Positions 1 to 44,500 of a stretch of DNA of 44,500 nucleotides are shown here, piece by piece. The position numbers and the translations under genes were made by a program. The stretch is from a virus. The notes below the pieces were generated by a model. It made no database searches, was not told where the DNA came from, and saw nothing but the letters and a program-made list of their open reading frames with translations. The stretch lies in IMG/VR virus record IMGVR_UViG_3300025168_000167, positions 1 through 44,500 of that record; one strand, given 5' to 3'. Within the stretch, counting starts at the first letter, position 1; each line of letters starts with the position of its first letter.

Positions 1-1294
1 TATTTAAAGATTCGCCTTTACGCAAACAAGCCTTGATATAATTTTTATCTGACTCACTGACCTTTCCCAAGCCTTGATCCCACGGCAGACTATGTAGTAA
101 ACCGTGGTCTGTTCTTAAATCATTAAGGGAATAAAAATTCCCCTCTTCCCCTAACGGCATTGCTTTTTGCCCATAAGAAATTTGAACTCTTGATAACATC
201 TGCTTGTAGATTAATCTAACTTTTTCAGCTGTTATGCTCTCTCCTTTTAACAACAATCCCCATAACCTAACTGCTTCTAAAACATTATGATCTATACTTT
301 GTGAACTGTTATAGGAATACAAGTGACCCCTACGTCTTACTTCTTCCTCAATTTGACGCGCCCCACGGGTTGTCCTGCTTAACAATAACCAATCATTTTC
401 AGATAAATCTACTTCTTCTGAGTGACTATGCCAGTGTATTTGCCCTTCTTCATCCTTTGGGGCAAAAATCTTTTCACGCCTACCCACAATACGTTTTATA
501 ACCTGTGTAGAAAGCCTATGGTGACTAGCAGGTATACGGTAGCTTTTGTCTAATAGGGTTACATTACCTTTTAGCTCTACAAAATGTTTAACATCTGCTC
601 CTGCATACCGGAAGATAGCTTGGTCATCATCACCTGCTATGTAACATTCCTTACTGTTGTCAGCTAATTGCCTTACCATTTCCCATTGGATAGGACTAAG
701 GTCTTGGGCTTCATCTATAAACAACACCTCAAACTTAGGTGACAGTTCATGCTTTATAAAATACTCCAACATATCTGTGAAATCAAATAAACCAAAAGTC
801 TTCTTCCAATGGGTTAAACCACGGTCTACATAATCAACCCTAGACCAATCTGTTTTTAGCGGAACAGTGCTGTCTTTGTAAACCTGTTTGAGTGGTTGGC
901 GCAGTATACGGGAAATGTTAATTAACTCTAAGAACTTATCACCATAACCAAAATCTTTAAATGGTCCTTGTTCATTAGCACCACGCTCAATAAAAAAGTT
1001 TCCTACCTTTAACCACTGGGCAATTTCTTGGTACTGGGTCTCCGTTATTATTTGACTATGTGTCAGCCCCGCTTGTAGAAAAGCCAAGCTGTGAAGAGTT
1101 CTAAAGTAAGGGAGGTCTTTCTTTGATAGATGGAACCGCAAACAAGCCCTTTCTACAGCTTCGTTTGCGGCTCTACGTGTAAATGCGAAATAACCTATTC
1201 TGTCTGGTTCTACTCCTTTTTCTAAATAACTTTCTACTAAACTAAGTAACTTGGTTGTTTTCCCTGTTCCAGGAGGACCGAGTATAATCTTCAC
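1..1294 (-). CDS. UvrD/Rep-like superfamily 1 DNA helicase (3' end outside window)
   Basis: Partial minus-strand gene running off the left edge. The frame from a GTG at 1294-1292 is open to base 1 (about 431 codons). Near the N-terminus is a Walker A motif, GPPGTGKTTK, at residues 6-15. Further on are FAFTRRAANEAV (motif Ia-like), VLFIDEAQDLS (motif II) and GDDDQAIFRYAGA (motif III). These are the signature motifs of ATP-dependent 3'-5' SF1A helicases of the UvrD/Rep/PcrA type. The GTG shares one base with the TAG of the primase gene (TAGTG), and a purine-rich AGGGAAGAG lies just upstream. This indicates translational coupling within a replication operon. A role in phage DNA replication or recombination is inferred from motifs and neighbours. 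The C-terminal motifs V-VI are not in the window. Confidence 0.85.
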   Translation of the reverse strand, partial: MKIILGPPGTGKTTKLLSLVESYLEKGVEPDRIGYFAFTRRAANEAVERACLRFHLSKKDLPYFRTLHSLAFLQAGLTHSQIITETQYQEIAQWLKVGNFFIERGANEQGPFKDFGYGDKFLELINISRILRQPLKQVYKDSTVPLKTDWSRVDYVDRGLTHWKKTFGLFDFTDMLEYFIKHELSPKFEVLFIDEAQDLSPIQWEMVRQLADNSKECYIAGDDDQAIFRYAGADVKHFVELKGNVTLLDKSYRIPASHHRLSTQVIKRIVGRREKIFAPKDEEGQIHWHSHSEEVDLSENDWLLLSRTTRGARQIEEEVRRRGHLYSYNSSQSIDHNVLEAVRLWGLLLKGESITAEKVRLIYKQMLSRVQISYGQKAMPLGEEGNFYSLNDLRTDHGLLHSLPWDQGLGKVSESDKNYIKACLRKGESLN

Positions 1295-2817
1295 TAAAGG
1301 ATCTCTTCCCTAGGTATAGTGGGAAGCGGGATTTCTATTTCAGTGTCGGAGAAATAGTTCTGTGGTAAAGACCAAACGTGTACACCCTTGTTTCTTACTC
1401 TCCAAAACATTTTTTCTGCACCTAAATCCTGCAACCTAAGCGTTATTTTATTTGACGTATAATGATTAAAGTCATTCACTGCTAAATGCTTCTTCAAATC
1501 TTTGATCTGAAAGTAAACACGGTCATCTACCCAAACAGCAATTCCCTGTAGTATGTCCTCTCTTTCTTCACCTTTAGCTCTTTCTGAAGAAAAGGAGTAA
1601 AGCAGCTCTTCAAACTCCCCTTTAAACGTAGCGTCCGGTGGAACTTCTACCACAGTGAGCTTGTCTAAAAGGGTTTGTATTCTAACCTGCCAAGCCTTTT
1701 GAGCAACAGTTAAAGGAAATTTATTTATTTGACTCACACACTCTTTCTGAAACTGTACCTGTGAGGTCAAACCATTGGTAGATAACTCAACCCTGTTACC
1801 ATCTACATTTAAAATCCAAATGGGTGGATCACCGTCTATTTTAGTTAAGCTACTTAGGTCGCTACCCAATGCTCCCTGACCCACTCCATACTTTCTTGTC
1901 TTGCAAACTTCTTTATCACAAAACGGTTTAATGGGTTGGTCTTCACACTTGTAGAAATACTCCTTTTTGTTAAGTTGCTTGATTATTGTTCCGACTTCCG
2001 TATGACTTAACGGTGGAATCAGATAATCCATATTGTAGCGTTGAACTAATGTCTCCCAGTTTTCATTGTCATAAAGACGAGCATAAACACCTAAATTAAA
2101 GAGGGCATTGTTACGCGAACCTTCCCCAAAACCTTGAGCGCATAAATGCTGTAAACAAGGAGGTCCCTTATCTAAATGCTCTTCTTTTTCTATTCCAAAA
2201 CTGAAGTCTAGCTTATGGAAATTAGATGGAGTGGTGATGTACGGCTGAACATACTCCATAAACTGCTCAGCGGTTAAACCCTTACCTTCGTCATCAAAGG
2301 CATAGCGCGTACTGTTCTTAGAAGAGTGATAGGGCATGTTTAAAAAGTTGCCCGTGTCGCCTCTATCTAACAAGATAGTAGTTTGCTTGGGAAAGATTTC
2401 ACTTCCTGCAAAACCAAGAGCCGCAGCTAACTCTGTCATGCGACGTTGCATGTCAACTGCTTCTACTGGTTCTTTAAGAAACACCCAAACATGCGCGCCT
2501 CCGCTTTTTGTTCTACCAACAATAGCGGGAATTTTATGGGAGCGAATTACATTAACCAAAGCAATATGGTCAACATCATATTCATCTATATCTATAGCAC
2601 CCCACTGGCAGGTATTATCGCTACGAATAGGAATAATACCCAACCCAGTGCCGCCCTTTAAATGCTGCTCCCACAGCTCTGCGGTAGGAGGTTCACGGAT
2701 TACCTTAGCAGTCCCTTGCTTCTTACCGTCCCTGTCTCTGCTTCCGTTTACAACATATGTACCGTAAGCTATATCACTGCCCTTGAAGAGCAGGTAAAAC
2801 TGTTCGGATAATTCCAT
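1294..2817 (-). CDS. Archaeo-eukaryotic-type primase (TOTE/PrimPol-like)
   Basis: A 507-aa protein with the catalytic signature of the archaeo-eukaryotic primase superfamily. WGAIDIDEYD (residues about 72-81) gives the metal-binding DxD. SGGAHVWVF (about 105-113) gives the SxH-type nucleotide-binding motif. LDRGDTGNFLNMPYH (about 150-164) supplies the later acidic residue and RNxPY-like turn. A cysteine cluster (KC-x8-C-x4-C, near residues 300-315) resembles the metal-binding segment after the catalytic core in TOTE-type primases. It likely synthesises primers for phage replication and is coupled to the downstream helicase by a TAGTG overlap. The start at 2817 lies 3 bp after the preceding gene's stop. 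The last 150 residues are unassigned and could be a helix-turn-helix or PriCT-like region. Confidence 0.85.
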   Translation of the reverse strand: MELSEQFYLLFKGSDIAYGTYVVNGSRDRDGKKQGTAKVIREPPTAELWEQHLKGGTGLGIIPIRSDNTCQWGAIDIDEYDVDHIALVNVIRSHKIPAIVGRTKSGGAHVWVFLKEPVEAVDMQRRMTELAAALGFAGSEIFPKQTTILLDRGDTGNFLNMPYHSSKNSTRYAFDDEGKGLTAEQFMEYVQPYITTPSNFHKLDFSFGIEKEEHLDKGPPCLQHLCAQGFGEGSRNNALFNLGVYARLYDNENWETLVQRYNMDYLIPPLSHTEVGTIIKQLNKKEYFYKCEDQPIKPFCDKEVCKTRKYGVGQGALGSDLSSLTKIDGDPPIWILNVDGNRVELSTNGLTSQVQFQKECVSQINKFPLTVAQKAWQVRIQTLLDKLTVVEVPPDATFKGEFEELLYSFSSERAKGEEREDILQGIAVWVDDRVYFQIKDLKKHLAVNDFNHYTSNKITLRLQDLGAEKMFWRVRNKGVHVWSLPQNYFSDTEIEIPLPTIPREEIL

Positions 2818-2820
2818 TAC

Positions 2821-3618
2821 CTACATCACTGCATTATCGGAAATATCTTGGGTTTCTTCTGGTGTGTCGACCAAACGAATTTCATCGGCCACTACAGACT
2901 TTGCAAAGCCAAACGCTAGATCAAACCAAGTGCTGTCTTCAGGGGTGTTTTCAATGTCTAGCTCACGAACATGCTCAACTGCCCAGTTCATCCAGCTACC
3001 ATTAGAATTAGACTCAGATACTGCCGACAGTTTGTACACATTATTAAACAATGGTTGTATCTCTAAGGAACCATTTTCTGAGCGGTAAGTTTGAGTATGT
3101 GCCATGGACACCCACTGTTTTGCTTTCTTTATACCACTGGAGGACATTGGTATAAGAACAGGGGTTGCCTGTCCGTTTATAACCAACAAGCAATAGAAAT
3201 TAGAGGTGTTTACCAACTCATTTCCATTTTGTAATGTTGGAACCCCTTTTTCATTAGGGGTAGACTCTTGTAACAACGGTGTGTCTAATGGGTGACTACC
3301 AACAAAACCACCACCATCGTTAGTTCGGGGAATCCATTCAACATAGCGCCTATTATAATAAGCAGGTATTACTTCTATACCTTTCTCACCATCGTAAATA
3401 CAGTTCTGCACTGTGTTAAAAATGTCCCCCTCAGAAGCTTCTGGAATATACGCACCGTCAGCCTTTTTAAGCTGAGGACTACCTGATTGTAAAATCCTTA
3501 TGTAAGGCACAGCTAAATCTTGTGCGCCTACCTCTTCCCAACCCGTGGTTGGTAATTCATTAAAACGACTGGCTAGTGCTACACTAGTCGTTGCCTTTTC
3601 TGTTACCTCTTTTGACAT
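2821..3618 (-). CDS. Conserved phage protein in replication operon, function unknown
   Basis: A 265-aa soluble protein that I do not recognise as a named enzyme. The start at 3618 is well supported by GAGGTGACAT directly before the ATG. The N-terminal half holds a compact, aromatic-rich core (VPYIRILQSGSPQLKK, then YYNRRYVEWIPRTNDGGGF). The last 50 residues are rich in Asp and Glu and end in a flexible acidic tail. An acidic C-terminal tail and a position beside primase and helicase genes would suit a single-stranded DNA-binding protein. That is an inference from layout and charge, not from a motif. No Walker, nuclease or zinc motif is visible. Confidence 0.6.
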   Translation of the reverse strand: MSKEVTEKATTSVALASRFNELPTTGWEEVGAQDLAVPYIRILQSGSPQLKKADGAYIPEASEGDIFNTVQNCIYDGEKGIEVIPAYYNRRYVEWIPRTNDGGGFVGSHPLDTPLLQESTPNEKGVPTLQNGNELVNTSNFYCLLVINGQATPVLIPMSSSGIKKAKQWVSMAHTQTYRSENGSLEIQPLFNNVYKLSAVSESNSNGSWMNWAVEHVRELDIENTPEDSTWFDLAFGFAKSVVADEIRLVDTPEETQDISDNAVM

Positions 3619-3626
3619 ATGTCACC

Positions 3627-4169
3627 TCATTTAATTTTGGCTCTATTGCCGATATACAAACCAAACAAGTCATTTGGAACTGACTTTCCCTTTTCGGTCT
3701 GACCTTTACACCACGCCTTTAATGTCATAGGTTCTACCCACTTACGGGTATTGACTGCGTAGTCATTATCCGCTAAATCAGCGGCAAACTTTTGTGCCTT
3801 GGTTTCTTCGCCTCGCACAAAACTGACGGACACTTGGTTTTTAATCAAGTCACCATGTTCGTTATCAACTAACCAGTTAAAGGCTTCCTCTTGTTTTTCT
3901 CTGGGTATGGAAGCACTGTAATACTTGCTTACAGAAATACTAGAACCGTCTTCTAAATCAATTTTACTTAGATTGAGTTCTGCCATAGCTTCTGGCAATA
4001 GTTCTTCTGCTAATTCCCTAACTTTACGTTTCCAGTCTTTCACAAGTTCTTCTGCTAAACCTAGCTTTTCTTGTGCTTGCTTCAACTGTAAAGCTAATTT
4101 ACTTACTTCACTTAACCCGTCAGTGCTTAAACCTTCGAGTTCTGTTGATACGTTTTCAAACCTCTTCAT
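3627..4169 (-). CDS. Coiled-coil protein of the replication operon, function unknown
   Basis: A 180-aa protein. The frame stays open upstream to 4223, but the internal ATG at 4169 is preferred because AAAGGGG sits 6-8 bases before it. This gives a 14-bp overlap with the preceding gene. Residues 15-60 form a strongly predicted helix rich in Lys, Glu and Leu (LALQLKQAQEKLGLAEEL and following), likely a coiled coil. The C-terminal half is a mixed domain with ARKW/WCKGQ-type aromatic residues. No known domain was recognised. Position between small replication genes suggests a DNA-metabolism accessory factor. Confidence 0.6.
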   Translation of the reverse strand: MKRFENVSTELEGLSTDGLSEVSKLALQLKQAQEKLGLAEELVKDWKRKVRELAEELLPEAMAELNLSKIDLEDGSSISVSKYYSASIPREKQEEAFNWLVDNEHGDLIKNQVSVSFVRGEETKAQKFAADLADNDYAVNTRKWVEPMTLKAWCKGQTEKGKSVPNDLFGLYIGNRAKIK

Positions 4170-4485
4170 TTTGTACCCCTTTACCTGTGATGTCTGCATA
4201 CAGGGGATAATACTTTTCATCAAGCCTATCCCACTTGAGCATTTTAAATCGGTTATTGTTGTGCCTTGCTGCTATCGATGCAGATAAAGCTATGGCGGCA
4301 GGGTCACCCGCCAACAATAAATAATCATCATCGCAGAAATTAGCTAAACGTGCGTTTAACTTGCGGATAATAGGGAGAGTTGAATAAGTTTGTATGTCTG
4401 CGGGTAGTAGTATCTCGCAGTCGCCAAAGCTTGTGGCGTCAGAAAAATTTCTACCACGTAGCTCTTGTACAATGTAAACCGTCAT
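4156..4485 (-). CDS. Small protein, first gene of the leftward replication operon
   Basis: A 109-aa protein starting MTVYIVQELRGRNFSDA. The frame is open upstream to 4536, but the ATG at 4485 has GGAGAAAGAC immediately before it and leaves room for the leader and promoter element at 4513-4543. It contains a central segment YLLLAGDPAAIALSASIAA that could be a nucleotide-binding or membrane-like helix, but no certain motif. It is the first gene of the minus-strand operon read from the left control region and overlaps the next gene by 14 bp. Function unknown. Confidence 0.6.
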   Translation of the reverse strand: MTVYIVQELRGRNFSDATSFGDCEILLPADIQTYSTLPIIRKLNARLANFCDDDYLLLAGDPAAIALSASIAARHNNNRFKMLKWDRLDEKYYPLYADITGKGVQNEEV

Positions 4486-4512
4486 GTCTTTCTCCACATG
4501 GGTATATAGCAA

Positions 4513-4543
4513 GGTTTGTATTATAGGCACAAACAAAAAAATA
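4513..4543 (-). promoter_or_regulatory. Promoter-like element, copy P4 (leftward)
   Basis: This is the most divergent of four related elements. On the minus strand a T-rich box is followed, 17 bp from its first base, by CTATAATACAAACC. That matches 11 of 14 positions of CTATATAGCAAACT at 44287-44300. TATAAT is also a perfect sigma70-type -10 hexamer. It lies 28 bp upstream of the ATG at 4485. Confidence 0.55.
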
Positions 4544-4572
4544 TAGCCAATATATTTTTATCCTATATTGTG

Positions 4573-4585
4573 CGCGCGTCCCCGA
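4573..4585. promoter_or_regulatory. Shared GC-rich 13-mer, left copy
   Basis: CGCGCGTCCCCGA stands out as a GC island in AT-rich sequence. The identical 13-mer, in the same orientation, is at 44127-44139. In both regions it lies 30-31 bp from the upstream edge of the leftward promoter-like element. It is probably a protein-binding site. Confidence 0.65.
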
Positions 4586-4649
4586 TTCTCCTCGTCTGGA
4601 GGATATATTGTATATTGTATATTATAGAATCCTGTTAAATTTAATTATT

Positions 4650-4680
4650 ACTTTTTAATATTAGCACTATATAGTAAAGT
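4650..4680 (+). promoter_or_regulatory. Promoter-like element, copy P1 (rightward)
   Basis: It consists of ACTTTTTAATATTAGCA followed directly by CTATATAGTAAAGT. It matches copy P2 (44270-44300) at 24 of 31 positions, and its last 14 bases are identical to copy P3 on the minus strand at 44079-44066. The 14-mer ATATTGTATATTAT begins exactly 38 bp before it, as it does before P2. It lies 36 bp upstream of the GTG at 4717. Confidence 0.7.
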
Positions 4681-4716
4681 ACAAATACCAAAACATTTGT
4701 CAAAGAAAGAGACATT

Positions 4717-6180
4717 GTGAGATATAAATTTAAGCACGAGCCTTATGCACACCAGCTTGAGGCACTCAAACAGTCTTGTAATAAAAGCTACTATGCCTAT
4801 TTTATGGATATGGGTACGGGTAAGTCCAAAGTACTCATTGATAATGTATGTATCTTGTATGACCAAGGCAAAATTGATTCAGCCTTAATTGTTGCTCCTA
4901 AGAGTGTGTACAGAAACTGGGAACTCAAAGAAATCCCAACTCACCTACCCACCCATGTAGAAGCAGTAGTTGTTTCTTGGTCACCACATAAAACTCAAAA
5001 AAAGCTAAAAGAATTAGGCACACTAGATAAAATAGACCACAAACTTAAAATCTTCTTAATGAACATAGAAGCATTAAGTACCAAACGTGGCTACGAAAAA
5101 GCAACAGAGTTTTTAAGTTGTCGTAATGCATTATTGGCTATAGATGAAAGTACAACTATTAAGTCTCCCAAAGCTGCCCGTACCAAGAACCTAACAAAGC
5201 TAAGAAAATTAGCGCCTTACCGTAGAATACTAACGGGTAGTCCTGTGACTAAAAGCCCTATTGACCTTTACTCACAGTGTGAATTCTTAGAAGAAGAATG
5301 TTTGAACCAAAGTTCTTTTTGGAGCTTTCAAAATCGTTACGCCAAAATGGTTAGACGCACAATTAGCACACATAGTTTTCATAGCATTGTGGGTTATCAA
5401 AACCTAACAGAGCTTAACACGCTGCTTACTCAATTTAGCTACAGAGTACGCAAAGAAGATTGTCTAGACTTACCAGATAAAATCTACATAAAACGTGAAG
5501 TAGAGCTAACCGAAGAACAAAAGAAAATATACGAAGATTTAAAAAACAATGCAATGGCCTTTATTGAATCTAAGGAACTGGTCACTGCCCCCACCATTCT
5601 TACCCAGTTGTTACGTTTACAACAACTTTGCTCAGGGTTCACTAAAACAGAAGAAGGCATTATTGTCCCTGTTAAGTCACGCAAGATAGAAGAGCTAATG
5701 GCTACATTAGAAGAAACTCAAGGTAAGGTGATTATATGGGGCTTCTTTACTCAGAACCTGTTAGAGATACACCAAGCCATAGCCACAGCTAAAACCCCCG
5801 AAGGGGATTTAAAGTACGGTCCAGAAAGCGTAGAGCTGTTCTATGGTGAAACTAAGTCCGAAGAAAGGCAAAACATTGTGGAAAGGTTTCAAGACCCTAA
5901 TTCACCCCTTAGATTTTTTGTGGGACAACCCCGTACAGGAGGCTATGGTTTAACACTAACCGAAGCCAAAACAGTTATCTATTACAGCAATGGCTATGAC
6001 TTAGAAGTAAGACTACAAAGTGAAGATAGAGCGCACCGCATAGGCCAGACCAATAAGGTTACCTATGTAGATATAGTGGCTAAAGACACAATAGACGAAA
6101 AAATCCTACAAGCCCTACGCAGTAAAATAGACATCAGTGCAAGGGTGATGAAAGAAGGCTATAAAGAATGGATAGTCTAG
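4717..6180 (+). CDS. SNF2-like superfamily 2 helicase/ATPase
   Basis: A 487-aa DEAD/SNF2-type ATPase. HQLEAL (residues 12-17) is Q-motif-like. DMGTGKSK (31-38) is Walker A. AIDESTTIKS (141-150) is motif II in a DES variant of DExx. LTGSPVTKSP (172-181) is motif III. IYYSNGYD and QSEDRAHRIGQT (about 434-445) form the C-terminal lobe with SNF2 motif VI. Phages use such single-chain remodelling or branch-migration helicases in replication and recombination. The GTG start at 4717 follows a purine-rich AAAGAAAGAG. It is the only complete plus-strand gene left of 42 kb. Its stop overlaps the stop of the converging gene in a single CTAG (6177-6180). Expression is probably driven from the P1 element. 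Confidence 0.9.
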   Translation: MRYKFKHEPYAHQLEALKQSCNKSYYAYFMDMGTGKSKVLIDNVCILYDQGKIDSALIVAPKSVYRNWELKEIPTHLPTHVEAVVVSWSPHKTQKKLKELGTLDKIDHKLKIFLMNIEALSTKRGYEKATEFLSCRNALLAIDESTTIKSPKAARTKNLTKLRKLAPYRRILTGSPVTKSPIDLYSQCEFLEEECLNQSSFWSFQNRYAKMVRRTISTHSFHSIVGYQNLTELNTLLTQFSYRVRKEDCLDLPDKIYIKREVELTEEQKKIYEDLKNNAMAFIESKELVTAPTILTQLLRLQQLCSGFTKTEEGIIVPVKSRKIEELMATLEETQGKVIIWGFFTQNLLEIHQAIATAKTPEGDLKYGPESVELFYGETKSEERQNIVERFQDPNSPLRFFVGQPRTGGYGLTLTEAKTVIYYSNGYDLEVRLQSEDRAHRIGQTNKVTYVDIVAKDTIDEKILQALRSKIDISARVMKEGYKEWIV

Positions 6181-9100
6181 ACTAACGAACCAATACCGCT
6201 TCTGCGTCGTTGAATAGCTTGCCCTGTAGAATCAAATGGAAATAACTCTTCAAAGTTAGCAGTCGGTTGCTGTTGTTGAGTTGCTGCTATTCCTTGAGGG
6301 GCAGGATCTGGTGCTGGTGCGGAAGCTTGCCCACTGGGGGAAGGATTTAAAGTAAAAGGCCTCATGTTTTGATTAGGGTCGTCTTGAGGAACAGGGTACT
6401 GAAATTGTGGGGTCACTGGTTGTGCTTGAGTTGGAGCCGGAGCAACGACTTCTGTTACTTCTTCAGTTTCTATGGGTGTATCTAATCCACCAGTCAATTG
6501 CTGAGTTCCTAGAATAACTCCCGCAGGTACTCCTCTTTGAAAAAAGAAATCTGTAGCTGCTGCTCTTGGTCTTGCAAGAGGAAGAGCTGTTTGCCCTGCG
6601 GGAATAGCTTCTGCGGGAGCATTTTTCATCATTTCTCTAGCAAACGCAGGGTTAGTTAAAGCTTCGTTTAAAACAGCCTCATACCTTGCACTAGCTCCAC
6701 TGTTTATTGCTCTAGCCGTGAAATAAGCTAAAGCAGTCCGAAAACCAATACGGCCTTCCTGCACTGCAATAAATCTAGCCGAAGCTCCGGGAATACTTGT
6801 ACCCACGGCCTTGTTTACTTTGTCGATAAAAGTGTTGCCTTGACCAGACAGACCACTCCAAGCTATGTCTCCTCTTTCATTTTTAGGGAGAACCGTAGCT
6901 ACCCTGTCTGCAAAATCAGCGAGTAACTGGATTTGATCTGTGTGTTCGCGACCCAGAGCCTCATCTAACATTGCTCTGTTCTTTTTGTTAGAAATCCATC
7001 TTTTAAAATTTTGTGGATTATTTATTATAGAACCAGTAGAACCACCCGCAATAGGGTCAGTTGGAAAAACTCTTCTGTAAACAGAGTCTAAAACTGCTTG
7101 ATTAAATTGTTGGGTAACACCTTGGTCAGCAGCCGCTTGTCTTGCTTGGCTCAAAGTTGCTAGATTGTTTGAATTAACTAATTGATCAATAACCTCTGTT
7201 TCTGTAAGGTTCTCATCATCAAACCTGCTCATTGTTCTTCTGAATTTATTCCTGTTTATTTGATTACTTCTATTAGTAAGATCAGCCATGCGAGCAGACA
7301 ATTGTTCTTCTGCTTTTGCTATATTGAGGAAAGTATCAGTAAGCCCTAGTTCTTTTATGACAGCATCATTATCATTTATGAAAGTTTGTAATTTAGTTCC
7401 ATCAACAGTTCCATCAGATTTTACAACAGACCTGCTTGTTTTGTCGAAAAAAGCATTACGCAAGTTATTCATGGCTGTATCTTCAGCCCCTAGAATGTTT
7501 TTAAACGCACGTATTCCCTGCAAATCATTTAAAAACTGATTAGCTACGTTTTCTGCTCCTGTTTGATAAATAGGTTGGGTTGCACTCCCACCAGCTCTCT
7601 GGCGTACATTGATCATAATTTGGTTTTCGAAAGGTCCGGCCACGTTTGTTTTATACCAATCAATGTAGTCTAAATATTTTTTACCTGTGGATGAACCAAA
7701 TTGAGATCCTGTAGCTAAGGCAGGGGAAGTGACTCCAGGAGTCCTGTTGGGAGCAGTAACACCACTACCAAATTCATCCCACATGTTTGCAAAGACTTTT
7801 AACCTACCTGCACCATTACTATCTTGATTATTGTAAAGTCTATTGATACTCGTTGTTAAATCTTCACGCACATTTTTCCAATCTTGAAAAGAAAGTCTAA
7901 ACTCATCTCCTTCTTGTGCCGCTTTTCTAAAAACTCTTTTTATTTCATCAGGTAACATATCAGCTGTCATCGAATTAAACCCCGCTACGGGTAAAAATTC
8001 GTCTTGTACTGTTTGAGAAAACCTTTGCCAATCTGCTGCTGAACCTAATTGGTCACCACCTGTATCTTTATTTATTCCTAACTCGTCAGCTTTTGCTTGT
8101 GCTCTTTCAAATTGTAGGTTCCTAGCCTCGTCTATCTTTGACCTTAACTCAGCCCCTGTTGCATCTCTATTGCTTTGGTTAAATCCGGGAACAAGATCTT
8201 CTAGTTGAGTGGTTAATTCACCCAATTCATTTCTTGCACCACTGTTTAGTGCAGCCACTTCATCTTTAAAAGCATGAACTACCGTAGCTGCCGAACCCGC
8301 TTCACCGCCCATACCCACTTGAATACTTAATGTATCGTCGTAGTAATTTTGTATAACATTTAAAATATCATTGGTATTATCTATTTCAGATTGAACAGCT
8401 TGGTCTCCAGATTTCATGAGAGCCATTCTGGTACGTGCCGTAGTTAAGGGGTCTTGAAGTTGTGCTGCTACGGACATTGGTACAATTCCATCTGGGAAAA
8501 ACTTACCAAACTCTTCTTGAATAGCTTCATTTATTCTTTGATTATCAGCGTATCGTGGGTCAGATCTAGCTCTTTCCAGAGTTTCATTTACTTGTTGTCT
8601 GGCAGCGGCTGATTCTTCTGCCCTTGCTACATTACCTGTTCCTTCTTCTGCCACCTGTCTTGCTGCGTTCATGTCATCAGCAACACCTACTGTACCCCCA
8701 CGTAACTTATTACCTATCCACCTAGTAGGGCTAGAATTCCAAATACCTCTAGCTGCACCCATAACGAAAGGAGCAGCAAACGGAGCAATTAATCCTCCCG
8801 TTAGGCCGGAAGTCCCGTACACTTCTTGTTCTATACCCGCACCTAGACCACTAGCCGCACCAAAACCTATTTCTGTGCGACCTGCCCCACCAAAAGTTCC
8901 AGGAGCAGCCCTGTAAGGAGCCAGGAGCATTTCTTTTAGCTTTCCGGGAACAGTTGTAGCTGCAAATTGACCTTGAGCCTTACCTGTTACTGGATTAACT
9001 GCTGCACGAGGTAATCCCCCAACAGTTTGAGAAGGACCAACAAATGCAGACATTTGAGCTGTTCCTGTTCCTGTGTCTGCGCCTACTCCCGCTCTCACGG

Positions 9101-9608
9101 CTTTGCTGGCTTTGCTGGCTTTTGCCATTGAATTCAAAGCACTTGCAAAAGGGATAGCCAAAGCAGCGAACTCCGTTGTTCGTTCTATTACATTACCTAT
9201 GCCACTGCCTGTTCCTAAATCTTCTCCCCGCCCTATGGAAAGGAGACCTAACGCTAATGGTTCTGCTTCTTCGTAACTACCGGAACGCAATACCCGATCA
9301 AAATAATCTCTAGTGTAGGTTCCGCGCTCTAACCCTTGCATATTTTCTGCTTTTCTTAACGCGAGATTTAAAGCTGTGTCAGGCAACAACGCCAACCCTT
9401 TTACCAACCCACCAACAGCATCTTGTGCTCCTGCCACAACACCATAATCTCCCCCGCGTTTTTGGGCTTTTACAGAAAGATCTGGAGTTTGTACTTGAGG
9501 TACAGTGCGCTCTTCGGGGGCAACTAATTTATCCATATCCGCAGTGAGATTTTGAATACCACCACGCTCAGGTTGTAAAGGAATAGGCTTAGGAGGAATA
9601 AGAGGCAT
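6177..9608 (-). CDS. Very large virion-associated protein, candidate internal/ejection protein
   Basis: A 1143-aa protein rich in Ala, Gln, Asn and Gly. The N-terminus is proline-rich (PLIPPKPIPLQPERG). It has a hydrophobic stretch near residues 150-165, long helical regions rich in EEA, ARQ and NQ repeats from about 310 to 950, and a disordered Pro/Gln-rich tail (about 1040-1120). No enzymatic motif was found. Size, composition and position at the distal end of the structural block, next to other large proteins of the same style, fit podovirus internal virion proteins that are ejected with the DNA. It overlaps the next gene by one base as TAATG at 9608 and is convergent with the SNF2 gene. 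Function is inferred from context only. Confidence 0.65.
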   Translation of the reverse strand: MPLIPPKPIPLQPERGGIQNLTADMDKLVAPEERTVPQVQTPDLSVKAQKRGGDYGVVAGAQDAVGGLVKGLALLPDTALNLALRKAENMQGLERGTYTRDYFDRVLRSGSYEEAEPLALGLLSIGRGEDLGTGSGIGNVIERTTEFAALAIPFASALNSMAKASKASKAVRAGVGADTGTGTAQMSAFVGPSQTVGGLPRAAVNPVTGKAQGQFAATTVPGKLKEMLLAPYRAAPGTFGGAGRTEIGFGAASGLGAGIEQEVYGTSGLTGGLIAPFAAPFVMGAARGIWNSSPTRWIGNKLRGGTVGVADDMNAARQVAEEGTGNVARAEESAAARQQVNETLERARSDPRYADNQRINEAIQEEFGKFFPDGIVPMSVAAQLQDPLTTARTRMALMKSGDQAVQSEIDNTNDILNVIQNYYDDTLSIQVGMGGEAGSAATVVHAFKDEVAALNSGARNELGELTTQLEDLVPGFNQSNRDATGAELRSKIDEARNLQFERAQAKADELGINKDTGGDQLGSAADWQRFSQTVQDEFLPVAGFNSMTADMLPDEIKRVFRKAAQEGDEFRLSFQDWKNVREDLTTSINRLYNNQDSNGAGRLKVFANMWDEFGSGVTAPNRTPGVTSPALATGSQFGSSTGKKYLDYIDWYKTNVAGPFENQIMINVRQRAGGSATQPIYQTGAENVANQFLNDLQGIRAFKNILGAEDTAMNNLRNAFFDKTSRSVVKSDGTVDGTKLQTFINDNDAVIKELGLTDTFLNIAKAEEQLSARMADLTNRSNQINRNKFRRTMSRFDDENLTETEVIDQLVNSNNLATLSQARQAAADQGVTQQFNQAVLDSVYRRVFPTDPIAGGSTGSIINNPQNFKRWISNKKNRAMLDEALGREHTDQIQLLADFADRVATVLPKNERGDIAWSGLSGQGNTFIDKVNKAVGTSIPGASARFIAVQEGRIGFRTALAYFTARAINSGASARYEAVLNEALTNPAFAREMMKNAPAEAIPAGQTALPLARPRAAATDFFFQRGVPAGVILGTQQLTGGLDTPIETEEVTEVVAPAPTQAQPVTPQFQYPVPQDDPNQNMRPFTLNPSPSGQASAPAPDPAPQGIAATQQQQPTANFEELFPFDSTGQAIQRRRSGIGSLV

Positions 9609-12205
9609 TATGGAATACGCGTCTGTAAACGTCTGGAAGTACGACCACCCATGTCTGGTATTCTGCCTCGACCAGACACAGGTAAATCCGCATACACATA
9701 TGGTTGGAGTTCGGGTTCAGAAGTCTCACTTCCTTCTGGTCGTTTAAGAATAATATCGGCAAACACTGGGTTTTCATTCTCAACAAATTGTTGATATTTA
9801 TCAGCTCCGGTTCTTTGACCCGCATTAAACGCTGACATAACCTCATCGTATGATTCTAAGGTTCCGTCTGGTTTAAGCTGAGCAAAATCAACTACAGTTG
9901 CATCTTGTGGGGTCATTCTAACTGACCATGTACCTTCTGTTCCTTGCTCACCTGCAAGTGCCAGTGTTCTACGGATATTTTCTTTACTGTAATTTAATGG
10001 GTCAGCCTTAGTACCACCAGCCATGTATTCTATTCTCCCTGGAGCTCTGCCTTCCATTAAGGCTTGATCAAACTCATTATCATTTAGCATACCTATCATA
10101 ATGGTTTGTAGTCGGTGGGCTTGTGCAGAAGGGTTTTCCCAAAACTTTGATTCAAGGCTAATAATATCATTAAGTATTGCTTGCTCACCCATCGCATATC
10201 TATCGCTTAATGCGTTTGCAGCTATGTATTTTCTTGCCCATGTATCTAATCTAGCTTTTGCTTGTTCTTTACTAAAATAATTAGCCCAGTCAGCACCAAA
10301 TGTACCCAACCCGTGAGTAGCTATTGTTTTAAGTACAGCCTCTGGACCAGTTCCCAACTCTGGGACAGCCTCTCTTAACATGTTTTCTAGTTCAGTTATT
10401 GCACCTTGTCTTGCAAACATTCTTTGTTTGAGTTGACCTACATCTTGTTCTGACATATTTCCTACAATCTGAACAGGGCGAGTATTACTTAAATCAATAT
10501 TTCCATCTTGATCAATTGTTGCTCCTTGTGGAGCCACATAGCTAGGGTCTGTTGCCTTTAACCTGTTGGGCAGAGCATTGTAAAGAGTTCCATTTTCGTT
10601 TTGAAAACCTGTCCACACCCTTTTAAGTTGACCTGTAATTGGGTCACTAATCATACGGAATTCTCTACCTACTCCATCATATTCAGGCATTCCATAGTCT
10701 TCAAACAATTTATTAACTGCATCCATTTGAGAAGTATCCCAATCTAATCCTAGTCTCATTGTTGTTTCACGAATGGCTACTTCTCTTTCTTGTTGGTTTC
10801 TAGCTTGTAATGCTGCTTCTTGTATAGAATTAGAAAGTACCTGTTGCATAAATTGTTGATTTCCTGCTGTTGCAGCTTGCACATTCCCTAAAGCTTTAAT
10901 AGCAATTTCTCTGTCCTCACCACGTAACTTATCTGCTAACAAGATGTTACGATCAAATGCCTTTTGTTTTCTTTGTAAGTCAAACATTTGCTGTTCTCTA
11001 GCTAAAGGAGCTAACAACTCTGCCGCCTTACCTGACCCTGCTGCTAATGAACCTAAGAATTTTCCGGGAGTTTGTGCCATCTCGTTAAAACCTTGAGCCA
11101 AAGCAAATAAAGCCTCTGGGCGATTGTCTACTGTACCCACAAAGTCTTCTTCAGCCTTTAACAACTCTTCTGGAGTTTGAACTGGAGTAGCACTGGGCTT
11201 CAATATGGCTGCTAATCTTTTTTGTTCTGCGTCTACATCTAGAGTTGGTGAAAGAACGTCTGAACCTTCTATTAATTGTTCAGAGCTTGACATTATTTCT
11301 TCTGCGGTTTGAGGTGCATTCAATCCTCGAGTCATTCTTTCTCTAACAGAAGCTTCGGTATAGGGGTTTTGCGATAAAACATTGCTCAAATATGCTGATT
11401 GACTTCCTAACCCTTGATTAGCATACACATTAGAAGGGTGCATAGCCGCTTGTTGTGCCTCTATCTGGGCTTGGGTATTTAGCATTTGCTCTGTTTGTGT
11501 AAGAGGACTGGTTGGTGGTGGTGTGGCTGCTTCACTAAAGTAAGGATTAGTAATTCCCGCAATATTATTAATATCACCAGTGTTTTGAACCGAGTAAATA
11601 TTACTACCCGTATAGATGTTTTCCCCCTGTGGAGGGCTACCTTGTTGCCTGTACACAGGGGCTTTAGACTTTTTTACAAGTCCTCCTCCATTGAACAAGT
11701 TTGGAGTTTCCATGGTTTCGGTCATTGTGGCTGTATCGCCCATTGGGGATTCTGTCATGGTTGCAGTCATAGACTCCTCCATGGGAGCTGCACCCTGTAA
11801 CATATCACTGCCCAACATACCCATGCCACCACCCTGTTCCATTAACTCAAAGGTCGGTTGCACCAGTGTAAGAACTGATTCCGGTGTAGCAGTAGCGTCT
11901 TTCCTTCCCACGTAATTAGCAAGTTCTGTATACCTTGCATCCAGTGGTTGGTTATCGCTGCGAATAGCATTTATCAAGCTTGCAGTATCTTCTGCTGCAT
12001 CTACTTGACCAAGCTTACCCGCTATATCTGCCATACCTTCGGTAATCATTTCTTGATCTTGCGGGGGAATCGGAGGCATTGCTTCCGGTTCGTTTAGGCC
12101 AAGTCCTTCCACAATGCCTCCCCCAGTTACAGAAGACGGCACAGAAGGAGTCGCCATACCGCCCTCTTGAAACATTTTTCGTCCCATTATTTTTTGAGAA
12201 AACAT
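9608..12205 (-). CDS. Large virion-associated protein, candidate internal virion protein
   Basis: An 865-aa protein. Its N-terminal 300 residues are low in complexity, rich in Met, Gly, Pro and Gln (repeated MTATMTESPM-like segments, then NGGGLVKKSK). The middle (about 330-480) is helical and Ala/Gln-rich (LFALAQGFNEMAQTPGKFLG). The C-terminal half looks more globular. The motif FNGGGLV/GGG before a basic patch recurs in large proteins of marine phages that carry a membrane- or DNA-associated N-terminus. The start at 12205 has AGGTAAGGG just upstream. Two further in-frame ATGs (residues 7 and 11) are possible starts. It is placed among the other giant proteins and is likely part of the same particle. 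Confidence 0.6.
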   Translation of the reverse strand: MFSQKIMGRKMFQEGGMATPSVPSSVTGGGIVEGLGLNEPEAMPPIPPQDQEMITEGMADIAGKLGQVDAAEDTASLINAIRSDNQPLDARYTELANYVGRKDATATPESVLTLVQPTFELMEQGGGMGMLGSDMLQGAAPMEESMTATMTESPMGDTATMTETMETPNLFNGGGLVKKSKAPVYRQQGSPPQGENIYTGSNIYSVQNTGDINNIAGITNPYFSEAATPPPTSPLTQTEQMLNTQAQIEAQQAAMHPSNVYANQGLGSQSAYLSNVLSQNPYTEASVRERMTRGLNAPQTAEEIMSSSEQLIEGSDVLSPTLDVDAEQKRLAAILKPSATPVQTPEELLKAEEDFVGTVDNRPEALFALAQGFNEMAQTPGKFLGSLAAGSGKAAELLAPLAREQQMFDLQRKQKAFDRNILLADKLRGEDREIAIKALGNVQAATAGNQQFMQQVLSNSIQEAALQARNQQEREVAIRETTMRLGLDWDTSQMDAVNKLFEDYGMPEYDGVGREFRMISDPITGQLKRVWTGFQNENGTLYNALPNRLKATDPSYVAPQGATIDQDGNIDLSNTRPVQIVGNMSEQDVGQLKQRMFARQGAITELENMLREAVPELGTGPEAVLKTIATHGLGTFGADWANYFSKEQAKARLDTWARKYIAANALSDRYAMGEQAILNDIISLESKFWENPSAQAHRLQTIMIGMLNDNEFDQALMEGRAPGRIEYMAGGTKADPLNYSKENIRRTLALAGEQGTEGTWSVRMTPQDATVVDFAQLKPDGTLESYDEVMSAFNAGQRTGADKYQQFVENENPVFADIILKRPEGSETSEPELQPYVYADLPVSGRGRIPDMGGRTSRRLQTRIP

Positions 12206-12210
12206 AACCC

Positions 12211-12414
12211 TTACCTAATAGAGAAAGAAAAACCACGAAGCATTGCGCCTTTACCCCGCGCTTTGCCCTTAGACATTTTACCCTTAGTCACTTTAGGGGT
12301 TTTAACTTCGTATTCATAAGGCAAAAACACCTCACCTTGATCCTGTATATACTCTACTTCCACTGGCTTGGGTGGGTCTTTAGGCTTGCTGCCAAAAATC
12401 ACTCGCTTAACCAT
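12211..12414 (-). CDS. Small basic protein between large virion genes
   Basis: A 67-aa protein with a Pro/Lys-rich start (GSKPKDPPKPVEVEYIQ) and a strongly basic C-terminal third (KVTKGKMSKGKARGKGAM). It has no membrane segment or enzyme motif. The charge would suit binding to packaged DNA. It lies 9 bp from the previous gene and 5 bp from the next in the structural operon, so it is almost certainly translated. Function unknown. Confidence 0.6.
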   Translation of the reverse strand: MVKRVIFGSKPKDPPKPVEVEYIQDQGEVFLPYEYEVKTPKVTKGKMSKGKARGKGAMLRGFSFSIR

Positions 12415-12423
12415 AATAGTCTC

Positions 12424-15400
12424 CTAGATTATTCCTGCTGTTTTCGCCCCTGCTGCGGTGGCCGCTAAACTACCTATGCCACCAATAGCTTGAGCAGCAG
12501 CACTTGGCTGTTGGTCATATCTTTTAGTCATCTGCATTTGGGAACTTGGTGCGCCACGTAACACATCACTCATAAAACCTACTCGTTGGTATGGTTCTTG
12601 TATGTCTTGCATACGTGTAGCTCGTGTTGCATCTAATGCTCTTTGGTTTGCAGCACGTTCGGCCTGACCTGCTGCTTCTAAACTGGCGATGTCGCGGATG
12701 TTTATGTCTTGGCCTAACCTGCCCATCTCTGCTTGATTAATACCAAGCTGGCGACCCAAATCACCCATTTTAATAATGTCTTGTGTGGTTCTACCATACT
12801 GGTCTACACCCTGTAACCCTAGTTTACTGCGCGACTCACCCAACCTACCCGTAAGACCAGCTAAATTGCCTAGTGTATTCGCACTTTGTAGCTGTGTTCC
12901 TGCGCCCTGTTGACCCATTGTAGATATACTACTGGCAAAGTCACCTAACCCCCTACCTGCCTGTAAGCCTACCTGTGCCGCTTGAGTGCCCATACCCCCT
13001 ATTAGCTGCCCTGCGCGTTGACCACGCTGCTGTGCGTTCTCAAAAGCTGTCATAGCATTCTGTTGGGCTTGCCCATAACCTTGTGCCCGTAACCCTGCTG
13101 CTGTCTTAGCTTGTTGCTCTAGGAGGTTTCTATCTAATTCACTCTCAGCTAAAGCGGCACGATTACCACCAAACGCCCCCGCCTGAACAGCTCTTGCGCG
13201 TAAGGCTTGTTTTTGCTGCTCTCCTGCTCGGGTTAAATCACCCATTGCTGCGTCAATAACCGCAGTTTCGTATGGGTTCATGTAGGAGGTTGTACCTGTT
13301 GTGGGATCAAACTGACCTGTAGTCCCTGCTAATTCTCTAATACCTCTGGCAGTTGTGGCATAGCCAATGTCACCTGCACCTCTTGTTCTTGCACGACCTT
13401 CACCCAACGAGCCAATACCCGCCAAAGCAGCATTTCGACCAAATTGACCTGCCTGACCTGCTTGATTCCTTGCTTGTAGCATTGTGCCAACGCCAGAAGT
13501 AACAAACGGGTCGTATTCTCTTAAATATTTTTCTGTGCCGTAATCACTTATAGGTATTCTGTCACGGTAGGTATCTTGTAATCCTCTTTTAACTTGGCCT
13601 AATGTTTCTGCTCCTGCTAGTGTGGCGTTTTGATACACACCTCTATTAGCCTGTGCCATACGGTAGGCTTCTTGCTCTAAAGGAGATAGCCCCGCTACTT
13701 GGTAAGCAGGTAATCCACCAGCAGGTTCTTTTTCGGCTAATGTTTTAGCTAAATCTATTACGCCTAATTTTCTAGCTTCGATTTCTGGTGATTCGCGCGT
13801 TATTGTTGTTGTAGCACCCGTAGGAGTAGTTACTGTTGGGTTGACAGGAGTGAGGTTGGTAGTAGGTGTACTACGCAAATAATCCGCACTGTACCCCAAG
13901 TTTGTAAGATTTTGAGTAAGAAAATCTTGGCTAACCCCCGCCATGTTAGCCAGAGTAGACGTATCCATGTTTTGTTGTTTAGCCATATCTATCAAACTAC
14001 GGGTGTCGGCTTCTGTAATTTGATCAGGTGCTGTTTTGTATTTACTAATCAACCCTGCAATGGTGGATGTGTCGAAAGTTTGAGTTCCTCCGGCTCCTGG
14101 AGTTAAAGTTGGTGGAGTAACAGTTGGATTTGGAAGTGTTGGATTTGGAAGTGTAGGTGTTCCACCCCCGTTAATTTCTGGAGTAAAAGTCCCTTCGCCA
14201 CCTGTTAATGTTCCTGCGCCACCTTCCATGCCTATAGTAAGACCACCCAATCCTGGAGTAAGACCATCCAATCCTGGAGTAAATGTCCCTCCGCCACCTC
14301 CGGCTGTTGGTGTCACCGGAGTTGGTGTTGGTGTCACCGGAGTTGGTGTTGGTGTCACCGGAGTTGGTGTTGGTGTCACCGGAGTTGGTGTTGGTGTTGG
14401 TCTCTCCGGATCTATTTCCGGGACTTCACCACCCATTTCTTGTTGTTGTAGTATTTGAGAAAAATTTTGCTGTATTTGGTCTACAGGAACCTGATAAATG
14501 TCAGATGCCTCGTCAAACGTCATCATCCCATTTTTTAGCATTTGTGTAACTTGGGCTACTTCATCCTGAGTATAGTTTCCATCTGGCCTGAAAGTTGGAA
14601 CCCTGTCCTGAACCTGTGGCGGTGGTGTACTGGTTGGTAGTCCGGTAACTGGATCTACATAGGTAGTAGAAATAGCAGTGTCCCCAAGCTCGGCAATACT
14701 TCCTATTCCACCAATAGGGTCTGACTGTATTGGGGGTGGCGGTGGCAGTCGTCCCGGAAACCCCGTTGTACCTCGTGGTGGTGGATCAGGCGGCCTTCCT
14801 GCATCCTGTAGCGGAGCTAATTGATTTTGGGACGCAAACTGTGCCGCTGTTCCGGCGGGCATACCAAACATCTGTTCAAGTTGTGATGAAGGCATTCCCA
14901 TCTCACTCGCTTGCTGAAATGCCGCTATTTGTACTTCAGGACTAACCTGACCCGTGGCAGCAAACTCGGCTTGGGCACGTTCAAGCGGCTCCTGGAATCT
15001 GGGTGCAGTATCATACGCTATTGGACGGGGTGGTTCGGCATAGACAGTAGGGTCTGACTCTACATCTGGCTTTTGTGGTAGTTCACCCCGTTGACCCAAT
15101 GTACCGATTCCCGTTGGTAGATCTGGTGGTAGCTGTCGTGGTGGTTCTGGTGGTAGCTGTCGTGGTGGTTCTGGTGGTAGTTGTCGTGGTGGTTCTGGTG
15201 GTCGTTCTGGTCTTGGTTCTGGTTCGAATCTTTCCGGCCCAGCCATGTCTATACCCAATGCTTGTGAGGTAGCTGCTGCTGTACCTGCTGGCATACCAAA
15301 CATAGATTCTAATTGTGCTCCTGATATTCCTTGTCTATTGGCCTGAGCAAACACATCCCGTTGGATATTTGTGGGAACCGTAACTCCCTGTGCAGCCATC

Positions 15401-15591
15401 GCCTGAGCATTAGCCATAGGGTTTTGAGATAGCCAATTTTGATACCCTTCATCTTGACCAGCGATCACTTGTATTGGACCCACCATTGGTGGTGCATCTC
15501 CCGGACGGGGAGGATTAGCCTGTTTATACTGCCGGTATAAAGTGCTAGTCACCCTACTCATGGGGGTTTGAAACTGTGGAGGTAAGGCCAT
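12424..15591 (-). CDS. Large repeat-rich virion-associated protein
   Basis: A 1055-aa protein. The N-terminal half has two copies of a module ending SQ/GAQLE(Q/S)MFGMPAGTA (near residues 95-110 and 235-250), joined by proline-rich linkers. These contain PEPPRQLP octapeptides (about 130-157) and PTPTPVT heptapeptides (about 400-428). The C-terminal third is helical, rich in Ala, Gln and Gly (for example RAVQAGAFGGNRAALAESEL) and resembles long helical internal or tail-associated proteins of marine podoviruses. No catalytic motif is visible. The start overlaps the preceding stop as TAATG at 15591. Role inferred from size, composition and neighbours. Confidence 0.6.
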   Translation of the reverse strand: MALPPQFQTPMSRVTSTLYRQYKQANPPRPGDAPPMVGPIQVIAGQDEGYQNWLSQNPMANAQAMAAQGVTVPTNIQRDVFAQANRQGISGAQLESMFGMPAGTAAATSQALGIDMAGPERFEPEPRPERPPEPPRQLPPEPPRQLPPEPPRQLPPDLPTGIGTLGQRGELPQKPDVESDPTVYAEPPRPIAYDTAPRFQEPLERAQAEFAATGQVSPEVQIAAFQQASEMGMPSSQLEQMFGMPAGTAAQFASQNQLAPLQDAGRPPDPPPRGTTGFPGRLPPPPPIQSDPIGGIGSIAELGDTAISTTYVDPVTGLPTSTPPPQVQDRVPTFRPDGNYTQDEVAQVTQMLKNGMMTFDEASDIYQVPVDQIQQNFSQILQQQEMGGEVPEIDPERPTPTPTPVTPTPTPVTPTPTPVTPTPTPVTPTAGGGGGTFTPGLDGLTPGLGGLTIGMEGGAGTLTGGEGTFTPEINGGGTPTLPNPTLPNPTVTPPTLTPGAGGTQTFDTSTIAGLISKYKTAPDQITEADTRSLIDMAKQQNMDTSTLANMAGVSQDFLTQNLTNLGYSADYLRSTPTTNLTPVNPTVTTPTGATTTITRESPEIEARKLGVIDLAKTLAEKEPAGGLPAYQVAGLSPLEQEAYRMAQANRGVYQNATLAGAETLGQVKRGLQDTYRDRIPISDYGTEKYLREYDPFVTSGVGTMLQARNQAGQAGQFGRNAALAGIGSLGEGRARTRGAGDIGYATTARGIRELAGTTGQFDPTTGTTSYMNPYETAVIDAAMGDLTRAGEQQKQALRARAVQAGAFGGNRAALAESELDRNLLEQQAKTAAGLRAQGYGQAQQNAMTAFENAQQRGQRAGQLIGGMGTQAAQVGLQAGRGLGDFASSISTMGQQGAGTQLQSANTLGNLAGLTGRLGESRSKLGLQGVDQYGRTTQDIIKMGDLGRQLGINQAEMGRLGQDINIRDIASLEAAGQAERAANQRALDATRATRMQDIQEPYQRVGFMSDVLRGAPSSQMQMTKRYDQQPSAAAQAIGGIGSLAATAAGAKTAGII
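14309..14392. repeat. Tandem 21-bp repeat, four copies, coding
   Basis: Four perfect copies of a 21-bp unit (GGTGTCACCGGAGTTGGTGT plus T) begin at 14309, 14330, 14351 and 14372. They encode PTPTPVT linkers on the minus strand, so copy number could vary without a frameshift. Each unit contains the palindrome GGTGTCACC-like core. Confidence 0.9.
15123..15206. repeat. Tandem 24-bp repeat, three and a half copies, coding
   Basis: Units begin at 15123, 15147 and 15171, with a partial fourth at 15195. On the minus strand they encode the octapeptide PEPPRQLP. It is an in-frame minisatellite in a proline-rich linker and not a CRISPR array, because there are no spacers. Confidence 0.9.
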
Positions 15592-17129
15592 TATGCTGCT
15601 CCTTCTAAACGCTTCATTGTGCGGTACATTTCCCTTGCACCTTTAATTCTATCGCCATCTCCTGCACCCCTTACGGCCTTGGCCGTAAATACAAACTCTC
15701 CATCACTTAACATGGCTGGTATGCTATCGCTAGTTCCTGTTCCTGCCCCGTTAATTGCTCCACCTGCTCTCGCATAAAAAGCTTGAGCCATAGGTGTGTT
15801 AGCCAAAATTCCAGGACTGGTTAAACCTACACTCGGGGTTGCAACCACTGGCGAATCATAAACAGGAGGTACATTAGCTCCAGGAGCAAGTGACCCAGCC
15901 CCACGTTGAAAGTAAGGGTTGCGCCCTACAAAATCTGCATAGTTATAGCCGTATTTTTCGGGTTGTTGTGCTAATAAGTCTTCACCTGTTGTGCCAAATT
16001 CTTCTTCTAGTGCGCCAAAATCCATGGGTTCTTCTTCAAAACCACCCATAGCGGCTACACCTAACGTACCTAATCCTGCTATTGGACCGTATTGCTGAAG
16101 CAAATTCATGTCTTCATACCCTGTTCTAGTAGGGCTAATTTTGTCTCTATAAAAATCGCCTGCTTTATCCAACATTGTTCTAGATTCAGGAGGAGTATAA
16201 GGATCTTTAGCAGCAACACCTGAGACTGGCGCACCAGTGGGAGTAGAAACAAAATCACCTGCTGTGGTTGCTATGCCGCGTAAGGCAGGTATATCAGCCC
16301 CTGTATACTGTGCTGGTGGACCACCCATCGGTCCTTGACCCATAATAGGTTGAGGTGGTGGCATTTGAGTTCCCGCACTTTGCGCTGCCGCTTGCCCCAT
16401 TGGGCTATTAGCAAACTCTACTAATTGTTGGTCAGTAAACCCACCCGTAACACTTGCGCTTGGGTCAGCAGCACTAACGGCTTCCGAACCAGCAGCCGAA
16501 GTGAATGCCTGTGGTTGTGCCGTCATGGGTGAAGTAATAGCATCCCCCATTGACGAGAATCCTGCGCTGGTTCTTTCCCCTAGCGAAGTTCCAGCAGGTT
16601 GATTTATAGCCGTACCTACTCCTTGTGCAACTACACCCGTTGCATAACCAATAGCAGCAGATTTTAAGCCATCTTTAAAGCTACCACCTTGTATCATGGT
16701 GCTTGCACCACTGGTAATAGCATTAGCTACCGGAACAGGAACCCCCATACTCGCTAAAAAGACAGTAGCCACAATAGGCAATACTACTTTTGCAACCTTC
16801 TTAATACCTTTCCACAGCTTACTCAGAAAAAATTCAGGCATACCTGTTTCTGGGTTGATGCTGTTTAATTCATTACCTACAATATATCGCTCTGGATCTA
16901 ACCCCATTTCTCGGAGTTGTTCATAAACCATTTCGGCCATTTTAGGGTTGGCTTCCATTACCTCCATAGGGATAACAGTTTCACCCTCGGCAGCATGAAC
17001 TATATAAGTATCTTCTTCACGCCCCATATCCGCCAAAATTTTGGCGGCATTGTGCATAGCGGGAGTTAATTGAATTCCAGAGAGGGGTTGGTAATGTAAA
17101 TTAGAAATACCCTGCATTTTTAGCACCAT
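15591..17129 (-). CDS. Virion-associated protein with hydrophobic central region
   Basis: A 512-aa protein. Residues 1-110 form a mixed domain (AEGETVIPMEVMEANP). Next comes a basic amphipathic segment and a membrane-like stretch, VVLPIVATVFLASMGVPVPV (about 120-139), followed by Gly/Ala-rich helices. The C-terminus has GTGTSDSIPAMLSDGEFVFT, a motif I recall from tail- or internal-virion proteins of marine phages. The hydrophobic central region would suit membrane insertion during DNA entry. The start at 17129 has a weak ribosome site, and the ATG at residue 5 is an alternative. It overlaps the downstream gene start (TAATG). Confidence 0.6.
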   Translation of the reverse strand: MVLKMQGISNLHYQPLSGIQLTPAMHNAAKILADMGREEDTYIVHAAEGETVIPMEVMEANPKMAEMVYEQLREMGLDPERYIVGNELNSINPETGMPEFFLSKLWKGIKKVAKVVLPIVATVFLASMGVPVPVANAITSGASTMIQGGSFKDGLKSAAIGYATGVVAQGVGTAINQPAGTSLGERTSAGFSSMGDAITSPMTAQPQAFTSAAGSEAVSAADPSASVTGGFTDQQLVEFANSPMGQAAAQSAGTQMPPPQPIMGQGPMGGPPAQYTGADIPALRGIATTAGDFVSTPTGAPVSGVAAKDPYTPPESRTMLDKAGDFYRDKISPTRTGYEDMNLLQQYGPIAGLGTLGVAAMGGFEEEPMDFGALEEEFGTTGEDLLAQQPEKYGYNYADFVGRNPYFQRGAGSLAPGANVPPVYDSPVVATPSVGLTSPGILANTPMAQAFYARAGGAINGAGTGTSDSIPAMLSDGEFVFTAKAVRGAGDGDRIKGAREMYRTMKRLEGAA

Positions 17130-17221
17130 TTTTTCACAAAATGAATGATTTTTATTTGCAGGATTAGCGATTTCCTGTAAAACGCTGTGTGCATCATACT
17201 AGGCTCCCAAAACCCTGACAA

Positions 17222-17518
17222 CTACGTTGTAGTAACGGTAACACTTCCCACAGCTCCAGTAGCTGAGTTTCCTGCTAAATAAGGCATGTTAGCTAAAGCA
17301 ATATGAACAACACCTTCCACTTGAAATAACGCCCCTATTTCCAAACCCTGATCATTTGTTTGTAAATCTGTTAAAGTCAAGGTCGTTGCCCGTAAATCTC
17401 CGGGATTTTGTACCTGTTCTAAAAAGACACTAAATGCCTGTACAACACTAGCCATGTAAGCAGAATTATAATCTGCAGGAGCTTGGGGAAATAAAGGCCG
17501 TACAACTCTACGGGTCAT
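17222..17518 (-). CDS. Small conserved structural protein
   Basis: A 98-aa protein starting MTRRVVRPLFPQAP. It is predicted mainly beta with one helix (YMASVVQAFSVFLEQVQNPG). It overlaps the large preceding gene by 4 bp (ATGA), so it is translationally coupled to it. Its end shares the VGSVTVT-type terminus seen in other small virion proteins of this block. I do not recognise a named family. A tail or connector accessory is likely from position. A 92-bp gap with no visible gene follows it (17130-17221). Confidence 0.6.
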   Translation of the reverse strand: MTRRVVRPLFPQAPADYNSAYMASVVQAFSVFLEQVQNPGDLRATTLTLTDLQTNDQGLEIGALFQVEGVVHIALANMPYLAGNSATGAVGSVTVTTT

Positions 17519-19473
17519 CTTCTACCGTCCTCAATAATCTCTACACGGGGAGTTCCTAACCGCCATTGCACCCCTGTCACGTTTGACTCAACTTTCAATG
17601 CGAAAGATCTACCCCGTAAACGAATGTTCTTTTGGTTAGTAAACTGCTGAACCGGAGTGCTGGCTGTTTTAGTAACCGCACTTGTGTCTGTTTGTAAGTA
17701 AGACCCTCCAGGATAGTTGCGAGTTTTTAATGTCATATCCACAGTAGCATCTGTATCAGTGCTTTGGTCAAAAGTTAAATCGGGTATCAATCTAGTAAGA
17801 AAAACAAAGTTTTCACCTTGTCCTATATCCATTTGACTACTCTCGATATAACTGGTTATGGCGCTGGCAGGGGTGGTAGAACCATCGTCTAAGCCGAATT
17901 CATGGTTGTATAAATAGCCATCTGTGCTTGCAGCAATAGGATAAGTGTTTTTTCCTCTGTCCATCCATGCACTACGAGACAGAGTACCGTAATACCAGAT
18001 GTTTTGTTCGTAATTAAAAACAACATAACTACTTAAACTAGTCGACCCAGCAGGACAGTAAAACCACCATATCTCTCCAAAAGAAGAATTTAAAGCAGCC
18101 GTAACTTGTTCTATTTGTGAGTAGTTAAAGTCACTAAAAACGTAACTGAGTACATCACAAGGGAGCTTTTGTACTTGGCCGTTATAAACATAAAACTCCT
18201 CTACACCCATCCAAAAAACCATATCATCAACAGCTTTAGCTGCTAACGGACCCGCTATGGTAGTGTTTTCTGAAATCTGGTCAATGCCAAACGTGAAAGG
18301 AGGACCAAGATATTGCATGGCGTGTACAGAAACATCGGTAAAAACCAATACACGCTGGCGTGTTTCTATTGCACAAATAAATTGAGTACCTGCACCTAAT
18401 CTTAAACTACCAGCAGTAGAAGCTAAATTAGTTGTAGGATTTAAATTATCAGGTGTCCATACAGTTACACTTTCTTGATCACTAAACCTAATAAGTAATG
18501 GATCTAAAACCCCTGTAGAAACACCATTACTGTCCACATCGTCACAACCAAAACAAATAACGTGTCTGTCTCTATCACTTAACATCACTTGTTTAGCTAC
18601 AGTTGGTGTACTGGTTTGCGCTCCACTCAAACTAGAAATTGCAGTTCCTCTGTCTGTTCCTAGAGTATCTGCACTTGTGTCCCAGTAAAAAATCCCACCG
18701 TCACGTACACCAAATAACAAATCTTCCCCAAAATTATCCTGCGACCACACCCTCAAAGTATTAGCTGCGGTCAATGGAGAAGCACCTGCCCACGTACCTG
18801 AACTCCAAGCACCTGCCCCCCACCCTGTACCACTTACGGCAACTGCTAGTCCCGTGTTTATTTGATAAGTACCTACTACACTACCCCCACCATTACCTGT
18901 GTCTGAACTATTGGCACTGACTAAAGTAGGATCAAGTTGACCATCCACAGTTATGCTTTGTATAGAAGTACCTGCTGTTCTTGCTTGAATCGTATATGTA
19001 CTAACAGTAGGGACACTCACTATCTGATATTCTTGATTCAATACAGCAGCCGTAATAACTCCTCCTAGTGATACTGCCCCGCTAAACGTAACAAAATCAT
19101 TCTCTATTGCCCCGTGTGTGGTATCTGTAATAGTAATGGTAGAAGACCCATTGGTAGCGGCAAAAGTAACATCCCCTGCTGAGGTAGTTGCTCGTATGGG
19201 GGTAATATCGTAAAACGTACCTCCTTCCTCTATGTACATTTTCCAACCAGTACCCACACCCATGTACTTATTTGAGGATAAGTCAATAAAGGAAAAAAGA
19301 GATCTACATATGCCTAAAAAACTATTGGTAGAATATTTAGCCCATCCTCCTATTTTTTCTGGTAAATTTGATTTAAATCTGATTTTATTAGAGTCAAACC
19401 ACCCACCCTCATTAGTATAAGAAGTTGTATCTCTAACCACTCCGGGTTTGAACTGCAAATTGGCAAATGGCAT
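17515..19473 (-). CDS. Tail hub/nozzle or packaged-DNA stabilisation-like protein
   Basis: A 652-aa, mostly beta protein starting MPFANLQFKPGVVRDTTSYT. This start (a short PGI/VxRDxT motif and GGWFDSNKIRF, residues 20-32) is typical of the large tail-tube or nozzle proteins of podoviruses and of P22 gp10-like stabilisation proteins in marine phages. Mid-protein segments such as WSQDNFGEDLLFGVRDGGIFYWD and VFWMGVEEFYVYNGQVQKLPCDV fit beta-propeller blades. An Ig-like insert with short tandem motifs lies near 100-185. It likely forms the distal tail knob. The assignment rests on pattern recognition and position downstream of the connector genes. Confidence 0.7.
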   Translation of the reverse strand: MPFANLQFKPGVVRDTTSYTNEGGWFDSNKIRFKSNLPEKIGGWAKYSTNSFLGICRSLFSFIDLSSNKYMGVGTGWKMYIEEGGTFYDITPIRATTSAGDVTFAATNGSSTITITDTTHGAIENDFVTFSGAVSLGGVITAAVLNQEYQIVSVPTVSTYTIQARTAGTSIQSITVDGQLDPTLVSANSSDTGNGGGSVVGTYQINTGLAVAVSGTGWGAGAWSSGTWAGASPLTAANTLRVWSQDNFGEDLLFGVRDGGIFYWDTSADTLGTDRGTAISSLSGAQTSTPTVAKQVMLSDRDRHVICFGCDDVDSNGVSTGVLDPLLIRFSDQESVTVWTPDNLNPTTNLASTAGSLRLGAGTQFICAIETRQRVLVFTDVSVHAMQYLGPPFTFGIDQISENTTIAGPLAAKAVDDMVFWMGVEEFYVYNGQVQKLPCDVLSYVFSDFNYSQIEQVTAALNSSFGEIWWFYCPAGSTSLSSYVVFNYEQNIWYYGTLSRSAWMDRGKNTYPIAASTDGYLYNHEFGLDDGSTTPASAITSYIESSQMDIGQGENFVFLTRLIPDLTFDQSTDTDATVDMTLKTRNYPGGSYLQTDTSAVTKTASTPVQQFTNQKNIRLRGRSFALKVESNVTGVQWRLGTPRVEIIEDGRR

Positions 19474-19694
19474 TATTTATCCACCTTGTTTTCTAATCGC
19501 TTAAATATTGCACCTAACATGTCCTTAATATCTCTAATGTCCTCGCGATAATCTTCCTTGGCAATGTATTTTTCAGGGACTGATTTGATATCTTCGTCTA
19601 ATTTATCTAGAAGTGCAAAAACACGATTGACCATCCACCCCCCAAAAAAAGAAATAGTTATAATCGCGATGTTAAACATTGTTTGATAATCCAT
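19473..19694 (-). CDS. Small membrane protein with C-terminal coiled coil
   Basis: A 73-aa protein. Residues 6-27 (MFNIAIITISFFGGWMVNRV) form one transmembrane helix. Residues 30-73 are charged and helical (KLDEDIKSVPEKYIAKEDY, then a heptad-like end). This layout resembles XhlA-type or spanin-like lysis accessory proteins. It overlaps the start of the neighbouring gene by one base (TAATG) and lies 2 bp from another membrane-anchored coiled-coil gene. Lysis or virion-anchor role is inferred. No enzymatic domain. Confidence 0.6.
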   Translation of the reverse strand: MDYQTMFNIAIITISFFGGWMVNRVFALLDKLDEDIKSVPEKYIAKEDYREDIRDIKDMLGAIFKRLENKVDK

Positions 19695-19696
19695 AG

Positions 19697-20242
19697 TTAT
19701 TGACTGTCGTTAAGAGGGTTATCTAAAATTTGTTGAATTCTATTTTCTAAATCTTCACGCATTTCTCTTAACTCTAGGTCTACATCTCTAAGAGTATCGT
19801 TTACCCGCTCTTCTAAAGCGTACACATCATCCCTAAGCTCTCTGGTTGTTTCTGCCACCGTATCCTCTGCCGTTCTTGCAATGCTCTCAGCCTGTCTCAC
19901 ATCGCCTTCTATAGTGTCTATTTGGTCATTAATGTTTGCCAGCATACGCTGATTTTGGGCTTGCATAGCATCAGTTTCGTTTCTTAGCGAGTCCTCTACT
20001 GTATCAAGGATTCTGGATTGGTCTGTGAGTCGTGTTTCTAGCACTGCTAAAGCCTCATCGTAACCACTAAAGTCAGGGCTAACGTACTCAGTAATCGCAG
20101 TCTCAGCATCAATCAAACGCTGGTATACCTCAAATCCGCCCCACATAGACCCACCAATAGCCCCCAACAAAGGAACTATAAGGAGTATCTTGCTGCCGCT
20201 TATTGTAGCCCCGCCAAACTCCAATTCTGTTTTATCGTTCAT
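19697..20242 (-). CDS. Membrane-anchored coiled-coil protein
   Basis: A 181-aa protein. Residues 17-36 (SKILLIVPLLGAIGGSMWGG) form one membrane segment. Residues 45-175 are an almost continuous heptad-rich coiled coil (LETRLTDQSRILDTVEDSL onward). It could be a spanin-like, holin-accessory or tail-fibre-anchor protein. Sitting between a small membrane protein and a secreted protein suggests a set acting at the cell envelope. It overlaps the preceding gene by 11 bp. Confidence 0.6.
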   Translation of the reverse strand: MNDKTELEFGGATISGSKILLIVPLLGAIGGSMWGGFEVYQRLIDAETAITEYVSPDFSGYDEALAVLETRLTDQSRILDTVEDSLRNETDAMQAQNQRMLANINDQIDTIEGDVRQAESIARTAEDTVAETTRELRDDVYALEERVNDTLRDVDLELREMREDLENRIQQILDNPLNDSQ

Positions 20243-22715
20243 ATTGCTGCCCTACTAAGTCCTGGAACCTTTGTGCGCCCTGCCCCTGCAAGGCTCTGAC
20301 GTTACCATCTACAGGCGCATTGCCTCCGTATATTTCTCTGGACTGATACCACTGCTGTTGGTCTATAAGGTCTATATTGTACGCTTCAACACCTTCAACT
20401 CTACCCATTAGAAAAATAGTTAAAGACTGATCGTCAAATCCACCAGAGTCCTGCATTCCCTCTAGCTGTGAATCTTGAGCTTGCTCAATTTCTGCGTCAG
20501 TCATTGTTTGCAAGGCTGTTTCGGCACGTTCTACAGTACGGCTTTCGTTTACGCTTGGAGGCGCTACATCAAACTGACTAAAATCTGGAAGCTGGTTAGA
20601 CAAGAATTGCCCTATAGTCTGACCAGTTGCTATTGCGTCATTAAAATCCTGTTCAAACTTCATTTCTGTCACTGAGGCACTTAACTCTTGCATGACTTCA
20701 ACTTCTTCAGAAGATGTTTCTTCTGCCTGAGTAACTACTTGGTTAAAATTCTGTATTGGGCCGCTTGAAACAATGTCCTGTATAACCTCAATTTCTGGCT
20801 CAAAACTCCCAGTATCACCAAACACATCAGTTGACCCTCCACTATCCATGCTTTGCTGAATATCAGTCTGACCTAACTGGGCAAGTTGCACTGAACCTGA
20901 ATAGCCTGAATCAAATACAATACCTACCTCTGCCAGCGCTGTTGTCTGGGTTTCATTAATCGCTTCACTAGCAAAACTTGTATCAGTAAAAGTAGCTTCA
21001 GGTGTAGGTGTTATTGAAAATGTGCCTTCAGTAAAAGTCTGAGATATAACTTCTGTATTTTGCGCTGACCTATTACCAAACGTCTGGACAGACTGCGAAA
21101 CCGCTGCTTGGGAAACTGCACTTTGAGCTAAAGCAGTTGGCATAATAGAAGTCTCAGCAACAATACTTAACGCTAACTTAGTAATGTTTACTCTTGCTTT
21201 TTCTGGTTCTTCAATTTCTGGTACAAGTTCTTCTACTACAGCTACTTCCTCTACAGGCGCTTCAAGCTCTACTGTTTCAACTTCTTCTTCAAATATCTCT
21301 TCTTCAAATATCTCTTCTTCTACTGCTATCAATTCTTCTTCAAAAACCTCTTCAAAAACTTCTTCAAAAATCTCTTCAAGTTCTTCTTCAAAAACCTCTT
21401 CAATAATTTCTTCTGGTTCTTCAAAAACTTCTTCTATAACAACTACTTCCTCGTAAACTTCTTCAATAATTTCTTCTGGTTCTTCAAAAACCTCTTCAAT
21501 TACGGGCAATGAATTAGCCTCAAAGACTTCTTCAAAAACCTCTTCGATTATTGGCTCCCCAAAATTTTCCACTACTTCAACTACATATACAGGTTCTGGG
21601 TCTTCCCACCCAGGATTATCATCTACTATAGACCCCCCATAAGTAGTATCTACATCGCCATAATCTATGTCATCGACTACAACATCTACTGTGTAATAAT
21701 CAACTAAATCGTCATCATCAACAAAATAGTAATCAGTTACATCGTCACCATCTATTACGTCTGTATAGTCATTAGTCACAGTTGCTACAAAAGTTGCTTC
21801 CCAGTATCCATCACAAGAAGCATCATAGGTAGCATCCAGCCCACATTGCTGAGATAAATAAGCGGCTGCGTAACCAGTACAACTTGAGTTATATAACGCA
21901 CTAATACCACATTGTTGAGCTAGATAAGCTGACGCATAACCAGAACAGGCAGAATCATATAAGGCGCTGATACCGCATTGCTGCGCTAGGTAAGCGGCTG
22001 CATAACCAGAGCATGACGTACTGTACAGCGGATTAGCATTACATAACTCAGTAAGAGAAGCCGAATACAGTGACCCACCACCCTCCAGCACATTCCCGGT
22101 AAAGCTTGCATCAAAAGAGTCCCAGTTATTATGCCCTCCTGTACCGTCATCAAAATACCTAAAAGTCTTATGTGATGAGCTAGTATGTTGTTCTCCAATT
22201 AAGACATCATGGTTAATAATATCTAAAGCTCCATAGCGGTATTCGTAAGTGTCATTTTCCCAAAGAATAGCCTCAAAGTTATTGTTACCTCTATGGTTGG
22301 GATAGCTGTACTCTTTCATGCCGTACCAGCCAAACACCACATAATCACTAAAAGACTTAAACAACATCTTGGAACTGTTATTACGAATTAAATCAGTCCA
22401 AAAGGGGTAAAGCGTTTCATCCCTATACGGCAGAGGTTGAGGGGTGTAATCATTGCAAGTAAGACCTGAGAAGTTGACACAGCCATTTGTAGACATTTTT
22501 GCCTTTCTGTAAGTATTTCCCCAAATTTCAAAATCAAACCCAAAGTCTGGACTCCAGCCTGAGATGCAGTCATCACAGGCGTTCATGTTGGTAGTGCCGG
22601 ACATTCCTGACAGGTTTATAAGCGCCTGAGAACCTTCGTAGATATACGTTGTAGGGTCGCTTGTACTCGCGCTGTAGGCGTAAGAACAAAAGAGGAGTGG
22701 TATTAGCCATTTCAT
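20232..22715 (-). CDS. Secreted multi-domain protein with NIDO-like, cysteine-repeat and acidic regions
   Basis: An 827-aa protein with a signal peptide (KWLIPLLFCSYAYSAS). Residues 30-205 contain FWTDLIRNNSSKMLF, YVVFGWYGMKEY and YGALDIINHDVLIGEQH, a pattern like the nidogen (NIDO) extracellular domain. Three near-identical 22-aa cysteine repeats follow (SGYAAAYLAQQCGISALYD type, about 230-300). Next comes a very acidic Glu/Val/Phe repeat stretch (EEVFEEPEEIIEEV, about 375-490), then a Gln/Ser/Thr-rich tail. Export across the inner membrane is unusual for a virion component, so it may act on the host envelope or surface. It overlaps its neighbour by ATGA. Function unknown. Confidence 0.65.
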   Translation of the reverse strand: MKWLIPLLFCSYAYSASTSDPTTYIYEGSQALINLSGMSGTTNMNACDDCISGWSPDFGFDFEIWGNTYRKAKMSTNGCVNFSGLTCNDYTPQPLPYRDETLYPFWTDLIRNNSSKMLFKSFSDYVVFGWYGMKEYSYPNHRGNNNFEAILWENDTYEYRYGALDIINHDVLIGEQHTSSSHKTFRYFDDGTGGHNNWDSFDASFTGNVLEGGGSLYSASLTELCNANPLYSTSCSGYAAAYLAQQCGISALYDSACSGYASAYLAQQCGISALYNSSCTGYAAAYLSQQCGLDATYDASCDGYWEATFVATVTNDYTDVIDGDDVTDYYFVDDDDLVDYYTVDVVVDDIDYGDVDTTYGGSIVDDNPGWEDPEPVYVVEVVENFGEPIIEEVFEEVFEANSLPVIEEVFEEPEEIIEEVYEEVVVIEEVFEEPEEIIEEVFEEELEEIFEEVFEEVFEEELIAVEEEIFEEEIFEEEVETVELEAPVEEVAVVEELVPEIEEPEKARVNITKLALSIVAETSIMPTALAQSAVSQAAVSQSVQTFGNRSAQNTEVISQTFTEGTFSITPTPEATFTDTSFASEAINETQTTALAEVGIVFDSGYSGSVQLAQLGQTDIQQSMDSGGSTDVFGDTGSFEPEIEVIQDIVSSGPIQNFNQVVTQAEETSSEEVEVMQELSASVTEMKFEQDFNDAIATGQTIGQFLSNQLPDFSQFDVAPPSVNESRTVERAETALQTMTDAEIEQAQDSQLEGMQDSGGFDDQSLTIFLMGRVEGVEAYNIDLIDQQQWYQSREIYGGNAPVDGNVRALQGQGAQRFQDLVGQQYER
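21280..21580. repeat. Glu-rich imperfect repeats, coding
   Basis: Imperfect repeats of TCTTCTTCAAAAACCTC-like sequence on the plus strand encode EEVFEE units on the minus strand in the secreted protein. Boundaries are approximate. Confidence 0.75.
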
Positions 22716-24004
22716 CTACATCTTCCCCCACGGGGCTGACAGTTGCGCCTGTTGTTTGGTCTGCTTTCGTTTTCTGCTAATTCTTCTTCTTCGGCTGTGT
22801 CCCACGCAATTTGAGCTTCTGCTCCAATAAGCCCCTCGTAAGGGCAGGGCGTTCCTGCCATTCGCATAGCGTCAAATACTCGTTCGTCCTGACACATCAA
22901 GCTAACCGCAGCTACGCGCATACCCATGTCATAAAGCGTTTTGCCTAACTTAATTCTTTCACAGTTTTCATCTGTAATAGACCTGCCTCCAGAAAAGCCG
23001 AATAACTGACTTTGCACAGCACCGGATATGCCAGTAGTACAAAGGTCTTGCGAGTAACTAGAGCCAATGCTTGGCGCTATTGCGCTAGGCGGTGGTGACT
23101 CTATCCGTTGAGTGACTCTCTGCGTTGATGTGTTGTTGCTAGTATTATTATTAGTGTTGTTTGAGGTGTTGTTAGCATTACTGCTTATTTCACTAGTGCT
23201 TTGTGAGATATCTGTTGAACTACTAACATTAGTGTTTGTGTTGTTGCTAGTTGAGTTCTGAGTGACGTTACTCGTATTTTCATTGACGTTATTTGAATTG
23301 CTGGTGTTATTTATCGTTGATGTATTGGTGTTGTTACTAACGCTGCTATTGTTTGATGTTGAATTGCTAGTTGAATTATTAGTATTTGAATTGTTAGCAG
23401 TGACAGTAGTTGAGTTCTGATTCACGTTTAGGCTACTGTTATTATTGGTATTATTTGACGTATTTACATTGGTGTTATTTGAAGTGTTATTACTGGTTGA
23501 ATTGTTAGTGTTGTTTGAAACATTAGTGTTGTTTGACGTATTCTGATTAGTATTTAGATTAGTGTTGTTTGATGTATTGTTAGTGGTGTTGTTGTTTATA
23601 TTTGAGTTATTAGCCGTAACCGTGGTGGCGTTCTGATTAATATTCAGGCTGCTATTATTGTTAGTGTTTACGTTATTTGAGGCGCTATTGGTTGTAACAT
23701 TAGATGTATTGAGATTAGTATTTTCATTTACTGACGAACCAGTGTAATTAGTTGTGTTCTGGTTGGTATTAGCATTTGTACTACTCGAAGTATTTACATT
23801 ATTTGAAGTCGAAGTATTTGTGTTTAGATTTGTGTTGTTTGATACGTTGGTAGTGCTGGTAGTATTGAGATTGGTGTTTGTTGTGGTGGTCGTGCTGTCA
23901 GACGTAATATCCGTATTATTATTAGTGTTTACGTTAGTAGTGGTAGTCTCTTGGGCAAACACGGGAGAAGCCATTAGTAATAAGATAAAAAAGAATTTTT
24001 TCAT
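22712..24004 (-). CDS. Secreted Asn/Thr-rich protein with conserved cysteine C-terminus
   Basis: A 430-aa protein. It has a signal peptide (MKKFFFILLLMASPVFAQ), then about 270 residues that are nearly all Asn, Thr and Ser (NNTNLNTN-type units). The C-terminal domain of about 110 residues has six to seven cysteines and conserved blocks: GFSGGRSITDENCERIKLGK, MGMRVAAVSLMCQDERVFDA and MAGTPCPYEGLIG. The domain looks globular and disulphide-bonded. The ATG at 24004 is chosen over a GTG one codon earlier because GGAGGGGG lies 9 bases upstream. It probably works with the secreted protein 20232-22715, whose start overlaps its stop (ATGA). I recall this C-terminal pattern in marine phages but no function for it. 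Confidence 0.65.
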   Translation of the reverse strand: MKKFFFILLLMASPVFAQETTTTNVNTNNNTDITSDSTTTTTNTNLNTTSTTNVSNNTNLNTNTSTSNNVNTSSSTNANTNQNTTNYTGSSVNENTNLNTSNVTTNSASNNVNTNNNSSLNINQNATTVTANNSNINNNTTNNTSNNTNLNTNQNTSNNTNVSNNTNNSTSNNTSNNTNVNTSNNTNNNSSLNVNQNSTTVTANNSNTNNSTSNSTSNNSSVSNNTNTSTINNTSNSNNVNENTSNVTQNSTSNNTNTNVSSSTDISQSTSEISSNANNTSNNTNNNTSNNTSTQRVTQRIESPPPSAIAPSIGSSYSQDLCTTGISGAVQSQLFGFSGGRSITDENCERIKLGKTLYDMGMRVAAVSLMCQDERVFDAMRMAGTPCPYEGLIGAEAQIAWDTAEEEELAENESRPNNRRNCQPRGGRCR

Positions 24005-24007
24005 CAC

Positions 24008-24058
24008 TCACAACCCCCTCCCCCGTTCTGCCATTGCTTCCATCTCTGTCTCAGTCAT
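24008..24058 (-). CDS. Possible 16-codon leader ORF
   Basis: An open frame MTETEMEAMAERGRGL lies exactly between the stop of the 143-aa gene and the start of the secreted Asn/Thr-rich gene. Its stop is 3 bp from the next ATG, and its own 3' codons contain the strong GGAGGGGG ribosome site of that gene. It may be a coupling leader. It could equally be chance. Confidence 0.3.
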   Translation of the reverse strand: MTETEMEAMAERGRGL

Positions 24059-24061
24059 TAT

Positions 24062-24493
24062 TTAAGGACTTTCAGGCCATGTAATGGTATGAGGAAAACC
24101 TGCTTGTCCCGGAATGTCTCTGAGCAACTGTCGATAAGTTGTCATCGCTTCACTCATCACGTTGTCGCTCAATCCATGCCAATCACAAGCTGCTAACTTC
24201 TCATCTCGTGTCTGCCTTACCCTTACGGCTTCCTCTTCTGTCTTAGCTGCTTTCTCGTCAGAGCTTAGCTCCTCTATTTCCCATTGCTGCTCATACCTTT
24301 CCCCTACTAGTATGGGAGTTTTCTCAACCGCTCGATGCGTTGCTCGGTTATGGCTCGGTACAGGCATGAAAAACATTTTTGCATAGCCTTCAAAATCTTC
24401 TGTATTAGGTGGAAAGCTAGTGTTTGGAAAAGCCTCGCGGACTTTTCGTGCGGTTAGCCCATAGGTATTATCTGAAAGTTTTATGTAGAACAT
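24062..24493 (-). CDS. Tail assembly chaperone-like protein
   Basis: A 143-aa protein. The C-terminal 50 residues (RQTRDEKLAACDWHG, MTTYRQLLRDIPGQAGFP and ITWPESP) match the hallmark of the phage tail assembly chaperone family (RD.LL...DWT...YR.aLRDiP.Q.GFP..v.WP..P). The N-terminal half is a short beta domain that probably contacts a fibre. Such proteins are usually encoded beside the fibre genes they help fold. Here the fibre-like genes lie just upstream (24815-28139). Confidence 0.75.
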   Translation of the reverse strand: MFYIKLSDNTYGLTARKVREAFPNTSFPPNTEDFEGYAKMFFMPVPSHNRATHRAVEKTPILVGERYEQQWEIEELSSDEKAAKTEEEAVRVRQTRDEKLAACDWHGLSDNVMSEAMTTYRQLLRDIPGQAGFPHTITWPESP

Positions 24494-24496
24494 GGT

Positions 24497-24805
24497 CTAC
24501 TCCTTAATTTGATCTCTAAGAACTTTTAAAACCAGCTTGGACTTTCTCTGCTCAAGCTTCTCTGTACACAATGAATACCTAAGTGAAGATGCAAAAATCA
24601 AATCACCAACCTGCATTAGACATTCTTCATCTGCAATCAAGGTAGCAATATCCTTTATTTCTTTTCCTTGGAACTTAACCAAATCTTCAGGCCATTCAGA
24701 AGGCAACTCTTCAAGCATTAAAGAGTAATTATCAATATTAACTTGATATGCTGCTACCTCTGCTTCGCGCTGCTCGATAGCTTTTTGTAAGTCTTCTTTA
24801 TTCAT
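24497..24805 (-). CDS. Small helical protein beside fibre genes
   Basis: A 102-aa protein, predicted mainly helical with a heptad-like N-terminus (MNKEDLQKAIEQREAEVAAY). It lies 9 bp from the propeller-protein gene and 3 bp from the chaperone-like gene. No domain recognised. Tail-fibre accessory role inferred from position. Confidence 0.55.
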   Translation of the reverse strand: MNKEDLQKAIEQREAEVAAYQVNIDNYSLMLEELPSEWPEDLVKFQGKEIKDIATLIADEECLMQVGDLIFASSLRYSLCTEKLEQRKSKLVLKVLRDQIKE

Positions 24806-24814
24806 ATTTTAACC

Positions 24815-25861
24815 TTATGGTGGTCCTCCCACAAAAGCGATACCTACGGCATCTCCGCTTGCAGCAGAACCCGGATTACTCCATTTAGTACCAATCCCAG
24901 AACTGGTATCGAACGGATAGACTTGAATATAAGGAGAGCTGCTACTAGCCACTCCTATGTAATCTCCGTCAGGACTCCAAGCAACGGCTTTTCCACTTCC
25001 AGCCGGTAAAGTTCCCGCTGCACTATACCTAGTACCAAAGCCAGAACTCCAAGGATATACGTCAAGCTTATCCCCGCCATTGCTTACAGCAGCTATAGTG
25101 ACCGAATCGGCGCTCCAAGATACCCTGCGAACCGTATCACTTGGCAAAGTAGACGGGTCAGCATATTTAGAGCCAAAGCCAGAACTCCAAGGATATACGC
25201 TAAAAAACGGACTGCCAGCGTGTCCAACCGCTAGGGAATTCCCGTCATTGCTGAAATTACAACAGATGCCGCTGGAAGTGGGCAAAGTAGACGGGTTGGA
25301 ATAGATAGTACCAAAACCCGGACTCCACGGGTATGTGGAGATAAACGGAGTTAGGCTGTGTGCAACGGCAACGGCTGTATCCGAAGGATGGAAAGCGACA
25401 CCCATGCCCGAGTGTCCTGGTACGGTGGACGGGTTGGCAAACGCACCGCCAAATCCAGCCGAGGTATTAAAATAATATGCCTTTACGCCACTTCCAATAT
25501 CCTTATTAGTGCCTAGCAACGCGATTGTGGCATCAGAGTTAAAAGCAGCCGAATATCCAACATCGCTTATACCAGCATTAGTATACTTAGTGCCAAATCC
25601 AGATGAAGAATCCCACGCATAAGCAGCCATACCGTTGCCTACGTCGTAAGGTACTAATAAGGCGTCCTCCGTTGGAGCAACCGCTATAGAATACGCCATT
25701 CCAGTCATCAAGGTGCTGGGGTTAGCGTATTTAGTGCCAAACCCAGTATCATCCCATTCCCAAGCGTCAAGGTATGGCGAATCCTTTGTAGAAAGTATAA
25801 TGGCATTAGGAGTAGACCCGCTTCCTGCCGCTGCTTGCAATGCCCTTCTAATATTTGTCAT
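24815..25861 (-). CDS. Seven-repeat beta-propeller protein, candidate receptor-binding fibre tip
   Basis: A 348-aa protein built almost entirely of seven repeats of about 45 residues. Each ends with a strand like YPWSSGFGTKYSNPSTLP and opens with an alternating segment like VAWSPDGDYIGVASSS. Seven such units fit a seven-bladed WD40-like propeller. Neither signal peptide nor enzyme motif is present. Position among fibre genes suggests a host-binding or fibre-cap role, which is inference. Propellers of this type are otherwise often found in cellular proteins. Confidence 0.7.
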   Translation of the reverse strand: MTNIRRALQAAAGSGSTPNAIILSTKDSPYLDAWEWDDTGFGTKYANPSTLMTGMAYSIAVAPTEDALLVPYDVGNGMAAYAWDSSSGFGTKYTNAGISDVGYSAAFNSDATIALLGTNKDIGSGVKAYYFNTSAGFGGAFANPSTVPGHSGMGVAFHPSDTAVAVAHSLTPFISTYPWSPGFGTIYSNPSTLPTSSGICCNFSNDGNSLAVGHAGSPFFSVYPWSSGFGSKYADPSTLPSDTVRRVSWSADSVTIAAVSNGGDKLDVYPWSSGFGTRYSAAGTLPAGSGKAVAWSPDGDYIGVASSSSPYIQVYPFDTSSGIGTKWSNPGSAASGDAVGIAFVGGPP

Positions 25862-25875
25862 ATTTTAAAGCCCTA

Positions 25876-26994
25876 TTAACCCATTGCTGCGCCAGCAAGG
25901 AATCCGTACCACCTTGTACCACCGTCAATGGTGTAGAACACAAGAACGTCCACACCAGCAGCAGTTAGAGTCGGAGCCGTTGCTGCTGCCCAATCTACAC
26001 TGGCGGGCCAGTTCACGGTCTGGCTTCCACCATTCGTTAGCGTCAAAGTGAAACCGCACAATTCATCTGAGGCCGTAGGATTAGAAAAAGTAAACGTATT
26101 AGCCGAGGTATCCACTGTAGCTGACACAGAGTTACCATCGTTCAAATCAATGTCCTGTGTACCACCTCCTGTAGCGCCTATAGCATTAGTAACCTCACCG
26201 TAGTCCTTGAGATTAATCGCAGATACGATTTGATCTGCTCCAGTTACCGCACCAGCCAAAGTAAGGCCAGTAAAAGTCGGGCCTGTAGCAAAAGCTAATG
26301 CACCTGACCCTGTTTCATCCGTTACCGCTGTAGCAAGGTTCGCCGAGGAAGGGGTTCCTAACCAACTCGCTACACCCGTACCCAAGCTGGTAATTCCTGT
26401 ACCACCATTGGCAACAGGAAGGGTTCCTGTAATCTGCGAAGTAAGATCAACGCTCCCAAGGGTTCCACCCAGAGTTAAATTGCCAGAGGTGGTAACTGTG
26501 CCCGTAAGAGTAATCCCATTAACAGTGCCAGTAGTTCCAACAGAGGTAACGGTTCCTACACCCCCCGCACCCCCCGGATCAGCCGTAAATACAGCCCCTC
26601 CAGCCCCAGCTCCATCCGTATAAATCATGGCACGAGCACCATTAGCTATACTAACTGTAGCCCCTGAACCCTGCTTGATCGTAATAATTTGGCTTCCGCT
26701 AGTGGCATTTTCAATGATCCACACCTTGGAAACCGTGTTGGGCGCAAGGGTAAGGGTACGGGTTGCCGTTAGTGAACCCGCTGAAGTGAATTTAAGGTAC
26801 ATTGCCCGTGTACCGTCTGCGGTAGCATCAGGCATTGTGAAGGTTTCATTGGAATCCGCAGCTACCTCTTTGGTTCCATAACCAAGACCATCTCCGATCA
26901 ATTCGAGATTCGTATTGGTAGATGTGCCCCAAGTGCCGCTTTCGGCTCCCGTTGCAATCTCTTTAAGCCTTAAATTATTTACATAAGTTGCCAT
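25876..26994 (-). CDS. Tail fibre-like protein
   Basis: A 372-aa beta-rich protein starting MATYVNNLRLKEIATGAESG. This is a common start for marine-phage tail fibres (YVNxLRLKEIxTGxExGTWG). Residues 60-140 form a compact domain (LTLAPNTVSKVWIIENATSG). The middle is rich in Gly, Thr and Ala turns such as LPVANGGTGITSLGTG, typical of fibre shafts. The C-terminus forms an Ig- or lectin-like domain ending GGTRWYGFLAGAAMG. It likely contributes to the host-contacting fibre. Confidence 0.75.
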   Translation of the reverse strand: MATYVNNLRLKEIATGAESGTWGTSTNTNLELIGDGLGYGTKEVAADSNETFTMPDATADGTRAMYLKFTSAGSLTATRTLTLAPNTVSKVWIIENATSGSQIITIKQGSGATVSIANGARAMIYTDGAGAGGAVFTADPGGAGGVGTVTSVGTTGTVNGITLTGTVTTSGNLTLGGTLGSVDLTSQITGTLPVANGGTGITSLGTGVASWLGTPSSANLATAVTDETGSGALAFATGPTFTGLTLAGAVTGADQIVSAINLKDYGEVTNAIGATGGGTQDIDLNDGNSVSATVDTSANTFTFSNPTASDELCGFTLTLTNGGSQTVNWPASVDWAAATAPTLTAAGVDVLVFYTIDGGTRWYGFLAGAAMG

Positions 26995-27010
26995 GTTTAA
27001 AACCTCTCGT

Positions 27011-27703
27011 TTATGCTGCTATCTCTACCCAATTTGGTGTTTGTGACGGTACTATTTCCATCCATACTTGGACGCCTGATGTTTCTCCTGTTGCAAATAC
27101 TCCCGTTACATGAACATTAGTTATATTCGTAGTGGTGACCGATCCTACGCTGGCTGTCGCCACTAAACCAGTTACAGAAACGGTAGTTCCTTGTCCTGTC
27201 GTGACCGCTCCAACCGAAGCTGTTGCAGCTAGTCCAGTAACCGACAAGTTACTGTTGGTTACTACGCTAATAGTTCCTAGCCCAGTAGTGGCACTCAAGC
27301 CTGTTACATTAGCCGTTCCCTCGGCTATTACAGTGACCGCTCCAACAGCAGTCGTACCTACAGATCCTGCGTTGGAATAGCCCCATGAGCTATCCCCCCA
27401 ATCTCCTACTCCCCATCCCTGAAGAGGAACGATTACTGGGATACTGCCTACTACACTTCCTACCTGTCCTGTTCCCGCTACCCCAGTGACATTAACAGTT
27501 TCGTGGTATACCACGGTAACACTTACCGTTCCAACCGACCCCGTGGCAGCTAACCCAGTAACATTGACATTAGCCGCGCCCGTTACGGTTGTGCCTGAGC
27601 CAACGGAGGTTGTGCCTACCTGACCAGCACTAGTTTGACCCCAAGCTCCAGCATCCCAAACATCAACGCCATAGCCTTGAAGGGTAACCGTTACCCCTGC
27701 CAT
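27011..27703 (-). CDS. Gly/Val/Thr-repeat tail protein
   Basis: A 230-aa protein with two kinds of internal repeat. A 28-aa block LQGYGVDVWDAGAWGQ... recurs as LQGWGVGDWGDSSWGY... near residue 93. A 16-aa beta unit VNVTGLAATGSVGTVS recurs about six times. It looks like a repeating beta structure, plausibly a fibre shaft. It lies 1 bp from the next gene in the fibre cluster. No named family recognised beyond style. Confidence 0.65.
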   Translation of the reverse strand: MAGVTVTLQGYGVDVWDAGAWGQTSAGQVGTTSVGSGTTVTGAANVNVTGLAATGSVGTVSVTVVYHETVNVTGVAGTGQVGSVVGSIPVIVPLQGWGVGDWGDSSWGYSNAGSVGTTAVGAVTVIAEGTANVTGLSATTGLGTISVVTNSNLSVTGLAATASVGAVTTGQGTTVSVTGLVATASVGSVTTTNITNVHVTGVFATGETSGVQVWMEIVPSQTPNWVEIAA

Positions 27704-27704
27704 A

Positions 27705-28139
27705 TTAGGCTATCCTAATAATCGCACTCGTCGCATCGCCAGTGGGAAATACAATCGTAAAATCCCCAGCGCTTGAAGCCTTATCCGAGCCAAAATCAAG
27801 AATCACAACACTGGGATCTCCAGAAGCCGAATCATTATAGATCATCGCCCCGCGCGCCGTAATAGTAGAACTACTCCACGTAGTATCACTAAAATCCGTA
27901 AAAGCAGTGGTGCTGGAACTTGTAGGCGTGACATTAACTAACGCATTGCCTTTGGCTACATAGGCAGTTCCCGAGACTTCGTTAGTGGCCGTATACGCCG
28001 TGGTTGCCGCCGTAAAAGAGGCACTGTTGGTATACATAGCACATCTAAAAGTGTTACCTGTACTGTTAGTAAAATTATGCACAGCCTTCAAAACTTCTAC
28101 TTTGAAACTGGTACACATATAATTTCCTGTGAAAGCCAT
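27705..28139 (-). CDS. Small beta-rich conserved virion protein
   Basis: A 144-aa protein beginning MAFTGNYMCTSFKVEVLKAV, a start I recall from many marine-phage tail or fibre-associated proteins. It is beta-rich with Thr/Ser/Ala strands and ends GDFTIVFPTGDATSAIIRIA, probably a fold-closing strand. It lies between the fibre repeat protein and a small conserved gene. Function unknown; likely a particle component. Confidence 0.65.
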   Translation of the reverse strand: MAFTGNYMCTSFKVEVLKAVHNFTNSTGNTFRCAMYTNSASFTAATTAYTATNEVSGTAYVAKGNALVNVTPTSSSTTAFTDFSDTTWSSSTITARGAMIYNDSASGDPSVVILDFGSDKASSAGDFTIVFPTGDATSAIIRIA

Positions 28140-28140
28140 A

Positions 28141-28434
28141 TCATAATCTCCTAATCAAGTCGGCTAATTTAGGTTGTCCTGCATCTAACAAAGCATTATA
28201 AACCGTGGTTCTATCACTTTTGATTGCTTGCTTCATATAATACACAATTACTTGTTCAATTTGTGTTTTGTAGGCTTGTGCTTGTTGCCGGATTATTGGA
28301 TCGGCAGTAGCCGAAATCCCCACAATTTTATCTATACAAAGTTCCGCCACCTCTTCTGGGGAATGTCCCCTATTCTGGGTAGTTACAACTTCTACTTTAA
28401 AATCGTTACTCATTCCAAGCTCTGGGGTATTCAT
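28141..28434 (-). CDS. Small conserved phage protein
   Basis: A 97-aa protein. The core FKVEVVTTQNRGHSPEEVAE and the end DAGQPKLADLIRRL recur in marine phages, as I recall. It is predicted mostly helical. The start at 28434 overlaps the preceding stop as ATGA, so the start is firm. Function unknown. Confidence 0.65.
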   Translation of the reverse strand: MNTPELGMSNDFKVEVVTTQNRGHSPEEVAELCIDKIVGISATADPIIRQQAQAYKTQIEQVIVYYMKQAIKSDRTTVYNALLDAGQPKLADLIRRL

Positions 28435-29081
28435 GCCTGTTTCCTTATTATCATTCCACTACGATATTGATCGGTAACTTGCTTATTCTCACCAAACATT
28501 TTTAATCCCTGTAAGGATTGCATAAACCTTTTTTCATAGTCTTGCATTAGTTGTGGTTCTCCTTTCATATACACATAAGCCTCTATTAATGCACCATACA
28601 GCAAAGTCAACTCTGCATTTTTACTGAGCCATGTTGTTCCGCTCTCACTTCCTGCGGTTAAACTGTCTGGTCTGTAAAAATAATGAAGCTCCGTTAGATA
28701 GTTTTCTGCTGGAGTGGGAGCCATAATAAAAGCATCGTCATCAAATTGTGCAAAGTATCTAGGCTCTCCTGTGGTTGCTTCATTTGGTGTGTATGTTTGG
28801 ATAAAATCCACATCTTTAAAAAGTAAAAAGTTTTGTGCACCACCGGAAGTAATATACGTTAGAGAAAAAGGAGTAAGATAATCCGAAGGTACTGTCAAAT
28901 ACTTGTTACCTTGAGTCATTGTTCCTTCTGAGTTTTTTCTAAAAACAGTGAGCTGGACTTCTTTTAATATTTTTTCTTCTGCTAATCTAATAAACACAGG
29001 AAGATTTGTAACAAACGAAGTCTCAGTGTTATCAGTGTAATCCTGAATAGCTGTTTTTAACTGTGCGTAAGTAAAAGCCAC
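28431..29081 (-). CDS. Head-tail connector-like protein
   Basis: A 216-aa protein starting with GTG at 29081 (TAGTG overlap with the previous stop). Helical N-terminus (YAQLKTAIQDYTDNTETSFV), a beta domain with VPSDYLTPFSLTYITSGG, and a C-terminal helix pair (LLYGALIEAYVYMKGEPQLM). This resembles phage tail-adaptor proteins of the kind that sit under the portal. The long helical end and YxLKREP-like segment fit this class. Confidence is moderate because the family is diverse. Confidence 0.65.
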   Translation of the reverse strand: MAFTYAQLKTAIQDYTDNTETSFVTNLPVFIRLAEEKILKEVQLTVFRKNSEGTMTQGNKYLTVPSDYLTPFSLTYITSGGAQNFLLFKDVDFIQTYTPNEATTGEPRYFAQFDDDAFIMAPTPAENYLTELHYFYRPDSLTAGSESGTTWLSKNAELTLLYGALIEAYVYMKGEPQLMQDYEKRFMQSLQGLKMFGENKQVTDQYRSGMIIRKQA

Positions 29082-29215
29082 TATTTTTTCCTTTTAGGAA
29101 ACCCTTTTTGCATATTTTTATAAGCTTTTGGACTAATTGTACTTTTAGCTTTAGTCCTGCTTGTCCCTGCGCGCTTCCGCGCATTTATGTTGTCGTATAA
29201 GCCTTTTTGTGTCAT
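29081..29215 (-). CDS. Very small basic phage protein (44 aa)
   Basis: An ORF not easily found by length alone. It encodes MTQKGLYDNINARKRAGTSR and then a Lys/Ser-rich tail ending GFPKRKK. Its ATG overlaps the preceding stop as ATGA and its TAG overlaps the next GTG start as TAGTG, so it is fully embedded in the operon and almost certainly translated. The start pattern QKGLYxNIxxRKxAGTSR is one I recall from several marine phages. The strong positive charge suggests DNA or portal contact. Confidence 0.75.
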   Translation of the reverse strand: MTQKGLYDNINARKRAGTSRTKAKSTISPKAYKNMQKGFPKRKK

Positions 29216-29517
29216 GTAGTTATCACCGTCACTGTGCCCACAGAGGTAATTCCCTGTGTGCTTAAATTATCGGGGGGTGGAAAAACTGTTTGACCAACTA
29301 ATACACTCATAGTTGCCCTTACATCAGGTCTTGGTTCATAAAGAGCTTGTGGCTCTGTTAGTGCTGGTAAAGGATAAAGCTGTGGTGCTTTAGGCTCATA
29401 ACATTCTGGGCATACTTTAAACCCCGTCCATTCTTTTTTAAGGTCGAGGTATTTAAAGCGTTGACCACATCTGTCACATATCGCTTCTGAATGTATACCT
29501 GTTGCATAAGATGACAT
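29212..29517 (-). CDS. Zinc-ribbon virion protein
   Basis: A 101-aa protein. CDRCGQRFKYLDLKKEW and KVCPECYEP form a CxxC-x(n)-CxxC zinc ribbon (residues 14-40). The rest is proline-rich, with beta strands at the end (GITSVGTVTVITT). It lies between the connector-like gene 29517-30419 and the 44-aa gene, with overlaps at both ends. I recall this pairing in marine phage structural clusters. Likely a minor virion protein. Confidence 0.7.
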   Translation of the reverse strand: MSSYATGIHSEAICDRCGQRFKYLDLKKEWTGFKVCPECYEPKAPQLYPLPALTEPQALYEPRPDVRATMSVLVGQTVFPPPDNLSTQGITSVGTVTVITT

Positions 29518-30419
29518 TAGATGTAATAAAAATCCCTAGTGGGTGTTAAAGACAAATTTGCCCGATCTCTATCCTCTGTAGCTGCTCTATCAAACTCTTC
29601 TTCATAAGCTTGTTTTAATAGACCCACTCTCTCAGGAGCTCTTTTTAACGCTAAGTAATAGGCCAACCCTGCTGACAAACACGGGTAAAACCTAAACGGA
29701 ACTTCTACAGTGTTTACCTGACTATCTACATCTTCTATACGATAGAGCCTATCAAAAACAATAGTGTAAGTCTGAACCGAATCAGGCACAGGCCAAATTT
29801 CTATAAGAGGCGTTATTAACCTGTTTACATAGTATTGACTTGGTTCTGCTTGTTCTAATTTACTTGGGGTTGTTAGGTACTGGTCTCTACTTACTCTCCC
29901 AAGTGTTATGTCAGATTGATTAGTAGTACCTGCGTCTGTACGAATAACAGCGCTTAATAAATCAATGGTTGCGTTGACATCACTAAAATCTACTACGGCA
30001 GTGTTCGTAGTAGAAGTTCCACTTGTTCCACCTGTTATAGTTTCACTAGCACTAAACGTACCTGTTGGCACACTTATAGCTAAGGAGGTAGCACTAGGAA
30101 TACTAGTAACACTGGCTGTAGCGCCACTTGTCCCACCTGTTATAGTTTCACTCGCTGTAAAACCAACAGAAGAAGTAACAGACAAAGTTAGTATTCCCGC
30201 CGGATAGTTACCCACTCCTTGAGCTAAAGGAATAGAGGTAGTGCGTATAGTCCAGCGGTTTAAACCCCTGTTAGCCCAGTCTGCAAAAACTAAATTTAAA
30301 GACCTACGTGCTGTTTTTAAATCATAACCAGTTCTTGCTTCTAAACCACAGCGTTCAAACGCTTCTTCTATATAATCCGCAACATCTAACTCAAAGTTGG
30401 TAGAACCAGAAGTAGCCAT
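29517..30419 (-). CDS. P22 gp4-like adaptor protein with inserted beta repeats
   Basis: A 300-aa protein. The N-terminal YIEEAFERCGLEARTGYDLK and ARRSLNLVFADWANRGLNRW segments and the C-terminal IEIWPVPDSVQTYTI, YLALKRAPERVGLLKQAYEE region look like the head-tail adaptor family near portals. Between them, residues about 75-145 contain two copies of ASETITGGTSG flanked by Ser/Thr-rich strands, an insertion not needed for the adaptor fold. It overlaps both neighbours as TAATG. Likely joins portal to tail. Confidence 0.7.
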   Translation of the reverse strand: MATSGSTNFELDVADYIEEAFERCGLEARTGYDLKTARRSLNLVFADWANRGLNRWTIRTTSIPLAQGVGNYPAGILTLSVTSSVGFTASETITGGTSGATASVTSIPSATSLAISVPTGTFSASETITGGTSGTSTTNTAVVDFSDVNATIDLLSAVIRTDAGTTNQSDITLGRVSRDQYLTTPSKLEQAEPSQYYVNRLITPLIEIWPVPDSVQTYTIVFDRLYRIEDVDSQVNTVEVPFRFYPCLSAGLAYYLALKRAPERVGLLKQAYEEEFDRAATEDRDRANLSLTPTRDFYYI

Positions 30420-30808
30420 TATTGTCCTTTAAGCTTACCCATCGCATCCAGTTTATGTTGGTTGGTGTTCTCAGCTGTGGCTGTACTGCCATGTGGTCCT
30501 CTTACAGTGGTATTACTAGATTTCATAGTAACCAACCCACCTTTTCTCATTTTCTTACGGCCTACATCCATTGTTCCGGCTCCTGCAAACTTTCTACGAC
30601 CCATGGATTTTTCCATACCCTCGCTTTCATCTCTGCGGGATTTTTCACTTTGGCTTTTACTTCCGCTACGCCCACCCATAGATTCATCTAAACGTGCGTT
30701 ATAACCAACGGATCCACCCCCAGCCATACCTTTCGCTTTTTTCGCCTTACGAGCAGCGGCTTTTCCTTTTTCTGTGTAGGGATAATGTTTTCCATTTACA
30801 ACTGGCAT
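30419..30808 (-). CDS. Basic Gly/Lys-rich virion protein
   Basis: A 129-aa protein. The N-terminal MPVVNGKHYPYTEKGKAAA is shared with the next gene. The body is rich in Gly, Lys, Arg and Ser and low in hydrophobic residues, so probably disordered or DNA-associated. It overlaps the adaptor gene start (TAATG). Function unknown. Confidence 0.65.
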   Translation of the reverse strand: MPVVNGKHYPYTEKGKAAARKAKKAKGMAGGGSVGYNARLDESMGGRSGSKSQSEKSRRDESEGMEKSMGRRKFAGAGTMDVGRKKMRKGGLVTMKSSNTTVRGPHGSTATAENTNQHKLDAMGKLKGQ

Positions 30809-30817
30809 AAAACCTCC

Positions 30818-31150
30818 TCAGGCAATAAAGTTTTTGTAAAAATTGGCTTTGCGTTTCATTAAGGTCGAGGCATTTTCATTATTTAATACCTTATTAGCAT
30901 ATTCTGTGCGGCCTGCTTTTGTGTTAGGAAACCCTGCTTTGGTTGCAGCAGCCGTAAAAGTTCCCTTTGTTCCACCTTCGCTAGTGGGGGTATCCATTTG
31001 TTTAAATGCTTTGTCAATAGAATTAGACTCTTCATTTCTCTTGGCTTCACCCCCATCACGCATTCGCACACGTTTGTTTTCCATTGCTTTTCGTGCTGCT
31101 GCCCTTCCTTCTGGGGTGTAGGGATAATTTTTACCATCTACTAAAGGCAT
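30818..31150 (-). CDS. Basic virion protein sharing its N-terminus with its neighbour
   Basis: A 110-aa protein starting MPLVDGKNYPYTPEGRAAAR. Its first 20 residues are largely the same as those of the gene 10 bp downstream, but the rest differs (DTPTSEGGTKGTFTAAATKA and ANKVLNNENASTLMKRKANF). This suggests N-terminal duplication or a shared anchoring signal for incorporation into the head. Function unknown. Confidence 0.65.
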   Translation of the reverse strand: MPLVDGKNYPYTPEGRAAARKAMENKRVRMRDGGEAKRNEESNSIDKAFKQMDTPTSEGGTKGTFTAAATKAGFPNTKAGRTEYANKVLNNENASTLMKRKANFYKNFIA

Positions 31151-31158
31151 AAAACCTC

Positions 31159-31779
31159 CTAGTTATAAAATACAGTAAGAGCTGTAAAACTTGCCGCTAA
31201 ACAATTAACAAATGCACCGTCAGTACACAACACACCATCATCAGGTACATCGGGGTAATCTGCTGTGGCTGCGGTTCCTGTGGTTTGTAATTTCATAACA
31301 GTATTACCGTTATTTCCATTAACAAAATCTAAAGGACCACCAGAGCCACTATTTACAAAGTAAACCCCACGAATCCTAGCCCTACCTGCAAATATGGTCT
31401 CTGAAACGGTAGTGCCTGATCCAACAGTCACGGCTCCGGCTGTGGCTGCATCAACATAAACCTGTGTGACTACCTTAAAAATCTTAGTAGTGCTAACGGT
31501 TGCTGAACTTCCAGGACCAGCAATTACTTCACTAACTGCATTCCCATTAACATCTGTACCTGTAATAGTAAAATTCTTACCAGTTTCACTAGAACCACCA
31601 GAAGTAACAGTAACATTACGGGCAGGAACTAAAGTAGCCTCCCCACCGGAAGCAAGAGCTCCGGTAATGGTAAGGTTTCCTGCTCCGCTTGGAGTTTGGG
31701 AAGTAGATACTCCATCTGCATCAACCGCAGCTATATCTGAAGCAAGAATATAAGTTGATAAAACATCTGAACCTGCCAT
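31159..31779 (-). CDS. Beta-rich virion surface protein
   Basis: A 206-aa protein with alternating Thr/Gly/Val strands such as GNLTITGALASGGEATLVPA and GKNFTITGTDVNGNAV, ending FTALTVFYN. It looks like a capsid-decoration or fibre-like protein. No signal peptide or known domain. The neighbour 32010-32756 has the same style, so both may be head decoration or minor structural proteins. Confidence 0.6.
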   Translation of the reverse strand: MAGSDVLSTYILASDIAAVDADGVSTSQTPSGAGNLTITGALASGGEATLVPARNVTVTSGGSSETGKNFTITGTDVNGNAVSEVIAGPGSSATVSTTKIFKVVTQVYVDAATAGAVTVGSGTTVSETIFAGRARIRGVYFVNSGSGGPLDFVNGNNGNTVMKLQTTGTAATADYPDVPDDGVLCTDGAFVNCLAASFTALTVFYN

Positions 31780-31782
31780 AAC

Positions 31783-32010
31783 TTACTCCTTAATTTCACC
31801 ACGTAAAATCATTGCTTTATAAGCAGCACTGCCCAAAGGAGGTAACCCTGCCGCTGCTTTTTTCTTTGGAGCTGCTTTTTTCTTTGGAGCTGCTTTCTTT
31901 TTAGTAACCACTGTAGGTTCCTCCCACGCTTCATTGATATCGGGAGTAGAGGGGTCATCCCCTCTAAACTTCCCGCCTTTTGCTCTTGCTCGCTTACGCG
32001 CAGCACCCAT
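31783..32010 (-). CDS. Small Lys/Ala-repeat protein
   Basis: A 75-aa protein with three tandem KKAAPK/KKAAA units (residues about 38-54) after a basic start (MGAARKRARAKGGKFRGDD). Histone H1-like composition suggests DNA or nucleoprotein contact, an inference. It overlaps its upstream neighbour by one base (TAATG at 32010). Confidence 0.6.
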   Translation of the reverse strand: MGAARKRARAKGGKFRGDDPSTPDINEAWEEPTVVTKKKAAPKKKAAPKKKAAAGLPPLGSAAYKAMILRGEIKE

Positions 32011-32756
32011 TAATAGGTAACGCCACGATCTTGAGCAGTCAAAATGTAATCAAATCCCGCACTCTTGGTTCCCGTTGCATCTCCAGTCACAGAAATAACA
32101 GCAGCCGTCATTAAAGCAGTAGGAATATTAGTAGTGTGAGTACCTACTTTTTTACGGTTTAAAAAATACTCAACAACATCAGTTCCATTGGTAGCAGCAC
32201 CCTTAGTAGCCACAAAACCCGCAGTGACATAGGTTCCGTCAGTAAGGTTATGAGCAGCAGCTAATTCGGTTTCTGTTTCAGTATCACCGGATTCAGAAAT
32301 CAAACGAGTAAGCGAAGAACCATCATCTAACTGAAAACCTATTCTGTTAGAGCTAAGAAAACCATTTTCAGGGTGAGTAGCAAAATTTTCACATAGGCCA
32401 ACAAACACATCCATTTGTCCCACACCTGATCCCGCAGTCGAATTTACATAAAATCTACTTTCGAAATAAAGTTTTTCACCAGAAGTGGTCGGGAGCTGAA
32501 AAACCTCGTTCCCTTGGAGTGAACCACCATCATTATCAGTGGTAGCAGCCGAAGTGATTAACGCAACTCCAAACGCAGTATCCGCAGCGATAGCCACAGT
32601 AGCCCCAGAGTCTTTTACAACAGTCCATCCGCTGTCGAATTCATAAATAAAATCATCATAAAGAATGGCTTGGTCAGGCCACACGCCAATTTGTAGGTTT
32701 TCTAAACCCTTACGTGCAGCAGAATAGAGGATAGGACCTTTGAAATGAGTAGCCAT
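32010..32756 (-). CDS. Lectin-like virion protein
   Basis: A 248-aa beta-rich protein. The order LYDDFIYEFDSGWTVVKDSG, EKLYFESRFYVNSTA and VEYFLNRKKVGTHTTNIPTA resembles a jelly-roll or concanavalin-like domain often found as minor capsid or fibre proteins. It is the first gene after the capsid terminator. Likely on the virion surface. No catalytic residues can be assigned. Confidence 0.65.
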   Translation of the reverse strand: MATHFKGPILYSAARKGLENLQIGVWPDQAILYDDFIYEFDSGWTVVKDSGATVAIAADTAFGVALITSAATTDNDGGSLQGNEVFQLPTTSGEKLYFESRFYVNSTAGSGVGQMDVFVGLCENFATHPENGFLSSNRIGFQLDDGSSLTRLISESGDTETETELAAAHNLTDGTYVTAGFVATKGAATNGTDVVEYFLNRKKVGTHTTNIPTALMTAAVISVTGDATGTKSAGFDYILTAQDRGVTY

Positions 32757-32824
32757 AGTGTTCTCCTGTCGTGGCTAGTGTCTATTACGGGATGCAATAG
32801 TCAGGTGACGGGAGAACTATACTC

Positions 32825-32858
32825 TAAAATAAAAAGGGCGACAATAATGTCGCCCTTC
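32825..32858 (-). terminator. Rho-independent terminator after the major capsid gene
   Basis: GGGCGACA (32836-32843) pairs with TGTCGCCC (32848-32855) across a four-base loop. On the minus strand the stem is followed by a U-rich run. It lies 20 bp past the capsid stop, so it limits read-through into the downstream minor genes and could set high capsid levels. Confidence 0.85.
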
Positions 32859-32877
32859 TAAAAAGCTAAAGCTAATA

Positions 32878-33786
32878 TTACGCTCCGGGAGAACCGTAGA
32901 CGCAACGTGGGTCAGAAACACCAAAAGTGTATCTTTCACGAGCTTTATATCGCACGTTACCTGTTTCAAAATCACCTTCCATAGTGGTTCTGATTGGGGT
33001 TCGTACAAAATGCTTAAAGCCATTAGGACAATCTGTCTTAAGGAACCATGCGTCCGCATCGTTCAAAAAGTGATTGACCACATAACCGTCTGGCAACATA
33101 CCCATGCTCTTAGTGGCATTGATGTCGTTGTCCGCTGTTCCTGGACGTAAGTTAGAAGCTAAAAGCCGCTCTGCTACGAATTGTAGCTGTGGTGGAATAA
33201 TAAGTTTCATTCCACGTAAAGCAATTTTTAGGCCTCTTTCATCAATAAACGCAGAGATATCTATAAGTCCCTGTTCTAGTGATGTTTCGTTGAGGTCAGC
33301 AGGAGTAGCAGGTTCATTGGCAAAGTTTCCTCCACCAACAGTGGGGTGAGCTGTAGAACAAAGTTCAACACCGTCTCCCATTACAAAATTAGAGTCAAAG
33401 GCATTATTTAGCACATTGGCTCCTTTAACCTGCTTAGTGTTTGCCATTGAACGAGCTAGTGCTCGAGTGTAACGAGTAGAAAGACGATCATAAAGATTAT
33501 CTTCTACTGCTTCCTCAGTTATAGCAAAAGCTAATGCAATAGTTTCCATTGTGTAACGTGCCGTAAATGCTTCGTTAGCAGTATCATAAGTCACTGCTGC
33601 GCCTTCTCCCTTGACAGGGGCTTGGCCGAAACCAGACAACATTACCTCTTCTTCAAAAGCACGATCAGAACTTTCCTCATCGAAAATTTCTGCTTGCTCA
33701 TCATCATAACGATCATACTCCAAACCGAACAAGGCGTTTAGTCCCGGCTCTAGCTCTTTTAGGAGTTGGGAACGTGAAATAGCCAT
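32878..33786 (-). CDS. Major capsid protein (HK97-type)
   Basis: A 302-aa protein. The N-terminal arm MAISRSQLLKELEPGLNALF and the following acidic segment, then YTMETIALAFAITEEAVEDN, RALARSMANTKQVKGANVLN and HPTVGGGNFANEP are features I associate with HK97-fold capsid proteins of marine podoviruses and Mu-like gpT families. MKLIIPPQLQFVAERLL and the C-terminal RERYTFGVSDPRCVYGSPGA complete the fold. Position downstream of the portal, co-chaperonin and scaffold fits. It is followed by a strong terminator. Confidence 0.88.
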   Translation of the reverse strand: MAISRSQLLKELEPGLNALFGLEYDRYDDEQAEIFDEESSDRAFEEEVMLSGFGQAPVKGEGAAVTYDTANEAFTARYTMETIALAFAITEEAVEDNLYDRLSTRYTRALARSMANTKQVKGANVLNNAFDSNFVMGDGVELCSTAHPTVGGGNFANEPATPADLNETSLEQGLIDISAFIDERGLKIALRGMKLIIPPQLQFVAERLLASNLRPGTADNDINATKSMGMLPDGYVVNHFLNDADAWFLKTDCPNGFKHFVRTPIRTTMEGDFETGNVRYKARERYTFGVSDPRCVYGSPGA

Positions 33787-33800
33787 ATCCTATTCTCCTA

Positions 33801-34418
33801 TTAGATTCCAGCACCAGTACCGTTAGCGTTATAACGATAGAACTGATTGTTAAGAAGGACAATTGCTAAACGACCAGCAACAGTAGCGTCATCATTGTCG
33901 GGAGTGTCTTCAAAACCAATAATTCTCAAGTTAAGAGTATTAGTGGTAGTTGCAGTAGACACAGCCAACTCACCAGAAGAAATACCTGTAGTGGCATTTC
34001 CTGACGTAGCTGTTCCAAAATTAGCATTTGCATGAATGATACTATCCGCAGCAGCCGCGTCACAGTTGATTAAATACAACTGATCAGGATTCGCAGATAT
34101 TAACCCAGTTACTTTTGTGTTTGCCTTTACCGAAGCAGTTCCTGGATATTTATTAGTAAATGTTGGAGTTCCGTTCAAGTCTGTGTATTCACAGCCCATG
34201 AAAACACCCAATATAGGTACAGTACCACCTGCTGCTGCCCCAACTATATCTAACATACCGTTAGTAAGGGGGATAACTGGTGTACCTTGATAGATCGTAC
34301 TTGCACTTCCCGCTGTAGCAGAAGTCTGTATAGGGTACGACACTAATCCGCTGGTATTTGCACCTGCACCGAGCATTTTATAAGGACGGAGTCCAAAAGC
34401 AGCATCTATATTTGCCAT
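33801..34418 (-). CDS. Head decoration or minor capsid protein
   Basis: A 205-aa beta-rich protein starting MANIDAAFGLRPYKMLGAG. The pattern FGLRPYKmLGAGxNTxG is recurrent upstream of major capsid genes in marine phages. The end LAIVLLNNQFYRYNANGTGA looks like a fold-closing strand. It is most likely a decoration or stabilising protein made with the capsid. Moderate confidence. Confidence 0.65.
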   Translation of the reverse strand: MANIDAAFGLRPYKMLGAGANTSGLVSYPIQTSATAGSASTIYQGTPVIPLTNGMLDIVGAAAGGTVPILGVFMGCEYTDLNGTPTFTNKYPGTASVKANTKVTGLISANPDQLYLINCDAAAADSIIHANANFGTATSGNATTGISSGELAVSTATTTNTLNLRIIGFEDTPDNDDATVAGRLAIVLLNNQFYRYNANGTGAGI

Positions 34419-34441
34419 TGGTTTTTACCTCAAAATGTCAG

Positions 34442-34924
34442 TTAAGACGGTTTTTTACCGCCAAATTCAATGTTGGATTGCCTGTCCGGTTTAAGAATAG
34501 GCATCCGAGAATCGTTTTCTCTTAAAAGATCATTATCTATGGCGTCCATTGCTTCAGACGTGCGCTTTTTATAATAAGCGGTTCTTTGCTTCAATAAGTC
34601 TTTAGGAAAACGTGCAAGTAGCAGACCTCCCTGACCAAAGACACCAGTATGCTTACCTTCTGATATACTTTCGCCATCCCAGTCTGGATATTCATCAGCG
34701 CGAACCAGTTCAAAACCTTCGCGTAACCTCGCCGAAATGTTTTTTCTATCGTCATAACCCATAGTTGATTCACGGATCCAACGATGAACAAACCCTTCTG
34801 GCGCGGGGGGTGCGTCTAACATAGACGGTGGTTTCCACTCAGTAGGTCGAGTGGTTTTAGCCCTAGTTTGGCTATTGCGTGGACTGCGATCTGTTTTTTG
34901 ATCGTTTTTCACGGATTCTGTCAT
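34442..34924 (-). CDS. Conserved head-module protein
   Basis: A 160-aa protein. The N-terminal 40 residues are disordered and basic. The rest (FVHRWIRESTMGYDDRKNIS, GFELVRADEYPDWDG, GQGGLLLARFPKDLL, MPILKPDRQSNIEFGGKKP) looks conserved in marine phages that share this head module. It overlaps the putative scaffold by one base (TAATG). A capsid-assembly role is inferred from position. Confidence 0.65.
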   Translation of the reverse strand: MTESVKNDQKTDRSPRNSQTRAKTTRPTEWKPPSMLDAPPAPEGFVHRWIRESTMGYDDRKNISARLREGFELVRADEYPDWDGESISEGKHTGVFGQGGLLLARFPKDLLKQRTAYYKKRTSEAMDAIDNDLLRENDSRMPILKPDRQSNIEFGGKKPS

Positions 34925-35850
34925 TAGTCGCTCCTTTGTCTAAGCTTTTCTAACTGTACAGCATAAGCTTTGAGGGGCACATTGAGTTTTTCTGCCATTT
35001 TAGCCTCAGATTCTGTAAGTACAATCTCTTTTTTGCCGTTTTTGTTTACTCTTGCCCTGCTCGCCCCTGCTACTTTAGGAGTTTTTCTTTTCTTACCTTT
35101 TTGAAATTTATGAGGAAAAGCAGTTTCTATCCTATTGTTCAACTCAGAATAATAACCTTCTGAATCAGCCGCAGGGTCAAACCCTTCGGACAATAAAGAT
35201 TCATGCTCTGCCAAAGCTAACAAAGTCATTGGTCTATCTTCACCAAACCACTCCCTCTCTTCTGCCCATTTTTGTGCCACAGGGTCTGTTTGATTAACGG
35301 GTGGTTGTGGCTGTGCGTATGGTTGAGGTTGTGGCTGTGCGTATGGTTGTGGCTGTTGAGCAACTGGCGGTGGTGCTGCTTGTTGTCTCCTAACTCGGTT
35401 GACTTTATCTTTATCAGCAGCAACAGTAGAAAGTTGAAACTGTATATCAGCTTGTTTTTCACTGTCTCCTACATCAATCGCTTTTTTAAGCTCACTTTTC
35501 AATAACTGCTCTTGAGTTTGAACTCGGTTATCAAATTCATTTACAAAAGACTGGTCTAAATTCTGAGTTTTTTGTCTAACTTGATCTAGTTCTAACTGAA
35601 CTGCCCTAGCGTATTCTGTGGCGGCTTGTTCTCTTCTTTCACTCTCACGAAGCTTACCCGTTATCTTATTTATACGACGTTGTACGTTCTCGCCATAATC
35701 ATCGAATCTTTTTTCTTCTTTTTCTTCGGGTGTTTCAGTTTTTTCCTCAGGTTCAGAAGCAACCTCTGGTTGATTGTCATCTTCTATTTCAATCGCAAGT
35801 TGTTCTGGTGCTTCTTCTTTTTCTTCTATCTTCTTTTCTGCTTCTGGCAT
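34924..35850 (-). CDS. Putative scaffolding protein
   Basis: A 308-aa protein, very acidic and low in complexity at the N-terminus (EKKIEEKEEAPEQLAIEIED), then a coiled-coil core (ESERREQAATEYARAVQLEL), a Gln/Pro linker (PQPYAQPQPQPYAQPQ), and a basic C-terminal end (KKRKTPKVAGASRARVNKNG). This arrangement and position between portal and major capsid genes are typical of phage scaffolds. No protease domain is visible. Confidence 0.75.
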   Translation of the reverse strand: MPEAEKKIEEKEEAPEQLAIEIEDDNQPEVASEPEEKTETPEEKEEKRFDDYGENVQRRINKITGKLRESERREQAATEYARAVQLELDQVRQKTQNLDQSFVNEFDNRVQTQEQLLKSELKKAIDVGDSEKQADIQFQLSTVAADKDKVNRVRRQQAAPPPVAQQPQPYAQPQPQPYAQPQPPVNQTDPVAQKWAEEREWFGEDRPMTLLALAEHESLLSEGFDPAADSEGYYSELNNRIETAFPHKFQKGKKRKTPKVAGASRARVNKNGKKEIVLTESEAKMAEKLNVPLKAYAVQLEKLRQRSD

Positions 35851-35863
35851 GGGCTACTCCATG

Positions 35864-36355
35864 TTAAAAATGAACAATGTCATCAGGGTGTTTGATAGTG
35901 GCTAAAACTTCATCGTCGTTTAACAATCTGACCTCACCTTCTTCAATTTTGAAACGACTACCTGCATATCTTCCAAAAACAACCCAATCACCCTCTTTAC
36001 ACCAAGCACTATCAAACTTATCGGTGTCTTTATATGCAAGGGGTCCCAATTTCAAAACATAACCACACACAGTAGCTACGTTTTCACGTTCTACAACGGA
36101 GTGTGTGAGAACAATCCCACCCTCTGTGGTTCTTTTTCCTTGATATGGGAGTAGCAAAATACGCCAACCCGTAGGTTGAGGCATTCTTTCCTTTACCGAT
36201 TCTCCTATTTTAGAAGGATCTAAAGATAAGTTCTCTTCTGGCTTGACATAAGCGTCAGCAATAGTAGACTTTTTGGACTTTTTAGTGGTTTTAGTTGCTT
36301 GAGGAGGTGTTTTTTCGTTTTGTTTTATGTGCGTGGGAACAATTAAGTTACTCAT
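35864..36355 (-). CDS. GroES-like co-chaperonin
   Basis: A 163-aa protein. Residues 60-157 form a chaperonin-10-like domain: PTGWRILLLPYQGKRTTEGG, then the mobile loop GGIVLT (residues 79-84, the same as in GroES), VCGYVLKLGPLAYKD, and EGDWVVFGRYAGSRF (121-135). It carries about 55 extra N-terminal residues, basic and Lys/Thr-rich. Phage co-chaperonins such as T4 gp31 replace host GroES to fold the capsid protein. The neighbouring scaffold and capsid genes fit that. It overlaps the preceding gene by 8 bp. Confidence 0.85.
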   Translation of the reverse strand: MSNLIVPTHIKQNEKTPPQATKTTKKSKKSTIADAYVKPEENLSLDPSKIGESVKERMPQPTGWRILLLPYQGKRTTEGGIVLTHSVVERENVATVCGYVLKLGPLAYKDTDKFDSAWCKEGDWVVFGRYAGSRFKIEEGEVRLLNDDEVLATIKHPDDIVHF

Positions 36356-36548
36356 CGGGGTCCTTTACTTTCTCTAGCAGGTTTTTTAGTTCCTGTTCTA
36401 ATGTCGCAAGTTCAGCTAATACTGCTCGCTGTTCCTTGTATGCGGTAAAATCAGGAACTGCACCAAAACACAAAGATTCCTGTGCTTGTTCCTGCCGTTG
36501 ACGGAGTATCTTAAGCATATTGTCGTAAATGTAAAGGTCTAAACTCAC
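36348..36548 (-). CDS. Small coiled-coil protein
   Basis: A 66-aa protein with a heptad-rich segment (VLAELATLEQELKNLLEKVK). It lies between the holin-like gene (ATGA overlap at 36548) and the co-chaperonin gene (8-bp overlap). Both overlaps make translation very likely. Function unknown. Confidence 0.6.
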   Translation of the reverse strand: MSLDLYIYDNMLKILRQRQEQAQESLCFGAVPDFTAYKEQRAVLAELATLEQELKNLLEKVKDPDE

Positions 36549-36925
36549 TTTTCTCTACTTATACTCTTAGATTTCTCAAAAGTACGCATTCCACCCAGTC
36601 CTAACATTCCCATAAGCACTGGTAACATGGTTGTGGTATCCGCTTGGGGAATTTCTATGCCAAATCCTGCGGCTAAGGGGCTAATTAAAAAGTTTACAAG
36701 AAAACCCAACACACAAACCCATCCTGTAGCGGGTCTCCACCCTGCTACAAACATGCTTTTATGGGCTGCTTCCGCTTTGTTTAAGTCAATCTGGGCTTTA
36801 TTGATTTCTTGAGCGTGTTTTTCGCTCATTGTTGCTATTTCATGAGCTAACTTAGCTTTTTCGTCTTTGTCTTCAACAAACTTATCTAATAAACCAGTAA
36901 CTGGACCAATCAATTGATCTAACAT
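36545..36925 (-). CDS. Holin of the three-transmembrane superfamily
   Basis: A 126-aa protein. The start at 36925 overlaps the previous stop as TAATG. The frame is open farther upstream but that would run through the preceding gene. Helical N-terminus, then KSMFVAGWRPATGWVCVLGF, VNFLISPLAAGFG and MLPVLMGMLGLGGMRTFEKS, the motif set of the GTA_holin_3TM family (x-K-S-x-F-x-A-G-W-R-P). It would permeabilise the inner membrane at lysis. Its position amid head genes is common in this type of phage. Confidence 0.8.
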   Translation of the reverse strand: MLDQLIGPVTGLLDKFVEDKDEKAKLAHEIATMSEKHAQEINKAQIDLNKAEAAHKSMFVAGWRPATGWVCVLGFLVNFLISPLAAGFGIEIPQADTTTMLPVLMGMLGLGGMRTFEKSKSISREK

Positions 36926-37209
36926 TACCAAGCCTTGCACGACCAATATCGTGCTGTAAATTTATCTTTAGCTGTATCGCAGTTGTGTCTTGCTCTAAAG
37001 CTTTTTCTACGTGCTGGTTGGTCTTTTTTAATAGACATGTTGGCATCACCAAACCTTACTACCTTAACCTCACTACCTTTCTTGGCTAAAACAACTGATT
37101 TTTTACCACCTTTTACGCTTCTTTTAGGCTTGTTATAACCTGCAAAAGTTTCACCGCGATATTTAATACGTCCACTGCGTAATCTTTCTACATTTTTAGT
37201 GGTTGCCAT
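36925..37209 (-). CDS. Basic conserved phage protein (CDTAKDK family)
   Basis: A 94-aa basic protein. The C-terminal half, KVVRFGDANMSIKKDQPARR and KSFRARHNCDTAKDKFTARY then WSCKAW, is highly conserved in many phages of different hosts, usually next to portal genes, from memory. It overlaps the portal and holin-like genes as TAATG. Two cysteines could bind metal. Function unknown to me. Confidence 0.8.
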   Translation of the reverse strand: MATTKNVERLRSGRIKYRGETFAGYNKPKRSVKGGKKSVVLAKKGSEVKVVRFGDANMSIKKDQPARRKSFRARHNCDTAKDKFTARYWSCKAW

Positions 37210-39590
37210 TACTTGCCTTTAGTTCTCTGTATCGCAGTGTTGTTACGCATTACAGCAATGTCTTCTGTGCTGCTGATTCTTCTGTTTTGTATTTCCATGT
37301 TTCTGGAATTTTTCTCTTCTTCAAACTGCAACCGTTGACTATCGTACATTTGGTCTGCTTTTTGATCTTGTTCTTTAAGATCTAACTCACGCTCTTTAAG
37401 AGCAACAAGTGGGTCATCAGAAGCAGGATCATCTTGTGGTAAACTCGCTTGATATTCTTCTATTAACTGGCCTTGTATTTGAGCAACTAAATCAGCCATT
37501 TGGTTTTCGTCTTGAATACCCATCTGTTGGGCTTGTTGTTGCGCTATTGTTTCGGCCTGTAATCCCAAATGCTCATAGATGTGTTTTTCTAAAGTAAGCA
37601 ACACTTCTACTTGTTGTTGCGCTATACCACTTTGCATATAGGCAGTGTGTACTTTGATGTGAGCAGTATGGTCTTGTTCCGGAAATGCCTTCAACTCACC
37701 CTGTCCCCGAGCTGCATTACTAGCATCTTGGTTTTCTTGAGCAGGGCTAATAGGCTCTGGAATAGGTTGTGGTTTCAAAATCTCGTCTACATTTTGTACA
37801 CCCAAAGCACTATAAACTCTACGGTATGCCTCATACATATTGTGCATGGCAGGGTCAGCCTGTGCTAACTGTAGCTGTTCTTGTGCAAGCACTACACGTT
37901 GGGACATACTAAAAATATTAGGATCACTTACTGGCAGTATATCTATGCGCTCATCAAAATCTTCAGACTTGACTTCTCTATCTACATCTACTTCATACGG
38001 ATAAGGAGTTGGGTCTTCTGAGTAAAGTTTAGCCAGCATCTTCAACTCAATTTTCATACTGGCATAAAGACGTTTATGAACAGCACTAACAATACGACTA
38101 CCACGCTCTAGTAATGCAATAGTTGTGCCGACAGGTGCTTCTTGATTTCCGTCGCCCACACCTATGTCGGTAGTACCTACAAACCTTTGAGCTGCGTCAA
38201 CTACATAACCCATCAAATTAAACAGTGTGCCGCTTGGTTCTTTGTAAGGCAGGGGCAGCAAACTACTTTGCAAATCCCCTCCTGGAACGTCTATGTCCCG
38301 CCACTCTCCGGGATTCAACGGTGAGCCTTGGTCACTTATGCGTAAACCACGCGCCTTAAATCCTGCGGGTAAATTAGCCAGAGTTCCTGCATCAACCAAC
38401 TGGCGCAATGTGCTAGTAGCTGTACGGCTAAGATTACCTAACAAATGCACCAGTCCAAACCCGTAAAAACCTGTTCCGGGAGTAAACCTGTATTGCACAA
38501 AATAAGGAATTCTTTGTTTAAGGGGGTCTTCTTCCGAGTAGTTACGGCTTATACGCAACACCGTGTTCATGTCATCACAGACCGTAACTATGTACGGTAA
38601 CTTGATACCCGTAGGTTCCCCTTGTTCGTCTTCATCTGGGTATTCTTCTAAATCCAAATAACAATGGCATTCGTATATGGTTAGTTCTTCGTCGGGACCA
38701 GTACGTTGTACACCTTCCATTTTGTCATATTGTTCTTGGATCTGGCTGTAGTCTTGTGTACTGGTTTCCGTTATATCGATGTCTTCATAAAAACCATTGA
38801 GCTGCATTTTGCGTAACTCATTCCGCGACATTTTTAGAATATGAGTCAGGCGTTCTGCTGATCTAACATCTGTAGCAGAATAAGGCACTAGCACATCTCT
38901 GGCCTCAATAAACTTACTTACTGGTTTTTGTAAAATATCATCGTAGTAAACTTTTTTGAACGCACTACCCGCCAACCCTAGGAAATACAGCATCTGGTCG
39001 AATTCTGCTTCGTATTCTTCCATACCATACATAATCTGGTAGTTCATGTACTCTTGTACACGTCTGGCCTGTTTTTCTGTTTCGGGGGTGGCTTTGCCTA
39101 CTATCTGTGCATGAACCGGACCGCTACTGGGCAAAAGTTCTTTGTAAGCACCGCTTTGAAATTGTGTAACCGCCTCATTCAACAAGGGGTGAGTAACACC
39201 CGTAGCACCTATGAACGGTTGGGTTTTGTTTTCGTAACGCAAGCCTAGTAACTTGAGGCCTTTGGTGTAGGCTTCAGACCATTCACTGCGGCTACTCTTG
39301 TCTTCTTCGACATTACTTAGGACATTAGATTTTATTTTATCTAAAGTTTGTTTTTCTAATCCGGACACCAAGTTACCGAAAAACTCTACAGGGGCAACGG
39401 GTTCTTCTATTTCTTCCTGCGTTATTTCTTCTTCGGTCTCTACTACTACCGTGGTTTCTTCGTCGCCTTGACCAGCCTTCAATTCGTCTTCGGAAATTGC
39501 AAACCCTACTTCTTCCTCAGTCAAACCGCCCAACGGGGCTTGCACCAAACCACGGTCTACGTTACTTGGTCGAAAAGTATTTTCTGCCAT
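37209..39590 (-). CDS. Portal protein (P22-like)
   Basis: A 793-aa protein. An acidic N-terminal extension (to about residue 65) precedes LSNVEEDKSSRSEWSEAYTK, YENKTQPFIGATGVTHPLLN and QSGAYKELLPSSGPV (about 90-155), then VFDQMLYFLGLAGSAFKKVY, typical of large podovirus portals. The long helical, Gln-rich C-terminus fits the barrel of P22 gp1-like portals. It is immediately downstream of the large terminase gene (TAATG overlap). It forms the DNA channel at the unique vertex. Confidence 0.88.
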   Translation of the reverse strand: MAENTFRPSNVDRGLVQAPLGGLTEEEVGFAISEDELKAGQGDEETTVVVETEEEITQEEIEEPVAPVEFFGNLVSGLEKQTLDKIKSNVLSNVEEDKSSRSEWSEAYTKGLKLLGLRYENKTQPFIGATGVTHPLLNEAVTQFQSGAYKELLPSSGPVHAQIVGKATPETEKQARRVQEYMNYQIMYGMEEYEAEFDQMLYFLGLAGSAFKKVYYDDILQKPVSKFIEARDVLVPYSATDVRSAERLTHILKMSRNELRKMQLNGFYEDIDITETSTQDYSQIQEQYDKMEGVQRTGPDEELTIYECHCYLDLEEYPDEDEQGEPTGIKLPYIVTVCDDMNTVLRISRNYSEEDPLKQRIPYFVQYRFTPGTGFYGFGLVHLLGNLSRTATSTLRQLVDAGTLANLPAGFKARGLRISDQGSPLNPGEWRDIDVPGGDLQSSLLPLPYKEPSGTLFNLMGYVVDAAQRFVGTTDIGVGDGNQEAPVGTTIALLERGSRIVSAVHKRLYASMKIELKMLAKLYSEDPTPYPYEVDVDREVKSEDFDERIDILPVSDPNIFSMSQRVVLAQEQLQLAQADPAMHNMYEAYRRVYSALGVQNVDEILKPQPIPEPISPAQENQDASNAARGQGELKAFPEQDHTAHIKVHTAYMQSGIAQQQVEVLLTLEKHIYEHLGLQAETIAQQQAQQMGIQDENQMADLVAQIQGQLIEEYQASLPQDDPASDDPLVALKERELDLKEQDQKADQMYDSQRLQFEEEKNSRNMEIQNRRISSTEDIAVMRNNTAIQRTKGK

Positions 39591-41059
39591 TAGTAGTATA
39601 CTCGCTCTTTATTGACGGGAGTTTCGTCTTCGTAATCTTCGGGGTGGGTAATAAAGCCGCCTTCTCTAAAGCGACGCAATGCTTGAGTTACGGTGTCTAC
39701 GTAATCATCGTGCTCTCCGGCAGGAAAAGCTCCACACTCTTCTACTACCTCTTCTGCCCACCTCGTATCCGGCGACCATACTAACCCACTTTCAAATAAT
39801 GGGGCAATGGAATTAACCCTGCTGTGTTTGTCGTTACCTCGGCTTGGAGTGTAATTTGTCACTGGTATACCCATGTTGCGTAACTCTTGCGTTAGCGGCA
39901 TACCACTTGCCTTTGCTTCTATTAACACCAGCTCTGGGTCCCAATATCTAAACTCTTCCATTGCTATGCGTCTTAACTCCGGAAAATCCCATCTTCCACG
40001 CTTTGCATCCACTAGAATAATGTTTGGGGGGCTGTCTTCCGTAGGATAAAAAACACCCCATGTTGTTATAGCACTGTAGTCGGCAGACTCTTTTTTACTA
40101 AACGCTGTGTCATAACTCTGCATTATGTAGACTAATTCTGGTATAGAAGGGGCTTCCCACTTTTGCCACCACTCACGTTTTAATATTGCACTTACTTCAC
40201 TGGTTGGGTTCTGCTGCCACTGGGCTTCCCACTTGCCTACGGTCAAACTACCCTTTACAGCTAACAAATCAGACTTGTTCCAAAACTCCGGCCACATGGG
40301 TTTATCATCTGGCATTAAAGCAGGGAACTCTACTATTTCCCATTTGTCCGCTAAGATATCGCGGCCTTGTTGTTTTATCAACTTGCCTGTTAAATCATTA
40401 TCTGCCCAGCGGGTCATTACTATTACTATACTGCCTCCGGGTTGGAGCCGTTGGCGGGGTCCACTTGTATACCACTCGTAGGCATTTTCTAATGCACTTG
40501 GGCTTAGGGCATCTTGCTCACTGTGGGGGTCATCTATTATTAGCAAATCCGCACCGCGCCCCGTTACTGCACCACCCACACCTGCCGCAAAATATTCACC
40601 ACCACCACTGGTCTCCCAACGTCCGGCAGCTTGGCTATCGGCTCGCAACGTAACATTCTCAAATATACGTCTGTATTCATCACTGTTCATAAGGTTACGC
40701 ACCTTACGGCCAAATCTAAACGCCAACTCCGCTGTGTGCGTTGTCTGCATTATCTTCAACTTAGGGTCACGCCCCATCATCCATGCGGGTAACATATAAC
40801 TGGCAAACTCACTTTTAGTATGGCGGGGCGGCATATTAATAATCAACCGCTTTATCTCACCCTTTGCCAATCTGTCAAACTTATCTGCCATTATCTTATG
40901 GTGGTAACCATTTATAAACTCAGGCCACGCCAACTGCACAAAGTCCATAAACCCTGTGCGAGCCTTTGCAGACGTCTTTATTAAGTTAGCTCTTTCTAAC
41001 AAAGCAGCATAATTCTTTAGCCGCTCTTCTGGGATGGTCAATAATTGATCAGTGCTCAT
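39590..41059 (-). CDS. terL: Terminase large subunit
   Basis: A 489-aa protein from MSTDQLLTIPEE. The frame is open to 41107, but the extra 16 residues are atypical and the ATG at 41059 fits the family better. ATPase motifs are INMPPRHTKSE (residues about 74-84, Walker A variant) and LLIIDDPH (about 172-179, Walker B with catalytic acid). Nuclease motifs are MQSYDTAFSKKESADYSAIT (first Asp), LVLIEAKASGMPL and HDDYVDTVTQALRRF. It packages DNA and cuts concatemers. It is separated from the small subunit by the 2-kb module at 41227-43109. Confidence 0.93.
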   Translation of the reverse strand: MSTDQLLTIPEERLKNYAALLERANLIKTSAKARTGFMDFVQLAWPEFINGYHHKIMADKFDRLAKGEIKRLIINMPPRHTKSEFASYMLPAWMMGRDPKLKIMQTTHTAELAFRFGRKVRNLMNSDEYRRIFENVTLRADSQAAGRWETSGGGEYFAAGVGGAVTGRGADLLIIDDPHSEQDALSPSALENAYEWYTSGPRQRLQPGGSIVIVMTRWADNDLTGKLIKQQGRDILADKWEIVEFPALMPDDKPMWPEFWNKSDLLAVKGSLTVGKWEAQWQQNPTSEVSAILKREWWQKWEAPSIPELVYIMQSYDTAFSKKESADYSAITTWGVFYPTEDSPPNIILVDAKRGRWDFPELRRIAMEEFRYWDPELVLIEAKASGMPLTQELRNMGIPVTNYTPSRGNDKHSRVNSIAPLFESGLVWSPDTRWAEEVVEECGAFPAGEHDDYVDTVTQALRRFREGGFITHPEDYEDETPVNKERVYY

Positions 41060-41226
41060 ATTCTCATAATATATCGAAAATTTTTTTAGGACAATGAACC
41101 TAACCAATAGTCAGTGTTTTAGGGGGGTAGGTATTTAATAATTTTTACCTACCTGTAGATTCGTGGCAATCACTATACCCACACCCTTACGGGTATGGCT
41201 ATTATGTCTCAGGGGGGGTGCGCGTC
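41060..41226. other. Leader region of the terL block
   Basis: This stretch has no gene. It holds a hairpin (41126-41153) of eight pairs, GGTAGGTA with TACCTACC, and a second, weaker inverted repeat around ATACCC-GGGTAT (about 41176-41198). I see no strong sigma70 promoter. Confidence 0.5.
41126..41153. other. Perfect 8-bp inverted repeat upstream of terL
   Basis: GGTAGGTA (41126-41133) and TACCTACC (41146-41153) with a 12-base AT-rich loop. It may be an operator or a weak attenuator for the terL operon. No T-run follows on either strand in the position expected for a terminator. Confidence 0.5.
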
Positions 41227-41290
41227 TAAAGTGTTACAAGTGGCACTTTAAAAAGGTGCCAAGTACCTTTTATTAGTTTATTACAGGCAA

Positions 41291-41323
41291 CAAAAAACCT
41301 GCTAGTTATGTAAACCTAGCAGG
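41291..41323 (-). terminator. Terminator of the GA-free gene
   Basis: CCTGCTAG (41298-41305) pairs with CTAGCAGG (41316-41323). On the minus strand the stem is followed by six T (complement of 41292-41297). It lies 28 bp past the stop of the gene at 41352 and contains no GA or TC. Confidence 0.85.
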
Positions 41324-41351
41324 CCGCTTTGTAAAAGTTTTAAGGTAGCTG

Positions 41352-41915
41352 TTACTTAATAGTAACAGCTGGTTTAACTACCAATTGTACTAAGGGCTTG
41401 CCAAAAAACGCATGCTTTTTGGTTGCGCTATTAGTACCGCTTAGCAACATGCAAAGTGTATTACCACTTGCAATGTTACCCGTAATAATTTTACCACCAC
41501 TTGCGGTAACTGCTTTGGCTATAACGCCAAGGTTATTGCTTGCACCATTGCCGCCAATAGTTGCAAGTTGCATTGTTTTAAATGCCTTGCGCTTATTGGT
41601 TGCTATAGTGCTGGCTTGCACACCTTGCAAGTAGCACTGTAACTGGTGGCCGCGCGTACCAGTGTTAGTGCAAAACATGCCACTTGCATGCTTAACCCAA
41701 TTAGCTGGCGTAATGCCTAAACTAATAAAGTAAGCAGTAGGCTGCACAATAATATTGGCTAAGCTACCCGCTGCATGCTTAGCAGCAAATTGCGCTACAC
41801 TTGCGCCAGTACACCAACCGCTAGTAGGTGCTATATATACAGCACCTGCATTTAAGTTGGCTATGCCAGCTGTTTTAACAGTGCTGGTCTTAACTGTATT
41901 TTTACCTTTTTGCAT
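41352..41915 (-). CDS. Unrecognised protein A, encoded without GA/TC and lacking all acidic residues
   Basis: A 187-aa basic protein that I do not recognise. From residue 18 it aligns without gaps to the diverging gene at 42370-42945, 123 of 170 identical by hand. The most conserved block is SGMFCTNTGTRGHQLQC with two cysteines. A third cysteine lies in NTLCMLLSG. It contains no Asp and no Glu, and each of the six acidic positions of the sister protein is replaced (D to Q, E to A, E to A, D to Q, D to G, E to Q). All Ser codons are AGT or AGC and all Gly codons are GGT or GGC. A Shine-Dalgarno GGGA sits 7 bases before the ATG. No signal peptide or membrane helix. Its own promoter region and terminator suggest a stand-alone unit. 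Function unknown. Confidence 0.75.
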   Translation of the reverse strand: MQKGKNTVKTSTVKTAGIANLNAGAVYIAPTSGWCTGASVAQFAAKHAAGSLANIIVQPTAYFISLGITPANWVKHASGMFCTNTGTRGHQLQCYLQGVQASTIATNKRKAFKTMQLATIGGNGASNNLGVIAKAVTASGGKIITGNIASGNTLCMLLSGTNSATKKHAFFGKPLVQLVVKPAVTIK

Positions 41916-41961
41916 AATATTTTCCCGTGTGTTTATTTACAAAGCAGGGTTATTTAACCAT

Positions 41962-42006
41962 TTAACACTTATTAACACAAGCAATACTGGTGTTAAATTG
42001 TGTTAA
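41962..42006. promoter_or_regulatory. Operator-like array with 10-bp period upstream of gene A
   Basis: TTAACAC occurs at 41962-41968 and 41972-41978. Its inverse GTGTTAA occurs at 41990-41996 and 42000-42006. Each pair has a 10-bp period, one helical turn, and the two pairs face each other around 41984. The array lies 47-91 bp upstream of the ATG of gene A and looks like a cooperative repressor or activator site. Confidence 0.65.
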
Positions 42007-42147
42007 ATTGTAACAAAAACACTGGTTATTTATACAGTATAAATACTAGTAATATATAAAAAGCAATTAATATAAGCATGCCCGTACATTACGGCAGCGA
42101 GTAGCGAAGAGTTAGCACAAGATGTTTTCAGCCAGGATCAGCTAAAA

Positions 42148-42177
42148 GAGACGAGACGAGACGAGACGAGACGAGAT
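42148..42177. repeat. GAGAC pentanucleotide tandem repeat
   Basis: Five perfect GAGAC units (42148-42172) followed by GAGAT. It begins 50 bp after the GA-free cassette ends, a sharp change from zero GA to a GA-rich array. The 5-bp period puts alternate units on the same DNA face. Confidence 0.85.
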
Positions 42178-42272
42178 GACTAGATTATACTATGTATATG
42201 AGTATATATACCCATACTGCATAAACTCTAGTCTTTTCTTCTCCGGGTAGGGATCCCCTCTCTAGGTAGGAA

Positions 42273-42288
42273 ATTGACGGTCTGCAAA
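42273..42288. repeat. 16-bp direct repeat, left copy
   Basis: ATTGACGGTCTGCAAA matches ATTGACGATCGGCAAA at 43007-43022 at 14 of 16 positions. The two copies flank gene B and its terminator. Confidence 0.6.
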
Positions 42289-42302
42289 ATGGAAGTCAGT
42301 AC

Positions 42303-42330
42303 TTGTGTTAAGATGTGGTATATGTATAAT
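42303..42330 (+). promoter_or_regulatory. Sigma70-like promoter of gene B
   Basis: TTGTGT (42303-42308), a 16-bp spacer and a perfect TATAAT (42325-42330). Transcription would begin near 42337, which is where a perfect hairpin begins. Confidence 0.65.
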
Positions 42331-42336
42331 GAACTA

Positions 42337-42357
42337 ATGCTTAGGGGTACTAAGCAT
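42337..42357 (+). promoter_or_regulatory. 5'-terminal mRNA hairpin of gene B
   Basis: ATGCTTAG (42337-42344) pairs perfectly with CTAAGCAT (42350-42357) around a GGGTA loop. It would lie at the very 5' end of the transcript, 12 bases before the ATG and just before the GGGAC ribosome site. Such 5' stem-loops protect transcripts from 5'-end-dependent decay. The stem also overlaps the 13-bp inverted repeat. Confidence 0.7.
42339..42351. repeat. 13-bp inverted repeat, left arm
   Basis: GCTTAGGGGTACT is the exact reverse complement of AGTACCCCTAAGC at 42958-42970. The arms lie in the 5' and 3' untranslated regions of gene B. Confidence 0.85.
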
Positions 42358-42369
42358 GGGACTTTATCA

Positions 42370-42945
42370 ATGGTTAAATCAAACAACACAGCAACGCCAA
42401 AATCTGTAAAAACTTCTGGCACTACCGTGAAAATAGCAAACCTGAATCCTGGTGCTGTTTACACACTTCCTAAATCTGGTTGGGCAACAGGCAGTAGCAT
42501 TTTGGATTTCGCTACTAACAATGCTGCGGGTAGTCTGGCCAATATAACTGTACGGCCTACTGAGTTTTTTAATTCATTAGGCATTAATCCAAGCAATTGG
42601 GTTAAGCATGAGTCAGGTATGTTCTGCACCAATACAGGGACTCGCGGTCACCAACTGCAATGTCCTGTTTTTGGTGTACAAAAATCCACCATCGCAACCA
42701 ACAAAAGCAAAGCCTACATGAAAATGGATCTTGCAACAGTTGGTGGTAAGGACGCAAGCTTTAACCTTGGAGTTATTGCTACGGCAATCAAGGCGTCCGG
42801 TGGGAAAATCACAACTGGTAATGTAAAGACTGGGAATACTCTTTGCATGTTGTTGTCAGGTAGCAACACCGTTCACAAAAAGCATGCCTTTTTCGGCAAG
42901 CCTTTAGTGGAGTTAGTTGTTACACCAGCAGTCAAAATCAAGTAG
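42370..42945 (+). CDS. Unrecognised protein B, sister of the GA-free protein A
   Basis: A 191-aa basic protein starting MVKSNNTATPKSVKTSGTTV. The ATG at 42370 is chosen because GGGAC lies 7 bases upstream and matches the start of protein A. An in-frame ATG 32 codons earlier would fall upstream of the TATAAT box. It shares the CTNTGTRGHQLQC block and the C-terminal HAFFGKPLVELVV with A. It has normal codon use (mixed TCN and AGY serine) and six acidic residues. It has its own promoter, 5' hairpin and terminator, and transcribes away from gene A. No known domain, signal or membrane segment. The conserved Cys/His residues could bind metal, but that is speculative. Confidence 0.75.
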   Translation: MVKSNNTATPKSVKTSGTTVKIANLNPGAVYTLPKSGWATGSSILDFATNNAAGSLANITVRPTEFFNSLGINPSNWVKHESGMFCTNTGTRGHQLQCPVFGVQKSTIATNKSKAYMKMDLATVGGKDASFNLGVIATAIKASGGKITTGNVKTGNTLCMLLSGSNTVHKKHAFFGKPLVELVVTPAVKIK

Positions 42946-42957
42946 TTTTTATTAATC

Positions 42958-42970
42958 AGTACCCCTAAGC
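42958..42970. repeat. 13-bp inverted repeat, right arm
   Basis: AGTACCCCTAAGC, the exact inverse of 42339-42351. It lies 13 bp after the gene B stop and directly before the terminator stem. Confidence 0.85.
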
Positions 42971-42971
42971 T

Positions 42972-42996
42972 AATCCCCCCTCGCGGGGGATTTTTT
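42972..42996 (+). terminator. Strong terminator of gene B
   Basis: AATCCCCC (42972-42979) pairs with GGGGGATT (42985-42992) around CTCGC, followed by a run of T. It is a classic rho-independent terminator on the plus strand. Confidence 0.9.
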
Positions 42997-43006
42997 ATGC
43001 CTGTCC

Positions 43007-43022
43007 ATTGACGATCGGCAAA
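43007..43022. repeat. 16-bp direct repeat, right copy
   Basis: ATTGACGATCGGCAAA, see the left copy at 42273-42288. The first of the three phased GATC sites lies within it. Confidence 0.6.
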
Positions 43023-43037
43023 GATCTATAATGATCA
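43012..43037. promoter_or_regulatory. Three GATC palindromes with exact 10-bp period
   Basis: CGATCG (43012-43017), AGATCT (43022-43027) and TGATCA (43032-43037) are centred exactly 10 bp apart, so the GATC cores lie on one face of the helix. The parS-like site follows at once (centre 11 bp further). A perfect TATAAT hexamer (43027-43032) overlaps, but no -35 at normal spacing was found. Confidence 0.7.
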
Positions 43038-43053
43038 TGTTTCACGTGAAACG
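43038..43053. other. parS: parS-like centromere site
   Basis: TGTTTCACGTGAAACG matches 15 of 16 bases of the conserved bacterial chromosomal parS (TGTTTCACGTGAAACA), to which ParB binds and loads as a CTP-dependent clamp. The central 14 bp GTTTCACGTGAAAC are a perfect palindrome. No parA or parB gene is present in the window. It lies in a convergent intergenic gap downstream of the gene B terminator. Confidence 0.75.
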
Positions 43054-43060
43054 ATTGGAC

Positions 43061-43100
43061 AAGAGCAGAGGTGAGTAGACAAGAGCCGAGGTGAGTAGAC
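43061..43100. repeat. Tandem 20-bp repeat beside parS
   Basis: AAGAGCAGAGGTGAGTAGAC (43061-43080) is followed directly by a second copy with one change (43081-43100), then TAGAGACGATT. It is GA-rich, like the GAGAC array at 42148, and both lie on the outer sides of gene B. Confidence 0.85.
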
Positions 43101-43109
43101 TAGAGACGA

Positions 43110-43535
43110 TTATTTCTTCTTCTTCTGCGAAAGAATAAAGTCTAGCATCCCCTCCCAATCATAAGGCTTAACTGACTCCCAGTCAGGGGTCAACTCTTCT
43201 TTCCTATCTCTTGTTGGTCCAATGTCCATTGCCCTCTCTTCTCCTCTAAATATATTTATAGAGTTAGAGGAAGGATGACCAACAAGGTTTAAGACACACC
43301 CTGATTTCCCACTATATCTTATTTGCCACGCTATTTGATGTGGGCTGAGATTTACATATTTAAGGGACTTTAAGCTGTGAAGCTTGAGTTCTAACCAAAA
43401 GGGGAATCCGTCAACGATGCCATGACAGTCTGGTATTCCAGGAGTAGCCCATGACTCTAACCTTGTCCAAAACACGTCACAATGCTTTGTACCATCACGG
43501 AGTTGTTGCCATAATTTACTTTCCGGCTTCTTCAA
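43110..43535 (-). CDS. VRR-NUC-like nuclease / Holliday-junction resolvase-type protein
   Basis: A roughly 141-aa protein from a TTG at 43535 (preceded by GAGGGCGAGG). An ATG at 43592 would give 160 aa but overlap terS by 77 bp. TRLESWATPGIPDCHGIVDG then FPFWLELKLHSLK has the PD-(D/E)xK layout: E in RLE, GIPD with catalytic Asp, and ELK. SPHQIAWQIRYSGKSG follows as in the VRR-NUC family. It is cotranscribed with the small terminase subunit. It could resolve branched DNA before packaging or nick DNA. Family assignment is from motifs. Confidence 0.7.
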   Translation of the reverse strand: MKKPESKLWQQLRDGTKHCDVFWTRLESWATPGIPDCHGIVDGFPFWLELKLHSLKSLKYVNLSPHQIAWQIRYSGKSGCVLNLVGHPSSNSINIFRGEERAMDIGPTRDRKEELTPDWESVKPYDWEGMLDFILSQKKKK

Positions 43536-44058
43536 CCTCGCCCTCAATAAGCACGTTCCCCTCACCAACCGCAGCCAAGGCAGGGTATTCATCGTGTAGT
43601 TTCTGGATCTCTTTCCATACTTCTTCTTTACTCATTGAGTCAATCTTTCCATGTAGGATTTCTTTACGCTCAATGTATAATCCAGCAGCTTGGCCTCTGT
43701 TTTTCTCGGCAGCTACGGCAGCAGCATAAGATCCTTCATTCATAGCTAGGTCTCTAATTTCAGCTAGTTTTCTTACGTGGCTTTCAAAGCTAACCTCGTA
43801 TTTTTGGGCTAACTCTTGTTTTACCTCATGCACCCTAACAACAACGTGCGGATAGTGTGATCCATTAAGTAGCTGTGACGCTATGGCGTGTGCTGATTTC
43901 TTGGAGTATCCAGCCCGTACCGCTGCTTCAGTTTGGCTTACGTCCTCACAACAGTAAATCCTTACAAATTCTTCTTGTTTAGGTGTGATCTTTTTTTCAG
44001 TGCGGGGGTTAGCTACGACTTCAAGTTTTGGTTTGTGCGTTCTTTTAGCTAGTGGCAT
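43516..44058 (-). CDS. terS: Terminase small subunit
   Basis: A 180-aa protein from MPLAKRTHKPKLE. A nine-residue longer start (44085) would overlap the promoter-like element, so 44058 is preferred. KKITPKQEEFVRIYCCEDVS, QTEAAVRAGYSKKSAHAIAS and then a helical oligomerisation region (FESHVRKLAEIRDLAMNEGS) match the Terminase_2 family with its helix-turn-helix DNA-recognition start. It binds the packaging site and partners terL. It overlaps the nuclease gene by 20 bp. The separation from terL by the A/B module is unusual. Confidence 0.85.
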   Translation of the reverse strand: MPLAKRTHKPKLEVVANPRTEKKITPKQEEFVRIYCCEDVSQTEAAVRAGYSKKSAHAIASQLLNGSHYPHVVVRVHEVKQELAQKYEVSFESHVRKLAEIRDLAMNEGSYAAAVAAEKNRGQAAGLYIERKEILHGKIDSMSKEEVWKEIQKLHDEYPALAAVGEGNVLIEGEVEEAGK

Positions 44059-44065
44059 GAAATTA

Positions 44066-44096
44066 ACTTTACTATATAGACCCATTTTTGAAAAGT
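44066..44096 (-). promoter_or_regulatory. Promoter-like element, copy P3 (leftward)
   Basis: On the minus strand, ACTTTTCAAAAATGGGT is followed by CTATATAGTAAAGT. The last 14 bases equal those of P1 (4667-4680). It lies 7 bp upstream of the terS ATG, which would make the transcript nearly leaderless if CTATATAG is a -10. Confidence 0.7.
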
Positions 44097-44126
44097 TACA
44101 AAAACTTTTTTACGGAGTAATGTGCT

Positions 44127-44139
44127 CGCGCGTCCCCGA
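44127..44139. promoter_or_regulatory. Shared GC-rich 13-mer, right copy
   Basis: CGCGCGTCCCCGA, identical to 4573-4585. It is 31 bp from the upstream edge of P3 (30 bp in the left region). Confidence 0.65.
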
Positions 44140-44269
44140 CTCTTGTATAATAATTGATCAGTATAATATACATTTGATGAGTCCATTGTGAGTAACCTAT
44201 TGATAATTATGAAAGATATTAAGATAGTGTGATATTGTATATTATGAATTGGTTGAAAATTAATTCACA

Positions 44270-44300
44270 ACTTTTTAAAATCTCCCCTATATAGCAAACT
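44270..44300 (+). promoter_or_regulatory. Promoter-like element, copy P2 (rightward)
   Basis: ACTTTTTAAAATCTCCC then CTATATAGCAAACT. It also contains a good sigma70 arrangement, TTGAAA (44253-44258), 17 bp, TAAAAT (44276-44281). The AT-rich 14-mer begins 38 bp upstream, exactly as for P1. Confidence 0.7.
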
Positions 44301-44381
44301 TTTGTGGTGTGTAGATAGTCGCCCCCACATAATACAATTGTAGTAACATTATTTTACTCATAAACAACACGGAGGCGTAGT

Positions 44382-44500
44382 ATGGCAACAAGAGGCATGT
44401 ATATTTTTGAAAACTTCTCCCCGCGAAATGTCTATGTACATTGGGACAATGACCCCGAGGGTGCAGCAGCGTATTTTGCGGAGTGGCTAACAAAGGGTTT
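44382..44500 (+). CDS. Start of a rightward gene, function unknown (3' end outside window)
   Basis: A partial protein starting MATRGMYIFENFSPRNVYVH, then WDNDPEGAAAYFAEW. The ATG at 44382 has a strong GGAGG 8 bases upstream. The pattern VHWDNDPEGAA resembles small conserved phage proteins of unknown role with an H-W-D-x-x-P-E-G motif. It is likely the first gene of an operon driven by P2. Confidence 0.65.
   Translation, partial: MATRGMYIFENFSPRNVYVHWDNDPEGAAAYFAEWLTKG

Follow-up and report, generated by a model that had tools for sequence, protein, structure and literature searches.

In this marine phage and its relatives, the dinucleotides GA and TC are almost absent from a stretch that has the extent of a whole transcription unit. 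The depletion is selected and conserved, it affects one member (F) of a pair of paralogous genes and leaves the other (N) unconstrained, and it co-occurs with a cassette for thymine hypermodification. To our minds there is an even chance that thymine is hypermodified at TC in these phages and that F is kept free of TC and GA, and hence readable from modified DNA. The window analysed here, 44,500 nucleotides of the IMG/VR record IMGVR_UViG_3300025168_000167, comes from a large set of marine bacterial viruses that are kin of SAR11 phages. As read from its sequence, the block comprises an entire transcription unit, made up of a sigma70-like promoter, the small gene F and an intrinsic terminator. 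The features of this region are as follows.

39590..41062, minus strand: terminase large subunit gene (TerL), the next gene after the block.
41206..41218, minus strand: C-tract followed by GAGAC (CCCCCCC-TGAGAC), near the TerL-side edge of the block.
41226..42098, no strand assigned: GA/TC-free block (0 GA, 2 TC), defined by dinucleotide counts and kept in relatives.
41292..41323, minus strand: intrinsic terminator of F, a CCTGCTAG/CTAGCAGG stem and then a T run, read from the sequence.
41352..41915, minus strand: F gene, encoding protein A of 187 aa without Asp or Glu; of the two gene copies from a new family of small proteins, this is the GA/TC-free one.
42036..42066, minus strand: candidate sigma70-like promoter of F (TTGCTT ... 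TATACT), a weak match read by eye.
42147..42179, no strand assigned: repeats of GACGA (TCGTC), rich in GA/TC, immediately beyond the opposite edge of the block.
42370..42945, plus strand: N gene (protein B), the paralogue of F with normal GA/TC content (about 80 per kb; 82 in the reading frame).
43516..44085, minus strand: terminase small subunit gene (PF03592).

At the window's own rate, about 88 GA/TC would be expected in the block and 2 are seen (Poisson P(<=2) about 3e-35). Its two GA/TC-free runs, of 663 bp (41225-41888) and 176 bp (41923-42099), are the longest of the window, the next one reaching 70 bp. Both exceptions are TC, one at 41923 in the Shine-Dalgarno sequence and the other at 41888 at a codon junction (AAG-ACC). 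Our recount agrees with the initial annotation, which had reported no GA and two TC at 41227-42098, abrupt ends, which are indeed sharp on both sides, and a Shine-Dalgarno sequence as one of the exceptions. Its description of the codons also holds for protein A, in which serine is encoded only by AGY and glycine only by GGY, and Asp and Glu are absent altogether. The codons ATC, TTC, GTC, CGA and AGA are all missing from F. When protein A was recoded synonymously 5000 times with the codon usage of the window, the GA/TC count averaged 30.5 and did not drop below 16, compared with 1 in the actual gene. What that first reading had missed is the adjoining paralogue with normal GA/TC content.

To place the block in context, we gathered 80 related viral contigs from IMG/VR via the terminase large subunit. 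Most relatives of at least about 72% identity with enough upstream sequence have a GA/TC-free run of 500-1086 bp just upstream of TerL, and the G+C content of the blocks ranges from 29 to 63% across relatives. There is no block upstream of TerL in relatives at 63-66% identity, and the named phages HTVC027P, HTVC023P, 023Pt_psg01 and DSL-LC04 have neither a block beside TerL nor N or F. The genome records scanned contain a single block each, and the rest of the genome has about 100 GA/TC per kb. G018 harbours one chance-sized low-GA/TC stretch elsewhere, with no block beside TerL and no N or F. All strong blocks carry F, except those of L048 and L049, whose ORFs fell below the family HMM threshold. 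The N/F phages group together in a single clade of the terminase tree (17 rows; support 99/98), within which the leaky and relaxed cases are nested. The earlier proposal of a symmetric, double-strand DNA constraint acting over the whole transcription unit is supported, and this constraint is conserved in relatives.

N lies about 270 bp from the block, and the N and F proteins of the window are 69% identical. With a family profile of the small protein, almost all phages with sufficient flanking sequence proved to have two copies, and a second search, seeded with the N copy, added 100 contigs, 84 of which have two or more matches. The 117 N/F pairs include some contigs present in both search sets, and near-identical phages were left unmerged. 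In all 117 pairs, the N copy is normal, with 66-155 GA/TC per kb (median 113). As for the F copies, 85 of the 117 have at most 20 GA/TC per kb (zero in 37), 5 have 21-45 and 27 have 46-100. As N is normal in every pair, GA/TC-free DNA is a requirement of one locus and not of the family as such, and the constraint tracks this locus and not the gene family.

The N/F family has no significant match by sequence in Pfam, PHROGs or PDB, and a tblastn search of 50,697 records found no named phage with N or F. The AlphaFold model of the F protein has a pLDDT of 83.9, and another model of the family reaches 88.7. With the latter, the only model compared by fold, the best Foldseek E-values were 0.9 in PDB and 1.4 in BFVD. 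N and F thus form a small-protein family without detectable relatives despite confident models. We rejected a candidate cellular relative of N, since the sole match, a leuD-like gene in a Rhodobacteraceae MAG, was a false hit. Between the small terminase gene and the N/F pair lies a small nuclease/helicase-like gene (43110-43592, minus strand; PHROG 2165, 93) that is conserved with N/F and whose product resembles a VRR-NUC nuclease by eye. Farther away, a gene in the tail region (22712-24007, minus strand) encodes a protein that consists largely of Asn/Thr/Ser repeats (NNTSNNTNVN...) and whose C-terminal part corresponds to PHROG 20531.

A comparison of the window's F with that of L004 yielded a dN of 0.19 and a dS of 1.03: F is under purifying selection and has stayed GA/TC-free past synonymous saturation. 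Relative to less depleted homologues, the TC sites lost from F were replaced by TT (45), TA (45), GC (41), AC (28), CC (27) and TG (24), with 17 kept. As lost TC sites became all other dinucleotides, selection must be invoked rather than mutation bias or an artefact. Both bases of TC change, which argues against a deaminase-like bias, and the replacement spectrum does not show the dominant TC to TT substitution of deaminase or RIP-like hypermutation. This rules out a deaminase or mutational scar and leaves the deaminase envisaged in the initial annotation without support. The same holds for its suggestion of a missing TC-type CRISPR PAM, since PAM avoidance is ruled out by the presence of one affected place per genome. 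The concern that the depletion might be an assembly artefact is dispelled by L003, a second contig of this phage that comes from a different sample and shows the same block with a few N, so that it cannot be the product of one assembly, and by the blocks of relatives. We found nothing in favour of mutational bias or artefact as an explanation; dozens of divergent relatives over the whole G+C range share the block, and we consider this possibility refuted, with a negligible residual probability. In leaky blocks, ATC and TTC are avoided most and GTC least. Such a graded TC context is as expected of an enzyme, and codon composition contributes too.

The F promoter is clearer in relatives than in the window (TTTACA-N17-TATAAT). 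On the TerL side, the block stops just past the F terminator, and a C-tract with GAG recurs at this edge in many relatives. On the other side, the GA/TC-free edge upstream of F crosses a membrane-protein ORF in several phages, and the block edge is therefore not set by gene borders. Among 28 strongly depleted units, 27 GA/TC remain in 20,127 bp, most of them towards the upstream edge; coding sequence accounts for 6 of the 27 and Shine-Dalgarno positions for 3. Of 37 N promoters, 28 have TC or GA in the -10 box, which reads TACTCT in 26, as compared with 3 of 23 F promoters; these counts required a TTTACA or TTAACA -35 box and a TANNNT -10 box, and identical upstream sequences were merged while related phages were counted apart. 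The idea that the N and F promoters are the strongest sigma70-like promoters of the genome was not supported, the F promoter being unremarkable by score. As the exemption spans promoter to terminator, its likely beneficiary would be the transcription of F from modified DNA.

Two observations concern the flanks of the block. Outside its upstream edge, the DNA is often GA/TC-rich, with 136-156 per kb versus 93-106 in L011, L018, L032, L036, L037 and L057, and 152 in the window; these flanks contain short repeats in places, e.g. TCGTC or GTCAA, and other phages have no such excess. Between the block and TerL (41062-41226), the window and its relatives share conserved motifs, namely a second C6 tract, AGGTTCATTG and AAAATTTTCGATATA, which could represent a TerL promoter or a replication or packaging signal.

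Among the genes that the block phages have in common and the outgroups are missing are those for a 5-hmdU DNA kinase helical domain (HMUDK_hel PF18723, E 2e-51) and a thymidylate-synthase (TS) homologue. By profile search, HMUDK_hel was found in 22 of 32 related records (E 6e-41 to 1e-55), and also in G002 and G004, and the TS homologue (PF00303), a candidate dUMP hydroxymethylase, in 24 of 32. Both are present in every examined N/F record of 50 kb or more, and the same type of search detected no HMUDK_hel in G018, HTVC027P, HTVC023P, 023Pt_psg01 or DSL-LC04. Between the HMUDK_hel and TS genes, a fixed slot contains an exchangeable module, as seen in marine phages (L250-L262 and the genome records). 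Its variants are a GT1 glycosyltransferase, a GT-like protein of about 340 aa, or a TET-associated glycosyltransferase (TAGT; PF20691, E 5e-17) with a radical-SAM protein. TAGT is the enzyme that, in T6-type phages, attaches a second sugar to cytosine already modified (PMC13390438). The P-loop 5-hmdU DNA kinase HMUDK_HMUD1, detected in the control YuA, was found in none of 18 relatives, and the slot neighbouring HMUDK_hel is filled by a glycosyltransferase-type module. The absence of the P-loop kinase makes a glycosylated 5-hmdU likelier than the bases of M6 or ViI, and the modified base is probably 5-hydroxymethyl-dU carrying a sugar; a modified C within TC is a possible alternative. A near-constant member of the cassette is a DUF932 protein (L139:3124-4149), located beside a family of about 200 aa. 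In the window, the following feature is relevant.

2..1294, minus strand: helicase gene cut by the contig end, which in relatives lies shortly upstream of the thymine-hypermodification cassette (best match G001, 76%).

As the contig ends inside this helicase, which precedes the cassette in relatives, the window neither shows nor lacks the cassette. The presence of the cassette in every long relative supports one of the causes listed in the initial annotation, a base-modifying activity that prefers the two-base step TC/GA, and modified T in the phages M6, ViI and phiW-14 has been inferred to lie in TG/TC (PMC6449724). A bulky T modification has been shown to stop ordinary DNA polymerases (PMC9023294). 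The co-occurrence of cassette and block is that of a single clade, for which shared ancestry alone could suffice.

It is tempting to propose the following scenario, in which we infer the TC context of the modification, the hindrance of transcription and the role of the protein. A hypermodified thymine would be placed on the T of 5'-TC-3' on either strand, genome-wide. F, from which TC and GA are excluded between a point ahead of the promoter and one beyond the terminator, would carry no modified base in virion DNA. It might thus be the only gene on modified DNA that is legible to the RNA polymerase of an unadapted host. Its transcription would most likely come first after injection, and its product, or the later, unconstrained paralogue N, would then make the remainder of the modified genome usable. 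Neither N nor F was found outside cassette-bearing phages, which suggests a role for them in the use of modified DNA. The main difficulty for this explanation is that 27 of the 117 F copies are relaxed despite the same enzymes. The initial annotation had named homologues with normal GA/TC content in close relatives as evidence that would count against it: these relaxed copies do in part point that way, but those placed on the tree branch from within the clade of block phages. Relaxed F copies (46-100 per kb) occur despite the cassette in the genomes that could be checked for it, G005, G022 and G025-G028. HMUDK_hel and GT are 93-96% identical between G039, which is depleted, and G025, which is relaxed, indicating that depletion can vanish without much change in the enzymes. 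In relaxed lineages, the modified template may be tolerated by the lineage or by the host. No other forbidden motif emerged among 2- and 3-mers in the block-less G005, L007 and L008, with a weak depletion of ATC in L007 and L008. Relaxed F copies occur only with the GT1 module (6 of 13 versus 0 of 9, Fisher P 0.046), a comparison confounded by ancestry, and we set aside module type as a weak candidate for the switch between depleted and relaxed states.

Other explanations have to be weighed against this one. The location of the block between the small and large terminase genes keeps a packaging role in play: the terminase, or a modification-sensitive packaging step, might need a pac zone without modified TC or GA cut sites. 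The TerL-side edge is often 145-165 bp from TerL, with the C-tract-GAG motif, and GA/TC-rich repeats adjoin the block in several phages. However, the edges of the block track the promoter and terminator of F, its distance to TerL varies from about 120 to 682 bp, strong blocks carry F apart from the two cases below the HMM threshold, and terminase relatives without F have no block; we thus find a packaging zone unlikely. Alternatively, F might be a spare copy shielded from an enzyme, of the host or encoded by a phage, that attacks GA/TC (a nuclease, a nickase or a double-stranded DNA deaminase); the shield would keep a counter-defence gene readable during the attack on the rest. The existence of two copies, one of them shielded, and the symmetric constraint over the whole unit would fit, but the remaining genome, at its usual GA/TC density, would not survive such an attack, no enzyme of this kind was found and there is no deaminase scar. 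The co-occurrence with the thymine-modification cassette needs no attacking enzyme, and this account also seems improbable to us.

A broader alternative is a constraint on F expression at the DNA or RNA level that involves no base modification, for instance through a silencing protein that binds GA/TC. Strictly, the data reveal a constraint on a transcription unit and not its chemistry, which leaves room for such a mechanism. Nevertheless, an RNA-level cause would not limit GA and TC alike and would leave bases beyond the transcript unconstrained, and the co-occurrence of HMUDK_hel and TS would be a coincidence of ancestry. We consider it rather unlikely.

If F does remain readable from DNA hypermodified at TC, this would represent a new principle of phage expression, combining a modification-free 'starter' unit for the unadapted host polymerase and an ordinary paralogue in whose own promoter the motif is common (as a TACTCT -10 box). 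We advance this generalization tentatively, at somewhat less than even chances. No such block occurs in the scanned stretches of YuA, PaMx11, Sonora and MW2, which are relatives by HMUDK_hel. A two-base step forbidden to the point of Asp and Glu loss is an extreme sequence-level constraint, and it is kept across a diverse clade of marine phages. The block would be a genome-readable footprint of DNA modification in viruses without isolates, suggesting a TC context ahead of the chemistry. It also makes it possible to test how a virus with chemically altered DNA has its first gene read.

Among known systems, the 5-hmdU kinase pathway of M6/YuA, ViI and phiW-14 resembles that of the block phages in having HMUDK_hel and a TS homologue near DNA polymerase A, and TC is one of its two inferred contexts, TG and TC (PMC6449724). 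The block phages differ by the absence of HMUDK_HMUD1 and the presence of glycosyltransferase modules instead, while YuA-type phages have no motif-free gene in the stretches scanned. By terminase, PolA, primase and structural genes, the block phages belong to the same broad group as HTVC023P-type pelagiphages, and a TS and aG/PT-PPlase1 pair has been reported in some clades of that group, in an account whose part relevant here makes no mention of dinucleotide content, terminase-side blocks or an N/F pair (PMC9599517). Unlike the block phages, the isolates HTVC023P and HTVC027P have no cassette, N/F or block. The 7-deazaguanine modification of phage CAjan is reported in the contexts GA and GGC. 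The first of these is likewise a two-base context involving GA, whereas GGC is common in F, with 9 GGC glycine codons. Finally, the avoidance of restriction sites in phage genomes is also a selection against a short motif. In contrast to that avoidance, it is a single transcription unit that lacks a 2-bp motif here, and its paralogue in the same genome has it.

Follow-up and report, generated by a model that had tools for sequence, protein, structure and literature searches.

The two copies of a perfect 13-bp inverted repeat that bracket gene B in this viral sequence most likely form, as comparison with related sequences suggests, the two strands of a helix joining the start and the end of the gene B mRNA. 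Complementarity persists despite changing arm sequences in gene B, in gene A, which is its paralogue, and in closely related genes, and we consider it very likely that the end-to-end helix is a selected feature. The full explanation, in which the mRNA is closed at its ends with stabilisation as the main effect, we favour with moderate confidence. Because compensatory changes preserve the pairing throughout a phage gene family, including two paralogues with different arms, end-closure becomes testable by comparison and by mutation.

The window, i.e., the whole stretch of 44.5 kb that was analysed, is a virus record whose terminase large subunit shares 58–64% identity with its counterparts in HTVC023P-type pelagiphages and in two further phages. 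Among named phages, no near relatives were found by DNA and none by the gene B protein. Genes A and B lie between terL and terS and are divergently transcribed, each preceded by a -10-like element and followed by a terminator-like hairpin. Gene B (42370–42945, plus strand) encodes a protein of 191 aa with a basic N-terminal tail, from a family of unknown function; gene A (41352–41915, minus strand, 187 aa) is its paralogue (69% identical).

The repeat around gene B is exact and lies in the untranslated regions at the positions originally predicted, with GCTTAGGGGTACT at 42339–42351 and its reverse complement AGTACCCCTAAGC at 42958–42970 (both plus strand). The 5′ arm begins 8 nt past a perfect TATAAT (42325–42330), near +2/+3 in the predicted transcript. 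The 3′ arm begins 12 nt past the stop codon and, as had been claimed, abuts the intrinsic terminator (42972–42997, plus strand), comprising a stem at 42972–42992 and a T run. The predicted promoter (42303–42330, plus strand) has a poor -35 element, TTGTGT (42303–42308, 3/6), separated from the -10 by a 16-nt spacer, and it was absent from the list of a stricter promoter scan, so the transcript start is a predicted one. The left arm is also included in an alternative local hairpin of 8 bp (ATGCTTAG-GGGTA-CTAAGCAT, 42337–42357, plus strand, −10.0 kcal/mol); the hairpin described in the original prediction is present, with a predicted 5′-terminal placement. An in-frame ATG (42337–42339) at the predicted start would permit a leaderless reading with 11 extra residues; it is kept in the related genome L002 and not in L010–L012. 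The gene B region had no Rfam family match at the gathering score.

Apart from the gene B pair, the window contains no perfect inverted repeat of at least 13 bp with arms no more than 800 bp apart. Arithmetic (44,500 × 800 / 4^13) gives an expectation of ~0.5 such pairs anywhere in the window, so the repeat is not significant by itself, and the case for gene B pairing therefore rests on relatives and not on the repeat. For the two gene B UTRs alone (75 × 59 positions), the chance expectation is ~7 × 10^-5.

Close A/B genes were sought by a terS search combined with an A/B profile search, and the distinct genomes carrying them were the window (with a near-copy, L001), L002, L008, L009, L010, L011, L012, L087 and L090. 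In 11 close genes, the 5′ leader is complementary to the 3′ trailer just before the terminator, over 8–16 nt and through five different arm sequences. Gene B of the window shares its arm type, GCTTAGGGGTACT, with gene B of L002, and gene B of L010, L011, L012 and L090 carries GTAGTGGCAAA(AA)TAG with a bulge or mismatch. The arm type of gene A is GCTTTGTAAA in the window and L002, GCTTTGTTAA in L008 and L009, and GCTTACTT, extended to CTTGCTTACTT, in L087. In the window, the 5′ arm of gene A (41936–41945, minus strand) sits at the predicted +1 and its 3′ arm, TTTACAAAGC (41326–41335, minus strand), stands directly ahead of the gene A terminator; paralogues A and B thus use different arm sequences in one genome.

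The original prediction held that the mRNA ends could close and named covariation in homologues as a check. Both points were borne out: each of the five arm sequences is complementary to its own partner, and with arms aligned from the first G, standard pairs occupy 57/60 cells and nine of the ten helix columns have changes on both sides, the column alignment of the gene B-type comparison being arbitrary because the whole arm is replaced there. Compensated changes occur at three positions when gene A is taken by itself. When the 3′ arms were re-assigned in all 720 possible ways, no arrangement other than the true one and its equivalent matched this degree of pairing, with arm types that are few, three of them (those of gene A) related to each other, and with genomes that are metagenome assemblies.

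In five paired groups represented by one gene each, pairing exceeded that of dinucleotide shuffles (p 0.005–0.015), and the same test gave p < 0.02 for 1/39 other genes of the window. None of 57 distant family members reached p < 0.02, and end-to-end pairing was rejected as a trait of the whole family. Across 43 representatives, own pairing was stronger than permuted pairing (p ~10^-4), with the signal coming from the close subfamily. A search of viral contigs with the hairpin 17-mer returned, beyond two kin contigs, a single match (L004), which lies in unrelated sequence and was taken as chance.

By covariation alone, a helix in RNA is indistinguishable from an inverted repeat in DNA; position and folding point to the former. 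In 11/11 genes the 5′ arm begins 6–8 nt past the -10 hexamer, no more than about two bases from the predicted start, and in the paired genes the 3′ arm lies between the stop codon and the terminator; the -35 elements of these genes are weak, and the transcript ends are predicted ones. Partition-function folding of whole predicted transcripts gave helix probabilities of 0.79–1.00, with the first eight nucleotides essentially always paired, and for gene B the end-to-end duplex (−22.9 kcal/mol) was stronger than the local hairpin.

In the mechanism we propose, the gene B transcript would pair by its first nucleotides with the stretch just before the terminator, closing the mRNA end to end; the duplex would bury its 5′ terminus and the terminator would cap its 3′ terminus. 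Burial of the 5′ end probably stabilises the transcript, as it would protect it from 5′-end-dependent decay and make it long-lived, and the ribosome binding site would stay outside the helix. In gene B, the weaker local hairpin probably forms first in transcription and would be displaced once the 3′ arm is made. A switch between a local hairpin and an end-to-end helix, as previously proposed, did not hold up as a general feature: it applies to gene B of the window and the identical leader arm of L002, and local folds in the remaining end-paired leaders reach only 0 to −4.9 kcal/mol.

Family members that lack the long helix have other structures at the 5′ end. The A-type genes of L010, L011, L012 and L090 show no long-range helix and carry a strong local leader hairpin (−11.6 to −21.8 kcal/mol). 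In most distant members, the -10 element is followed by a leader hairpin and then by a second one, the loop of which contains a conserved GTAGAAAGG (Shine-Dalgarno). Both hairpins covary, with both partners of one pair altered in 18/31 sequences; the first is indistinct in a few leaders, e.g., those of L022 and L026. These two-hairpin leaders, such as L038 8968–9040 and L043 2798–2870, had no match in Rfam and look like an undescribed RNA element. Local leader hairpins in members without the long helix are what a requirement for a double-stranded 5′ end would predict, and such a requirement would explain the end helix, the local hairpins and the distant leader hairpins alike. 5′-terminal stem-loops, such as that of ompA, stabilise mRNAs. 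The A/B family resembles ompA in that the 5′ end is held in a duplex, and distant members have leader hairpins of this kind, whereas in the close subfamily the partner strand comes from the other end of the mRNA.

Bacterial mRNAs with pairing UTRs are few, and a review (PMC7821165) names hbs, icaR and RNAIII. According to that review, a 14-nt interaction between the 5′ and 3′ UTRs of the Bacillus subtilis hbs mRNA protects it from RNase Y (Braun et al. 2017). As hbs is presented there, the two cases share a short helix (14 nt in hbs, 8–16 nt here) that joins both UTRs of a monocistronic mRNA. They differ, on the same account, in that the genes studied here are phage genes of an unrelated protein family, the 5′ arm is placed at the predicted first nucleotides, and compensating changes distinguish the arms of relatives and those of two paralogues in the same genome. 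Gene B has both the complementary 5′ and 3′ UTR segments and, from the covariation, pairing that appears to be kept by selection; by analogy, its mRNA is probably stabilised in an hbs-like manner.

A different effect of the same pairing would be repression, with the 3′ arm, acting in cis or in trans as an sRNA derived from the 3′ UTR, lowering expression by hindering translation or by creating an RNase III site. Such feedback has precedents: in Staphylococcus aureus icaR, the 3′ UTR pairs with the 5′ UTR of the same mRNA, covers the Shine-Dalgarno sequence and lowers translation (PMC3868564), and OppZ and CarZ are cases of autoregulation by 3′-UTR-derived sRNAs (PMC7398697). The genes described here share the complementary UTRs of icaR and, like OppZ/CarZ, have a transcript 3′ end complementary to the leader of their own gene or operon. 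The arms lie within ~20–33 nt of the start codon. Against the stabilisation reading, the fold leaves the ribosome binding site only moderately accessible (0.38–0.74 unpaired), and the edge of the helix could touch an initiating ribosome. However, the helix does not reach the Shine-Dalgarno-like stretch (gene B 42358–42361) in any of the 11 genes, unlike in icaR, and the 3′ UTR is short; pairing of the 3′ UTR with the Shine-Dalgarno region, as in icaR, was found in none of the 11. In comparison with OppZ/CarZ, the complementarity here runs end to end, with any separate 3′ fragment being hypothetical. The local leader hairpins of unpaired members also fit 5′-end protection better than feedback. 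We regard repression as rather unlikely and favour stabilisation through a buried 5′ end, because the Shine-Dalgarno-like stretch is left outside the helix.

Folding of the coding region was compared with codon shuffles that preserve the protein, codon counts and dinucleotides. For most family genes, z values were stronger under a simple synonymous codon shuffle, and the dinucleotide-preserving version was relied on. The A/B family had a mean z of −1.25 (n = 62) against −0.34 for terS and terL controls (n = 45), a signal that is suggestive and not proof because the controls scattered too. Eight of ten end-paired genes tested had z values of −1.8 to −5.3, gene A of the window and of L002 had −0.7 and −1.2, and the four A-type genes without end pairing were near 0. 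These calculations are suggestive of a compact mRNA. It is conceivable, if improbable, that the mRNA is a compact, end-closed, over-folded RNA recognised as a unit by its own basic-tailed protein or by the phage particle; if so, this terminase-linked family would make a self-recognising RNA–protein complex.

An explanation at the DNA level, in which the repeats serve a small mobile cassette as terminal repeats, recombination sites or protein-binding sites, would account for some features of the locus. The gene B unit is missing from L008 and L009, and terminal repeats of different elements would covary too. The comparison with these two genomes contradicts the earlier suggestion that the repeats are relics of an inserted cassette: the segment found in the window and not in L008 (~42129–43037) holds the promoter, both repeats and the terminator, and since it runs beyond both repeats, they are not its ends. 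As regards moron-type features, gene B shows presence or absence between related phages and a terminator, its promoter is predicted, and most relatives keep at least one copy of the family.

The comparison with L002 reveals exchange or rapid change of the coding region within constant flanks, as could also be expected of a cassette. L002 is almost the same phage, with DNA identities of 99.5% in the terL region and 99.2% in the endonuclease/terS region, and its coding regions are only 62% (gene B) and 50% (gene A) identical to those of the window. In the gene B flanks, 58/60 nt of the leader and 55/55 nt of the trailer are unchanged; in gene A, divergence extends to the trailer, where ACTTTTACAAAGC, the stretch containing the 3′ arm, is nevertheless retained. 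Gene A also has two allelic forms, one short and one long. These forms and the divergence of both genes (window 41352–42945 against L002 2016–3715) between phages with >99% identical flanks suggest allele exchange or strong diversifying selection. The sequence exchange between the window and L002 starts inside the gene and not at the repeats, the arms are phased to the -10 element and the terminator in 11 genes, and those of L010–L012 tolerate a bulge or mismatch, all of which speaks against a cassette, and we consider a DNA-level role highly improbable. A chance match is hardly credible for the window repeat: one perfect 13-bp pair against ~0.5 expected is unremarkable, but relatives carry different complementary arms at the same places and control genes are negative.

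The end-to-end helix belongs to a close subfamily of a larger group. Genes A and B are members of an undescribed, widespread family of phage proteins encoded beside the terminase genes of uncultivated phages. Among the fetched loci, the family comprises 92 distinct ORFs, which have a lysine-rich N-terminus and occur singly or in pairs near the terminase genes; its distant members are found in L013–L085, e.g., at 9026–9454 and 9850–10326 of L038. The gene A and gene B proteins had no match in Pfam or PHROGs, and a profile scan of bacterial genomes found no relatives. Two candidate homologues, HTVC027P_gp33 (highly expressed and located between terS and terL) and the 023Pt_psg01 protein, were unrelated by profile comparison. 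Structure prediction based on 12 sequences was poor (pLDDT 50), and a deeper prediction for a distant member gave a confident core (pLDDT 87). This core had no convincing structural match (best Foldseek E 0.41); an alignment with 8hkr (VIA Z 5.0 over 83 residues) was not regarded as meaningful.

Two minor observations concern other RNA structures. The second family copy in L048, L050, L070 and L085 has a trailer with a complete hairpin of the GGCTAGGGG..CCCCTAGCC type in the 3′ UTR, which resembles in sequence the two gene B arms split between the 5′ and 3′ ends. Elsewhere in the window, the minus strand at 32754–32806, just 5′ of a capsid-region gene, matched the Mu-gpT-DE RNA of Rfam (60 bits, E 1.5e-11).
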